Of a DNA stretch of 46,793 nt, positions 1 to 46,793 are shown piece after piece. Each line of letters starts with the position of its first letter. The stretch's first letter is position 1. The notes beneath the pieces were generated by a model. The model searched no databases. It saw only the letters and a program-made list of their open reading frames with translations, and was not told where the DNA came from. The stretch comes from Parvibaculum sp. GTDB taxonomy: Bacteria > Pseudomonadota > Alphaproteobacteria > Parvibaculales > Parvibaculaceae. The position numbers and the translations under genes are program-made. Location of the stretch: assembly GCF_030694575.1 (NCBI RefSeq), contig NZ_JAUYUS010000097.1, positions 1 through 46,793 of the forward strand, written 5' to 3'.

Positions 1-1
1 C

Positions 2-58
2 GCCCTCCACGGCAACCACTTCCACTTCGAAATGGCGCGCTGGGGGATGTGCAGGTGA
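2..58 (+). CDS. C-terminal end of a truncated gene (unidentified)
   Basis: An open frame enters from the left edge and ends at TGA 56-58, giving an 18-residue tail ALHGNHFHFEMARWGMCR. The tail is rich in His, Phe and Trp, which is not what random out-of-frame sequence usually looks like, but it is too short to assign to a family. The gene body lies outside the window. It would be convergent with the DUF1902 gene at 83-265. Low certainty. Confidence 0.35.
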   Translation, partial: ALHGNHFHFEMARWGMCR

Positions 59-82
59 GGAAGAAATATGAGCTGGGCAGGC

Positions 83-265
83 CTAGAAGCGCTTTGCGCT
101 GCCGATATTCGCGACGATGAGTTCCGCGGCGGCGTCCATGACGACTGCACGGAATTCCTCGAGTGTCGCAGCCTCGACATGCAGCCCCTCGATATCGCTT
201 TCCGTATAGAAAACGCCGGCTTCCTTGTCCCAGCACGGCTTCACATAGAAAGTCCGGTTCTGCAT
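83..265 (-). CDS. DUF1902 family small protein
   Basis: A 60-residue protein beginning MQNRTFYVKPCWDKEAGVFY, followed by a TESDIEGLHVEAATLEEF segment. This is the layout of DUF1902, a HicB-antitoxin-like fold: a beta strand, W-D-x-E-A-G-V, a conserved E-S-D-I-x-G-L loop, then an acidic helix. An in-frame ATG ten codons upstream (295) is possible, but the family normally starts at the MQNR position, and GGGA lies upstream of it. Relatives sit in toxin-antitoxin-like pairs. No HicA-type partner is visible on either side, so a role as antitoxin or regulator cannot be claimed. Confidence 0.65.
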   Translation of the reverse strand: MQNRTFYVKPCWDKEAGVFYTESDIEGLHVEAATLEEFRAVVMDAAAELIVANIGSAKRF

Positions 266-453
266 TTTTATGTCCCGTCGGGTCGCCGGTCTCATTGAGA
301 CATGGGATCGGTTTACGAATCAATCAAATCGGTTCAGGAAGCTCACGACCGGAACAGTGAAAGCTTGCTCCTGTGATTTGTAGGAATATAATCCAATAAC
401 GGATTAAATACCTCCATTTCGGTTCCATCATGCGTGCGTAACTCGCTATTGCC

Positions 454-900
454 GTGCTTATCGCGGCTTTGTTCTCTCCCTCCGCCCAGGCGGCCGAGCG
501 GCTGGCCGGTCCGGTCGAGGCGGAGGTGGTGCGTGTGATCGACGGCGATTCGCTGGTCGTGCGCGCCCGCATCTGGCTCGGCCAGACGGTCGAGACGCAT
601 GTGCGGCTCGCGGGCGTCGATGCGCCTGAGCTTCGCGGGAAGTGCGAGGAGGAGAAGCGGCAAGCGGAAGCCGCGCGCGCGGCGCTCGCCTCGCTGACGC
701 AGGGCCCGGTCCGTCTCAGCGACATCGAAACCGACAAATACGGAGGCCGCGTGCTGGCGCGGATCGAAAGCGCCGCTCATGGCGATGTCGCCACGGCGCT
801 TGTCGCCCGGGGCGTCGTGCGCGCCTATGACGGCGGCACGCGCGGCGGCTGGTGCCGTCTCGCCGGCGCCATGCCGCTGGAAGCGCCGGACCGCCCGTGA
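454..900 (+). CDS. Staphylococcal-nuclease-like (SNase/TNase) secreted protein; upstream in-frame stop
   Basis: A 148-residue protein with the thermonuclease OB-fold. VVRVIDGDSLVV is the first strand-loop, HVRLAGVDAPELRG holds the catalytic Arg and the Asp/Glu, and DKYGGRVLARI holds the second catalytic Arg. The family cleaves DNA and RNA with Ca2+. The GTG start at 454 gives a short hydrophobic leader ending PSAQA, a plausible signal-peptidase site, but without the usual positive N-region. Eight codons upstream in the same frame is ATG 430-432 followed by CGT GCG and TAA (439-441). The intact form would have read MRA-x-LAIAVLIAALFSPSAQA. The gene therefore looks damaged by a nonsense mutation in its signal peptide and may be weakly translated from GTG or silent. 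Confidence 0.75.
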   Translation: MLIAALFSPSAQAAERLAGPVEAEVVRVIDGDSLVVRARIWLGQTVETHVRLAGVDAPELRGKCEEEKRQAEAARAALASLTQGPVRLSDIETDKYGGRVLARIESAAHGDVATALVARGVVRAYDGGTRGGWCRLAGAMPLEAPDRP

Positions 901-921
901 CGGGCGGCGGCGCCTCGCGGA

Positions 922-993
922 TCAGAACAGAAGATAGATCAGGATGATGATCGGAATGGGCACGCCGACGGCCCAGAGCAAAATGCCGCGCAT
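922..993 (-). CDS. Small hydrophobic one-span membrane protein (23 aa)
   Basis: A 23-residue peptide, MRGILLWAVGVPIPII followed by ILIYLLF. It is almost wholly hydrophobic, with the Arg at position 2 giving a positive N-terminus and a central V-P-I-P-I-I kink. Its ribosome site is excellent: AAGGAG eight bases before the ATG on the minus strand. Similar MRGILLW...PIPIIIL micro-proteins are, from memory, common and unannotated in alphaproteobacteria. Function unknown; insertion in the inner membrane is inferred. It is convergent with the nuclease gene, whose stop lies 21 bases away. Confidence 0.7.
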   Translation of the reverse strand: MRGILLWAVGVPIPIIILIYLLF

Positions 994-1065
994 TTCTTGT
1001 TCTCCTTGGTCTCCACTAGCTGTCTGGAGATAAAACAAGGGAAGCGGCAAGAGGTTCCGTCCCGC

Positions 1066-1926
1066 CTATCCGACGTCGAGCCGGTAGCCGTCGCCGTCGC
1101 GCTTCACATGGCCTCCCGCCGGCGTCGCGAAATGCGTGCCGATGACGAGGGTCGGCCCGTCCGCCATTTCGGCGAGGAAGGCGTGGCGCGTTTTCTCCGC
1201 CATGTCTCCATCCGTGTCGAAGGCGCTGCGCCAGTCGGTGCGCGCCATCTGGCAGGGGTGGTGCATCAGGTCGCCGGTGATGACGGCGCTCTCGCCCTTC
1301 GATTCGATGACGACGCTGATATGGCCGGGCGTATGTCCCGGCGTCGGGCGCACGCGCACTTCCGGGCAGATGCGATGCGTCTCCTCGATCAGGTCGGCAA
1401 GCGCCGCATCGAAAATCGGCTGCACGCTGTCGGCGAGGATGGGGCTTCCCTCGTCGTCGCCTTCCTGCTGCCAGTGTTCCCATTCGCGCCGGCCGATCAG
1501 GTAGCGCGCATTCGGAAAGGTCGGCACCCATTTGCCGTCCACCAGCATCGTGTTCCAGCCGACATGATCGACATGAAGATGCGTGCAGATGACCGCGTCG
1601 ACGCTTTCGCGCGTCCAGCCCGCCGCCTCGAGGTCCTTCAGGAAGCCGGTCTGCAGCATGTTGAAAAAGGGATTGCCGCGCGGTTTGTCATTGCCGACGC
1701 ATGTATCGACGACGATGCGCATATCCGGCGTCTCGATCAGGATCGCCTGCACGGCAACGCGGATATGTCCCTCGTCGGTTGCAAAGTGCGGACGCAGCCA
1801 GCCGATCTCCTTCACCGCGTCGGGAAAGGCCTTCTCCACCATCGAGCCCGCGCCGCCACCCGGCAGCGCCGCCTCGAATTCCACCACGCGCGTGATCGCG
1901 ACGTCGCCGATATGCCAGTTCGCCAT
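1066..1926 (-). CDS. MBL-fold metallo-hydrolase
   Basis: A 286-residue metallo-beta-lactamase-fold hydrolase. It carries the zinc motif H-L-H-V-D-H (in CTHLHVDHVGWN), a later TPGHTPGH histidine, and an Asp in ITGDLMHHP, all arranged as in the lactonase/glyoxalase II branch. No signal peptide is seen, so it is probably cytosolic. The start MANWHIGDV is chosen because GGGAGGA lies eight bases upstream; an extended frame reaching 1989 lacks such a site. It follows acsA on the same strand with a gap of about 70 bases and may be read through. Family members hydrolyse lactones or thioesters, but the substrate here cannot be told. Confidence 0.85.
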   Translation of the reverse strand: MANWHIGDVAITRVVEFEAALPGGGAGSMVEKAFPDAVKEIGWLRPHFATDEGHIRVAVQAILIETPDMRIVVDTCVGNDKPRGNPFFNMLQTGFLKDLEAAGWTRESVDAVICTHLHVDHVGWNTMLVDGKWVPTFPNARYLIGRREWEHWQQEGDDEGSPILADSVQPIFDAALADLIEETHRICPEVRVRPTPGHTPGHISVVIESKGESAVITGDLMHHPCQMARTDWRSAFDTDGDMAEKTRHAFLAEMADGPTLVIGTHFATPAGGHVKRDGDGYRLDVG

Positions 1927-1997
1927 GATGAAGTCCTCCCAGACCCGAAATGAAGTAGGGGAGGTGGGGGCGAAGGCGGATGAGTGCAAGAGGGCGC

Positions 1998-3941
1998 CTA
2001 CCCCGCCTTGTTCTGCCGGTTGTCCACGAGGTCCGTCACGACGCCGGGGTCGGCCAGCGTCGAGGTGTCGCCGAGATTGGAGAAGTCGTCTTCGGCGATC
2101 TTCCGCAATATGCGCCGCATGATCTTGCCGGAGCGTGTTTTCGGCAGGCCGGGCGCGAACTGGATGAGGTCGGGCGAGGCGATCGGGCCGATCTCCTTGC
2201 GCACCCAGGCCACCAGCTCCTTCCGCAATTCGTCCGAATGCGGCTCGCCCGCGTTCAGCGTCACATAGGCATAGATGCCCTGGCCCTTGATGTCGTGCGG
2301 ATAGCCGACCACGGCGGCTTCCGCCACTTTCGGATGCGCGACCAGCGCGCTTTCGACTTCGGCCGTGCCCATGCGGTGGCCGGAGACGTTCAGTACGTCG
2401 TCGACGCGGCCGGTGATCCAGTAATAGCCGTCCTCGTCGCGGCGGCAGCCGTCGCCGGTGAAGTAGCGGCCGGGATACTGGATGAAATAGGTTTCGACGA
2501 AGCGCTGATGATCGCCATAGACGGTGCGCATCTGGCCGGGCCAGCTATCGTCGATGCAGAGATTGCCGGTCGTCGCGCCCCCCTGCACGTTTCCTTCCGC
2601 GTCCACGATCACCGGCTGTACGCCGAAGAAGGGCTTCGTCGCGGAGCCGGGCTTCGTCGCGATGGCGCCGGGCAGCGGCGAAATCAATATGCCGCCCGTC
2701 TCTGTCTGCCACCACGTATCGACGATCGGGCAGCGCCCGTCGCCCACCACGCGGTGATACCAGAGCCAGGCTTCCGGGTTGATCGGTTCGCCGACCGAGC
2801 CGAGCAGGCGCAGCGATTTGCGGCTCGTCTTCTTCACCGGCCCCTCGCCCTCGCGCATCAACGCACGCAGCGCCGTCGGCGCGGTGTAGAAAATATTCAC
2901 CTTGTGCTTGTCGATCACCTGCCAGAAGCGCGAGGCGTCGGGATAATTCGGCACGCCTTCGAACATCAGCGTCGTCGCGCCGTTCGCAAGCGGCCCGTAG
3001 AGAATGTAGCTGTGGCCCGTCACCCAGCCGACATCCGCCGTGCACCAGTAGATGTCGCCGTCGTGATAGTCGAAGACATATTGATGCGTCATCGACGCAT
3101 AGACCATGTAGCCGCCGGTCGTGTGCAGCACGCCTTTCGGCTTTCCGGTCGAACCCGACGTATACAGAATAAACAGCGGGTCTTCCGCGCCCATCTCTTC
3201 CGGTGCGCAGGTGGCCGGCACCTTCGCCGCTTCCTCGCCGTACCAGACGTCGCGGCCCTTCTCCATGGCGACATCGCCGCCGGTATGTTTCACGACGATG
3301 ACGCTTTTGACGCCGGGGCATTTCTTCAGCGCCTCGTCGGTGTTCGCTTTCAGCGGAATCTTCCGCCCGCCGCGCAGGCCCTCGTCGGCCGTGACGACGC
3401 AGTTGGACGCGCAGTCGACGATGCGGCCCGCCAGGCTGTCCGGCGAGAAGCCGCCGAAGACGACCGAATGCACCGCGCCGATGCGCGCGCAGGCGAGCAT
3501 GGCATAGGCCGCTTCCGGGATCATCGGCATGTAGATCGTGACGCGGTCGCCCTTCTTCACGCCCTGCGCCTTCATCACATTGGCGAAGCGGCAGACCTCG
3601 TCGTGAAGTTCGCGGTAGGTGATCTTCCTGTCGACGGAGGGATCGTCGCCCTCCCAGACGATCGCCACCTGGCCGCCGCGCTTTTCGAGATGCCGGTCGA
3701 TGCAGTTGACGCTCGCGTTGAGCCGCCCGTCCTCGAACCATTTGATCGAGACATTGTGCGGATCGAAGCTGGTGTTCTTCACCTTCGTATAGGGCTTCAT
3801 CCAACTGATGCGCTTGCCCTCCTCGCGCCAGAAGCCTTCCGGGTCGCTCAGGCTCTTCTCGTACATCGCCTGATATTTCGCGGCGTCGATCAGCGCGCGC
3901 GTCTTCCATTCGGCGGGCACGGGAAAAATTTCATCGGACAT
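1998..3941 (-). CDS. acsA: Acetyl-CoA synthetase
   Basis: A 647-residue AMP-forming acetate-CoA ligase of the usual length (about 650). It activates acetate to acetyl-AMP and then acetyl-CoA. Visible signatures are the P-loop [12 protein letters not shown] (about residues 259-270), [10 protein letters not shown] (about 402-411) and the C-terminal [10 protein letters not shown], whose Lys606 matches the lysine that protein acetyltransferases silence in Acs enzymes. The start at 3941 is preceded by GGGAGG six bases upstream; longer frames run into intergenic repeats. It is the first gene of a minus-strand pair with the MBL hydrolase. A long open frame exists on the opposite strand but is a GC-rich shadow. 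Confidence 0.97.
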
Positions 3942-4030
3942 GGAGAGCCTCCCTGAAGGCGCGTGTTTGTTTGCGCGCATTATGTCCGCCGCGCGTGACG
4001 GGAACAAGGCGCAGCGGCAATGGCACTTTT

Positions 4031-4085
4031 CCCACCCTCCCCCTGTGGGAGGGTCGAAATTCGCACAGCGAATTTCGGGGAGGGG
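4031..4085. repeat. REP-like double hairpin
   Basis: Two adjacent perfect hairpins: ACCCTCCC/GGGAGGGT (4034-4041 with 4047-4054) and CGAAATTCGC/GCGAATTTCG (4055-4064 with 4068-4077, loop ACA). This GGGAGGGTCGAAATTCGC type is a known dispersed intergenic element in alphaproteobacteria. The same ACCCTCCC module recurs at 4197-4217. Confidence 0.75.
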
Positions 4086-4142
4086 AAGCAGCAAAATATA
4101 AAAAGGCAACCTGAACTTGTGGCAACCTCCCTTACCCCTCCC

Positions 4143-4217
4143 CAAACGGCCCTCTTATGTCTGCATTTGCAGACAAGCTGCAAATGGGCCGTTTGACCCT
4201 CCCACGGGGGGAGGGTG
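4143..4217. repeat. REP-like cruciform
   Basis: Outer arms CAAACGGCCC (4143-4152) and GGGCCGTTTG (4186-4195) pair perfectly over ten bases. They enclose a second hairpin TGTCTGC-ATTT-GCAGACA (4158-4175). An ACCCTCCC...GGGAGGGT hairpin follows. It may act as a bidirectional transcription or mRNA-stability barrier between acsA and the next gene; that is inferred. Confidence 0.7.
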
Positions 4218-4249
4218 AAGAGAGGGATAGAACTAGCTTCTCCGCCTCC

Positions 4250-4609
4250 TCAGAGCCCAAGCTCCGCGCGCTTCTTCCGGCTCAGTCCCGCCGCGACCAG
4301 ATCGTGCGAGGCCTTCAGATATTGCTTCAGCTCTCTCTTGCCGAGGCCGCGCTCATAGCTCTGGATCCACTTCATCCCGCGCGAGGCGAGATAGGGCGCC
4401 GGGCGGCAGCCCTCCGCGTCGCGCAGAATTTCCCAGCCGATGTCGGAGACCTTGAAGGTGATGCCCGGATGCCGGCCCTTCTGCCAGCCGCCGATCGCGA
4501 AGACCTTGCCGCCCACCTTCCAGACATGCGCGCCGCCCCACTGCACGACATGGGTGGCGGCGGGAAGCGAGCCGCAGAAGGCGTTGAACTCCCGGTAGCT
4601 CAGGGGCAT
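4250..4609 (-). CDS. MmcQ/YjbR family protein
   Basis: A 119-residue protein of the YjbR (DUF419) family, a cytosolic CyaY-like fold sometimes described as DNA-binding. Family features are the N-terminal SYREFNAFCGSLPAATHVVQWGG segment, VWKVGGKVFAIGGW, the F-K-V-S strand, and the C-terminal block ending in a basic R-K-K-R. GAGG lies upstream of the ATG. It is followed by REP-like sequence and preceded by a CATTGCGAGG repeat, so it is probably monocistronic. No specific role can be given. Confidence 0.8.
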   Translation of the reverse strand: MPLSYREFNAFCGSLPAATHVVQWGGAHVWKVGGKVFAIGGWQKGRHPGITFKVSDIGWEILRDAEGCRPAPYLASRGMKWIQSYERGLGKRELKQYLKASHDLVAAGLSRKKRAELGL

Positions 4610-4648
4610 GCCTCATCCTCGCTCATGCCGGCGTCGTCACCTTTCTCT

Positions 4649-4749
4649 CCGTCATTGCGAGGAGCGGAGCGACGAAGCAATCCAGGAGCCGCTTGCTCCG
4701 TGCCTGCCGCTCCTGGATTGCTTCGGCCTTACAGGCCTCGCAATGACGG
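4649..4749. repeat. Long inverted repeat element, CGTCATTGCGAGG family (copy 1)
   Basis: Begins CGTCATTGCGAGGAGCG and ends CCTCGCAATGACG. The arms, of about 35 bases (..GACGAAGCAATCCAGGAGC / GCTCCTGGATTGCTTCG..), can form a long hairpin. A second full copy lies at 7302-7400 and a half copy at 9295-9341. It is a mobile-looking non-coding intergenic repeat (MITE/REP type). Confidence 0.85.
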
Positions 4750-4762
4750 CCGGGGTGAAAAC

Positions 4763-6028
4763 TCACACCTTCTCCGCGTCGCCCGTCAGCCGCGCGATCT
4801 CCGCCTCGCTCATGCCCGCCTCGCGCAGCACTTCCGCCGTCTGCTCGCCGAGCCTTGGCGGATGCCTGCGGATGCTCGAAGGCGAGGCCATGAAGCGCAC
4901 CGGCGGCTTCAGCGCGAAATAGGGTCCGGCATGCGGATGGTCGTAGCGGGCGAAGAAATCGACGGCCTTCAGATGCGGATCGTCCTGCAGATCGTCCAGC
5001 CGGTTCATCTTCACGGCGGGAATGGAGAGCGGCTTCAGCAGCGCCAGCCATTCCTCCGTCGTCTTCGTCTCCGTCGTCTCCTCGATCATCGCATAGAGGT
5101 CGCGGATATGGATGGTGCGCGCCTTGTAGTTGTTGAAGCGCGGATCGTTTTTATAGTCGTCGAGCCGCCCCGCCAGTTCGAAGAACTGTTCCCATTGCTT
5201 GTCGGAATAAGGAAGGAGGCCGATATGTCCGTCCTTCGTCTTGTAGGGCCGCCGGTCGGGATTGGTGATGCGGCCGTAAGTCCATTGCCCCGTCGGCGGG
5301 TCGTAGACATGGTCGTAGAAATGTTCCGCGAGCACGAAGGAGGTGACGGCTTCGAGCATCGGCACTTCGACGAACTGTCCTTCGCCGGTCCGCTCCTTGT
5401 GGAACAGCGCCGCCGTCACCGCCTGCACCATGAACAGGCCGGACACCTTGTCCGCCATGATGGTCGGGATGTAGCGCGGCTTCGGGTCGCCATCCATGCG
5501 GCCGAGCAAATCCGCCGCGCCGGAGCCCGCCTGGATGAGATCGTCGTAAGCGGGAAGTCCGGCATAAGGCCCGTCCGAGCCATAGCCCGCCGCATGCACG
5601 AAAATGATGTCGTGCTTCACCGCCTTCACGTCTTCGTATGAAAGCCCAAGCTTCTTCATCGCCGCATAGCGGATGTTCGAGGTGAGCACGTCGGCCGTCG
5701 CGACGATCTTCAGCAGCGCCTCGCGGCCCTCCTTCGTTCCGAGGTCGAGCAGCACCGAGCGCTTGTTGCGGTTGATGGTCATGAAGATCGGGCCGAGGTC
5801 CGGCGCCGCGCCTTCCGGCAGGTGGCCCGGCCAGCGCATGATGTCGCCGCCCGCGCCGCCGCCGCCCGTCGGCGAGGGCGCTTCGACCTTGATCACGTCC
5901 GCGCCCATGTCGCCCAGGATCTGCGTCGCATAGGCGCCGAACACGACGGCGGTCAGATCGACGATGCGCACGCCCTTGAGCGGACCCCTGTTTTCCGTTT
6001 CGAGTTTCTTGCTCTTCTTCTCGCTCAA
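4763..6028 (-). CDS. CaiB/BaiF family CoA-transferase (class III)
   Basis: A 421-residue family III acyl-CoA:carboxylate CoA-transferase of usual length. It starts with GPLKGVRIVDLTAVVFGAYATQ, followed by the nucleotide-contacting DMGADVIKVE, then NRNKRSVLLDL. The catalytic Asp is in PAYDDLIQAGSG. The C-terminal LGEQTAEVL-EAGMSEAEI helix is a family hallmark. The preferred start is TTG at 6028 (MSEKKSKKLE), which has GGGGAG five bases upstream; a GTG at 6073 would overlap the upstream GNAT gene by 13 bases. It moves CoA between organic acids, but the substrate pair is not predictable. A second family member lies at 23678-24886. Confidence 0.9.
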   Translation of the reverse strand: MSEKKSKKLETENRGPLKGVRIVDLTAVVFGAYATQILGDMGADVIKVEAPSPTGGGGAGGDIMRWPGHLPEGAAPDLGPIFMTINRNKRSVLLDLGTKEGREALLKIVATADVLTSNIRYAAMKKLGLSYEDVKAVKHDIIFVHAAGYGSDGPYAGLPAYDDLIQAGSGAADLLGRMDGDPKPRYIPTIMADKVSGLFMVQAVTAALFHKERTGEGQFVEVPMLEAVTSFVLAEHFYDHVYDPPTGQWTYGRITNPDRRPYKTKDGHIGLLPYSDKQWEQFFELAGRLDDYKNDPRFNNYKARTIHIRDLYAMIEETTETKTTEEWLALLKPLSIPAVKMNRLDDLQDDPHLKAVDFFARYDHPHAGPYFALKPPVRFMASPSSIRRHPPRLGEQTAEVLREAGMSEAEIARLTGDAEKV

Positions 6029-6060
6029 AGCCGCTCCCCGCTCGCTGCCGGCACGCCGCC

Positions 6061-6504
6061 TTACGGGCGCCACTCATACAATATGTCGGGCAGGTTTTCT
6101 TCGTTCTCGCCGGCCGTGCGGCGGATTTCCCTGCATCCATGGCGCTCATAGAAGCGCCGGGCGCCGAGATTGGCCTGAAACGTCCAGAGGGAAAAGCCCT
6201 CCGGCAGTTCCATTTTCACCCGCGCCAGCAGAAGGGAGCCCGCCCCTGCGTTATGCTCGCGCGGATGAACATAGAGATGGTGGAGCCATGCGCCGTCGCG
6301 GGTTCGTTCCGTCGCGGCGAAACCCGCCACGCAGCCGCCGCCCTCCGCCACCCACACCACCCCCGTTTCGACGACGCCCCGGATGAAGGCCCTCGTCTCC
6401 TCGTCGCTGTGGAGCTGCGGCAGATAAGCCATCCCCGCCCGCGCGGCGATGAACACGTCGGCGACCCTCAGCCACTCGTCTTTGCGCGCGGGGCGGATGA
6501 GCAT
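6061..6504 (-). CDS. GNAT family N-acetyltransferase
   Basis: A 147-residue single-domain GNAT enzyme. Motif A reads LYVHPREHNAGAGSLLL, an R/Q-x-x-G-x-G/A variant with Ala in one glycine slot. N-terminal IRPARKDEWLRVADVF and the C-terminal ANLGARRFYERHGC segment (motif B, N-x-x-A-x-x-F-Y-E-x-x-G) are clear. It transfers acetyl from acetyl-CoA to an amine; the target is unknown. No ribosome site is evident before the ATG. It lies just upstream of the CoA-transferase on the same strand, so the two are probably co-transcribed. Confidence 0.88.
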   Translation of the reverse strand: MLIRPARKDEWLRVADVFIAARAGMAYLPQLHSDEETRAFIRGVVETGVVWVAEGGGCVAGFAATERTRDGAWLHHLYVHPREHNAGAGSLLLARVKMELPEGFSLWTFQANLGARRFYERHGCREIRRTAGENEENLPDILYEWRP

Positions 6505-6836
6505 GGGGAAAGTCTAGCGCGCAGGCGCGGGCAAGGCGACGCAATCCGTTATGCTCCTTGCTTCCACGCCCCGGGCGCCAGATGCCGGTGTCTTTGCTCC
6601 AAATAAAAGTGTCATCCCGAGAGTTGAGCCTCTGTCTTCGCCCAAAACAGAAGTGTCATCCCGGCGAAGGCCGGGACCCATTGGTTCCCCCAGCAAGCGC
6701 GGCTACGCGCGGCATCAACGCAGCGCACCGCCCTCTTCTGCGAAATAAAACTCAGCGTGGATTGGGTCCCGGCTTTCGCCGGGATGACATCTATGGGTGT
6801 GGCAAAGGTAGGTTTGGTAAGGGAGTGGACGCGTTG
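6505..6836. other. Non-coding intergenic stretch with GTCATCCCGG repeats
   Basis: About 330 bases with no supported gene. It holds a degenerate GTGTCATCCCGAG half-site near 6611 and the facing pair described at 6654-6789. Open frames crossing it are repeat-derived and lack ribosome sites. Confidence 0.6.
6654..6789. repeat. Facing pair of GTCATCCCGGCGAAGGCCGG repeats
   Basis: The left unit (6654-6680) reads GTCATCCCGGCGAAGGCCGG then GACCCA. The right unit (6762-6788) is its reverse complement with small changes (TGGGTCCCGGCTTTCGCCGG then GATGAC). Each unit also folds on itself (CCCGGC..GCCGGG). A third, more diverged unit is at 7225-7252. This is the well-known alphaproteobacterial 'GTCATCCCGGCG' REP type. 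Confidence 0.75.
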
Positions 6837-7127
6837 CTACCCCAGCCCCTTCACCAGCAGCACCGAGCCTTCCGTCGCCGCCTCGCGGTCGACCGAGATC
6901 GCGCGGTACGCCGCGCTCTCCGACCAGTCGCGGAAACCCGCCTCGTCGGGAAACTCGATCAGCACGAGTTTCGTGCCCATCCATGTCCCCTCCACGACCT
7001 CCGGATTTTCCTGCGCCGCCAGCAACCGCCCCTTCCGCCCTTTCATCGTCTCGGCGAACCGCGCCGCATAGGCCTCATACCGCGCCCTGTCGTGAATGGT
7101 GAACTGCGCCAGCGCATAGACGGTCAT
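6837..7127 (-). CDS. DUF1330 domain protein
   Basis: A 96-residue dimeric alpha-beta-barrel (ferredoxin-like) protein of the DUF1330 family. Features are the N-terminal TVYALAQFTIHDRARYEAY, a GRLLAAQENPEVVEGTW strand with the conserved V-x-E-G-x-W, and F-P-D-E-A-x-x-R-D-W-S-x-S-x-x-Y. Family length is about 95. The start is set at 7127 (MTVYAL), preceded by GAGGGAG; longer frames read into repeats. Function is unknown. It is a single gene between repeat-rich gaps. Confidence 0.85.
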   Translation of the reverse strand: MTVYALAQFTIHDRARYEAYAARFAETMKGRKGRLLAAQENPEVVEGTWMGTKLVLIEFPDEAGFRDWSESAAYRAISVDREAATEGSVLLVKGLG

Positions 7128-7452
7128 GGGATGCTCCCTCGATTTCGAATGGAGAAATGGTGCGGGAGAGCGCTTCCTTTCGTAAGCCACTCCTTTCGCA
7201 GAAGCCTTTGCTTCAAAAACAAATGTCATCCCGGCGCAGAACGGGACCCATGAGCGATGGCGGCAGATTGCATGCCCTCCGTCCGAGTTCCATTCCATCC
7301 GCGTCATTGCGAGGAGCGTAAGCGACGAAGCAATCCAGGGCCGCCCGCCCGGTGCTTGCCGCCCCTGGATTGCTTCGGCCTTTCAGGCCTCGCAATGACG
7401 GGTTGAGGTGGGCGCCCCCAGCCCCGATTCCACATTCTCCCTTACCTCCCCT
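7128..7452. other. Divergent intergenic stretch with repeats
   Basis: Separates the minus-strand DUF1330 gene from the plus-strand creatininase-like gene. It contains a diverged GTCATCCCGGCG unit (7225-7252) and a full CGTCATTGCGAGG element (7302-7400). No clear promoter was recognised for either gene. Confidence 0.6.
7302..7400. repeat. Long inverted repeat element, CGTCATTGCGAGG family (copy 2)
   Basis: Near-identical in its arms to copy 1 at 4649-4749 (CGTCATTGCGAGGAGCG ... CCTCGCAATGACG). The central loop differs, as expected for a folding-selected element. It ends about 50 bases before the creatininase-like start. Confidence 0.85.
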
Positions 7453-8211
7453 ATGATCCCCCTCATGCTGCTGCATCATTCGAGCTGGCCCGAAATCGAG
7501 GCCTATCTGAAAAGGTCGAAGGGGATCGTCATCCCCATCGGCTCGACGGAGCAGCACGGGCCCAACGGGCTCATCGGCACGGACGCCATCTGCCCGGAGG
7601 CGATCGCAACACGCGCCGGTGCCGAAGCGGGCTTCCTCGTCGGCCCCACCTTCAATGTCGGCATCGCGCAGCATCATCTGGGATTTCCCGGCACGCTGAC
7701 GCTCCGTCCCTCCACCATGATCGCCGCGCTGCACGACTGGGTGTCGTCGCTCGCGCGGCACGGCTTCGAGCGCATCTATTTCTTCAACGGTCATGGCGGC
7801 AATGTCGCGACCATCGAAGCGGCCTTCGCCGAAATCTATGCCGACACATCGCTCGCGAACGCCGCCTCCAATCGCGGGCCGGTGCGCTGCCGCCGCGTGA
7901 ACTGGTGGGACTTCAAACCGGTCATGGATTTTTGCCGGACGCGCTACGGCTCGTCCCACGGCGTCCATGCGACGCCGTCCGAAGTCGCCGTCACCTGGTT
8001 TCTCCATCCGCACGCGATCAAGGATGTCGAGATGGCGCCGAAGGTCGCGCCCTGGGGCCGCTATACCGACGCCGAAAGCTACCGCGCCGCCTTCCCCGAC
8101 GGCCGCATCGGCTCCGACCCCTCGCTCGCCGACCCGAAGGACGGCGAGACGTTGATCGACCTCTCGGTCGCCGGCCTGATCGAGGACTTCCGTAAATTCG
8201 AGGCGGCGTAG
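7453..8211 (+). CDS. Creatininase family amidohydrolase
   Basis: A 252-residue creatininase/MftE-like metal-dependent amidase. Likely metal ligands are visible: Glu and His in GSTEQHGPNG, Asp in LIGTDAIC, His in FFNGHGGN and Glu in HATPSEVA. The HGGN turn is diagnostic. Family members open cyclic amides (creatinine) or act in pterin, FAPy and mycofactocin pathways, so the substrate is open. Start options are 7453 (MIPLML) and 7465 (MLLHHSSW); neither has a good ribosome site. No operon partner is evident, as the next gene has its own operator-bearing promoter. Confidence 0.88.
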   Translation: MIPLMLLHHSSWPEIEAYLKRSKGIVIPIGSTEQHGPNGLIGTDAICPEAIATRAGAEAGFLVGPTFNVGIAQHHLGFPGTLTLRPSTMIAALHDWVSSLARHGFERIYFFNGHGGNVATIEAAFAEIYADTSLANAASNRGPVRCRRVNWWDFKPVMDFCRTRYGSSHGVHATPSEVAVTWFLHPHAIKDVEMAPKVAPWGRYTDAESYRAAFPDGRIGSDPSLADPKDGETLIDLSVAGLIEDFRKFEAA

Positions 8212-8228
8212 CGCCTTGAGGGCATTTT

Positions 8229-8262
8229 CTTGACAAATCAAGCTGTTTCTTGATACATCAAG
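8229..8262 (+). promoter_or_regulatory. Twin palindromic operator overlapping the toxin-antitoxin promoter
   Basis: Two 14-bp palindromes, CTTGACAAATCAAG (8229-8242) and CTTGATACATCAAG (8249-8262), share CTTGA/TCAAG arms. Their centres are exactly 20 bp apart, so they lie on one face of the helix. The first contains a consensus -35 TTGACA (8230-8235); the second covers the expected -10 region (GATACA at 8252-8257). A site like this is expected for autorepression by the RHH antitoxin encoded 24 bases downstream. Confidence 0.75.
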
Positions 8263-8285
8263 ACGCTTCGGAAAGGAACTGCCTC

Positions 8286-8510
8286 ATGACCATTCGCCAG
8301 AAATTCGCCAGCCAGGCCGATGCCGAACTGCTTGAGCAGATGCGTGAGCTTGCCAAGGCGGAAGGGCGGCAGTTTCAGGCCGTGGTCGAGGACGCCTTCC
8401 GCGACTATCTCAAGCGCAAATCGGGCGAAAGTCCGCGCGCCGAAGTCATGTCCCATTTCCGGGATAGCGTTCGTCGCAACGCGGAACTCTACAAGCGCCT
8501 CGCGAAATAG
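8286..8510 (+). CDS. Ribbon-helix-helix-like antitoxin of a Doc-type pair
   Basis: A 74-residue protein. A short strand (TIRQKFASQ) is followed by helix ADAELLEQMRELAKAEGR and helix QFQAVVEDAFRDYLKRK, a ribbon-helix-helix outline. A charged C-terminal tail would embrace the toxin. The start is fixed by GGAAAGGAA just upstream of ATG 8286. It precedes the Doc-like gene by nine bases, the usual antitoxin-first order, and lies below two tandem palindromes. Predicted to neutralise the toxin and repress its own promoter. It is not a classical Phd; assignment rests on context plus fold outline. Confidence 0.75.
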   Translation: MTIRQKFASQADAELLEQMRELAKAEGRQFQAVVEDAFRDYLKRKSGESPRAEVMSHFRDSVRRNAELYKRLAK

Positions 8511-8519
8511 CGCGCGCCG

Positions 8520-8894
8520 ATGCCCGATTATCTGACGCTGACGGAAGTTCTCGTCATTCACGAGGAACTGATCGATCTCTATGGTGGCGCGCATGGCGTG
8601 CGCGACATGGGAGCAGTCGAGTCCGCGCTCTTTCGTCCGCAGACGGGCTACTACGAAGACGTGATCGCGGAAGCGGCGGCGTTGCTCGAAAGCCTAGCCA
8701 TCAATCATCCCTTCATCGACGGCAACAAGCGCATTGCTTTTGCCGTCGCGGACGTCTTCCTGCGGCTCAACGGTTATCTCTTCGAGGAAGACCCCGTCGC
8801 CGCCTACGATTTCATGATCGGCCTTTTCGAGCGCGGTGAATTCCGGTTCGAGAAACTGGAGCCGTGGTTGAGGGAGAAGGTGCGGGCGCTCTAG
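8520..8894 (+). CDS. doc: Doc-type Fic-fold toxin
   Basis: A 124-residue Fic/Doc protein of typical Doc length (about 126). The core motif reads HPFIDGNKR, with His63. Lys replaces the Gly of true AMPylating Fic enzymes, as in Doc, which phosphorylates elongation factor EF-Tu and stops translation. Other family marks are the LTLTEVLVIHEELIDLYGG N-terminus, a G-V-R-D-M-G-A-V-E-S-A-L stretch and the R-L-N-G-Y helix. It follows the antitoxin by nine bases with no own ribosome site, suggesting coupled translation. Its TAG overlaps the stop of the convergent MazG-like gene in a shared CTAG. Confidence 0.92.
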   Translation: MPDYLTLTEVLVIHEELIDLYGGAHGVRDMGAVESALFRPQTGYYEDVIAEAAALLESLAINHPFIDGNKRIAFAVADVFLRLNGYLFEEDPVAAYDFMIGLFERGEFRFEKLEPWLREKVRAL

Positions 8895-9196
8895 CCCACA
8901 TGCCTGCCCGTTCCGTCGCCGGCTGGAACCCACTGGCGGGCGCGGTTCACCTTCATCTTCGCATCGACAGCTTCCAGAAGATCGAAGCCGAGCGTGGTGC
9001 CGAGCCGGTTGAGAAGAATGAGAACATCGGCCGTCTCGCGCGCGGCTTCTTCGGTGTCGCCCTTCTCCAGCGCCTCGATGAGTTCGTCCATCTCGATGCT
9101 TGCCCGCCTTGCGAGCGCAACGGGATTACTGACGGGGCCGAATGTTTCCTCGCCCCATCCTGCGATGGTCGATTGCGTTTCGCGCCGGTTCGTCAT
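8891..9196 (-). CDS. MazG-like nucleotide pyrophosphohydrolase
   Basis: A 101-residue all-alpha NTP pyrophosphatase of the MazG/dUTPase-like fold. Magnesium-binding motifs are visible as EMDELIEAL (E-x-x-E) and, 16 residues on, ETADVLILLNRL (E-x-x-D). FGPVSNPVALARRASIEMDE resembles dATP/dGTP pyrophosphohydrolases. Likely role: removal of non-canonical or excess nucleotides in the cytosol. AGGAGG six bases before the ATG fixes the start. It is convergent with doc; both stops lie in CTAG at 8891-8894. An inverted repeat (9234-9252) sits upstream in its promoter region. Confidence 0.82.
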   Translation of the reverse strand: MTNRRETQSTIAGWGEETFGPVSNPVALARRASIEMDELIEALEKGDTEEAARETADVLILLNRLGTTLGFDLLEAVDAKMKVNRARQWVPAGDGTGRHVG

Positions 9197-9233
9197 GAGG
9201 TGCCTCCTGAATTAATCTGTATACACCCTATAT

Positions 9234-9252
9234 GATGTATAAGACATACATC
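9234..9252. promoter_or_regulatory. Inverted repeat GATGTAT-N5-ATACATC
   Basis: Perfect 7-bp arms (9234-9240 and 9246-9252) around AAGAC, 38 bases upstream of the MazG-like start in an AT-rich patch that also holds TATAC and ATATGA. A likely regulator site; the protein is unknown. Confidence 0.45.
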
Positions 9253-9294
9253 CCGCGATATGAGTCGGACAGGTCCAATATCCGGTGCCAGCGA

Positions 9295-9341
9295 CGTCAT
9301 TGCGGGGAGGGCGAAGCCCGACGAAGCAATCCAGGGGGGCC
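9295..9341. repeat. Half copy of the CGTCATTGCGAGG element
   Basis: Contains the left arm only (CGTCATTGCGGGGAGGGCGA then AGCCCGACGAAGCAATCCAGG). The right arm seen at 4649-4749 and 7302-7400 is missing and another repeat type begins instead, so the two families are mosaically joined. Confidence 0.65.
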
Positions 9342-9359
9342 GCTTGCGCCTTTCCTTCA

Positions 9360-9448
9360 TCGTCATGGCCCGGCTTGTCCGGGCCATCCACGTCTTGGTC
9401 CTGCCTGCAGGAAGACGTGGATGACCCGCATAAAGCGGGTCATGACGA
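9360..9448. repeat. Compound hairpin element, GTCATGGCCCGG type
   Basis: Three nested or adjacent inverted repeats: ATGGCCCGG..CCGGGCCAT (9364-9387), CCACGTCTT..AAGACGTGG (9388-9420) enclosing CCTGC/GCAGG, and ATGACCCGC..GCGGGTCAT (9421-9443). Another common alphaproteobacterial intergenic repeat. Confidence 0.7.
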
Positions 9449-9713
9449 AACAGGGAAAGATTTCCCCACCCGTCTCCCATCCGTCACAGCGGGGACTTCT
9501 TTCGCGTCTTCCTCGCCACGGCGGGGACAAGTGCGGCCCCGGAGATTTCCCCATTGGGGATAACGGCCGGGGATAAATCATTTCGCGGCGGGCGGCGTGA
9601 CGATGCGTGTACGGAATTCCGTTCCGCGCCGGTCTCTCCGAAACGCACAAAATCCGTTTGTGACACTTCGTTGACAAATCGATGACAGTCGCCGGTTTAT
9701 CCCCGATATGCCT

Positions 9714-10073
9714 TCACTTTGCAGCCATCCTGACGACCCCGTCCACGACCTCTATCGCGAGTTTTTCGAGGCTCTTTCCGGCGCAGGGGCCGCTCGTGCA
9801 GAAGCCGTCCTCGATGCGGAAAAGCGCGGCATGGGTCGCGCAGACGATCTTCGTTTCGTCCTGGGTGAGGAAGCGGTCGGGCCAGATGTCGAGCGGCGTC
9901 AGCGCGTGCGGGCACTCGTTGACGTAAGCCCTCACCGCGCCATCGTTCCGTACAAGGAACATCTCGAAGCGCTGAGTGCCGCCGCCGAAGACGAAGCCTT
10001 TCGCGCCCGGATCGTCGATCGCGTCGAGGCGGCAAAGCGCCGTTCCGGGGGGCGGCATGCCGGGGCGTGTCAC
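9714..10073 (-). CDS. Rieske [2Fe-2S] protein
   Basis: A 119-residue stand-alone Rieske-type ferredoxin. Cluster ligands are C-P-H in VNECPHALTP and C-A-T-H in KIVCATHAALF, 17 residues apart, both Cys-x-His and Cys-x2-His. ALTP-LD-IWPDRFL is typical of NirD/ferredoxin-like Rieske proteins. A cytosolic electron carrier is likely, but no partner oxygenase or reductase is near. The GTG start at 10073 overlaps the EVE gene's TGA as GTGA, so the proteins are probably coupled; ATG 10058 is an alternative. It is the last gene of a gpsA-YciI-EVE-Rieske series. Confidence 0.88.
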   Translation of the reverse strand: MTRPGMPPPGTALCRLDAIDDPGAKGFVFGGGTQRFEMFLVRNDGAVRAYVNECPHALTPLDIWPDRFLTQDETKIVCATHAALFRIEDGFCTSGPCAGKSLEKLAIEVVDGVVRMAAK

Positions 10074-10495
10074 GGCACTTTCTTCAGTCCGCCCATCCTG
10101 CAGACGAGTTTCCATTCCTCGTCGCGCACGGGCTGCACGGAAAGGCGCGAATTGTTTGCGAGCACCATGTCGTGAAGTGCCGGTTCCTTCTTCACATCGT
10201 CAAGCGTCACCGGTTTCGGCATGTCCTCCACCGCTTCGATCACGACAAGGCCGAACTTGCCTTTCTCGTCGGTCGGGTCGGGCCGGTGTTCGCCGATCAC
10301 GCGGACGATGCCGACGATGCTCTTCTCGTCCACCGAATGATAGAAGAAGCCGAGGTCGCCCTTCTTCATCGCCTTCATGTTGTTGTTCGCCTGGTAGTTG
10401 CGAACGCCGTTCCAGGGCTCGCCCTTCGCGCCCTTCTTTTTCTGGTCGTCCCACGACCAGGTCGAGGGTTCGGATTTGAAAAGCCAGTAGGCCAT
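10070..10495 (-). CDS. EVE domain protein
   Basis: A 141-residue single EVE (PUA-like) domain protein. It opens MAYWLFKSEPSTWSWDD, and the K-S-E-P motif is the family signature. It continues with WNGVRNYQANNNMKAM and GDLGFFYHS, then IVGIVRVIGEHRPDPT. EVE proteins bind modified bases in DNA or RNA; members are often called thymocyte nuclear protein 1 homologues. The start is chosen at the conserved N-terminus. It sits between YciI (gap 17) and Rieske (4-base overlap), a common alphaproteobacterial order behind gpsA. Confidence 0.92.
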   Translation of the reverse strand: MAYWLFKSEPSTWSWDDQKKKGAKGEPWNGVRNYQANNNMKAMKKGDLGFFYHSVDEKSIVGIVRVIGEHRPDPTDEKGKFGLVVIEAVEDMPKPVTLDDVKKEPALHDMVLANNSRLSVQPVRDEEWKLVCRMGGLKKVP

Positions 10496-10512
10496 GCCGC
10501 GTCTCTCCGCTT

Positions 10513-10797
10513 CTATTCCGGTGCGCCGATCACCCATTTCCAGGCGCGGATCTCCGTGTTCTGAAAGAGGCCGGCTGTCTTGTAGGGGTCCTTCGCGGCA
10601 AGCGTCTCCGCTTCCGCCTTGTCGGCGGCTTCGATCACGATGAGCGAGCCGTTCATCGCGCTCTGATCGTCATTCGTGAAAGGTCCGGCGATCTTCAGGC
10701 GGCCCGTTTCTTGCCAGTATTTCAGATGCGCGTCGCGATTGGCGAGGCGCAGTTCCAGCGCGTTCGGCTTGTCGGTGCAGATCAGGCAGAAGAGCAT
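10513..10797 (-). CDS. YciI family protein
   Basis: A 94-residue YciI-like ferredoxin-fold protein. It starts MLFCLICTDKPNALELR, with R-D-A-H-L-K-Y (conserved His and Asp of the putative active site), then GRLKIAGPFTND, and ends near D-P-Y-x-x-A-G-L-F. Family length is about 95. Function in this setting is unknown; relatives are suspected hydrolases or isomerases. It lies 26 bases downstream of gpsA and 17 upstream of the EVE gene, so one transcript is likely. Confidence 0.9.
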   Translation of the reverse strand: MLFCLICTDKPNALELRLANRDAHLKYWQETGRLKIAGPFTNDDQSAMNGSLIVIEAADKAEAETLAAKDPYKTAGLFQNTEIRAWKWVIGAPE

Positions 10798-10823
10798 TTC
10801 CGGATTCCGTGTTGATTGGCGTT

Positions 10824-11825
10824 TCAGGTTTCGCTGCGGAAGGGGCGCGAGAGAAGTGCCGCGATGGCGTCGTCCACTTTCGCGGCGCCCGTCACGATGG
10901 CCGCCACCGCTTCGGCGATCGGCATTTCGATCTTGTGCTTTCGCGCGAGGGCGACGACGGCGGTTGCCGAGTGCACGCCTTCGCTTACCGAGTTGCGCGC
11001 GCCCATCACCTCCTCGAGCGTCTTTCCCTCGCCCAGCGCCATGCCGAGCGACATGTTGCGCGATTTCGTCGAGTTGCAGGTGAGGATGAGGTCGCCGAGG
11101 CCGGAGAGGCCCATCAGCGTTTCCGCGCGCGCGCCCATGGCGAGGCCGAGCCGCGTCAGCTCCGCGAAGCCGCGCGTCGTCAGCGCGGCGCGTGCGCTGT
11201 CGCCGAATTTCTTTCCCTCGACGATGCCGCAGGCGATCGCGAGCACGTTCTTCACCGCGCCGCCGAGTTCGGCGCCCACGAGGTCCGACGAGTAATAGGG
11301 CCTGAATGTCGTGATGCCGATCGCATGCGTCAGCGCTTCGGCGACGGCTTCATCTTCGCAGGCAAGCGTCACCGCCGTCGGCAGTCCGCGCGCCACCTCC
11401 GCCGCGAAGCTCGGGCCGGAGAGGACGGCGGGCATCGCCCGCGGCATCGCCTCCGCCAGCACCTCCGTGAGCAGAAGATGGGTCGATTGCTCGACGCCCT
11501 TGGCGCAGAGCACGACGGGTTTTCCGTCCGCGACATGCGGCGCCAGTTCCTCCAGCACGCGGCGCATATGCTGCGCCGGCGTCACCATGAGAAGCGCGTC
11601 CGCTTCCGCCGCTTCCCGGAGATCGCCGGTGGCGCGGATCGACTTGTCGAGCGCGATGCCCGGCAGGAAAATATCGTTCTCATGCGCGGCGTTCACGCTT
11701 TGGACCAGTTCGGCCTCGCGCGCCCACAGCGTCACTTCGCGTCCCGCGCTCGCCGCCACCTGCGCCAGCGCCGTTCCCCATGCGCCCGCGCCCACCACCG
11801 CGATTTTTTCATATGCCAGCGTCAA
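10824..11825 (-). CDS. gpsA: NAD(P)H-dependent glycerol-3-phosphate dehydrogenase
   Basis: A 333-residue GpsA of typical length. It reduces dihydroxyacetone phosphate to sn-glycerol 3-phosphate for phospholipid synthesis in the cytosol. The Rossmann motif VVGAGAWGTALA is at residues 10-21. Substrate residues are Lys109 (LCAKGVE) and Lys192 (GGAVKNVLAIACG), followed by the S-R-N of TKSRNMSLG near residue 255. The C-terminal domain is complete. It is divergent from the TetR gene (90-base gap) and heads a minus-strand run with YciI, EVE and Rieske. In relatives tsaD lies directly upstream; here a hydrolase, two micro-genes and a regulator intervene. Confidence 0.96.
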   Translation of the reverse strand: MTLAYEKIAVVGAGAWGTALAQVAASAGREVTLWAREAELVQSVNAAHENDIFLPGIALDKSIRATGDLREAAEADALLMVTPAQHMRRVLEELAPHVADGKPVVLCAKGVEQSTHLLLTEVLAEAMPRAMPAVLSGPSFAAEVARGLPTAVTLACEDEAVAEALTHAIGITTFRPYYSSDLVGAELGGAVKNVLAIACGIVEGKKFGDSARAALTTRGFAELTRLGLAMGARAETLMGLSGLGDLILTCNSTKSRNMSLGMALGEGKTLEEVMGARNSVSEGVHSATAVVALARKHKIEMPIAEAVAAIVTGAAKVDDAIAALLSRPFRSET

Positions 11826-11868
11826 CAGGTCTCTCCGTTCCGCGCGTGTATGTTGCGGCTGCTAACGA

Positions 11869-11885
11869 TTGAACGTTTCGTTGAA
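11869..11885. promoter_or_regulatory. Putative TetR-type operator
   Basis: TTGAACGTTTCGTTGAA is a 17-bp palindrome (AACG-TTT-CGTT core, TT/AA outer pairs, one mismatched pair). It lies in the gpsA/TetR divergent gap, 31 bases before the TetR ATG, a usual place for TetR autorepression. Confidence 0.4.
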
Positions 11886-11915
11886 TATTTACTCGGCCGC
11901 TTTACAATCATCTGT

Positions 11916-12542
11916 ATGACCGCTCCTGACGATCCGCACCAGAAAATCATAGCCGCCGCAAAGCGGCGCTTCATGCATTACGGCTACACGAAAACGACGA
12001 TGGCCGAACTCGCCGTCGATTGCGATATGTCGCCGGGCAATCTCTACCGTTATTTCGCGGGCAAGCTCGATATCGCGGAGGCGATCTGCCGCGAGGCGTC
12101 GATGCAGACGGCGGAAGACCTGTCGCGCATTCTCACGACGCCCGGCCGCACCGCCTCGGAGCGGCTGCGCGATTTCCTTTTCATGGATCTCCGCGAAACC
12201 TTCCACAAGCTCGAGGACGATCCGAAGATCGTCGAGATGGCGCAGATCGTCACCGCCGAGCGGCCGGAATTTCACAATGAAGGTCTGAAGCGCGAACGCG
12301 AAGTGCTTTGCCGCATCATCGAACTCGGCAACCTCTCCGGCGAATTCCAGGTCACCGATCCGGACTTCGCGGCCGAGATGATCCAGGCGGCAACTCTCAA
12401 GTTCAGCTATCCGCAGCTTTTCACGCGCCTGCCACTGGTCAAACTCGAACGCGAGCTCGAAGGCGTCTATCAGCTCATCGTTGCGGGCTTGCGGTCGGGA
12501 ACCGCCTGTTGCGACCCTGAAAAAAGCCTCGCCGAAGCTTGA
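11916..12542 (+). CDS. TetR family transcriptional regulator
   Basis: A 208-residue one-component repressor. The N-terminal HTH is clear: KIIAAAKRRFMHYGYTKTT, then MAELAVDCDMSPGNLYRYF with the classic G-N-L-Y-R-Y-F recognition helix end. The remaining 150 residues are the all-helical ligand and dimer domain, with no recognised ligand signature. Start at ATG 11916 is chosen because the conserved helix begins soon after; an in-frame longer frame is a shadow over gpsA. Targets could be itself, gpsA across the divergent gap, or the micro-genes downstream at 12807. Confidence 0.9.
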   Translation: MTAPDDPHQKIIAAAKRRFMHYGYTKTTMAELAVDCDMSPGNLYRYFAGKLDIAEAICREASMQTAEDLSRILTTPGRTASERLRDFLFMDLRETFHKLEDDPKIVEMAQIVTAERPEFHNEGLKREREVLCRIIELGNLSGEFQVTDPDFAAEMIQAATLKFSYPQLFTRLPLVKLERELEGVYQLIVAGLRSGTACCDPEKSLAEA

Positions 12543-12664
12543 GTCGTTCCAGAGTTTCATCCAACCTCTTATTTTTGTTGCGTTGCGTCAATTTCCGCAG
12601 CGCGAGTTTTTCCAATCCAAGCCCCTGTTTTCAAAGGATAAATACGCTCCCGAACGGTGTTATG

Positions 12665-12682
12665 TGTTGCGTCGCAGCAACA
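12665..12682. promoter_or_regulatory. 18-bp inverted repeat TGTTGC-N6-GCAACA
   Basis: Perfect 6-bp arms (12665-12670, 12677-12682) in an AT-rich gap between the TetR gene and the micro-genes. It is followed by ATAAATAC and poly-T tracts that could hold a promoter. Candidate operator, possibly of the adjacent TetR; not a terminator, since no T-run follows directly. Confidence 0.35.
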
Positions 12683-12806
12683 TAAATACTGATGATTGAA
12701 TATTTTTGATTTTGTTCATTGTTTTTTGTTCAGGCCCCTCCTAAATCCAGCCTGTCAGCGGGCAACCGGAAAATTTCCTGCTGAAGCAGCATCACGGAGA
12801 CGAGCC

Positions 12807-12911
12807 ATGACCAACCTGAACAGCAAGCTGACGAACCGCGTCATCACCCTCGCAATTGCCGGCTACACGCTGGCCTTCCTGGCCCAGATCGCCGCGCAGT
12901 ACGCGGCCTGA
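12807..12911 (+). CDS. Micro-protein with one membrane span (34 aa), tandem copy A
   Basis: A 34-residue peptide: MTNLNSKLTNRVITLAIAGY, then TLAFLAQIAAQYAA. A polar N-terminal segment with K and R is followed by one hydrophobic span, predicting an inner-membrane peptide. GGAGA lies eight bases upstream. The next micro-gene (12968) has the same plan, with both peptides sharing an A/G-Y-T-hydrophobic-Q core, so they look like duplicated paralogues. No family is recognised. A terminator at 13192-13225 closes the unit. Confidence 0.6.
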   Translation: MTNLNSKLTNRVITLAIAGYTLAFLAQIAAQYAA

Positions 12912-12967
12912 GCCGAAAACCGGATTGACCGATGGCGGCGAGGCCGCCTGCACGAAGGATGATCGAT

Positions 12968-13093
12968 ATGACGCAGAACCGGAATTTGAGCCGCATCGCG
13001 GAGCGCGTCGTTGCAAAAGCCGCCGCCGCGCTGCTCGTGGCCTACACATTCGTCCTGATCGTGCAGACCTCGGGCGTCGCCCGCCTCGTCTGA
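12968..13093 (+). CDS. Micro-protein with one membrane span (41 aa), tandem copy B
   Basis: A 41-residue peptide: MTQNRNLSRIAERVVAKAAA, then ALLVAYTFVLIVQTSGVARLV. It has a basic amphipathic N-terminus, then one hydrophobic span. AAGGATGATCG precedes the ATG, giving a plausible ribosome site. It lies 56 bases after copy A and shares its outline (M-T-x-N, basic stretch, A-Y-T, I-x-Q). Probably co-transcribed with copy A and ended by the terminator at 13192-13225. Function unknown; such pairs can be toxin-like, regulatory or stress peptides, but nothing here decides that. Confidence 0.6.
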   Translation: MTQNRNLSRIAERVVAKAAAALLVAYTFVLIVQTSGVARLV

Positions 13094-13191
13094 CACGAGG
13101 CACCCAACACGAGTTCTCTCTCCACCGGACCCTTCCCTCCCCCTCAAGCGGGGTCCGGTGATCCCCGAGCCCTCCCAGAGAGGGCGCTTGA

Positions 13192-13225
13192 CCCCGCCGC
13201 GCCCCCCGCGGCGGGGTTCTTTTTT
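13192..13225 (+). terminator. Rho-independent terminator
   Basis: Perfect 10-bp stem CCCCGCCGCG (13192-13201) / CGCGGCGGGG (13207-13216), loop CCCCC, then TTCTTTTTT. It reads on the plus strand, ending the micro-gene transcript. Confidence 0.85.
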
Positions 13226-13232
13226 GAAGGGA

Positions 13233-14132
13233 TCAGTCGAGATGCTGGCGGGCGAAGCGCACGATATGCGTGATGGCTTCACGCGCTTCGGGAAGCATGT
13301 CGGCATTGAGTTGCCAGACGTGCCAGACCTTCGGCCAGATTTCGAGCGTTGCTTCCCCGCCCGCCGCCTTGATCGCAGCCGCCATCCGCACCGAATCGTC
13401 GCGCAGCATTTCGCGGTCGCCGACCTGGAAGAGCGTCGGCGGAAAGCCGGAGAGATCGCCGAAGAGCGGCGAGACGAAGGGATCGCGCTCCTCGACGCCC
13501 GGGCAATAGACCGGCATCAGGCTGTCCATCATTTCAGGCACGAACATCGCGTCCGCTTCGGCATTGGTATGGCGCGACTCGCCGCTGCCGGTCATGTCGG
13601 TCGCGGGTGACAGGCAGATCAGCGCGGCGGGAAGAGGAAGACCTTCCGCCTTGAGGCGCAGCGCGAGCGTCAGCGTCAGGTTGCCGCCCGCCGAATCGCC
13701 GCCGACCAGAATGGATCTGGCGGCGATGCCCCTTGCGAGAAGTGCGCGATAGGCGGCCACGCAGTCGTCGAGCCCGGCCGGGAAGCAATGTTCCGGCGCG
13801 AGCCGGTAATCGATCGCATAGACCGGAACGCCGATCTCCTTCGTCAGGCGCCATGTAAGAGGACGATGCGTTCGCGGCGAACCGGCGACGAAGCCGCCGC
13901 CGTGAATATAGAGGAAAGCGCCATCATCGCGATTGCCCGGCGCGGAAAGCTTTTCCGCCGGCACGCCGCCCAGGTCGATTTCCTCCAGCGCGATGTCTGC
14001 CGGCAGCTTCGCCATGCGCGGCTCCATCTGCTCCATGATGGGCCGCAGCAACTGGACGTCGGGATTCTTGCGGAAGCGGCGCTTTACCTGCCAGCGGATC
14101 ATGGGGTTCAGAAGAAAAAGCTGCAGGCTCAT
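13233..14132 (-). CDS. Alpha/beta hydrolase, hormone-sensitive-lipase type
   Basis: A 299-residue esterase/lipase of the HSL (family IV) group. The oxyanion motif is HGGGFVAGSPRTH, the nucleophile elbow is GGDSAGGN, the acid is probably in E-R-D-P-F-V-S-P, and the catalytic His is in WHVWQL near the C-terminus. The N-terminus (LFLLNPMIRWQVKRRF) could touch the membrane but is not a signal peptide. GAGAGGAA lies before the ATG. It starts only 11 bases after the tsaD stop and so is likely co-transcribed with it, although the two have no functional link. Substrates are probably short acyl esters. Confidence 0.92.
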   Translation of the reverse strand: MSLQLFLLNPMIRWQVKRRFRKNPDVQLLRPIMEQMEPRMAKLPADIALEEIDLGGVPAEKLSAPGNRDDGAFLYIHGGGFVAGSPRTHRPLTWRLTKEIGVPVYAIDYRLAPEHCFPAGLDDCVAAYRALLARGIAARSILVGGDSAGGNLTLTLALRLKAEGLPLPAALICLSPATDMTGSGESRHTNAEADAMFVPEMMDSLMPVYCPGVEERDPFVSPLFGDLSGFPPTLFQVGDREMLRDDSVRMAAAIKAAGGEATLEIWPKVWHVWQLNADMLPEAREAITHIVRFARQHLD

Positions 14133-14143
14133 AGGTATTCCTC

Positions 14144-15235
14144 TCAGGCTTTAACGCCCGCGCCGCGCGCAGGCATTGCATCGGGGTCGAGCGGCCAGCG
14201 GGCGCGGGGGCCCGTGTCGATCGGATCGGTCAGTCCGAGCGCCAGCCTTTCGGCTCCCGCCCAGGCGATCATGGCGCCGTTATCGGTGCAGAGTTTCAGC
14301 GGCGGCACAACAAATTCATAGCCGAAAGCGTGGGCGGAAACCTGCAGCCGCTCGCGCAGCATCATGTTGGCCGCAACTCCGCCGGCCACGACCAGGCGGC
14401 GGTGGCCCGGCGGAATGATTTCGTCGGCGAGCGCCATGGCGTTCTCTGTGCGGTCGGCCAGTACGTCCGCGACCGCGCATTGGAACGAGGCGGCAATGTC
14501 GGCCTTGTCCTTGCCGGTCGGCGTGCCGAGGCTTTCCGCCAGCTGCCGCACGGCCGTTTTCAGGCCGGAGAAGGAGAAATCGCAGCCGGGACGGTTGACG
14601 AGCGGCCGGGGCAGGGTGAAGCGAGAGGCGTCGCCTTCCCTGGCGGCACGTTCCAGGGCCGGGCCGCCCGGATAGCCGAGGCCCATCAGCTTCGCGACCT
14701 TGTCGAAGGCTTCGCCCACCGCATCGTCGATGGTCGTGCCGAGGCGGCGGTAGCGGCCGACCCCCTCCACCACGAGAAGCTGGCTGTGTCCGCCCGAGAC
14801 GAGCAACAACAGATAGGGAAAGGGCAGCGCATCGGTCATCCGCGCCGTCAGCGCGTGGCCTTCGAGATGGTTGACGGCGACAAGCGGCAGGCCCCGTGCG
14901 GCCGCGATACCTTTTGCCGTCATCAGGCCGACGATCACGCCACCGATGAGGCCGGGTCCTGCCGTCGCGGCGATGCCGTCGAGATCGTCCCAGCCGAGGC
15001 CCGCCTCCTTCAACGCACGGGAGATCAGCCCGTCGAGATGTTCGACATGCGCGCGTGCCGCGATTTCCGGCACCACGCCGCCGAAGGGTGCATGTTCCTC
15101 GATTTGCGAGAAGACGACGTTGGACAGGATTTCGCCGGGGCCGCCATCGGCCGGACGGCGAACGACGGCCGCCGCCGTCTCGTCGCAGCTTGTCTCTATC
15201 CCGAGAATCGTAAGGGGTCGGTCCACGTGAAACAC
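14144..15235 (-). CDS. tsaD: tRNA N6-adenosine threonylcarbamoyltransferase TsaD
   Basis: A 363-residue TsaD (Gcp/Kae1) protein. With TsaB and TsaE it transfers the threonylcarbamoyl group to A37 of ANN-decoding tRNAs in the cytosol. Features are [16 protein letters not shown] at the start, the iron-binding H-L-E-G-H (about residues 122-126), [11 protein letters not shown], and the C-terminal [12 protein letters not shown]. The start is GTG at 15235, with a second GTG three codons on; no ATG is available. It is divergent from hemC across 118 bases, the classic alphaproteobacterial arrangement. Confidence 0.97.
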
Positions 15236-15294
15236 TCAAAAAAAGCCGGGTTTCCCTCTCGTCAGAGGGGCGAACGGGCTATAAGAAGCCTTGG

Positions 15295-15308
15295 CGGTAT
15301 ATTTACCG
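15295..15308. promoter_or_regulatory. Palindrome CGGTA-TATT-TACCG in the tsaD/hemC divergent gap
   Basis: Perfect 5-bp arms around TATT, 46 bases before the hemC ATG and just after CTATAAGAA (15279-15287). Could be an operator or part of the hemC promoter; weak evidence. Confidence 0.3.
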
Positions 15309-15353
15309 GACTCGTCGAATTTCCCTGCTGGCATACAACCTTAGAGACCCCGC

Positions 15354-16280
15354 ATGCAACGCCGCTACCGTATCGGCACCAGAGGCTCCCGACTGGCGCT
15401 CATCCAGGCGAACGAGGTCGCGCGACGGATCGCGCTTGCCCTGCATGCCCATGTCGAGGATGTGACCGAAATCGTCGTCATCTCGACGGCGGGCGACAGG
15501 GTGCAGGACCGGTCGCTCTCGGAAATAGGCGGCAAGGGCCTGTTCACCCAGGAAATAGAGGAGCAGCTTGCCGATGCCCGCATCGATGTCGCGGTCCATT
15601 CGATGAAGGACATGCCGACGCTGCTGCCGGACGGGTTGGTGATCGACTGCCTGCTGGAGCGCGCCGACCCTCGCGACGCTTTCCTGTCGTCCAGGGCGAA
15701 CTCGCTGATGAGCCTTCCGCAAGGGGCAGTCGTCGGCACCTCTTCGCTCCGGCGCGCGGCCCAGGTGCGCGCGCGGCGGCCCGACGTCACCGTGGTTCCC
15801 TTTCGCGGCAATGTGGATACACGCTTGAAGAAGCTTGCCGACGGCGTCGCCGACGCGACGCTTCTCGCCATGGCGGGGCTCACGCGCATGAACCTGCTCG
15901 AATGCGTAACGGCGCCGCTCGCGCCGGAGGAACTGCTGCCCGCCGTCGCGCAGGGCGCAATCGGCATCGAGCGCCGTGCGGGCGACGACGAAGCGGCCCA
16001 TATGCTTGAAAAGCTGCATCATGCCGAGACGGGGCTTCGCATCGCGGCGGAGCGCGCGTTTCTGGCGGTGCTCGACGGTTCCTGCCGCACGCCCATTGCC
16101 GCACTGGCGGAGATATCCGGCGAACGCATGCGGCTCCGCACGATGATCCTGACGCCCGACGGTTCGGAAATACACGAAACGGAACGGGAAGGGCTCGCAA
16201 GCGATGCGATTGCCCTCGGCATCGATGCCGGCGAGGAACTCAAGAGCCGGGCCGGGCCGCATTTCTTCGACGCGGTCTGA
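15354..16280 (+). CDS. hemC: Porphobilinogen deaminase
   Basis: A 308-residue hydroxymethylbilane synthase, which joins four porphobilinogens into the linear tetrapyrrole of heme and corrin synthesis. RIGTRGSRLALIQA is the N-terminal signature, DVAVHSMKDMPT holds substrate contacts, GTSSLRR and PFRGNVDTRL bind the carboxylates, and Cys244 in LDGSCRTPIA carries the dipyrromethane cofactor. Length is normal. It starts the plus-strand heme block: hemD begins five bases after its stop. Confidence 0.97.
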   Translation: MQRRYRIGTRGSRLALIQANEVARRIALALHAHVEDVTEIVVISTAGDRVQDRSLSEIGGKGLFTQEIEEQLADARIDVAVHSMKDMPTLLPDGLVIDCLLERADPRDAFLSSRANSLMSLPQGAVVGTSSLRRAAQVRARRPDVTVVPFRGNVDTRLKKLADGVADATLLAMAGLTRMNLLECVTAPLAPEELLPAVAQGAIGIERRAGDDEAAHMLEKLHHAETGLRIAAERAFLAVLDGSCRTPIAALAEISGERMRLRTMILTPDGSEIHETEREGLASDAIALGIDAGEELKSRAGPHFFDAV

Positions 16281-16285
16281 CGCCG

Positions 16286-16999
16286 ATGAAGCTTCTCGTC
16301 ACGCGACCGGAAGCGGACAGCGCGGCGCTTGTGAAGGCTCTTGCGGCGCTCGGCCATGACGCGGTCGTGGCTCCTCTGCTCGCGATCCGTTTTCTCGACG
16401 AGGCAGCGCTGCCCGCGCGGAACTGGCAGGCGCTCCTCGTCACCTCCGCCAACGGTGCGAGAGCGCTTGGACGGCGGAGGGATGCGGACGCCCTCAGGAA
16501 CCTGCCGGTCTTTGCGGTAGGGCAGGCCAGCGCCGAGGCACTGGTCCACGAAGGCTTCACCCGTGTGAAGGCGGCGGGTGGCGATGTCGATGCGCTGGCC
16601 GCTCTCGTCGTGGCGTCGCTGCGGCCGGACGAGGGGCCGCTTCTCCATGTCGCGGGCAGCGTCGTAGCCGGCGACCTCGGCTCCGCGCTTGCGGCTCATG
16701 GTTTCAAGGTCGAGCGCGCGGTGCTTTACGAGGCGGAGAAGGCGGTACGATTGCCGGGCGCGGCGTGCGATGCACTCGAGAAACGGTCGCTGGATGGCGT
16801 CCTCCTTTATTCACCGCGTACCGCGCGGACCTTCGTCTCGCTCGTCACAAATGCGGGCCTCAAGGATCATCTTGGAGACGTCACTGCCTATTGTTTGTCG
16901 CAGGCCGTGGCCGACGCGTTGAAGGGCCTGCCTCTCCGCGGGGTGAAAATCGCACATGAGCCCGAACAATCGGCCTTGCTTGCGCTCATTTCCGCCTGA
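16286..16999 (+). CDS. hemD: Uroporphyrinogen-III synthase
   Basis: A 237-residue HemD, the enzyme that cyclises and flips ring D of hydroxymethylbilane. The family is poorly conserved. Here LLVTRPEADSAALVKALAALGHD at the start, LLVTSANGARAL, and YSPRTARTFVSL followed by AYCLSQAVADAL are recognisable. Position immediately after hemC supports the call strongly. Both alpha/beta half-domains are present at normal length. Confidence 0.94.
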   Translation: MKLLVTRPEADSAALVKALAALGHDAVVAPLLAIRFLDEAALPARNWQALLVTSANGARALGRRRDADALRNLPVFAVGQASAEALVHEGFTRVKAAGGDVDALAALVVASLRPDEGPLLHVAGSVVAGDLGSALAAHGFKVERAVLYEAEKAVRLPGAACDALEKRSLDGVLLYSPRTARTFVSLVTNAGLKDHLGDVTAYCLSQAVADALKGLPLRGVKIAHEPEQSALLALISA

Positions 17000-17085
17000 T
17001 TTTTCACTGAACTTCGCCCTGACCCTGGGCGTTCAAGCCTCTATAGTGACCCTCTGAAGCCGGACACCCCCGAGAAGGCCTCCCG

Positions 17086-18381
17086 ATGAGCGATGCGAAC
17101 GACAAGAATGCTGGCAAGCCGACAGGCGGAGAAAAGCCGGAAGAGACCGCTCAAAGCGGCGCGCAGGCGGAATATCTGAAGCCCGAAGCGGGCCAGGGGC
17201 CGCGCAAGCCGAAGCGTCCGAAGGAACCGCGGACCATAGACGGTACCGCCGAGGAGGTTTCCGAAGAAACATCCGCCGATGCGGGTACCGGGCCGGTGCC
17301 GCCGGTGAATGAGCCGCGGCGTCCGTCCGCGATGCCGGGTCTGCTCGCCGCCGGAGCGGCCGGTCTCGGCGGCGCGGTTGTCGCCCTCGCTGCCGTCTGG
17401 GCGACCGGGATGCTGCAGGGCGAGCCGGACGGCGTGGTGCGCACCGATTTCGATGCGCGGATCGCGGCCCTGGAAAACAGCAGTGAAGACGGTCTCGCCT
17501 CGCTGACCGGCAAGCTGGACGAACTGACCGGCCGGCTCGATGCCGTCGAACAGAATGTGAGTGCCGCCGCCGAGGCGCCCGAGAGCGCGGCCGCCATCGT
17601 GGAGCAGCTCGACAGTCTCGCCGCGGAGACGCAGCAACTGAAGAGCGCGCTCAACGACACGCGCACTACCGCGCGCAACATGCAACAGCGGATCGACGAA
17701 ATGGCGGAGGCGATGCCGCCCGCCGGCATGGCCGAGCAGATCGGCAGCCTCGATGCGCTGGTGAAGGCGCTCGACCTTCGTCTCGCCTCGCTTGCGCCCG
17801 AAGTCGAGAAGATGGAAGCGCGTGTCGTCGCGCTGGAAGAAAAGAAGGACGACCCGGACGCAGCCGCCCGCGCTGCACTCGGCCTTGCGCTTGCCAACCT
17901 CGCCCGCGCCGCCGAAACGCCCGGCGTCTTCACGGCCGAGCTCGACGCCGTTGCGGCGTTCCTGCCGGAGGAGCCTGCGTTACAACAGCTTGCGGATGCA
18001 GCGGCCACCGGCGTTCCGACACGGGCAGCACTTGAGGCGCGCTTTCCTTCTCTCGCCCAGAATATTTTCGATGCCGAGCGCCGCGCCGGCGAGGACGGTA
18101 TCTGGTCGCGCTTCGTCTCCAACGCGAAGTCGCTCGTGACGGTACGGCGGACCGGCGAGATATCGGGCGAAACGACCGAAGCCGCCGTCGCGCGCATGGA
18201 GGAACGGCTCAAGGTTCACGATCTCGCGGGTGCCGTCGTGGAAGCAAGGACGCTGCAGGGGCCTGCCGCCGAAGCCGCCGCGCCGTGGCTCGCCGATGCC
18301 GAAGCGCGATTGCAGGCCGATGCGCTGGTACGCGATCTCACCGCGCGTGTCGTCGGACAGCTCGCCAAGGCGAAAGGCTGA
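17086..18381 (+). CDS. Mitofilin (Mic60)-like inner-membrane protein
   Basis: A 431-residue protein of the alphaproteobacterial Mic60/IMMP family, found between hemD and hemY. It has an acidic, low-complexity N-terminal region (residues 1-85), one membrane span (LLAAGAAGLGGAVVALAAVW, about 86-108), and then a long coiled-coil rich in Glu, Ala and Leu (about 120-260). The C-terminal helical mitofilin signature runs from about residue 300 (FLPEEPALQQLADAA onward). Bacterial Mic60 shapes intracytoplasmic membranes; the gene position next to heme genes is conserved. The bulk should face the periplasm. Confidence 0.92.
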   Translation: MSDANDKNAGKPTGGEKPEETAQSGAQAEYLKPEAGQGPRKPKRPKEPRTIDGTAEEVSEETSADAGTGPVPPVNEPRRPSAMPGLLAAGAAGLGGAVVALAAVWATGMLQGEPDGVVRTDFDARIAALENSSEDGLASLTGKLDELTGRLDAVEQNVSAAAEAPESAAAIVEQLDSLAAETQQLKSALNDTRTTARNMQQRIDEMAEAMPPAGMAEQIGSLDALVKALDLRLASLAPEVEKMEARVVALEEKKDDPDAAARAALGLALANLARAAETPGVFTAELDAVAAFLPEEPALQQLADAAATGVPTRAALEARFPSLAQNIFDAERRAGEDGIWSRFVSNAKSLVTVRRTGEISGETTEAAVARMEERLKVHDLAGAVVEARTLQGPAAEAAAPWLADAEARLQADALVRDLTARVVGQLAKAKG

Positions 18382-18388
18382 AGCCGCC

Positions 18389-19936
18389 ATGCTCCGTGCG
18401 CTTTATACGTTTCTCATCGTCGCCATACTGAGCGGCATCGCGATCTGGCTTGCCGACAATCCTGGCGACCTCACCATGCATTGGCGCGGTTACGAAATCC
18501 GCACCAGCTTCGTCGTCGGCGTCGGCGCCATGGCGCTTGCCGCCTTTCTCGTGCTTCTGATCTACAGGATCGTCGTGAGCTTTATCGAGACGCCGGCAAG
18601 CGTCTCCGCCTATCTCGAAAAGCGCCGGCAGCAGAAAGGCTTTCTCGCCCTGTCGCGTGGCATGGTGGCGGTCGCCGCCGGCGATGCGAGCGATGCCAAG
18701 CGTTATGCCGCACAGGCGCACAAGCTGCTCGACGCGCCGCCGCTGACATTGCTTCTTGCAGCGCAGGCCGCGCAGCTTGAGGGCGACGAGGCGGCCGCGA
18801 CGAAATATTTCGAGCAGATGCTGGCGGCACCCGAAACGGAGTTTCTCGGTCTCCGCGGGCTCTTCATTCAGGCGCGCCGCGCGGGTGACCGCGACGGTGC
18901 GCTGGCCCATGCCCGCCGCGCATTCGATCTCCGGCCGCAAACGCCTTGGGCGGCGCAAGCCGTGTTCGAGATCGAGGCCGCCGAAGAGGACTGGGACGGC
19001 GCGCTGAAAACGCTCGACCGGGTGGTGTCGGCGAAACTCATTCCGCGCGATGAAGCGCGCCGGCGCCGTGCGGTGCTGCTGACCGCGCAGGCGATGACTG
19101 CGTTCGAGGCGGCGCATGGCCAGGTCGGCGAAGGACGGACCGGCGCTCTCGACAAGGCGGCGAAGCTTGCGCTCGAAGCTGTGTCGCTCGAACCGCGCTT
19201 TCCGCCCGCCGTCGCTCTCGCGGCACGGCTTTGCGGAGAAACCGGCCGCGCGCGGAAGGGAATGAAACTCATCGAGGATGCGTGGACCCTTGCGCCTCAC
19301 CCCGACCTTGCCGAAGTCTGGCTCGACATGATCGAAGGCGAAAGCGGTTATGACCGCGCGGCGCGCGCGCGTGTACTTGCCTCGCGCAATATCGATCATA
19401 TCGAAAGCCGTATTCTTCTGGCGCGCGGTGCGATCGGCGCGCGCGATTGGGCGGCGGCGCGCGAGGCGCTCGCGCCTTATGCCGGGCCCGATGCGAAGGA
19501 AGTCGCGACGCAGCGCGTCTGCGAATTGATGGCTGAGATAGAAGAAGGCGAATTCGGAGACCGCGGCGCGTCGCGGAGCTGGCTGACGCGCGCTCTTCAT
19601 GCACCGGAAGACCCGCAATGGACGGGCACGGGTTACCGCTCCTCGCGCTGGTCGCCGGTCAACCCGGTGACGGGCGAGTTCGATGCGCTGGAATGGTCGG
19701 CGCCGGTGGCGGCGCTCGCGCATGAGGCGGCGGCCGGGCAGACCGCTTCCGAGCCGGAGGCCGTGCAGGATGCCGTGCCGGTTCCGCAGCCGGAGGTCGG
19801 GCTTTCGGTTACCCGCGACGAGCAGAGAAAATCCGCGGCGGCGGGCGAGGTGCTTGCCTTTCATCCGCCGCTGCCGGACGATCCCGGTCCTGAGGAGACA
19901 GCCGAGGAGGCTCAGGAGGGGGAACGGAAATGGTGA
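18389..19936 (+). CDS. HemY-like tetratricopeptide membrane protein
   Basis: A 515-residue HemY N-terminal-domain protein. It starts MLRALYTFLIVAILSGIAIW and has two membrane spans (about 4-22 and 44-66) around the WHWRGYEIRTS loop motif of the HemY N-terminal domain. TPR-like helical repeats follow (LLLAAQAAQLEGDEAAATKY and similar). ATG 18389 lies seven bases after the Mic60 stop. The C-terminal tail is Pro/Glu-rich and low complexity. This protein is distinct from protoporphyrinogen oxidase, also called HemY in Bacillus. Its role near heme synthesis is unproven. It overlaps the next gene by seven bases. Confidence 0.92.
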   Translation: MLRALYTFLIVAILSGIAIWLADNPGDLTMHWRGYEIRTSFVVGVGAMALAAFLVLLIYRIVVSFIETPASVSAYLEKRRQQKGFLALSRGMVAVAAGDASDAKRYAAQAHKLLDAPPLTLLLAAQAAQLEGDEAAATKYFEQMLAAPETEFLGLRGLFIQARRAGDRDGALAHARRAFDLRPQTPWAAQAVFEIEAAEEDWDGALKTLDRVVSAKLIPRDEARRRRAVLLTAQAMTAFEAAHGQVGEGRTGALDKAAKLALEAVSLEPRFPPAVALAARLCGETGRARKGMKLIEDAWTLAPHPDLAEVWLDMIEGESGYDRAARARVLASRNIDHIESRILLARGAIGARDWAAAREALAPYAGPDAKEVATQRVCELMAEIEEGEFGDRGASRSWLTRALHAPEDPQWTGTGYRSSRWSPVNPVTGEFDALEWSAPVAALAHEAAAGQTASEPEAVQDAVPVPQPEVGLSVTRDEQRKSAAAGEVLAFHPPLPDDPGPEETAEEAQEGERKW

Positions 19937-20949
19937 AGCGGATTTTTGCCGGCACGCTGACGCTTATTGTGCTGGCGCTTGCGGTAATCGTTATTTCGGT
20001 CGTGCGTTTCGATGTGCCGCGTGAGGAATTGATCGGCAAGTATGCGACGGAAGCATCGCAATTCGTCACGCTGCCGGGGGGCGGTAGCGTGCATGTGCGT
20101 GACGAAGGCAACAGGCAAGGACCGGCGCTCGTCCTGGTTCACGGCTCCAATGCCTCGCTCCACACGTGGGAACCGTGGGTTGCGGACCTCGGCGACACCT
20201 ATCGCATCGTCAGCATGGATCTGCCGGGCCACGGTCTTACCGGGCGGATACCGGGCGACGATTACTCGCGCGAGGGCATGACGCAGACCGTCCATGAACT
20301 GACGGAGATACTGGGCGTCGACCGTTTCGCCATCGCCGGCAATTCGATGGGCGGCGGCGTCGCGGCCCTTTATGCGCTGGAGCATCCGGACCGCGTCTCG
20401 GCCCTCATTCTCGTCGACGCGGCGGGGATCCCCGTCGAGCGCAATGACGGCGAAGTGCCGCTTGCCTTCCGTATCGCGCGCATGCCCGTCATCAGCAACG
20501 CGATGCGCTACGTGCTGCCGCGTTCTCTGGTGGAAGAAGGCGTGCGCAAGGTCTTTGTCGACCAGTCGAAGGTCACCGACGAGATGGTCGCGCGCTATTT
20601 CGATCTGTCGCTTCATGAAGGCAACCGCGATGCGACGCGGATGCGCTTCGCGAGCTATGCGACGCGGGATGAGGAAGCCTTTGCCGTCCGGCTCGGCGAG
20701 CTAAAGATGCCGACGCTGATCCTGTGGGGCGACAAGGATGGCCTTATCCCTGTCTCCGCGGCGCATGAGTTCAAGGCCCGCATCCCCCAGGCAGAGCTCG
20801 TCATCTTCGAGAATGTCGGCCATGTGCCGATGGAGGAAGTGGCAGGGGAGAGCTCGGCGGCGGTTCGCGATTTCCTTACCCGCGCGCTCGCCGAAGTGTC
20901 CGGACCCCCGGACGGGATGGCGGCGGCCGGGGCCGCTATAGAGGAATAG
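19930..20949 (+). CDS. Membrane-anchored alpha/beta hydrolase
   Basis: A 339-residue alpha/beta-hydrolase. Residues 5-26 (IFAGTLTLIVLALAVIVISV) form an uncleaved membrane anchor. The oxyanion motif is LVHGSNAS, the nucleophile is in AGNSMGGG, the acid in LWGDKDGLIP, and the catalytic His in NVGHVPMEE, so the triad is complete. It resembles haloalkane or epoxide-hydrolase-type enzymes, but residues that would prove this are not clear. It overlaps the HemY-like stop by seven bases and so is translationally tied to the heme block, an addition not usual for that operon. Confidence 0.9.
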   Translation: MVKRIFAGTLTLIVLALAVIVISVVRFDVPREELIGKYATEASQFVTLPGGGSVHVRDEGNRQGPALVLVHGSNASLHTWEPWVADLGDTYRIVSMDLPGHGLTGRIPGDDYSREGMTQTVHELTEILGVDRFAIAGNSMGGGVAALYALEHPDRVSALILVDAAGIPVERNDGEVPLAFRIARMPVISNAMRYVLPRSLVEEGVRKVFVDQSKVTDEMVARYFDLSLHEGNRDATRMRFASYATRDEEAFAVRLGELKMPTLILWGDKDGLIPVSAAHEFKARIPQAELVIFENVGHVPMEEVAGESSAAVRDFLTRALAEVSGPPDGMAAAGAAIEE

Positions 20950-21025
20950 AAGGGCAGTTTCGCGCCGGGCCCTGCTTCTCCCTGTTGCCAAAGACGGCGG
21001 GGCGGGGTATCTGAGGGCCCTCGCA

Positions 21026-21047
21026 GACCGGCATTTTCCCGCCGGTC
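21026..21047. other. Hairpin GACCGGC..GCCGGTC before tRNA-Thr
   Basis: 7-bp perfect arms around ATTTTCCC, five bases before the tRNA. No T-run follows, so it is a poor terminator. It may act in tRNA precursor processing or as a weak barrier after the hydrolase. Confidence 0.35.
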
Positions 21048-21051
21048 CGGC

Positions 21052-21127
21052 GCCGCTTTAGCTCAGTTGGTAGAGCACCTCATTCGTAATGAGGGGGTCG
21101 GGTGTTCGAGTCACCCAAGCGGCACCA
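21052..21127 (+). tRNA. tRNA-Thr (CGT anticodon)
   Basis: 76 nt with encoded CCA (21125-21127). Acceptor stem is GCCGCTT/AAGCGGC. The D-loop reads TAGCTCAGTTGGTAGAGCA, the anticodon stem CCTCA/TGAGG with loop TTCGTAA (anticodon CGT), and the T-loop GTTCGAGTC. It reads ACG codons, frequent in this GC-rich genome. No integrase or repeated 3' end nearby, so it is not serving as an attachment site here. Confidence 0.97.
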
Positions 21128-21232
21128 CTTTTCCGCTCTCTTCTTCGCATTACTGTCATATCGCCCTAGATTTGTGTGGCTGCCCGGACCCGGAGCCGCG
21201 CACCTGCATTTCCGACAGCGAGGCCCAGACAA

Positions 21233-22660
21233 ATGAGCGACACATCTTCCGACCGCAAGTACACGCGTTTCAGCGGCCGCATGGTCATGGTCGGGTTCGG
21301 CAGTATCGGGCAGGGCGTTCTGCCGCTCCTGCTGCGTCATGTCGATGTGTCGCCGAGCCAGATTTCGATTGTGACGGCGGACGGTGCGGGCCAGGCGGAA
21401 GCGGAAGAGTATGGCGTCCGGTTCACGGTCACGCCTCTTCGCAAGGGCAATTACCTGTCCATTCTCGACCCGATGCTTTCGGAGGGTGACTTTCTCATCA
21501 ACCTGTCGGTCGATGTGTCGAGCGTTGCGCTCGCCGAGTTCTGCCGTTCCAAGGGTGCGCTCTATCTCGACACCTGCATCGAGCCGTGGAGCGGGCAATA
21601 TACGGACGCGTCGCGTTCGCCTTCACAGCGGTCGAATTATGCACTCCGCCAGAGCGCGCTGGCTCTCCGGGAGAAATACCCGGACGGACCGACTGCGATT
21701 TTTACCCATGGTGCCAATCCCGGTCTCGTCTCGCATTTCGTCAAGCAGGCGCTGCTCGATATCGCGAAGGATACCGGCGTCGAGGCGGCCAAGCCCCGGA
21801 GCCGCGAGGAATGGGCGCACTTGTCCCAACGGCTCGGCATCAAGGTCATTCACATCGCCGAACGCGACACGCAGGTGTCGCCGATACCGAAAGCCACCGG
21901 CGAGTTCGTCAACACCTGGTCGGTCGACGGGTTCGTCGGCGAGGGCAGTCAGCCGGCCGAGCTTGGCTGGGGCACGCATGAGCGGCATTTCCCGCCGGAC
22001 GGGCAGGGGCATACGACAGGCTCGGGCTGCGCAATCTTTCTTGCGCGGCCGGGGGCGTCCACGCGAGTGAGAAGCTGGACGCCGAATGAAGGCCCCTATC
22101 ACGGCTTTCTCATCACGCATGGCGAAGCGATCTCGCTTGCCGACTACCTCACCGTGCGAGACGGCGAAACCGTGAAATGCCGTCCGACCGTGCACTACGC
22201 CTACCACCCCTGCAACGTCGCCGTCCTTTCGCTGCACGAGCTTGCCGGCAAGAACTGGCAGATACAGAAGGCGAAGCGGCTGATGATGGACGAGATCAGC
22301 GAAGGCATGGATGAGCTTGGCGTGCTGCTGATGGGACACGCCAAGGGCGCCTACTGGTATGGCTCGCAGCTCACGATCGACGAGGCGCGCCGCCTGGCGC
22401 CGCACAACAACGCGACGAGCCTTCAGGTGACGGTTTCCGTTCTCTCCGGTGTGATCTGGGCGATCGAGAACCCGGATCGCTGGGTGACGGAACCGGAAGA
22501 AATGGATTTCGAACGCATTCTCGAAATCGCCCGGCCCTATCTGGGCACCATGACGGGCGTCTATAGCGACTGGACGCCGCTTCTCGACAGGGGTCTTTTG
22601 TTCAAGGAGGACCTGGACGAAGACGATCCCTGGCAGTTCAAGAATTTCCGGGTGGTGTAA
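21233..22660 (+). CDS. hss: Homospermidine synthase
   Basis: A 475-residue NAD-dependent homospermidine synthase of the alphaproteobacterial type. It condenses two putrescines (or putrescine and spermidine) to sym-homospermidine, a main polyamine of this class. The Rossmann motif VMVGFGSIGQGVL is at residues 18-30. TDASRSPSQRSNYALRQSAL, THGANPGLVSHFVKQAL and WGTHERHFPPDG are typical stretches. Start at ATG 21233 is chosen from the family N-terminus; the longer frame reads back towards the tRNA. It ends before a hairpin (22678-22709). Confidence 0.95.
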   Translation: MSDTSSDRKYTRFSGRMVMVGFGSIGQGVLPLLLRHVDVSPSQISIVTADGAGQAEAEEYGVRFTVTPLRKGNYLSILDPMLSEGDFLINLSVDVSSVALAEFCRSKGALYLDTCIEPWSGQYTDASRSPSQRSNYALRQSALALREKYPDGPTAIFTHGANPGLVSHFVKQALLDIAKDTGVEAAKPRSREEWAHLSQRLGIKVIHIAERDTQVSPIPKATGEFVNTWSVDGFVGEGSQPAELGWGTHERHFPPDGQGHTTGSGCAIFLARPGASTRVRSWTPNEGPYHGFLITHGEAISLADYLTVRDGETVKCRPTVHYAYHPCNVAVLSLHELAGKNWQIQKAKRLMMDEISEGMDELGVLLMGHAKGAYWYGSQLTIDEARRLAPHNNATSLQVTVSVLSGVIWAIENPDRWVTEPEEMDFERILEIARPYLGTMTGVYSDWTPLLDRGLLFKEDLDEDDPWQFKNFRVV

Positions 22661-22677
22661 GGCGGGGTGAAACAGAA

Positions 22678-22709
22678 AAGGCCGCCCCCTCGTACAAAGG
22701 GACGGCCTT
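22678..22709 (-). terminator. Hairpin terminator, best oriented on the minus strand
   Basis: AAGGCCGCCCC pairs with GGGACGGCCTT over ten of eleven positions. On the minus strand the stem is followed by TTTTCTGTTT, a usable T-run for the YRG-repeat gene ending at 22788. On the plus strand it may also stop hss, 18 bases downstream of its stop codon. Confidence 0.7.
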
Positions 22710-22787
22710 CCTGCCTATCGGGACCTGCGCGCCGAGTTCTCGTTTGGGGAAGGCAACCCTCAGACGGTGGCAGGTGCGCAGTTTCCG

Positions 22788-22964
22788 TCAGTCGTGCTGC
22801 GGAATGCCCCGGTAGCGCATATCGGTGTGGCTGGCGCGCGGCTTGTCGTGATGTGCAAGCGCCGAGTTGTAGGTCGCGCCGCGATAATTGAGCGTCGTGT
22901 CGCGCGTCCTGGCGGGGTGCTTGTCGCCGTGATGGGCAACGCCCCTGTAGGTGAGATCGGTCAT
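22788..22964 (-). CDS. YRG-repeat micro-protein (58 aa, DUF4278-like)
   Basis: A 58-residue protein with three copies of a Y-R-G unit: LTYRGVAHH (4-12), LNYRGATYN (25-33) and MRYRGIPQH (49-57), separated by H-H-x-D-K linkers. This resembles DUF4278 proteins, which carry YRG-x-x-Y units. GGGAGG lies five bases before the ATG, and a promoter (23000-23028) and terminator (22678-22709) frame it, so it is a complete gene. It is rich in His, Arg and Asp; nucleic-acid or metal contacts can be imagined but are not shown. It is divergent from the RHH-PII gene. Confidence 0.75.
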   Translation of the reverse strand: MTDLTYRGVAHHGDKHPARTRDTTLNYRGATYNSALAHHDKPRASHTDMRYRGIPQHD

Positions 22965-22999
22965 GGATGCCTCCCGTGATTGGTCCTGTCTTGCCGCTT

Positions 23000-23028
23000 A
23001 ATATGAGTAAGATGTGTAAGTTTGTCAA
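23000..23028 (-). promoter_or_regulatory. Sigma-70-type promoter for the YRG-repeat gene
   Basis: On the minus strand, TTGACA (23023-23028) is followed by 17 bases and CATATT (23000-23005). It lies 36 bases upstream of the ATG at 22964. Confidence 0.6.
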
Positions 23029-23054
23029 TAAGCTCATATGGAGCAATTACACAT
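23001..23054. promoter_or_regulatory. Interlaced inverted repeats in the YRG / RHH-PII divergent region
   Basis: Two repeat pairs interlock: ATATGAG (23001-23007) with CTCATAT (23033-23039), and ATGTGTAA (23012-23019) with TTACACAT (23047-23054). All arms are perfect. They cover the -10 and -35 boxes of the minus-strand promoter. Short half-sites in two orientations suit a ribbon-helix-helix protein, and the gene downstream (23174) encodes one. Autoregulation is inferred. Confidence 0.5.
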
Positions 23055-23173
23055 TCTTTGGACAGGACTAAGGGCGGCTGTTACAAAGACTCAATATCCT
23101 CAGGTTTTCCGGCATTTTTCCTGCCTTGCGCGGGCGCCGGGTGCCGGAGTTGTTTGTGTGAGCGAGGGTGAAT

Positions 23174-23671
23174 ATGGAAAAACTCGATCAGCGAATCCAG
23201 CTTGTCGCCTCGGTTGAGTTCAACAACGTGGTCGACCGCTGGCGCCGGGAACAGGCGGATTTGCCGTCCCGCTCCGAGGCGATCCGTCGCCTCGTCCTTC
23301 ATGGCCTCGAATATGAGAAGAGCTTTCCGATGCGCATGATCACCGCGATTATCCGGCCTCACAAATACGAAGAATTGCGCGATGCACTGATCGCCCTCGG
23401 CATCGAGGGCATTACGGTCACCCAGGTTTCCGGCTTCGGCCGGCAGCGCGGCCAGACCGAGATCTATCGCGGCGCGGAATACAACGTCGCGGAAGTGCCG
23501 AAAGTCCGCATCGATGTCGCGGTCAGCGCGGCCCTCGCCGAAAAGGCCGTCCGCGAGATCGAGCGGGTGGCGAACACGGGCAAGATCGGCGACGGCAAGA
23601 TCTTCGTTCAGCCGCTGGAGCAGGTCATCCGCATCCGAACCGGCGAAACGAATGAAACCGCGCTCGGCTGA
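23174..23671 (+). CDS. Ribbon-helix-helix domain fused to a PII signalling protein
   Basis: A 165-residue protein in one uninterrupted frame. Residues 1-50 look like an RHH DNA-binding domain: strand RIQLVAS, helix VEFNNVVDRWRREQ, turn DLPSRS, helix EAIRRLVLHGLEYEKS. Residues 53-165 are a complete PII (GlnB/GlnK) domain beginning MRMITAIIRPHKYEELRDAL. The T-loop is GFGRQRGQTEIYRGAEYNV, with Tyr103 matching Tyr51, the uridylylation site; the C-terminal signature is TGKIGDGKIFV. ATG 23174 has GAGG six bases upstream. An internal ATG (23330) has only a weak AAGAG site, so separate translation of plain PII is possible. PII senses 2-oxoglutarate and ATP/ADP; joined to RHH it would be a nitrogen- or energy-responsive DNA-binding regulator. 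No amtB or glnA nearby. Confidence 0.85.
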   Translation: MEKLDQRIQLVASVEFNNVVDRWRREQADLPSRSEAIRRLVLHGLEYEKSFPMRMITAIIRPHKYEELRDALIALGIEGITVTQVSGFGRQRGQTEIYRGAEYNVAEVPKVRIDVAVSAALAEKAVREIERVANTGKIGDGKIFVQPLEQVIRIRTGETNETALG

Positions 23672-23677
23672 GACGTT

Positions 23678-24886
23678 CTAACCGGCTGCAGCACCGCTCG
23701 CGATCATCCGGTCGATTTCCGCTTCGCTGAAGCCGCAGCTCGCGAGAACGTCGCGGGTGTGCTCGCCGATCCCGGGCGCGCGCCGGGGAGCGGTTTTTTT
23801 CTCGCCCTTGATGGAAATAGGGCTGTCGACCGTGCGAAGGCCGTTCGCGCCCGCAATTTCGGGCAGCAATGCGTTCGCAGCGACTTGCCGGCATTCGAGA
23901 TGATCGCTCGGCTGGGCAATCGGGCCGAAGGTAATGCCGGCGGTCACGAAACGTTCGCGCCATTCCGGCCAGTCGGCGGTGACGAAAATATCTTCCAGCG
24001 ATTTCACGAGCTCGGCCGTGTTCGCCTTGCGCCCCTCGGGGGTTGCGAAACGCGGGTCGTCGAGCCATTCGGGGCGGCCGATGCATTGGACGAGCAATGG
24101 CCATTCGCGGGTGTAATTCAGCAGCGCCAGCATGAACCAGCGTCCGTCGCGGCACTTGTAGAGTTCGGTCAGGGCGCCGCGCTGGCCACGGCGAAGCCGC
24201 ACCGAGAAATCCGCGTCGCAGAGCACCGCCTGCATCCAGACACCGTTGGACCAGAGTCCGTTGGCGAGCAGCGACGTCGAAACGACACCGCCCTTACCGG
24301 TCTTTTCGCGCCGGTAGAGCCCGGTCATGATGGCGCCGAACAGCGCCACCGCGGTCGGGTGGTCGCCCATTCCGGGCACCGAAATGGCGGGCTCGATGTC
24401 GGGATTGGCGCGGACGCTGTCCATCAGGCCGGAGCGCGCCCAATAGGCCGTCGCGTCATAGCCGGTGCGGTCTTTTTCGGGGCCTTCTTCGCCGTAAGGT
24501 GTGAGCGAGGCGTAGACGATGCGTTCGTTGAGCGGCAGCACGTCCTCGGGCGCGAGCTTCAGCCTTTCGCGGATCGGGCCGGGGAAATTGGTAATGAAGA
24601 CATCTGCCTTGGCAATCAGAGCGTCGAGTACGGCGCGCGCGTCCGGGTGCTTCAGGTCGAGCGCCAGGCTCTCCTTGTTACGATTGTCCAGCATCCAGAA
24701 ATAGTCCTGCTCCGCAGGCGGCATGCCGGGTACGTGCATGAGCTGACGGTAGCTGTCGCCCGTCACCGGCGGCTCGATCTTGATAACCCGCGCGCCGAAA
24801 TCCGACATGATGGTCGCGGCGGCCGGGCCCGCGATAAAACTTGCGCAATCGATGACCAGCAGGTCCTCGAACATGCCTTTTCCCAT
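23678..24886 (-). CDS. CaiB/BaiF family CoA-transferase (class III)
   Basis: A 402-residue class III CoA-transferase. Features are the N-terminal LLVIDCASFIAGPAAATIMSD, DFGARVIKIEPP, NRNKESLALDL, the Asp nucleophile in GYDATAYWARSG, the glycine-rich GMGDHPTAVALFGAI and the C-terminal TRDVLASCGFSEAEI. GGGGAGGAA precedes the ATG. It differs clearly from the other member at 4763-6028, so it has a different substrate. It is convergent with the RHH-PII gene (gap of six bases) and divergent from the kinase gene. Confidence 0.92.
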   Translation of the reverse strand: MGKGMFEDLLVIDCASFIAGPAAATIMSDFGARVIKIEPPVTGDSYRQLMHVPGMPPAEQDYFWMLDNRNKESLALDLKHPDARAVLDALIAKADVFITNFPGPIRERLKLAPEDVLPLNERIVYASLTPYGEEGPEKDRTGYDATAYWARSGLMDSVRANPDIEPAISVPGMGDHPTAVALFGAIMTGLYRREKTGKGGVVSTSLLANGLWSNGVWMQAVLCDADFSVRLRRGQRGALTELYKCRDGRWFMLALLNYTREWPLLVQCIGRPEWLDDPRFATPEGRKANTAELVKSLEDIFVTADWPEWRERFVTAGITFGPIAQPSDHLECRQVAANALLPEIAGANGLRTVDSPISIKGEKKTAPRRAPGIGEHTRDVLASCGFSEAEIDRMIASGAAAG

Positions 24887-25243
24887 GACTTCCTCCCCTG
24901 TCCCGCCGGGCGGGCCTCTTTCTGTTCTTATGCGGGGAAGAATGATGCGCCGGGAGGCGCAAGTCGATAGGCATTTTTCGGCTGTGTGGCGGAAGCGGCG
25001 GCCTTTCCCCGGGGTTGGTGTACTGCTGCTTTCTGTTCATCTGTATACGGATATAACTGCCACCGGCCTCTTGTTGTCCGGAAACCCCTCGGATGCCTTG
25101 TGTGTTTCAGGGTTAACGGACGGCAAGAAATAGTCCCGGTTCGGGACGGTGCGGCGGCGCAATCTTCTCAAAACGGTAGTTTTCCCTAACGGCGCGTTTA
25201 CCCCGTCGCAACGAACCGGCGTCTATGCTGCGGCACAGGCATA
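24887..25243. other. Divergent intergenic stretch (CoA-transferase / kinase)
   Basis: 357 bases without a gene. Seen: an AT-rich patch with GTATAC and ATATAAC near 25042-25058, a hairpin GTCCCG-GTT-CGGGAC (25133-25147), and TTAACGG. No convincing promoter pair is named. Confidence 0.5.
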
Positions 25244-26140
25244 ATGCAGGCGGGGCAATCCGGCGCAATGTTCGGTCACAAGGCCACAAACCGGGGCCGC
25301 CAGAAATCTCTTCTGGCGGGGTACTCGACCAATCTGGGCGAACTCATGTCTCGCCAGAGGTCGGAGGCTGCCCTGCGTTCGGCGAAGATCGAAGCGGACA
25401 TGGCGAGCCGGACCAAGTCCGAGTTCCTTGCAAATATGAGCCACGAACTGCGGACGCCGCTGAACGCCATCATCGGCTTCTCGGAATTCATCCAGCACAT
25501 CGCCGCAAGCGGCAAGCCGTCGGACAAGACGGAAGAATATGCGACGCATATAGCCGGCGCGGGCCGCCATCTCCTCAACATCATTTCCGACATTCTCGAT
25601 ATCGCGAAAATCGAGAGCGGCACCTTTTCGCTCGTGACGGAACCCTATGATCTGCGCGAACTGATCGATGCTTGTACCGTGCTGATCGAACCGCGCATTC
25701 GCGAGAAGAAGCAGGTCCTTGAAATAAAGGCCGACGCGACGCTGCCCGAGGTGCCCGTCGATGTGCGCCGTATCAAGCAGGTGCTGATCAATCTCCTGTC
25801 CAATGCGCACAAGTTCACGGGCGAGGGCGGGCGCATTGTGCTCGTCGCCACGAGCACGCCCGATGGCGGCGTCACCATTGCCGTCGCCGACACCGGGATC
25901 GGCATGACCAAAGAGCAGATCGCCTATGCGATGACGCCCTTCGGCCAGGTGCAGGCCAGCTACGCCCGCGGCCACGAGGGCACGGGCCTCGGCCTTCCCA
26001 TTGCAGCGGCTCTCACGAAACTGCATGGCGGCGAATTTCAGATCTACAGCGAACCCGGCAAGGGCACGACCGTGTTCTTCACTCTTCCTTCCGCTCCGGT
26101 CAAAGGATCGTTTTCGCATTACCAGGAACTTCGTTCATGA
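25244..26140 (+). CDS. Soluble sensor histidine kinase (PleC/DivJ-like core)
   Basis: A 298-residue kinase with no membrane span and no PAS domain. A short basic N-terminus and coiled helix (about 30-58) lead to the HisKA domain. The H-box is FLANMSHELRTPLNAIIGFS (phospho-acceptor His67), followed by an N-box INLLSNAHKF, G1 DTGIGM, F-box PFGQV and G2 GTGLGLPI. It is closest in feel to the alphaproteobacterial PleC/DivJ/CckA group. Starts at 25244 or 25268 are both possible; neither has a strong ribosome site. It ends in ATGA, overlapping the HerA-like gene, and no response regulator is adjacent. Confidence 0.92.
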   Translation: MQAGQSGAMFGHKATNRGRQKSLLAGYSTNLGELMSRQRSEAALRSAKIEADMASRTKSEFLANMSHELRTPLNAIIGFSEFIQHIAASGKPSDKTEEYATHIAGAGRHLLNIISDILDIAKIESGTFSLVTEPYDLRELIDACTVLIEPRIREKKQVLEIKADATLPEVPVDVRRIKQVLINLLSNAHKFTGEGGRIVLVATSTPDGGVTIAVADTGIGMTKEQIAYAMTPFGQVQASYARGHEGTGLGLPIAAALTKLHGGEFQIYSEPGKGTTVFFTLPSAPVKGSFSHYQELRS

Positions 26141-27858
26141 GCACGCCCACAACGACCCCCAGCGTTCCGGCGCCGAGCCAGGCTGTCACCGAACCTGAAG
26201 CGCCGCCCTTCATCGAGCGCAGAGGAATGCCGGCAGCGCCGCCGAAGCGGATCGGGCATATCGTGTCGGTATCGGGTTCGCAGGCCATTGCCGTGCTTGA
26301 GCGCGAAGGCCCGGCGATCAGCAACGAGCCGCGAGTCGAGATCGGTCAGCTCGTGAAGGTGCCGACGCCGTCGGCAACGGTCGTGGGCCTCATCTCCGCC
26401 GTAAGCGCGCCCACGCCAGCCAGCGGCGGCGGCATGGAAGATGTTCGCCTTGTCGAAATCAATCTTGCCGGCGAAGTGGTTCCCGATCCGAAGGATGGGC
26501 GCTTGTCGTTTCGTCGCGGCGTGTCGCATCTGCCGACGCTTGGTGATGCCGTTCTACTTGCCGATCGTCACGATCTTACCCGCGTCTACACGCAGCCCAA
26601 TGTGACGACGATCGAAGTCGGTACGCTGTTCCAGGATCCGGCGGTACCCGCCCGCTTCCTGGTGGACGATCTTCTCGCCAAACATTTCATCGTCGTGGGC
26701 ACCACGGGATGCGGCAAATCCTGTGCGCTGACCGCCATCCTTCAGCGTGTACTCGATGCGCACAACCACGCGCATATCGTCGTGCTGGATGTGCACAACG
26801 AGTACCCGACCGCCTTCGGCGACCGCGCTGAACTTATCAATCCGAATAACCTTCACCTGCCGTTCTGGCTTCTCAATTTCCAGGAACTTTCAGCTGCCCT
26901 GACAAGCGGCGATGCCTATCATGAGGCCGAAGTCGAAATCCTGAGCGACGCCGTCGTCGCCGCGAAGCGCCGTTATTCCGACGCCTCCTCCAATCGTCAT
27001 ATTTCGCGACGGCCCGGCGAAGGCGGGGGCATGACGGTCGATGCGCCGACACCGTTCCGGCTGTCCGATGTGCTGGCCTTTCTCGACGAACAGCTCGGCA
27101 AGCTGGAACGCACGCAGAAGACGCTTCCTTATCGGCGGCTCAAGAGCCGCATCGAGACGCTTGCCAGCGATCAGCGCTACAGCTTCATGTTCGGCAGTCT
27201 GACCGTGCAGGATACGATGGCCGATATTCTTGGCCGCCTGTTCCGCGTGCCGAATGACGGCCGGCCGATTACCGTGATCGATCTTTCGACCGTGCCGCCG
27301 GAAATTCTCGATGTCGTGATCTCCGTGATCTCCCGTCTTGCCTTCGATCTGGCGGTGTGGAGCAAGGGAGGATTGCCGATGCTTCTCGTCTGCGAGGAGG
27401 CGCATCGCTACGCACCCGTGACTGCGGGAGAAGGCTTTGAACCGACGCTGCACGCGCTCTCGCGCATTGCCAAGGAGGGCCGGAAATACGGGCTCTCGCT
27501 TGCCCTCGTCACGCAGCGTCCGTCGGAGCTCGATACCACCATCCTATCCCAATGCAGCACTGTCATCGCCATGCGCCTGTCGACGGAACGCGACCAGCAG
27601 GTGATGCGCGCCAATACGCATGACGGCGCACTCGATCTTCTGGATTTCCTGCCGCTCCTGGGCGACAGGGAAGCGATCGTTCTCGGCCAGGGCGTCGGGA
27701 TGCCGATGCGCATTCGTTTTGCCGATATCGCTGAACGCGGCATTCCGCGCAATCTCAATAGCGGCTTCTCGCAGTCCTGGAGCCGGCCCAATCTCGACCG
27801 CGCGGGTCTGGAAGCGATTGTGTCGCGCTGGCGGCATGCGGGGCGCGAACGCGGCTGA
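26137..27858 (+). CDS. HerA-like ATPase (HAS-barrel plus FtsK/HerA core)
   Basis: A 573-residue bacterial HerA/DUF87 protein. A proline-rich N-terminal tail (1-35) precedes a HAS-barrel (GHIVSVSGSQAIAVLE, about 39-150). The Walker A box is GTTGCGKSCALT (about 188-199), Walker B is MLLVCEEAH (about 414-422) and the sensor/arginine region is LVTQRPSELD (about 458-467). HerA hexamers translocate DNA, usually with the nuclease NurA; no NurA-like gene is near. Its ATG lies inside the kinase gene's terminal ATGA, so the two are made together. The extra N-terminal tail and kinase linkage are unusual. Confidence 0.92.
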   Translation: MSTPTTTPSVPAPSQAVTEPEAPPFIERRGMPAAPPKRIGHIVSVSGSQAIAVLEREGPAISNEPRVEIGQLVKVPTPSATVVGLISAVSAPTPASGGGMEDVRLVEINLAGEVVPDPKDGRLSFRRGVSHLPTLGDAVLLADRHDLTRVYTQPNVTTIEVGTLFQDPAVPARFLVDDLLAKHFIVVGTTGCGKSCALTAILQRVLDAHNHAHIVVLDVHNEYPTAFGDRAELINPNNLHLPFWLLNFQELSAALTSGDAYHEAEVEILSDAVVAAKRRYSDASSNRHISRRPGEGGGMTVDAPTPFRLSDVLAFLDEQLGKLERTQKTLPYRRLKSRIETLASDQRYSFMFGSLTVQDTMADILGRLFRVPNDGRPITVIDLSTVPPEILDVVISVISRLAFDLAVWSKGGLPMLLVCEEAHRYAPVTAGEGFEPTLHALSRIAKEGRKYGLSLALVTQRPSELDTTILSQCSTVIAMRLSTERDQQVMRANTHDGALDLLDFLPLLGDREAIVLGQGVGMPMRIRFADIAERGIPRNLNSGFSQSWSRPNLDRAGLEAIVSRWRHAGRERG

Positions 27859-27972
27859 TCCACCCCTCGCGCGACAGAATGTCCCGCCGGATGGCGGGGA
27901 AGGCGGGTGCAGCCGCTCGCTATCCGCGATAGTCTCGCGCCACAGCTTCCATCCGTTACGCGAGATGATCCG

Positions 27973-28428
27973 ATGCCCGGAATTTTCCGCCTTTTTGCGC
28001 TCTCCTTCCTTTTGCTGATGCCTCTTTCCGCCGGTCTTCGGGCGGATGACGGCAGGGAGGGGCTTGTCCTCACCGATCCCTGGGCGAGGGCCAGCGTCAC
28101 GACAACGGGGGCTGCCTATCTCGTCATCGAGAACAGGGGCGCGGCCGGCGACACGCTGCTGGAAGTGCGGTCCAGCGTGGCGGAAAAGGTGGAGATTCAC
28201 ACCATGACCATGGACGGCATGGTCATGAAGATGCGCCGGCTCGATGCGCTGCCCGTCGGAGCGGGCGAGACGGTGCGTCTTGCTCCGGGCGGTCTTCATC
28301 TCATGCTGATAGGGCTCGGCGAGCCGCTCGCCGAAGGCATGTCGGTACCGTTGACGCTCGTCTTCGAGAAGGCGGGAGACGTCGAAATTTCCGCGCCTGT
28401 TCGCGCCGCCGGACACGCTCCCCGATAA
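27973..28428 (+). CDS. Periplasmic copper chaperone PCu(A)C
   Basis: A 151-residue cupredoxin-fold chaperone. The signal peptide is MPGIFRLFALSFLLLMPLSA. The Cu(I) site fits the family rule exactly: H76-x10-M87-x21-H109-x-M111, within VEIHTMTMDGMV to GGLHLML. It delivers copper to the CuA/CuB centres of cytochrome oxidase in the periplasm, usually with Sco proteins; none is in the window. Start at ATG 27973 is chosen for the signal peptide. It lies 114 bases after the HerA-like gene, probably its own unit. Confidence 0.93.
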   Translation: MPGIFRLFALSFLLLMPLSAGLRADDGREGLVLTDPWARASVTTTGAAYLVIENRGAAGDTLLEVRSSVAEKVEIHTMTMDGMVMKMRRLDALPVGAGETVRLAPGGLHLMLIGLGEPLAEGMSVPLTLVFEKAGDVEISAPVRAAGHAPR

Positions 28429-28751
28429 CCCCGATATCTCTCCTGGAAATGGCCGCGCATGATTCGCGGCGTTGCATATTGCGCTGCATATAATCAGTGT
28501 GCAGTGCAATAAAATTAACGCTCACTCCCCGTTACAGATTACAGCCGTGTCATAAATGCCATACCGCCGGGTAATGTGAGCCGGGCGTGTGGCAACGGTG
28601 CGGGGCGGCCTTGACTCAACCCCTCAGTGAATGTGGACTAGGCGTCGAGGGATGCTGACTGGCCGGGGGGAACAGTCGACCGTTTTCCGATTCACCTCCC
28701 GATCAGGCTGCAAAGTTAGTGAAGCCATCGAGGATCGAGGAGGATCGCTCC
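28429..28751 (+). other. Upstream region of the DUF1302 gene
   Basis: 323 bases with no gene. The part near 28471-28520 is AT-rich with a hairpin and TATAAT. The rest is GC-rich leader, so a long 5' leader of about 240 bases is likely if the TATAAT is a -10. No known riboswitch was recognised in it. Confidence 0.5.
28478..28510. promoter_or_regulatory. 11-bp stem-loop with TATAAT in its loop
   Basis: ATTGCGCTGCA (28478-28488) pairs with TGCAGTGCAAT (28500-28510) through ten perfect pairs and one G-U. The 11-base loop holds TATAATC. As DNA it is a near-perfect palindromic site surrounding a -10 box, so an operator for the DUF1302 gene is plausible. Confidence 0.45.
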
Positions 28752-30776
28752 ATGAAAACAAGAACCGTCCAAAAATTGTTTTTGGGCAGTATGGCTGGCG
28801 CAGCAATGCTGTTCGCCACCGGCGCGGCGCAGGCCGTCGACTTCAATTTCGGCGAAGCCAATCTCAAGATCGACAATCTGGTTTCGGTCGGCGCTGGATT
28901 TCGCACCTCCAAGCAGGATTGTACGCTCGTTTCGAAGCCGAATGGAGGTTGCTCCGCCGGAAACGGTGCCGGAATGGGGATCAACGACGATGACGGCAAC
29001 GTCAATACCGACCAGTGGGATCCTTACACCACCACCGTCAAGATCACGACCGACTTCGATCTTCAATGGCAAAATTTCGGCGCATTCGTCCGTACCAAGG
29101 CTTTCTACGATTACTGGGTGAACGAGGAACTCGGCACAAGGGACAACCGGTTTGGCAAGCGTCCCCTCGTCGATGCGGCGCGCGGCGACCAGGCGCGCGA
29201 TTTCGGCGGAAGAAGCTTCGACATCCTCGATGCTTTCGTTTACGGGAACTTCGACGTTTCGGGCATGCCGTTGAATGTCCGCGTCGGCAAGCAGGTGGTG
29301 AACTGGGGGGAAAGCCTCTTCATTCAGGGCGGCATCAATTCCTTCCTGCCGATCGACGTGTCGGCCATTCGCACACCCGGTTCGGAACTGAAGGAAGCGC
29401 TGATGCCCACGCCTTCCGTGTTCGCATCCGTCGGTCTGCCGGGCAGCGTAACGGTCGAGGCTTTCTGGCAGTTCGGCTGGCAGAAGACGGAACTGGACGC
29501 CTGCGGCACTTTCTTCAGCGGCAGCGACGCCGCTTGCGAGGGCGGTCAATATGTGATGACTGGCGGGGAATATCCGGGCCCTGTGCTGATTCCCCGGCTT
29601 GCGTCCGAAGAGGGTGACGATACGGGCACCTTCGGCGTTGCGATCAAGCATTATGCCGAAAACCTCGGAATGGGCACCGATCTCGGCCTGTATTTCACGC
29701 AGCAGAGTCTGGTCGTACCGGTCGGCACGTTTACGCTGGGCGATTTCGGCGCCGCGACGGCAAGTATTCTCGGTGTTCCGTTTGCCGACATAGCGTCCTT
29801 TTGCGGCGCCCTTGCGGGGCTGCCGGGCAGCAATCCCGGGACGGCGACCTTTCTTGGCTGCGCAACACTTCCGGTTCCGGCACTTGGCGGGTTGACAGGC
29901 CTGACAGCCGGTGTGGGCGCCACCGCCGCGACAAAGAACTACCGCATGCAGTATCCCGATGAAGTCAGAACCATCGGCGCGAGCTTCAATACCTCGATTC
30001 CGCTTTTCGGCGGGTCGGCCTTTTCCGGCGAAGCGGCGTTTTCACCCGATATGCCGTTTGCGCTCAGCGATGTGGAAATCAACTCCGCCGAGCTGGATGC
30101 CATCGGCGCCTGCAGCTTTGCGGGATCTCCGCCCGGCTGTTTGAGCCAGGGAAGCCAGAATGCCGGCTTCGCTTATGCGCCGGGCGACACGATCCGGGGC
30201 TATGACGAGTTCGATGTCATAACGGGTCAGCTTGCACTGATCAGCACGCTCAACCCGTCGGCGGCTCTTCCGTCCCTGATCGGTTCGGATCTGATGATCC
30301 TGATCGCAAATGTCGGGTTTCAGTACCTTCCCGATCTTGCGGACAGCACGAACCGGCTGGCCGCGCCACGGTCGGCGGTCACGCACCCCGATCTGGCCGC
30401 CGCGTTGATCCTTGGCGACGCTGCTTGCGGGGCGGCGGCGGCCAGCCCCCTGGTTCCGGATTGCAAACTTGCCTACGCAACATCCAGTTCCTGGGGTTAC
30501 CGTCTCGCGGCGACCTCGGACTACAACAACGCTTTCGGAACGGCGTGGACGCTCACGCCCTCCGTTCAGTGGGCACATGACGTGAATGGCGTGTCGGCCG
30601 GTCCGGTCGGCCCCGGTTTCGTCGAAGGAAAAAAGACCGTCAGTGTCGGCGTTACCGCCAATCTTCAGAGTACGTGGCGTGCCAATATCCAGTACACGAA
30701 CAGTTTTGGAAACAAGTACAAAAACTTTGTCAGCGACAAGGACTTCGTTACCATGACGGTCTCCTACGCGTTCTGA
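28752..30776 (+). CDS. DUF1302 outer-membrane protein
   Basis: A 674-residue DUF1302 family protein. The signal peptide MKTRTVQKLFLGSMAGAAML ends near ATGAAQA|VDF. The mature part starts FNFGEANLKIDNLVSVGAGF and shows many alternating strands; it ends TMTVSYAF with the C-terminal Phe of outer-membrane beta-barrels. GAGGAGG lies eight bases upstream of ATG 28752. Family members occur beside DUF1329 and YCF48-like proteins, as here, and are suspected to handle hydrophobic compounds at the outer membrane. Internal Gly/Ala/Pro-rich segments (about 330-400) look like long loops. It ends at a strong terminator. Confidence 0.9.
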   Translation: MKTRTVQKLFLGSMAGAAMLFATGAAQAVDFNFGEANLKIDNLVSVGAGFRTSKQDCTLVSKPNGGCSAGNGAGMGINDDDGNVNTDQWDPYTTTVKITTDFDLQWQNFGAFVRTKAFYDYWVNEELGTRDNRFGKRPLVDAARGDQARDFGGRSFDILDAFVYGNFDVSGMPLNVRVGKQVVNWGESLFIQGGINSFLPIDVSAIRTPGSELKEALMPTPSVFASVGLPGSVTVEAFWQFGWQKTELDACGTFFSGSDAACEGGQYVMTGGEYPGPVLIPRLASEEGDDTGTFGVAIKHYAENLGMGTDLGLYFTQQSLVVPVGTFTLGDFGAATASILGVPFADIASFCGALAGLPGSNPGTATFLGCATLPVPALGGLTGLTAGVGATAATKNYRMQYPDEVRTIGASFNTSIPLFGGSAFSGEAAFSPDMPFALSDVEINSAELDAIGACSFAGSPPGCLSQGSQNAGFAYAPGDTIRGYDEFDVITGQLALISTLNPSAALPSLIGSDLMILIANVGFQYLPDLADSTNRLAAPRSAVTHPDLAAALILGDAACGAAAASPLVPDCKLAYATSSSWGYRLAATSDYNNAFGTAWTLTPSVQWAHDVNGVSAGPVGPGFVEGKKTVSVGVTANLQSTWRANIQYTNSFGNKYKNFVSDKDFVTMTVSYAF

Positions 30777-30804
30777 CCCTCAGAAACGTGTAGCGCGAAA
30801 CGGA

Positions 30805-30838
30805 ACCCGGCGGTGGCGACACCGCCGGGTTTTTCTTT
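30805..30838 (+). terminator. Rho-independent terminator after DUF1302
   Basis: Perfect 10-bp stem ACCCGGCGGT (30805-30814) / ACCGCCGGGT (30821-30830), loop GGCGAC, then TTTTCTTT. Confidence 0.9.
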
Positions 30839-30866
30839 GGAGGCATGCCGTTTTTCTCCTGTTCGT

Positions 30867-30882
30867 CTTTGCCGGGCTTGAC
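30867..30882. repeat. Short REP-like palindrome TTGCCGGG..CCCGGCAA
   Basis: TTGCCGGGCTTGACCCGGCAATCC has 7-bp arms TGCCGGG/CCCGGCA around CTTGA. It resembles a dispersed alphaproteobacterial repeat; a single copy in this window. Confidence 0.45.
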
Positions 30883-31162
30883 CCGGCAATCCAGAAGGCG
30901 CGTAGCGGCACCTATCTTCGCAAGGACTCGCTTCTTCGGAACCGCCCGCCCAGGTTTTGTGAACAGTGACGCTGTCTTTGGCAGCCTCCGGGCCGCCGGC
31001 CTCCTTGATTACAAGGGAGGGTCCGGGGGAGAGGGGTGTGGGGAGGCGCGGCCCGCAAGCGCAATGCCCCGCCATACTGCGCTGCAGAGCGGCCGGACGA
31101 CGCGGGAATCATCCGTAGGCGGAATGAGCGCGCTTCCGCCGCCGCGCCGTCCGCTGCGCGTT

Positions 31163-31180
31163 CATTAAAAAGATTTAATG
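31163..31180. promoter_or_regulatory. AT-rich inverted repeat CATTAAA-AAGA-TTTAATG
   Basis: Perfect 7-bp arms (31163-31169, 31174-31180) set in a GC-rich flank, 74 bases upstream of the promoter-like pair. Candidate regulator site for the DUF1329 gene. Confidence 0.4.
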
Positions 31181-31253
31181 CGCACAAAGGCCAAACTGCC
31201 CGAAAATCGGGGCGAATAGAGGCGCGAAGGACACAGAATCCGCAGCGTGCGAT

Positions 31254-31281
31254 TTGCGCCCCTTGGGCAATTTGCTATCAT
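31254..31281 (+). promoter_or_regulatory. Possible promoter for DUF1329
   Basis: TTGCGC (31254-31259), a 16-base spacer and TATCAT (31276-31281), about 109 bases before ATG 31390. A moderate match only. Confidence 0.35.
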
Positions 31282-31389
31282 CCCGTTCGAGTAAGGCGGG
31301 GAAACCGGCCTCGATGCACAGCGCCAATGCTACAAACGCGAAAAGCTGACATCGAAAGCCCTATAAGAAATCCAGTGGAGGGAACGTAT

Positions 31390-32745
31390 ATGAAAAGGAC
31401 TACCGTATTGGTGTCCGCCCTTGCGATCAGCGTCTTCGCAACCGGCGCGCTCGCCAAGGTTCCGGATGCCCAGGTAAATCGTCTGGGCCAGGATCTGACT
31501 CCGATGGGGTCGGAAAAAGGCGGCGAGGGGGACATCCCCGCCTGGACCGGCGGTCTCGCGACCGTGCCGAGCGGCGTCAGCTACAAGCCCGGCGACAAGC
31601 TTGCCAATCCGTTTGCAAGCGACGCGATCAAGTACACGGTGACCGGCCAGAACATGGGCCAGTACGAAAACGTGCTGACGCCCGGCTATGCCGCGCTCCT
31701 CAAGGCCTATCCTTCGTACAAGATGAATGTCTATGAAACGCGCCGCACTTGCGCGTTCCCGGACAAGTACTACGAAGCCACGAAGAACAACGCGCGCGTC
31801 GGCGAACTCGTCGGCGGCGGTGCCGGTGTCAGCGAAGCCATTTTCGGCACGCCGTTCCCGATCCCGAACAACGCGCTCGAAATGGTCTGGAACCACACGC
31901 TGCGCTATCGTTCGTTCAAGGCGGTCCGTCAGTTCGCTGCGGCGCCGGTAACGCGCGGCGGCGACTACACGCTGCAGATCGTGCAGGACGAAGCCATCCT
32001 GCAGTGGTCGGATCCTTCCGCGAAGCGCGCCGAAGATCTGAACAACATCTCGATCTACTACATCGCCAACACCATTGCCCCGGCCCGTGCCGCGGGTAAC
32101 GTGATCCTGGTGTACGAGGCCCTGAACGCTCAGGTGCAGCCGCGTCAGGCCTGGCAGTACAGCCCCGGCACGCGCCGCGTGCGCCGCGCGCCGAATATCG
32201 CCTACGACAATCCCGGCACGAACTCGGACGGTCTGTCCACCTCGGACGCCTTCGACGGCTACAATGGCGCGCCGGACCGCTACGACTGGACCGTGCTCGG
32301 CAAGAACGTGCGTCTCGTCTCGGCGAATGCGTATGATGGCGAATCGACGCCTTACAAGGACTACCTGCAGCCGCTTCACCTGAACCAGGACAAGGTGCGC
32401 TACGAAGCCCGCCGCGTCTGGGAATTCGAAGCGAAGCTCCGTCCCAACACCCGCCACGTCTATTCGCGTCGCGTCTATCACAACGAAGAAGACGCGTGGC
32501 AGATGTCGACGGTGGAACTCTATGACGGCCGTGGCCAGCTCTGGCGCGTTCAGGAAATGCACCAGATTCAGCGCTACAACGTGCCGCTCTGCGGTTCCGC
32601 GGGCGAAATCGTCTACGATCTGCAGGCCGGCCGCTATCTGGCGCTCGCGCTGCAGAACGAAGAGCCGCCGGTGAACTACTTCGCCGACGAGCTGGACAAG
32701 AACCGCTACACGCCGAACTCGATCCGTCAGCTCGGCGTCCGCTAA
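31390..32745 (+). CDS. DUF1329 periplasmic/outer-membrane lipoprotein-carrier-like protein
   Basis: A 451-residue DUF1329 family protein of usual length (about 450). The signal peptide MKRTTVLVSALAISVFATGA ends at LAK. Typical blocks are L-T-P-M-G-S-E-K-G/A...G-x-I-P-A-W-T-G-G near residues 36-57, RRTCAFPDKYYEATK, Y-R-S-F-K-A-V-R-Q and the C-terminal EMHQIQRYNVPLC. Known structures of the family have a LolA/LolB-like half-barrel that can hold lipid. GGAGGGAACGTAT precedes the ATG. It stands between DUF1302 and the YCF48-like gene, the normal company of this family. Confidence 0.93.
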   Translation: MKRTTVLVSALAISVFATGALAKVPDAQVNRLGQDLTPMGSEKGGEGDIPAWTGGLATVPSGVSYKPGDKLANPFASDAIKYTVTGQNMGQYENVLTPGYAALLKAYPSYKMNVYETRRTCAFPDKYYEATKNNARVGELVGGGAGVSEAIFGTPFPIPNNALEMVWNHTLRYRSFKAVRQFAAAPVTRGGDYTLQIVQDEAILQWSDPSAKRAEDLNNISIYYIANTIAPARAAGNVILVYEALNAQVQPRQAWQYSPGTRRVRRAPNIAYDNPGTNSDGLSTSDAFDGYNGAPDRYDWTVLGKNVRLVSANAYDGESTPYKDYLQPLHLNQDKVRYEARRVWEFEAKLRPNTRHVYSRRVYHNEEDAWQMSTVELYDGRGQLWRVQEMHQIQRYNVPLCGSAGEIVYDLQAGRYLALALQNEEPPVNYFADELDKNRYTPNSIRQLGVR

Positions 32746-32764
32746 AATACTGCAAAACGGCGAG

Positions 32765-32798
32765 GGCCGGGCTTCGGGAAACCGGAGCCCGGCCTTCT
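32765..32798 (+). terminator. Probable terminator after DUF1329
   Basis: GGCCGGGCT (32765-32773) pairs with AGCCCGGCC (32786-32794), with extra CGG/CCG pairs inside. Only TTCT follows, so it is weaker than the other two terminators and may allow readthrough. Confidence 0.6.
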
Positions 32799-33017
32799 GC
32801 TGTCCGCAGCCCCTTAACCTTGTCCCCGGCTGGCGGGGGCGGGGTCCTTCAGAGTTCAAGACGGGCCGCAAAAAATGCGGTATAAGAGCGAAAAACCGCT
32901 ATAAGAAAAACATCAAAACAGGAGGCTCGCCGCCTTCCTGGGTGCCGGGACAGCAGGTCCGCAGGTGCCCATGTTGCCGCGGCGACCGGGAAACGTCCGA
33001 GTTCAGGAGCCCAGGTA

Positions 33018-34103
33018 ATGTCATCGTCTTTTTCCCAGATCGTTTCGAGCGGGGCGGCGCGCTTGCGTGCGGCGTCCGTCGCGGGCGTTTGTGCCTTCGC
33101 GCTCGTCTTCGCCGCCGCCGGCCTGAAGTCGGCCGCCGCGCAGGAAGATACGGCCTCGTCAGAGGCTGAATATGCCGTGCAGTCGAATCTCGCGGCGGAA
33201 TCCCTGCTGCTCGACGCGACCTATGCAGGCGATCGCCTCGTCGCGGTCGGCGAGTTCGGTCATGTCGTACTTTCCGACGATCGCGGCGCCACCTGGAGGC
33301 AGGCCGTGAAGGTCCCGTCGCAGGCGACGCTCACAGGCGTCACCTTCATCAACAAGGATATCGGCTTCGCGGTGGGTCATGATGCAACCGTCATCCGTAC
33401 CAAGGATGGCGGCGAAAACTGGGACCTCGTCTACAACGACACCGAATCCGAAATGGCCTTCATGGCGGTCTATTTCGAAAACGAGAACCGCGGCTTCGCG
33501 CTCGGTGCCTTCTCCTTCATGGTCGAAACCAACGACGGTGGAGATACCTGGGAGGAGCGCACGCTCAGCGAAGGTCTGCTCGACGACTACCATCTGAACA
33601 AGCTCTTTTCGGACAAGGACGGCGATCTCTACATCTCCGCCGAGTTCGGTGTCGTCTATCACTCGACCGATCAGGGCCGTACCTTCAATCGCATCCAGAC
33701 GCAGTATGAAGGTTCCTTCTGGGGCGGCTTTGGCATGAGCGACGGATCGGTGATGGTCTTCGGCATGCGCGGCAATGCCTTCCGTTCATACGACAAGGGA
33801 CAGACCTGGCAGAAGGTCAACACCGGCACCGACAAGTCGATTGCCGGCGGCGTGCAGCTCGGCAGCGGCAAGATCGTCCTGGTCGGCCTGCAGGGCTATG
33901 TCGGCTACAGCGACGATGGCGGCAAGAGCTTCGTCGAAGTGACGCGCGCCGACCGCCTCGGCTATGCGGCCGTCGCGGACGGTCCCGACGGACAGATCGT
34001 CGTCTTCGGCGAGCCGGGCGCGAAGCTGATGCCCGACGATATGGAAAAGGCGCGCGAGGCTGTCAGCGCGAAAATAGTGGTCCAGCCCGACACCGACAGC
34101 TGA
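33018..34103 (+). CDS. YCF48/BNR-type beta-propeller, exported
   Basis: A 361-residue exported protein (hydrophobic leader about 17-41, ending AAAQ). It carries at least six Asp-box/BNR turns: SDDRGATW, TKDGGENW, TNDGGDTW, STDQGRTF, SYDKGQTW and SDDGGKSF, spaced about 42-48 residues. This forms a six- or seven-blade propeller like the photosystem-II assembly factor Ycf48. In heterotrophs such proteins accompany DUF1302, DUF1329 and an MMPL/RND exporter; here the exporter is absent. Location in the periplasm and a scaffolding role are inferred. It ends at a strong terminator. Confidence 0.9.
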   Translation: MSSSFSQIVSSGAARLRAASVAGVCAFALVFAAAGLKSAAAQEDTASSEAEYAVQSNLAAESLLLDATYAGDRLVAVGEFGHVVLSDDRGATWRQAVKVPSQATLTGVTFINKDIGFAVGHDATVIRTKDGGENWDLVYNDTESEMAFMAVYFENENRGFALGAFSFMVETNDGGDTWEERTLSEGLLDDYHLNKLFSDKDGDLYISAEFGVVYHSTDQGRTFNRIQTQYEGSFWGGFGMSDGSVMVFGMRGNAFRSYDKGQTWQKVNTGTDKSIAGGVQLGSGKIVLVGLQGYVGYSDDGGKSFVEVTRADRLGYAAVADGPDGQIVVFGEPGAKLMPDDMEKAREAVSAKIVVQPDTDS

Positions 34104-34131
34104 TCGCCGGTCAGCGGTCCCACGGATATCG

Positions 34132-34165
34132 AAACCCCGGCCTCACAGGCCGGGGTTTTTCTTTT
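34132..34165 (+). terminator. Rho-independent terminator after the YCF48-like gene
   Basis: Perfect 12-bp stem AAACCCCGGCCT / AGGCCGGGGTTT (34132-34143, 34147-34158), loop CAC, then TTCTTTT. Confidence 0.93.
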
Positions 34166-34274
34166 CCGCTGTTCGCGTTCTTCCAGGACGGCGCGCTTTT
34201 CATTACGCGCCGCACGGGCCACAATCGCGTCAAAAGGCGCCTGCAAAAAGCCTTGCACGAGGGAGGAATGGACT

Positions 34275-35078
34275 ATGGGAGAGAGCGTCGATTTCGGCCG
34301 CTACACGCGGATCAAGGCGAGCCGCCAGGGCCGCGTGCTCACGCTTGCCCTCAGTAACCCGAAGCTGATGAATGCGGTCGACGGCGACATGCACCGCGAA
34401 CTCTCGAGCATCTTTCTCGACGCCGCCGACGACAAGGGGTCCGATATCGTCGTTCTTACCGGCGAGGGCGCGGCTTTTTCGGCCGGTGGCGATCTCAACT
34501 GGATGAAGCGAAGCTTCGAGGCGGGCGAGAAGGGGCCGGACGCCGCGGAGGCAAAGCGCATCGTCTTTTCGCTGCTCGACCTCGAAAAGCCGATCATTGC
34601 GAAAGTGCGCGGCCCGGCCGTCGGTCTCGGCGCCACCATCGCGCTGATGTGCGATGTCATCTTTGCCGGCGAAAGTGCCCGTTTCGCCGATCCGCATGTC
34701 CGTGCCGGCATCGTCGCGGGCGATGGCGGCGCCATTATCTGGCCGCAGCTCGTCGGCTATGCGCGCGCCAAGGAATATCTGATGACAGGCGACGCGGTGC
34801 CCGCGAAGGAAGCCGAGCGCATCGGTCTCATCAATCATGTCGTGCCCGACGACGAGCTCGATGCGCGCGTCGATGCCTTCGCGGCGAAGCTCGCGGGCGG
34901 CGCCATTCAGGCGATCAAATACAGCAAGGTCTCCGTCAATGTCGGCCTGAAGCAGCTCGCACATACGATCCTCGATACCTCGATCGGCTATGAGATGCTC
35001 ACCTTCACGACCGAGGACCACAAGGAAGCGGTCAATGCCTTCCTTGAAAAACGCACGCCGGCTTTCACGGGGCGATGA
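34275..35078 (+). CDS. Enoyl-CoA hydratase/isomerase family protein
   Basis: A 267-residue crotonase-fold protein. Oxyanion segments are GAAFSAGGDLNWM and GPAVGLGATIALMCD. The site of the two catalytic glutamates reads DPHVRAGIVAGDGGA, with Asp/Gly rather than Glu, seen also in other members, so simple hydratase activity is not assured. GGGAGGAA lies before the ATG. It overlaps the acyl-CoA dehydrogenase by ATGA, and the four genes to 38303 form one likely operon of fatty-acid-like breakdown. Confidence 0.92.
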   Translation: MGESVDFGRYTRIKASRQGRVLTLALSNPKLMNAVDGDMHRELSSIFLDAADDKGSDIVVLTGEGAAFSAGGDLNWMKRSFEAGEKGPDAAEAKRIVFSLLDLEKPIIAKVRGPAVGLGATIALMCDVIFAGESARFADPHVRAGIVAGDGGAIIWPQLVGYARAKEYLMTGDAVPAKEAERIGLINHVVPDDELDARVDAFAAKLAGGAIQAIKYSKVSVNVGLKQLAHTILDTSIGYEMLTFTTEDHKEAVNAFLEKRTPAFTGR

Positions 35079-36271
35079 CGGAAATGGATGCGATCATGGA
35101 GGACGCGCCGCTCAATTTCGACGAACCCGAGCATGTCCGCATGCTGCGCGACGCTACGCGGCGATTTGTCGAAGCGGAAATGCCGCGCGCGAAGGCGCGG
35201 GAGTGGGATCGGGGCAATATCTATCCGGCCGATGTGATGAAGAAGCTCGGCGAGATGGGCATGATGGGCCTGACCGTTGAGGAGCGTTATGGCGGCGCCG
35301 GCGTCGATATCTACGCGACCATGGCGGTGATCGAGGAGATCGCGAAGCGCTCCGTCGCTGTCGCGTGCCCCTACATCATGGCGGTCTGCTATGCGGGCAT
35401 GAACCTCGGCGAAAGCGCATCGGAAGAGCAGAAGCAAGAACTGCTGCCCAAGGTCGCCTCCGGCAATCTTCTCTTCGCCTACGGGCTCTCCGAACCCAAT
35501 GTCGGCGGCGATCTCGCCACCGTGGAGACGACCGCGCGGCGCGAGGGCGATGAACTCGTCATCAACGGCACAAAGCGCTGGTGCACAGGCGCCCATATCG
35601 CGGATTACATTTTCTGCCTGCTGCGCACGGGCCCGAAGGAAGAGAAATACAAGAACCTCAGCATCGTTCTCGTCCCGCCGTCGCTTCCGGGGATCGCCAT
35701 CACGCCGCTCGGCCATCTCGGCATTCGCGGCGTCGAGACGAAGGATGTGAGCTTCGACGATGTGCGCGTGCCCGTGAGCAATATTCTCGGCGGCGAGGCG
35801 ATGTGGAACAAAGGCTGGAACCAGCTTGCCGGCCGCGCGCTTGAAGTCGAGAAGCTCGAACTTTCCGCCTGCGCGCTCGGTCTCTCGGAAGCCGCGCTCG
35901 CGGATGCATGGCGCTATGCCGAAGAGCGCGAGCAGTTCGGCCGCGCCATCGCCGGCCATCAGGCGATCCGTCACACGCTTGCCGATGCGCGGACCCGCGT
36001 CCGCGCCATGCGCCTCATGCTCTACAGCGCCGCGTGGCTGGCAGACAAGGGCCGTCCCTGTTCGGTCGAGACCTCGATGGCCAAGCTCTTCTGCTGCGAA
36101 GGCGCGGCAGAGGTCACGCAGATGTGCATGCGCGTCACCGGCGCCTATGGCCTCTCGGACCAGATGGACATGGAGCGTTATGTGCGCGATGCGGTGAGCC
36201 TCCCCATCGTCGGCGGCTCGTCCAACATGCAGAAAAACAATATTGCGAACAGGCTGAAGCTCGGCCAATAG
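35075..36271 (+). CDS. Acyl-CoA dehydrogenase
   Basis: A 398-residue FAD acyl-CoA dehydrogenase. Features are the AYGLSEPNVGGDLATVETTA flavin/substrate loop, R-W-C-T-G-A-H, GIRGVETKDVSFDDV, and the C-terminal Y-G-L-S-D-Q-M-D-M-E-R-Y-V-R-D region. The usual catalytic Glu position near the C-terminal ERYVRDAVSLPIVGGSS stretch is not clearly a Glu, so specificity is open. It starts in the ATGA overlap with the hydratase gene. Converts an acyl-CoA to its 2-enoyl-CoA, passing electrons to ETF. Confidence 0.92.
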   Translation: MTEMDAIMEDAPLNFDEPEHVRMLRDATRRFVEAEMPRAKAREWDRGNIYPADVMKKLGEMGMMGLTVEERYGGAGVDIYATMAVIEEIAKRSVAVACPYIMAVCYAGMNLGESASEEQKQELLPKVASGNLLFAYGLSEPNVGGDLATVETTARREGDELVINGTKRWCTGAHIADYIFCLLRTGPKEEKYKNLSIVLVPPSLPGIAITPLGHLGIRGVETKDVSFDDVRVPVSNILGGEAMWNKGWNQLAGRALEVEKLELSACALGLSEAALADAWRYAEEREQFGRAIAGHQAIRHTLADARTRVRAMRLMLYSAAWLADKGRPCSVETSMAKLFCCEGAAEVTQMCMRVTGAYGLSDQMDMERYVRDAVSLPIVGGSSNMQKNNIANRLKLGQ

Positions 36272-36285
36272 CGGGAGGACCAGAC

Positions 36286-37479
36286 ATGAACGTCGCCGAA
36301 ACGAAACAAGCGCCGCGCAAGGACCTGCTCGCCGCGGCGGAACATTTCGCCGATGAAATCGCCGCCCGTGCCGCAGAAATCGAAGCCAACCGCTTCCTGC
36401 CGCAGGATATTGCGAAGCGTTTCGCGGAAGCGGGGCTCTACCGCCTCTGCGTGCCGGAAGCCTATGGCGGCTACGAGGTACATCCGGGCGAGCTCGTGAA
36501 GGTCGTCGAACGTCTCGCGCGCGCGGACGGTTCGGCCGCATGGTGCGTCTTCATCGGCGCGACATCGGGTCTGGTCGCCGCCTTTATCGAGCCGGGCGAA
36601 GCCCAGCGCGTCTTTGGCGATCCGCTGACGATCACGGCGGGCGTCTTCGCGCCGCGCGGCAAGGCCGTGCACGCGGTCGAGAACGGCGTCGCGGGTTACC
36701 GTGTCAGCGGCCGCTGGCAATGGGGCTCGGGCTCGCGCAACGCCTCCTATATCTCCGGCGGCGCCCTCATCATCGGCGGTGACGGCAAGCCGGAGATGGC
36801 GGCGGAGGGCATCCCGCAGAACCGCATGATGATGTTCGACGCCGCCGACGTGACGCTGCACGACACCTGGGATGTCTCGGGTCTCTGCGGCACGGGCAGC
36901 ACCGACTTCGAGGTGAAGGACCTCTTCGTTCCCGCTGCCCGCGCGGTCAGCCTCATCAGCGACAAGCCGCTTCCGCGCCCACTTTACTGCTTCCCCACAT
37001 TCGGCCTGCTCGGCATCGGCATCGCCGCCGTCGCGCTGGGTCTCGCGCGCGGTTCCATCGACACGCTGGTCGATCTCGCGGGTGGCAAGACGCCGCAAGG
37101 GTCGTCGAAGCCGCTGGCGCTCCGCGCCAAGGCACATCTCGATGTCTCGCAGGCGGAAGCCCTCACGCGCTCGGCGCGTTCCTTCCTCATGGAGACGATC
37201 GATGCCGCGTGGAACGCCGCCGTGAAGGATGGCGAGATCACCGTCGCCCACCGCCGCGACATCCGGCTTGCGACGACGCATGCCGTTCAGTCCGCGGCCC
37301 GCGCGGTCGATCTCATGTACACGCTTGCCGGCGGCAGCTCGGTCTATCGCGGCTCGCCGCTCCAGCGGCAGTTCCGCGATGTGCATGTCGCCACGCAGCA
37401 CATGATGGTGTCGGACGCGACCTACGAACTCACCGGCCGCCTGCTGCTCGGCGTGCCGACCAATACGGCGATGCTCTGA
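36286..37479 (+). CDS. Acyl-CoA dehydrogenase-fold flavin monooxygenase-like protein
   Basis: A 397-residue protein of the acyl-CoA dehydrogenase superfamily's oxygenase branch (HsaA/DszC/HpaB-C2-like). The N-terminus reads KDLLAAAEHFADEIAARAAE, FLPQDIAKRFAEAGLYRLCVPEAYGG is the first helix pair, W-C-V-F-I-G-A-T-S-G follows, and ISGRWQWGSGSRN-like YRVSGRWQWGSGSRN is the flavin loop. CGTGSTDFEVKDLFVP is characteristic. Members use FMNH2 or FADH2 from a separate reductase to hydroxylate or desulfurise rings; others act as dehydrogenases. GGGAGGACC precedes ATG 36286. No flavin reductase is in the window. Confidence 0.85.
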   Translation: MNVAETKQAPRKDLLAAAEHFADEIAARAAEIEANRFLPQDIAKRFAEAGLYRLCVPEAYGGYEVHPGELVKVVERLARADGSAAWCVFIGATSGLVAAFIEPGEAQRVFGDPLTITAGVFAPRGKAVHAVENGVAGYRVSGRWQWGSGSRNASYISGGALIIGGDGKPEMAAEGIPQNRMMMFDAADVTLHDTWDVSGLCGTGSTDFEVKDLFVPAARAVSLISDKPLPRPLYCFPTFGLLGIGIAAVALGLARGSIDTLVDLAGGKTPQGSSKPLALRAKAHLDVSQAEALTRSARSFLMETIDAAWNAAVKDGEITVAHRRDIRLATTHAVQSAARAVDLMYTLAGGSSVYRGSPLQRQFRDVHVATQHMMVSDATYELTGRLLLGVPTNTAML

Positions 37480-37517
37480 CGCCGCAAGATTTTCACACCG
37501 CAAAACGAGAGACCGGA

Positions 37518-38303
37518 ATGACAAAGGAAAGAAAAGGCCGCGTTGCCGGCAAGATGGCGTTCGTCACGGGCGGCGCGCAGGGGCTCGGCAAGGCCTCCGG
37601 CATCATGCTTGCCCGCGAAGGCGCGAAGGTGACGCTCGCCGACATCAACGAGAAGGGCGCCCAGGCCGTCGCCGATGAAATCAATGCCGACTATCCGGGC
37701 ATGGCCTTCGCCGTCGGTCTCGACGTCACCCGCGAGGATCACTGGAAGGATGCGCTTGCCGCAGCGAACAAGGCGATGGGCGGCATCAACGTCCTCTTCA
37801 ACAATGCCGGCATCGGCGGCGGCACGACGGTAGAGGATACCGATTTCGAGACCTACAAGAAGGTGATGGCGGTCGATGTCGATTCCGTCTTTCTCGGCTG
37901 CAAATACGCGATCCCCTACATGGTGCCGCATGCGCCCGGCTCAATCATCAATACCTCGTCGATCGCCGGCCTGATCGCCGGCCACAACATGGCTGCCTAC
38001 AACGCCGCCAAGGCCGGCGTCTGGCTGTTGTCGAAATCGGTCGCGCTTCATTGCGCCAAGCGCGGCTACCGCATCCGCTCGAACTCGATCCATCCGACCT
38101 TCATCGACACGCCGATCCTCGACGGCATGGCGCGCGGCATGTCGAAGGAAGAACTGGTGAAGAAGCTCGCCAAGCAGGTGCCGCTCGGCATCGTCGGCGA
38201 GCCGGACGACGTCGCCTATTGCGTCCTTTATCTCGCCTCGGACGAATCCAAGTTCATTACCGGCTCCGAAATCAAGATCGACGGCGGTATTAGCGCCATG
38301 TAA
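37518..38303 (+). CDS. Short-chain dehydrogenase/reductase
   Basis: A 261-residue classical SDR. The cofactor motif is TGGAQGLG, DIN follows the second strand (Asp suggests NAD+), NNAG is the structural motif, and the catalytic Ser-Tyr-Lys reads NTSSIAGLIAGHNMAAYNAAK. It ends with the family-typical ITGSEIKIDGGISAM. It follows the flavin monooxygenase-like gene by 38 bases and completes an ECH-ACAD-ACAD2-SDR set, so 3-hydroxyacyl-CoA or alcohol oxidation is a reasonable guess. It ends before a hairpin at 38337-38357. Confidence 0.93.
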   Translation: MTKERKGRVAGKMAFVTGGAQGLGKASGIMLAREGAKVTLADINEKGAQAVADEINADYPGMAFAVGLDVTREDHWKDALAAANKAMGGINVLFNNAGIGGGTTVEDTDFETYKKVMAVDVDSVFLGCKYAIPYMVPHAPGSIINTSSIAGLIAGHNMAAYNAAKAGVWLLSKSVALHCAKRGYRIRSNSIHPTFIDTPILDGMARGMSKEELVKKLAKQVPLGIVGEPDDVAYCVLYLASDESKFITGSEIKIDGGISAM

Positions 38304-38336
38304 GGGGTTTCGTGGCAGGTTGACCGGTGCCCGGAG

Positions 38337-38357
38337 CGGCCCCTTGCGAAGGGGCCG
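38337..38357 (+). other. Hairpin CGGCCCCTT-GCG-AAGGGGCCG
   Basis: Perfect 9-bp stem 34 bases after the SDR stop. No T-run follows, so it is either a weak or Rho-aided stop, or an mRNA-protecting end. Confidence 0.45.
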
Positions 38358-38383
38358 TCCCGGCCCCAAATTGGTCAGCAACC

Positions 38384-39067
38384 ATGACCCGCCATGTGCT
38401 CATCGTGCTCCATCAGGAGCGATCGAACCCCGGAAGAGTGGCGCAGGAGCTTCGCCGCCGGGGCTGCGAACTCGACATCCGCCGTCCCTCGCTCGGTGAC
38501 CCTCTGCCTGCCACCATGGCCGGTCACGATGCCGCCGTGATCTTCGGCGGGCCGATGAGCGCCAATGACGACCTCCCCTTCATCAAGGCCGAAACCGACT
38601 GGATCGGCGTGCCGCTGAAGGAAGGGAAGCCCTATCTCGGTATCTGCCTCGGGGCGCAGCTCATGGCCCGCCATCTCGGGGCGCGCGTCTATGGCCGCGA
38701 GGATGCCCGGGTCGAGGTCGGTTATTACCCGATCCGCCCCACGGCGGAAGGCGGGCACCTCTTTGACGACCCCCAATATGTCTATCAGTGGCACCGGGAG
38801 GGCTTCGATTTGCCGTCGGGCGCGGTCCAGCTTGCGGAAGGCGACGATTTCCCAGTCCAGGCGATGCGCTACGGGGACAAGGCCTATGGCATCCAGTTTC
38901 ACCCGGAACTCACCTCGCTGATGATGAACGCCTGGCTTACCTATGCGAAGGAGCGGCTGTCGCAGCCCGGCGCCCAGCCGGAGCATCTCCACCGCATGGC
39001 CCGCTACCAGCACGACGGTACGCTCCGCCAGTGGCTCTCGCGCTTCATCGACCACTGGCTGGCGTAA
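38384..39067 (+). CDS. Class I glutamine amidotransferase-like protein
   Basis: A 227-residue stand-alone GATase1 domain. The nucleophile is Cys in YLGICLGAQLMA, and the His-Glu pair is in GIQFHPEL. FGGPMSANDDLPFI is the oxyanion loop of this GMP-synthase-like group. Stand-alone members hydrolyse gamma-glutamyl compounds or feed ammonia to partners not visible here. ATG 38384 lies after the hairpin; the first residues MTRHVLIVLHQERSNPGRV fit the family. The gene is convergent with the DUF1254/DUF1214 gene. Confidence 0.9.
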   Translation: MTRHVLIVLHQERSNPGRVAQELRRRGCELDIRRPSLGDPLPATMAGHDAAVIFGGPMSANDDLPFIKAETDWIGVPLKEGKPYLGICLGAQLMARHLGARVYGREDARVEVGYYPIRPTAEGGHLFDDPQYVYQWHREGFDLPSGAVQLAEGDDFPVQAMRYGDKAYGIQFHPELTSLMMNAWLTYAKERLSQPGAQPEHLHRMARYQHDGTLRQWLSRFIDHWLA

Positions 39068-39077
39068 GGCGAAAGCC

Positions 39078-40478
39078 TCAGCTATCTACCGGCTCGAGCG
39101 GCGGCAGCGCCAGCGTCATGGCCAGGAATTCATCGACGAGTTTCTGCACAGGCGAGTATATCCGGCAGGTCACGCGGAACGGCCCGCCCTTGGGCGAGGG
39201 CAGCCAGTTTGTGTTCCTGGCTCCGCCGGGTGCGTCGGCCTGGATCCAGATATCCGCCGAACCGTCTTCGTTCGCCACCAGCGTGTCGCGGCTCGAAACG
39301 CAATAGCGGTCGATGGAATTGCCGACGAACTGGAAACTGCGCCCGTCATACATGGTGATCGACCAGAAGCCGATCTCGCTGGTCTGCGGCACGCGGTCCG
39401 CCGGCACGTGGATGCGGTAGTGCTTCGATCCGTCCAGCGGATCGCCATTGGAGTCGTAATAAGTGTAGAGGTAGATCGCTTCCTCGGGATCGTTGCCCAT
39501 CAGGCCGACCAGCGCCGCAGCCGCGCGCGCCGCGTAGTCGGATGTGAAATCGCGCGAGTAGCGTGCCGTGTCCCAGCCATTGGGGAATTTCCGGCCGCGA
39601 TTCTTGAACAGGTATTCGATCATCGCCGGGCCGTCCTTCTCCGCGCGCAGCACACCGGCGCGCGTGGCGGGATCGAGCGTGTCCGGGTCGAAGGGCTCGC
39701 CCGGCGCGATGCCGATGCGCCAAAGAGTGGTCGCTATCACCTTGTGGTTCGGCGGGGGCGGGTTTTCCGCCAGGAGGTCGGCGGCCTCCTTGAACCACGC
39801 GAAATCGCCCTCGTATTTGTTGCGATGGCGCGGTGCGGGTGGCGTGGCGGGCTTCCCGCTCGGGCCGTCCTGCCATTCCGAGAGCGGCGTAAGCGACATT
39901 TGCGCCTGATAGCTCCGCACGATCTCCAGATCGGCTTCGTCCTTTGCGGCGATGCGGACGGCGATGCCGCCGAGATTGGTATCGAGCCGCCGCTCCTTCA
40001 CGCCTTCGGGAAGTTCGCCCACCCAGTCCGGGCCGACAAAGCCGATATAGGTGCGTTCGCAGCCATTGGTGCGGGGCGAATAGTCATAGGGCTGGTTCTC
40101 GACATAGGCGTTGACGACCTGAACGACGGCATAGCGATCCTTGATCGCCGGCATGTCGAGGATGATCGGCTCCTTCGTGAGATCGAGCGAGACGCCCGTA
40201 TAGACCGTGTCGACATTGGGGCTGAAGGGCATGTCGCCCTTTGCGGAGGAGAGCGCCGTCATGTGGCCGAGCTGATTGATGGGCGCTGCGGGCTCAAAGG
40301 GAACGGGTCCGGTCAGCTTTTCGCGGCGCAGGCGCTCACGCTCGGTGATGAAGAGCGGGAAGGCGAAGAGATAGGCCTGAAGCGCGATGGAGTAGGCCAG
40401 CGCCTCGAGACCTCGCGCGTCGATGTCGTTGGTTCCGGAGGCGGACGGAACGCTGGTGTTAGGTCCTGCTGACGACAT
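39078..40478 (-). CDS. DUF1254/DUF1214 domain protein
   Basis: A 466-residue protein with DUF1254 (about 45-185; AYLFAFPLFITERERLR, PNVDTVYTGVSLDL) and DUF1214 (about 330-455; FWSITMYDGRSFQFVGNSID, NTNWLPSPKGGPFRV). No signal peptide, although many relatives are exported. GGGAGGAAAAA precedes ATG 40478. Function is unknown; family members occur in xenobiotic and lipid clusters. It is divergent from the Crp/Fnr-like regulator, with a 16-bp palindrome between them, so it is a likely target of that regulator. Confidence 0.9.
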   Translation of the reverse strand: MSSAGPNTSVPSASGTNDIDARGLEALAYSIALQAYLFAFPLFITERERLRREKLTGPVPFEPAAPINQLGHMTALSSAKGDMPFSPNVDTVYTGVSLDLTKEPIILDMPAIKDRYAVVQVVNAYVENQPYDYSPRTNGCERTYIGFVGPDWVGELPEGVKERRLDTNLGGIAVRIAAKDEADLEIVRSYQAQMSLTPLSEWQDGPSGKPATPPAPRHRNKYEGDFAWFKEAADLLAENPPPPNHKVIATTLWRIGIAPGEPFDPDTLDPATRAGVLRAEKDGPAMIEYLFKNRGRKFPNGWDTARYSRDFTSDYAARAAAALVGLMGNDPEEAIYLYTYYDSNGDPLDGSKHYRIHVPADRVPQTSEIGFWSITMYDGRSFQFVGNSIDRYCVSSRDTLVANEDGSADIWIQADAPGGARNTNWLPSPKGGPFRVTCRIYSPVQKLVDEFLAMTLALPPLEPVDS

Positions 40479-40537
40479 TTTTTCCTCCCACAGCATCTCT
40501 CTTTTCTACTTGCATAGCGCGATCTCCGCCTCAAGAC

Positions 40538-40553
40538 TGCCCAATATTGGGCA
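40538..40553. promoter_or_regulatory. Perfect 16-bp palindrome, likely Crp/Fnr-type operator
   Basis: TGCCCAATATTGGGCA reads the same on both strands. It lies in the 88-bp divergent gap, 14 bases before the regulator's TTG and 60 bases before the DUF1254/DUF1214 ATG. Position and symmetry fit a dimeric HTH protein, most simply the Crp/Fnr-like product. Confidence 0.65.
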
Positions 40554-40566
40554 ATTGGAGGTTGTC

Positions 40567-41307
40567 TTGATTTTTCATTCCAGCCGGGAGAGCGACTTTC
40601 TGGCGGATATGGACGGGGCGGTCCGGCAAATTCTTGTCGACGCCGCGAGCCGGAAATCCTTGACGGCCGGACAGTCGATCCAGCGGGATGGCGATGCGGA
40701 GCGGTCGCTCATGATCGTCCAGTCTGGCCGGGTGCGTCTCTCCAAGACCAGCGCAGAAGGCAAGCGCACCACGCTGGCGCATCTTGGAGAGGGAGATGTG
40801 CTGGGTCTCTTCGCGCTCATTGTCGATCGGCCAAAGGCCTATGACGCCGAGGCCGAAATCGCGACGAAACTGCTGCTGGTCGACAAGGCCGCTTTCAACC
40901 GCCTGCTGGACCGGGAGCCGCTTTTCCGCAACCACGTCTTTCAGTTTCTGGCGCGGCGTCTGGAATCCGCTTTTCAGGCTCTCAGCGACGAGCGGAGTCT
41001 CCCGCTCGTCTTCAAGACAGCCAAGGCCCTGCTCTATTACGCGGATGCGGAGGGTTGGGTGCGGCTTACCCAGCAGGCCCTTGCCGAGCAGCTCGGGGCG
41101 TCCCGCAACGGCCTTGGCCTCGCCCTCAAGTCGTTGTCGGAGGAAGGGTTGATCGAGCGGCACTACGGCTCGATCCGTATCGCCGCCCCGGACCGCCTGA
41201 ACAAACGGCTCTCGGATGCCGGATGGACCCCGGAAGGCGTTTCGGCTGACGATTTCGGGAAGGGGGTGCTCCGGAAATGGTGGAGCCGAGCGGGATCGAA
41301 CCGCTGA
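40567..41307 (+). CDS. Crp/Fnr family transcriptional regulator
   Basis: A 246-residue regulator. The cyclic-nucleotide-like jelly roll (about 15-130) includes LMIVQSGRVRLSKTSAEGKR and LGEGDVLGLFALI. The dimer helix follows, then the winged HTH with LTQQALAEQLGASRNGLGLALKSL. There is no N-terminal cysteine set, so it is not an iron-sulfur FNR. TTG 40567 is chosen because TTGGAGG lies five bases upstream; no ATG fits as well. The last nine codons (41278-41304, WWSRAGSNR) and the stop lie within the opposing tRNA-Ala gene, so the natural C-terminus has been borrowed from tRNA sequence. Confidence 0.87.
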   Translation: MIFHSSRESDFLADMDGAVRQILVDAASRKSLTAGQSIQRDGDAERSLMIVQSGRVRLSKTSAEGKRTTLAHLGEGDVLGLFALIVDRPKAYDAEAEIATKLLLVDKAAFNRLLDREPLFRNHVFQFLARRLESAFQALSDERSLPLVFKTAKALLYYADAEGWVRLTQQALAEQLGASRNGLGLALKSLSEEGLIERHYGSIRIAAPDRLNKRLSDAGWTPEGVSADDFGKGVLRKWWSRAGSNR

Positions 41308-41353
41308 CCTCCTCATTGCGAACGAGGCGCTCTCCCAACTGAGCTACGGCCCC
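41278..41353 (-). tRNA. tRNA-Ala (CGC anticodon)
   Basis: 76 nt on the minus strand with encoded CCA. The acceptor stem GGGGCCG/CGGCTCC has the G3-U70 wobble that marks tRNA-Ala. The D-arm is TAGCTCAGTTGGGAGAGC, the anticodon stem-loop CCTCG-TTCGCAA-TGAGG (anticodon CGC) and the T-loop GTTCGATCC. It reads GCG codons. Its 3' end overlaps the end of the Crp/Fnr gene by 30 bases on the other strand. Confidence 0.97.
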
Positions 41354-41386
41354 GGAGCCCTGCGCGCGAAACGCGCCGGAGGCCGC

Positions 41387-41415
41387 TTATTAGGCGGCGG
41401 CGGCCAAGGTGTCAA
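41387..41415 (-). promoter_or_regulatory. Promoter of tRNA-Ala
   Basis: On the minus strand TTGACA (41410-41415), 17-base spacer, TAATAA (41387-41392), then a GC-rich discriminator (GCGGCC) of the type seen at stringently controlled genes. Start of transcription is about 27 bases before the tRNA 5' end. Confidence 0.7.
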
Positions 41416-41558
41416 GAGAAGCGTCGGGGCCGGAGGGCGCGCCCGGAAACCGGTCCTTGAACCCCGCCCCCGGCCCGTTTACATCTGAGGGCCCGGGTCC
41501 GGGCCGAAGCCGCCCAGTCCTCAAAACTGGCCCGAAAACCAGAAAACGGCGAGCCCCC

Positions 41559-41861
41559 ATGATTGCCCTCCTGAACCTCATCGTCTCCCTGATCTCGATC
41601 TATATCTGGATCATCATCATCGGCGTGGTGCTGAGCTGGCTGATCGCCTTCAACGTCATCAACACCCATAACCGCTTCGTCTATCTGGTGGTCGATACGA
41701 TCAACCGGCTGACGGAACCGGTGCTCCGGCCGATCCGCAACGTGCTGCCCAATCTGGGCGGCATCGACATTTCGCCGGTGATCCTGCTGCTGCTGCTCTT
41801 CTTCCTCCAGAACCTTCTCACCTACGACGTGCCCATGTGGCTCGGTCTCAGCCGCTACTGA
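41559..41861 (+). CDS. YggT family membrane protein
   Basis: A 100-residue integral membrane protein of the YggT family, single-copy type. Two spans are visible: LLNLIVSLISIYIWIIIIGV (about 4-28) and SPVILLLLLFFLQNLL (about 72-90). Between them is the conserved loop VVDTINRLTEPVLRPIRNVLP with the E-P-V-L-x-P-I-R motif. Relatives are tied to osmotic tolerance, division and cell shape. It precedes the DUF167 gene, a conserved pairing (yggT-yggU). Confidence 0.92.
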   Translation: MIALLNLIVSLISIYIWIIIIGVVLSWLIAFNVINTHNRFVYLVVDTINRLTEPVLRPIRNVLPNLGGIDISPVILLLLLFFLQNLLTYDVPMWLGLSRY

Positions 41862-41869
41862 GCCCTTCC

Positions 41870-42196
41870 TTGCCGCTGAAGCCCGTTCCCGGCGGCGTCT
41901 CGCTCCGCCTGCGCGTCACGCCGCGCGGCGGCACGGACCGGATCGACGGGCTGGCCGCGGATGCCTCGGGCGAACCTTATCTGCGCGTCCGCGTCTCGGC
42001 GGTGGCCGAAAAGGGCAAGGCGAACGACGCGGTGCTGAAACTTCTCGCCAAGGCGCTCCGTCTTCCCCGTTCCGCGCTCGCCGTCGCATCGGGCGAGACG
42101 GGCCGCACCAAGCTCGTCACGGTCTCGGGCGATCCCGCCCGGCTGATGGCCGATCTCGGCGCCTGGCTCGCCCATCTCGGAAAGGAACCACGATGA
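41870..42196 (+). CDS. DUF167 (YggU) family protein
   Basis: A 108-residue DUF167 protein: PLKPVPGGVSLRLRVTPRGG, AEKGKANDAVLKLLAKAL and SGETGRTKLVTVSG are the family's core blocks. TTG 41870 is preferred because it gives the family-typical N-terminus; GTG 41837 is possible but would overlap yggT by 25 bases. Function unknown; probably cytosolic. Its stop overlaps an ATG (ATGA 42193-42196) of a short frame that runs over the folD riboswitch. Confidence 0.85.
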   Translation: MPLKPVPGGVSLRLRVTPRGGTDRIDGLAADASGEPYLRVRVSAVAEKGKANDAVLKLLAKALRLPRSALAVASGETGRTKLVTVSGDPARLMADLGAWLAHLGKEPR

Positions 42197-42210
42197 ACCG
42201 GGTCGCGGCC

Positions 42211-42240
42211 TTGTCTTTGCGTGTGCGTCCTTATTATAGT
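42211..42240 (+). promoter_or_regulatory. Promoter of the folD riboswitch transcript
   Basis: TTGTCT (42211-42216), 18-base spacer, TATAGT (42235-42240; five of six match TATAAT). A start about seven bases later falls at 42247, exactly the first base of the riboswitch P1 stem. Confidence 0.6.
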
Positions 42241-42246
42241 GCCGCT

Positions 42247-42321
42247 GCCTTGCGTGACTGGCGAGAAGGGGTGGAGACAACCACCGTGGAGCGCGAGGCA
42301 ATCGCGCCGCTCGCCTGGGCA
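42247..42321 (+). promoter_or_regulatory. ZTP (pfl) riboswitch aptamer upstream of folD
   Basis: The conserved ZTP-riboswitch strings are present in order: CGTGACTGGCGA (42253-42264), a GGTGG/CCACC hairpin (42270-42274, 42281-42285), CCGTGGAGCG (42284-42293) and CGCCTGGGCA (42312-42321). P1 is GCCTTGCG (42247-42254) with CGCGAGGC (42292-42299), eight pairs including one G-U. GGCG (42260-42263) can pair with CGCC (42312-42315) as the pseudoknot. ZTP riboswitches sense the purine intermediate ZTP/ZMP (AICAR), which builds up when 10-formyl-tetrahydrofolate is low, and switch on folate genes such as folD. Confidence 0.9.
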
Positions 42322-42346
42322 CCCTTTCCAGACACCGAGGTGCCCG
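42316..42346 (+). promoter_or_regulatory. Ribosome-site-sequestering helix of the ZTP riboswitch
   Basis: GGGCACC (42317-42323) can pair perfectly with GGTGCCC (42339-42345), extended by one U-G pair. The right arm covers part of the folD Shine-Dalgarno GAGG (42337-42340). The left arm is the CTGGGCA that the aptamer needs, so ligand binding and ribosome-site masking exclude each other. This predicts translational activation by ZTP; no terminator is seen. Confidence 0.7.
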
Positions 42347-42347
42347 C

Positions 42348-43244
42348 ATGACTGCAACCATCATCGACGGCAAGATCATCGCGGCGGAGCTGCGCGCGCG
42401 CGTTGCCGTCGAAGTCGCCCGCCTGAAGAAGGAACACGGCCTCACGCCCGGCCTTGCCGTCGTTCTCGTCGGCAACGATCCCGCGAGCGAGGTCTATGTC
42501 CGCAACAAGGGCATCGCGACCGTGGAAGCGGGCATGAATTCCTTCGAATACAAGTTGCCCGCCGAAACGGGCGAGGCGGATGTCCTCGCCAAGGTGCGCG
42601 AACTCAATGCCGATCCCGCCGTTCACGGTTTCCTCGTGCAGTTTCCTGTCCCCGATCACATCAGCCAGCAGGCTGTGATCGACGCGATCGATCCGGTGAA
42701 GGACGCCGACGGTCTTCATCCGCTCAATGCCGGCCGTCTCGCCAGCGGCCTTCCCGCCATGGTGCCGGCGACGCCGGAAGGCTGCGTCATCATGGCGAAG
42801 CGCGCGGGCGGCGATCTTTCCGGTAAACACGCCGTCATCATCGGCCGCTCCAATCTCGTCGGCAAACCCGTCGCGCAGTTGCTGCTCAAGGAAAACTGCA
42901 CCGTCACCATCGCGCATAGCCGCTCGCGCGATCTGCCGTCGATTGCGCGGCAGGCGGATATTCTCGTCGCCGCCGTCGGCCGTCCGGGCATGGTGCGGGG
43001 CGACTGGGTGAAGCCCGGCGCCATCGTCATCGATGTCGGCATCAACCGCGTGCCCGCGCCGGAAAAAGGCGAGGGCAAGACACGTCTCGTCGGCGACGTC
43101 GCCTTCGACGAAGCCTCGCAAGTTGCAGGTGCGATCACGCCGGTGCCGGGCGGCGTCGGCCTGATGACGGTTGCCTGCCTCCTCCGCAACACGGTCATCG
43201 CCGCCTGCCGTCAGAACGGCATCGCCTTGCCGCAGGATTTCTGA
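42348..43244 (+). CDS. folD: Bifunctional methylene-THF dehydrogenase/cyclohydrolase
   Basis: A 298-residue FolD that interconverts 5,10-methylene-, methenyl- and 10-formyl-tetrahydrofolate with NADP+. Visible are [15 protein letters not shown] with the active-site Lys, [20 protein letters not shown], the nucleotide loop [17 protein letters not shown] and the C-terminal [16 protein letters not shown]; Leu replaces the more common Pro in PGGVGPMT. Length is normal. GAGG lies seven bases before the ATG and is masked by a riboswitch helix. The aldo/keto reductase gene follows six bases after the stop. Confidence 0.97.
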
Positions 43245-43250
43245 GGTCTC

Positions 43251-44267
43251 ATGGAAACGCGCAAGCTTGGAAATCTCTGGCCGGTAAGCGCGCTGACATT
43301 GGGCGGCGGCGGGCTCGGCCGCGTCTGGGGCGAGACGACGCGGGAAGAAGCCATCGCCACGCTCCGCCTCGCCGTCGAACGCGGCATCACCCTCATCGAT
43401 CTCGCACCGCTTTACGGACGCGGCGAAGCGGAGGAAGTCGCGGGCGAGGCCTTTGGCGGTGCCTGGCCCGAAGGCGTCCGCGTCACCACCAAATGCATGG
43501 TCGGCCGCCGCCACCTTCCCGACATCGCGGGCCGGCTCGAAACCTCTCTCGTCCGAAGTCTCGCAACGCTGAAGCGCGAGCAGGCCGACATCTTTTTCCT
43601 GCACTCCAATATCTGCCCGGACGATTACGAATACGAGCACGCGCCCGACTTCGCGATGCATGGCGCCGTTTCCTGGTCCACCTTCACGGGTATCGTCGTG
43701 CCTGCTTTCGAGAGGCTGAAGGAAAAGGGCCTGATCGGTGCCTGGGGCATCACCGGCACGGGCCTGCCGCGCAGCATCATGGATGCGCTTCGCGGCGAGC
43801 CGAAGCCCGACGTCGTGCAAGCGGTGACGAACCTTCTCGATTCGCCCGGCGGCATGCGCCGCTACGAGGAGCCGGCCGAGCCGCGCAACATCATCCGCAC
43901 CGCCAAAAACAATGAGGTCGGCGTGATGGGCATCCGTGCCGTGCAGGCGGGTGCGCTGACGGCCGCGATCGACCGCGAGCTTCCCCTGGGCGACCCCGAA
44001 CTGAAAGACTATGAAAAGGCCGCGCCCTTCCGCGCGCTTTGCCGCGAGCTCGGCGAGGATCCCGCCATCGTCGCGCATCGCTATGCGCTCGCCATGCCCG
44101 GCGTCGATACGCTGGTGCTCGGCGTCAAGAACCGCGCGGAGCTTACCGCCATTCTCGACGCGGAAGCGTGCGGGCCGCTGGAAGAGGAGACGCGCAAGCG
44201 CATCGATGCGCTCCGTCTCAACTTCCAGTTTCCGCGCATGCCGATCGACGGCGAGGACATGCTCTAG
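43251..44267 (+). CDS. Aldo/keto reductase
   Basis: A 338-residue TIM-barrel aldo/keto reductase. The N-terminus METRKLGNLWPVSALTLGGG, LIDLAPLYGRGEAEE (catalytic Asp and Tyr), VTTKCMVG (catalytic Lys), and FFLHSN (catalytic His) give a full tetrad. The substrate is not indicated. It begins six bases after folD and therefore is probably on the riboswitch-controlled transcript, although nothing ties its reaction to folate. Confidence 0.92.
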   Translation: METRKLGNLWPVSALTLGGGGLGRVWGETTREEAIATLRLAVERGITLIDLAPLYGRGEAEEVAGEAFGGAWPEGVRVTTKCMVGRRHLPDIAGRLETSLVRSLATLKREQADIFFLHSNICPDDYEYEHAPDFAMHGAVSWSTFTGIVVPAFERLKEKGLIGAWGITGTGLPRSIMDALRGEPKPDVVQAVTNLLDSPGGMRRYEEPAEPRNIIRTAKNNEVGVMGIRAVQAGALTAAIDRELPLGDPELKDYEKAAPFRALCRELGEDPAIVAHRYALAMPGVDTLVLGVKNRAELTAILDAEACGPLEEETRKRIDALRLNFQFPRMPIDGEDML

Positions 44268-44288
44268 ATGTCCTTCGCCGTCCGTTCC

Positions 44289-44546
44289 TCACCTGTTGTC
44301 GAGCTGTGCCCGCACGGCGTGAAGCCCTTCGCGCGTGATGCGATAGGGGCTGCCGTCGCGAGATACGATCAGGCGGCGTTTGCGCAGGCGGCGAAAGGTT
44401 GCCAGCGTGCAATCGGCGAGCAGCCAGCCCTCACGGGTTACGCAAGTAACCGTCTGGATTTTTCCCTTGTCGTCCTTTTCGACGCGAATGAGACCGCCGC
44501 GCGCGAGCGCATGAAGCGTCCGCTGCTCGAACTTCGAGATATTCAT
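44289..44546 (-). CDS. yjhX: YjhX family toxin
   Basis: An 85-residue protein, the exact length of E. coli YjhX. It shows [34 protein letters not shown] and the closing [12 protein letters not shown], almost residue-for-residue family blocks. YjhX is described as a topoisomerase-inhibiting toxin whose antitoxin YjhQ is a GNAT-like protein. No GNAT gene adjoins it here, so it is either an orphan, or chromosomally domesticated. AGGA lies upstream of the ATG. It is convergent with the aldo/keto reductase and divergent from the beta-lactamase-like gene. Confidence 0.92.
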
Positions 44547-44745
44547 GGATAGAGTCCTGGAGAAAAGCCGAGGCGAGGCGAAAGCCGTGGCACACGCAGG
44601 CAAACGCGCTGCGCAGGCGTGGTTTCGCCTTTTCAGACGGCCCGGCCGAAAGGGTCATTCCCTCTCAGCGGCCGCGCTTTTCTCCGGACACAGACATCAA
44701 CGCTCCCGTTGGCGTGAAGCTATATCCATAAGCAAGGTGCACCGC

Positions 44746-46221
44746 TTGCGTCAATCCGGATTTGCCGCCGGTCTGTTCTTTTTGCTGGCGGTATGCTTTG
44801 CGCCACACGGCGCCCTCGCCGGTGTCGACGATGTCGAAGCGGGCATGGTGGACTGGCCCCACGACGAAATGACCCGAGCGCTCGACTACTTCATCGGCAA
44901 GCGCATGAAGGAACTCGACGTGCCGGGGCTGGCGCTCGTCATCGTCTCCGACGGCAAGATCGTCTTCGAGAAGGGCTATGGCATCGCCGATACCGACGGC
45001 GATCAGCCCGTGACGGAAAACACGCTGTTCGAGGTCGGTTCGCTCGGTATGCCGATCGAGGCCTATGGCGCGATGCTGCTCGCCGGCGAACGAAAGCTTT
45101 TTCTGGATGCGCCTCTTTCCCGCGCGCTCGAGACGCCATGGCTGCCGGGCAAGAAGGATAGCGCCGCGATCACGTTGCGCCATGTTCTCACGCATAGTTC
45201 GGGCCTCACCGACTGGGTGCGGCTCGGGCTGCGCGGTACCCGGTTCGAGCCCGGCGAGCGGTTCGGCTATTCCGGCATGGGCTATGTCTATCTCGCTCAT
45301 GTCATGGCGGCGGTGGAGGAAACGCCGTTCGACCGGCTGATGCGCACGCGCGTGTTCCGGCCGCTCGGCATGTCGTCCTCCGGCTATGTCGTGCCGGATG
45401 CGCTGGTCGATTCCGTTGCGCGCGGGCATCACGCGCTCTGGGTGCCGATCGCGGTCTTTGCCCTGCCGCTCTTCGGCAGCTTCGCCATCTTTGCCCTCGT
45501 GACGCTGCTGATCGTGAGGTTCGGCTTCCAGCGTCTCAGGCTCGAACCGGCGGACCTGCTGCCCGCTCTCATTCTGGCGCCGCTCGTCACCTGCGCCTCG
45601 CTTTATCTCTTTCGCGGCGGCTGGACGCTTCTCTTCTGCGCGGGGTATTTCCTGGCATGGCTCGCGGCTGTCGCCGGCACCGCCGCCATGCTCCAGTATT
45701 TCCGCTTCATTTTCGAGCAGGGCCGTTACGACAGCGTCGTTTCGCGCGGCGCGTCGCGGCGGCTGCCGGTCAGCCCTGTCATTCTGGGCGGCGTCTTTGC
45801 CGCCAGCCTCTTCTTCATGCCCTGGCAGGTGCCTGCGCCGGCGCGTGACGGAGACGATTTCAATCCCGCCCTGTCGCTCCGCTCCAGCGCCCACGATCTC
45901 GGCCTCTTCATCTCCGGCTTCATCGATGGCGCGGTCATCGGTCCGGAATGGCGCGCCCGCATGGTTCAGGAGCGCATCGAGATTGGCGGACGCCCGAATG
46001 ACGTCTTCGGCTGGGGGCTCGGTTTCGGCACGCGTGAGCGGCCGGATAGTCTCACCATCTGGCAGGAGAGCGGCTATATCGGCACCGCGGGCCTCATGGT
46101 GATCGACCCCGCGCGCCGCGCCGGTGTCGTCGTTCTCGCCAATGCCGACAGCGGCGCCCGGCTGACACAGGAAATCGCGGGCCATGTGCTCGGGCCCGAG
46201 GAACCGTGGCAGCTTCCCTGA
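44746..46221 (+). CDS. Serine beta-lactamase-fold membrane protein with degenerate active site
   Basis: A 491-residue protein (TTG 44746, AAGGTG six bases upstream; GTG 44737 possible). The leader FAAGLFFLLAVCFAPHGALA is a signal peptide. Residues about 50-225 are the class C/PBP-like fold (LALVIVSDGKIVFEKGYGIA, LRHVLTHSSGLTDW). Four spans follow (about 231-262, 270-290, 293-325, 345-362), then the rest of the fold. The three catalytic motifs are altered: S-x-x-K is Ser99-Leu-Gly-Met102, Y-x-N is Tyr175-Ser-Gly, and the H-x-G region reads ESGYIGTAG. Loss of the general-base Lys predicts no acylation chemistry. A binding or regulatory role is inferred. Confidence 0.85.
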   Translation: MRQSGFAAGLFFLLAVCFAPHGALAGVDDVEAGMVDWPHDEMTRALDYFIGKRMKELDVPGLALVIVSDGKIVFEKGYGIADTDGDQPVTENTLFEVGSLGMPIEAYGAMLLAGERKLFLDAPLSRALETPWLPGKKDSAAITLRHVLTHSSGLTDWVRLGLRGTRFEPGERFGYSGMGYVYLAHVMAAVEETPFDRLMRTRVFRPLGMSSSGYVVPDALVDSVARGHHALWVPIAVFALPLFGSFAIFALVTLLIVRFGFQRLRLEPADLLPALILAPLVTCASLYLFRGGWTLLFCAGYFLAWLAAVAGTAAMLQYFRFIFEQGRYDSVVSRGASRRLPVSPVILGGVFAASLFFMPWQVPAPARDGDDFNPALSLRSSAHDLGLFISGFIDGAVIGPEWRARMVQERIEIGGRPNDVFGWGLGFGTRERPDSLTIWQESGYIGTAGLMVIDPARRAGVVVLANADSGARLTQEIAGHVLGPEEPWQLP

Positions 46222-46237
46222 GGCTGGCGGCCCGGCC

Positions 46238-46768
46238 TTAAGCCTTCTTCCCCGCCTCGATCGCCTTCATGATGAGCTCGCGGGCGACGCTTGCGTCCTT
46301 CCAGCCGTCGACCTTCACCCACTTGCCTTCCTCGAGATCCTTGTAGTGCTCGAAGAAATGCGTGATGCGTTTGATCAGGATGTCCGGCATGTCGGTGTAG
46401 TTCTGGACATTCTTGTAATAGGGATTGAGCTTCTCGACGGGCACGGCGAGGATCTTTTCGTCCTGCCCCGCCTCGTCATGCATCATCAGCACGCCGATGG
46501 GGCGCGAGCGGATGACGGCGCCGGGCACCACCGGAATGCGGCTCACGACCAGCACGTCCACCGGGTCGCCATCGTCCGACAGCGTGTGCGGCACGAAGCC
46601 GTAATTGCACGGATACTGCATCGCCGTATGCATGAAGCGGTCGACGAAGAGCGTGCCGGATTCCTTGTCCATCTCGTATTTCACCGGATGGCCGCCATGC
46701 GGCACCTCGACGATCACGTTGATGTCGTCGGGCGGGTTCTTGCCGATCGGAATGGCGTCGATACGCAT
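46238..46768 (-). CDS. ppa: Inorganic pyrophosphatase
   Basis: A 176-residue family I soluble pyrophosphatase of standard bacterial length. It hydrolyses pyrophosphate to two phosphates with Mg2+, pulling biosynthetic reactions forward in the cytosol. Signature D-D-G-D-P-V-D-V-L carries the metal-binding Asps. Also seen are [35 protein letters not shown], and [11 protein letters not shown] with the C-terminal lysine-rich helix. It is convergent with the beta-lactamase-fold gene, 16 bases apart. Confidence 0.97.
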
Positions 46769-46793
46769 TTACTTTTTGGTCCTGTTGTTGCGG

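Follow-up and report, generated by a model that had tools for sequence, protein, structure and literature searches.

The gene described here encodes a PII signal protein with a ribbon-helix-helix (RHH) domain at its N-terminus (RHH-PII): it is one conserved gene and not a product of chance, and we consider it likely that its protein is a one-component transcription factor derived from PII that senses 2-oxoglutarate/ATP, a reading for which there are no binding, ligand or expression data. The gene lies in a 46.8-kb stretch of Parvibaculum DNA (referred to below as the window) from a genome of 3.8 Mb, and the features of the window that bear on the argument are collected in Table 1.

Table 1. 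Features of the RHH-PII locus and its surroundings (positions within the window).
Feature	Position	Strand	Basis or remark
RHH-PII gene, 165 aa, ATG start, TGA stop	23174..23671	+	uninterrupted frame, conservation
Ribbon-helix-helix domain, residues 1-50	23174..23323	+	relatives, alignment, AlphaFold2
Full-length PII core, residues 53-165	23330..23668	+	Pfam, alignment to solved PII
Internal ATG, Met53 = PII Met1; possible internal start	23330..23332	+	ATG in 29/29 sequences
T-loop YRGAEY; Tyr103 = uridylylatable PII Tyr51	23465..23482	+	translation, alignment
58-aa DUF4278 (PF14105) gene, three YRG repeats	22788..22964	-	Pfam; divergent from RHH-PII
Putative operator of RHH-PII, two direct repeats, TGAGTAAga TGTGTAAgTT, at 9-bp spacing	23004..23022	+	conserved block, motif scans
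Third half-site, inverted TGTGTAA	23047..23053	-	motif scan
Sigma-70-like promoter of the DUF4278 gene, TTGACA-17-CATATT	23000..23028	-	sequence
tRNA	21052-21124		
Saccharopine-dehydrogenase-domain protein, looks like homospermidine synthase	21176-22660		flanking gene
CoA-transferase family III gene	23678-24886		flanking gene
HerA-type ATPase gene	26137-27858		flanking gene

A continuous frame of 165 residues had been claimed in an earlier note made from the sequence alone, and this claim holds: the frame translates without a stop, and all 165 codons are intact in 17/17 complete Parvibaculum loci read, which stem from 16 genomes (L033 duplicates L013) and contain 15 distinct coding sequences, with the RHH-PII protein of genome G013 being 100% identical to that of the window. 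The conserved start is the ATG at 23174, in L007 the sole start downstream of an in-frame stop. Of the outcomes that the note had named as speaking against such a fusion, two were checked, namely orthologues that all begin at the internal methionine and an upstream stretch without protein-level selection, and neither was encountered. In the Parvibaculum loci the variable columns of codons 1–52 are distributed 12/6/43 over codon positions 1/2/3, with 43 of the 52 third positions varying, and comparison of 12 pairs gave dN/dS values of 0.00–0.16 for the RHH part (dN 0.00–0.18, dS about 0.8–1.5); RHH-PII is likewise intact and under purifying selection in a second clade, for which 3 pairs were compared. 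Variation that falls mostly on third positions, together with low dN, shows that the N-terminal part is translated in fusion with PII and that selection acts on it at the protein level.

The RHH outline that had been noticed in the first 50 residues is supported by relatives, although the Pfam score of the protein itself remains below the cut-off: the N-terminal part alone reaches 15.4–16 bits against the 20.5 required for RHH_1 (PF01402), a match at E ≤1 was obtained for 6/13 RHH-PII members, and an NCBIfam scan of the RHH part matched only 1/13 (E 0.099). The N-terminal part is 43–59% identical to short stand-alone proteins on viral contigs, and the ten RHH relatives that were scanned all match RHH_1 weakly, with three of them above the cut-off (the stand-alone L211 and the RHH-YfbU fusions L215 and L199); on these two grounds we accept its homology to recognised RHH proteins. 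AlphaFold2, applied to the RHH domain alone in line with the suggestion of the earlier note that the structure be predicted, returned an extended N-terminus followed by helices 14–25 and 33–50 (pLDDT 88.8), with no strand in the monomer; the full-length model was only fair (66.8), and a fold search with it retrieves PII structures. A fold search of the PDB with the RHH model gave no significant match (best 6kyt, a MazEF complex, with E 1.4 and Z 3.6; 7vp7 with Z 3.9), and a search by sequence for solved RHH relatives found none at a useful E-value. Residues 5–13 (DQRIQLVAS) are invariant in 13 aligned sequences from both clades and are expected to form the DNA-contacting strand. RHH-YfbU proteins and short phage RHH proteins share the same RHH type (WRReQxDLPSRSEAIRRL) but lack the PII core; fusions of this domain to YfbU were seen at L199 1332–2117, in Parvibaculum genome G009, and at L215 202–945, on a viral contig.

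The remainder of the protein is, as had been asserted, a full-length PII: residues 53–158 match the full Pfam P-II profile (PF00543, positions 1–102) with 97 bits against a cut-off of 25, and residues 53–164 align to residues 1–112 of solved PII proteins, so that Met53 corresponds to PII Met1 and Tyr103 to PII Tyr51. In PII numbering, G37, R38, Q39, G41, K58, G87-D88-G89-K90, R101 and R103, which we take to be the 2-oxoglutarate/ATP residues, are invariant in 13 aligned sequences from both clades; Tyr51 and the YRGAEY motif are kept in nearly all sequences, with the A beside the tyrosine replaced by R or S in a few. RHH-PII thus has the full-length core, the T-loop motif with Tyr51 and the ATP/2-oxoglutarate residues in common with PII signal proteins (GlnB/GlnK; PF00543), but differs from these in its N-terminal RHH domain, in forming its own subfamily and in falling below both NCBIfam GlnB/GlnK equivalog cut-offs (NF008111, NF007946: 128.7 vs 202 and 144.4 vs 181 bits). 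The base of the T-loop reads EVPK in RHH-PII as opposed to FLPK in ordinary PII, which suggests changed partners. Two ordinary PII genes are present in the genome of the window besides RHH-PII, and one in 15/18 genomes of the second clade; hence a plain PII product need not derive from the RHH-PII gene. RHH-PII was the sole PII found in three genomes of the second clade (G420, G427 and G428), the first of them 96% complete.

The earlier note had also proposed a search for conserved RHH-PII architecture, and this revealed it in two alphaproteobacterial orders. In the order of the window it occurs in 17/40 genomes, all belonging to the genus of the window (17/27), with the copy in G005 split at contig ends; in a sample of 385 genomes of the class it was present in five, the window's own and four of family f49. 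The order of f49, small AT-rich alphaproteobacteria with genomes of 0.9–1.4 Mb (GC 0.30–0.37 at four loci), makes up the second clade: RHH-PII was found in 14 of its 18 genomes, including 6/6 near-complete ones, and is 60–64% identical to that of the window over seven aligned sequences. A tree of 53 PII cores unites both RHH-PII groups (98/99) and separates them from 38 ordinary PII proteins, among which are both from the genome of the window as well as those of f49. By this phylogeny the two clades would represent one PII subfamily distinct from the ordinary PII sampled, with the qualification that the tree program warns of long branches meeting.

Beyond these two orders no further example was identified, within the limits of each search. 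Apparent N-terminal extensions in 12 other tblastn matches were rejected as due to chance, the aligned stretches being non-coding or interrupted by stops; the scan of genome contigs listed 80 loci out of at least that many, and only L033 among those listed was RHH-PII, with phyla beyond Alphaproteobacteria not systematically covered; and 123 plasmid records match the RHH-PII query, where none of the 15 listed spans the RHH part fully. Among the best 10 of 15 phage-labelled records, MT835884 spans residues 1–164 but was dismissed as an ammonium-transporter-PII frame: in this record (L198), labelled as a bacteriophage from human faeces, the end of an ammonium transporter is joined to PII in one frame. 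A literature search at the level of listings, including the combination of "nitrogen regulatory protein P-II" with "ribbon-helix-helix", found no RHH-PII fusion.

RHH-PII has a constant neighbour in Parvibaculum, the small DUF4278 protein, which scores 46.5 bits against a Pfam cut-off of 25.3 over residues 3–54 only. Within the order of the window DUF4278 occurs in exactly the 17/40 genomes that have RHH-PII and in 0/23 others, on the same contig every time, and the two genes are divergent in 17/17 loci read. In the f49 order a YRG/DUF4278-like gene lies upstream of RHH-PII in the same direction in 10/14 loci, with a remnant in 1/14 and none in 3/14; the Pfam model recognises DUF4278 in only 3/18 genomes of this order (E ≤0.05), so that most of these YRG genes were called by motif and position. 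DUF4278 without RHH-PII was met in three f121 genomes of the class sample: at their loci (L145, L146, L147) a stand-alone 60-aa DUF4278-like protein with a YRG triplet stands near hemF-like genes, and the class scan did not find RHH-PII there. The cyanobacterial GS inactivating factor IF17 has DUF4278 at its N-terminus, a region it does not need in order to function, and DUF4278 genes carry glutamine riboswitches (PMC6316151); gifB has been located by means of DUF4278 (PMC11288750). GS inhibition by IF7 and IF17 is ascribed to an IF7-like C-terminal part. The idea of a glutamine riboswitch at the DUF4278 gene was rejected, as Rfam scans of window positions 20900–25100 and of four loci showed none. 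That the DUF4278 protein acts on GS is an inference we regard as doubtful at present. There is a likeness between the PII T-loop YRGAEY and the YRG repeats in DUF4278 proteins (YRGATY, YRGIKY; window 22788–22964, L113, L114, L145–L147), and that these repeats mimic the T-loop is no more than a loose idea.

The 209-bp region between the divergent genes contains a conserved block in 17/17 loci, represented in the window by TGAGTAAGATGTGTAAGTT at 23004–23022 together with the inverted TGTGTAA at 23047–23053, and TGAGTAAgaTGTGTAAgTT occupies the -35/-10 spacer of the DUF4278 promoter. The half-site TGTGTAA occurs in the window only at 23013–23019 and in the inverted third copy, a count of at least two that is also reached by 9/100 shuffles. 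An exact pattern derived from the Parvibaculum RHH-PII loci, TGHGTWANNTGTGTAASTT, has three matches in the 385 class genomes (the site in the window, the promoter of the YRG gene in f49 genome G379, and one unrelated place) as compared to two for the reversed control: the count alone therefore shows nothing, whereas the positions do. When up to 2 mismatches were allowed, the element was found at the locus in 6/6 RHH-PII-positive Parvibaculum genomes, with one further match in G013, and had no match in 4/4 RHH-PII-negative ones. In five f49 genomes, 2 mismatches gave no excess over the reversed control (19 vs 17 matches), but the matches with at most 1 mismatch, 5/5, all lie at the RHH-PII/YRG locus or else in the interval from glnB to the GS gene.

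The latter position was pursued with a matrix to which only Parvibaculum contributed, with 7 distinct sites, and which was run on the glnB/GS loci of the 15 f49-order genomes that have an ordinary PII; judged by solved relatives, the GS gene of this order is of the GSII type. The best match fell at the GS promoter region, before GS or before the glnB-GS pair, in 15/15 loci: in the eight genomes with a glnB-GS gap of 177–202 bp the site lies 130–138 bp before GS, and in the seven with a gap of 28–43 bp it is on the other strand, 75–76 bp before glnB. Scores range from 10.5 (G426) to 22.0; against 300 Markov controls, 14/15 loci exceed their 95% level (14.1) and 10/15 their maximum (19.6). The reverse matrix, made from GS sites only, ranks position 23004 first in the whole window with a score of 20.8, followed by 11.2 for an overlapping place and then 9.0. 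As the GS loci are related, the 15 amount to about two independent arrangements. No clear site was detected at L148, L150 and L151, RHH-PII loci without a YRG gene, the YRG site of L154 ranked only third in 16 kb, and no site was found at the Parvibaculum plain-PII loci (L002, L003, L193–L197). Where the site precedes glnB, it is followed in 7/7 loci by TTTGGCAYAAATTTTGCTT, which resembles what we take to be the sigma-54 promoter consensus. A TTTAAGGGCTAGTATTTTTT-like block is conserved between the putative operator and GS in 8/8 loci (L160, L161, L170, L188–L192); Rfam matched no family in the two that were scanned, L160 and L170.

PII proteins normally act through protein contact, and the earlier note had inferred that this one could be a one-component metabolic transcription regulator. 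Without binding data, the inference gains support from the presence of RHH-PII in two orders, from its co-occurrence with DUF4278 and from the tandem-repeat element at DUF4278 and glnB/GS. In the mechanism that we propose, paired N-terminal RHH domains would read TGTGTAA-type tandem repeats spaced 9 bp, and the PII core would sense the carbon/nitrogen state and thereby alter DNA affinity or spacing. Binding of the element by RHH-PII is inferred with considerable confidence, and a response to ligand appears probable. In Parvibaculum the site would be the DUF4278 promoter, where RNA polymerase could be occluded: repression is inferred from the position of the element in the promoter spacer, and we lean towards it without regarding it as secure. 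In the second clade RHH-PII would have a site at the YRG gene, where this is kept, and one before the glnB/GSII genes, for which the direction of regulation is left undecided. The circuit would parallel the cyanobacterial NtcA-gif-glnA system, provided that DUF4278 restrains GS. In a still more complete form, PII trimers linked by RHH dimers, for instance in a hexamer where three RHH pairs connect two trimers, would sense 2-oxoglutarate/ATP and sit on the 9-bp-spaced repeats at the promoters of DUF4278, as a small GS-regulating protein, and of glnB-GS, so that a single protein would provide the whole nitrogen circuit, in convergence with NtcA-gif-glnA; with DNA binding itself inferred, we offer this picture only tentatively and it may well prove wrong.

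The same observations can be read differently. If the RHH domain binds the element and the state of the PII core is set by GlnD, which would uridylylate Tyr51, or by another PII partner that docks onto it, RHH-PII would resemble the target of a two-component system and not itself be a metabolite sensor; the retention of Tyr51 with its motif would fit this, as would the fact that every contact surface of ordinary PII remains recognisable. We nevertheless think it unlikely, given that the residues taken to bind 2-oxoglutarate/ATP are likewise invariant and that the altered T-loop base points to other partners. Alternatively a different nitrogen regulator might bind the TGTGTAA element, with RHH-PII merely co-located and its RHH part serving in pairing or protein contact, and the element does indeed occur at GS promoter regions in G422, G423, G425 and G432, where RHH-PII was not found in genomes that are only 62–83% complete. 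Its strict association with RHH-PII among the Parvibaculum genomes runs counter to this, as does an invariant strand expected to touch DNA; moreover, direct repeats at regular intervals are a fitting target for RHH proteins, as in MetJ and omega, and we give this explanation little credence.

A further possibility concerns the start of the protein, with the upstream extension untranslated or rarely translated and plain PII from the ATG at 23330 as the working product. Codon 53 is ATG in every one of the 29 sequences examined (17 Parvibaculum loci and 12 of the 14 second-clade ones), with the neighbouring residues 49–52 varying, and the second clade has stretches rich in purines ahead of it. 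However, codons 1–52 are under the strong purifying selection described above and remain 64–100% identical to the window across the two orders, which leaves this explanation scarcely credible; additional initiation at 23330 alongside the long product is possible, being neither shown nor excluded.

Among known systems, the nickel repressor NikR combines an RHH with a ligand-binding domain and is alike in design, with N-terminal RHH domains on a core that senses a small molecule; the core of RHH-PII is however PII and not ACT-like, a trimer is expected and not a tetramer, and the ligand is another one. PII, RHH and RHH-joined sensors such as NikR are thus already known, and it is a DNA-binding PII that would be new in function. 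PII proteins are among the most widespread signal proteins: a DNA-binding member, if our reading is true, would allow a single chain both to sense metabolites and to control genes, and would pose a structural puzzle in combining a threefold core with a twofold DNA-binding domain. It would also provide an alphaproteobacterial counterpart to cyanobacterial GS control, and the little-studied DUF4278 family gains a link to nitrogen outside cyanobacteria. In cyanobacteria the 2-oxoglutarate-sensing regulator NtcA represses gifA and gifB from sites in their core promoters and activates glnA, so that its sites lie at the core promoters of GS inhibitors, gifB with DUF4278 among them, and upstream of the GS gene (PMC6316151). 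The circuit considered here differs in several respects: NtcA is of the CRP/FNR type and RHH-PII is a PII, the DUF4278 protein of the window does not extend past DUF4278, the GS of the second clade is GSII and not GSI, and the glutamine riboswitch was not found in the portion of the window and the four loci that were scanned. In the f49 order a TonB-type receptor gene adjoins the RHH-PII/YRG locus (L114, L148–L154), with a cobalamin riboswitch beside it at L114 2626–2801.
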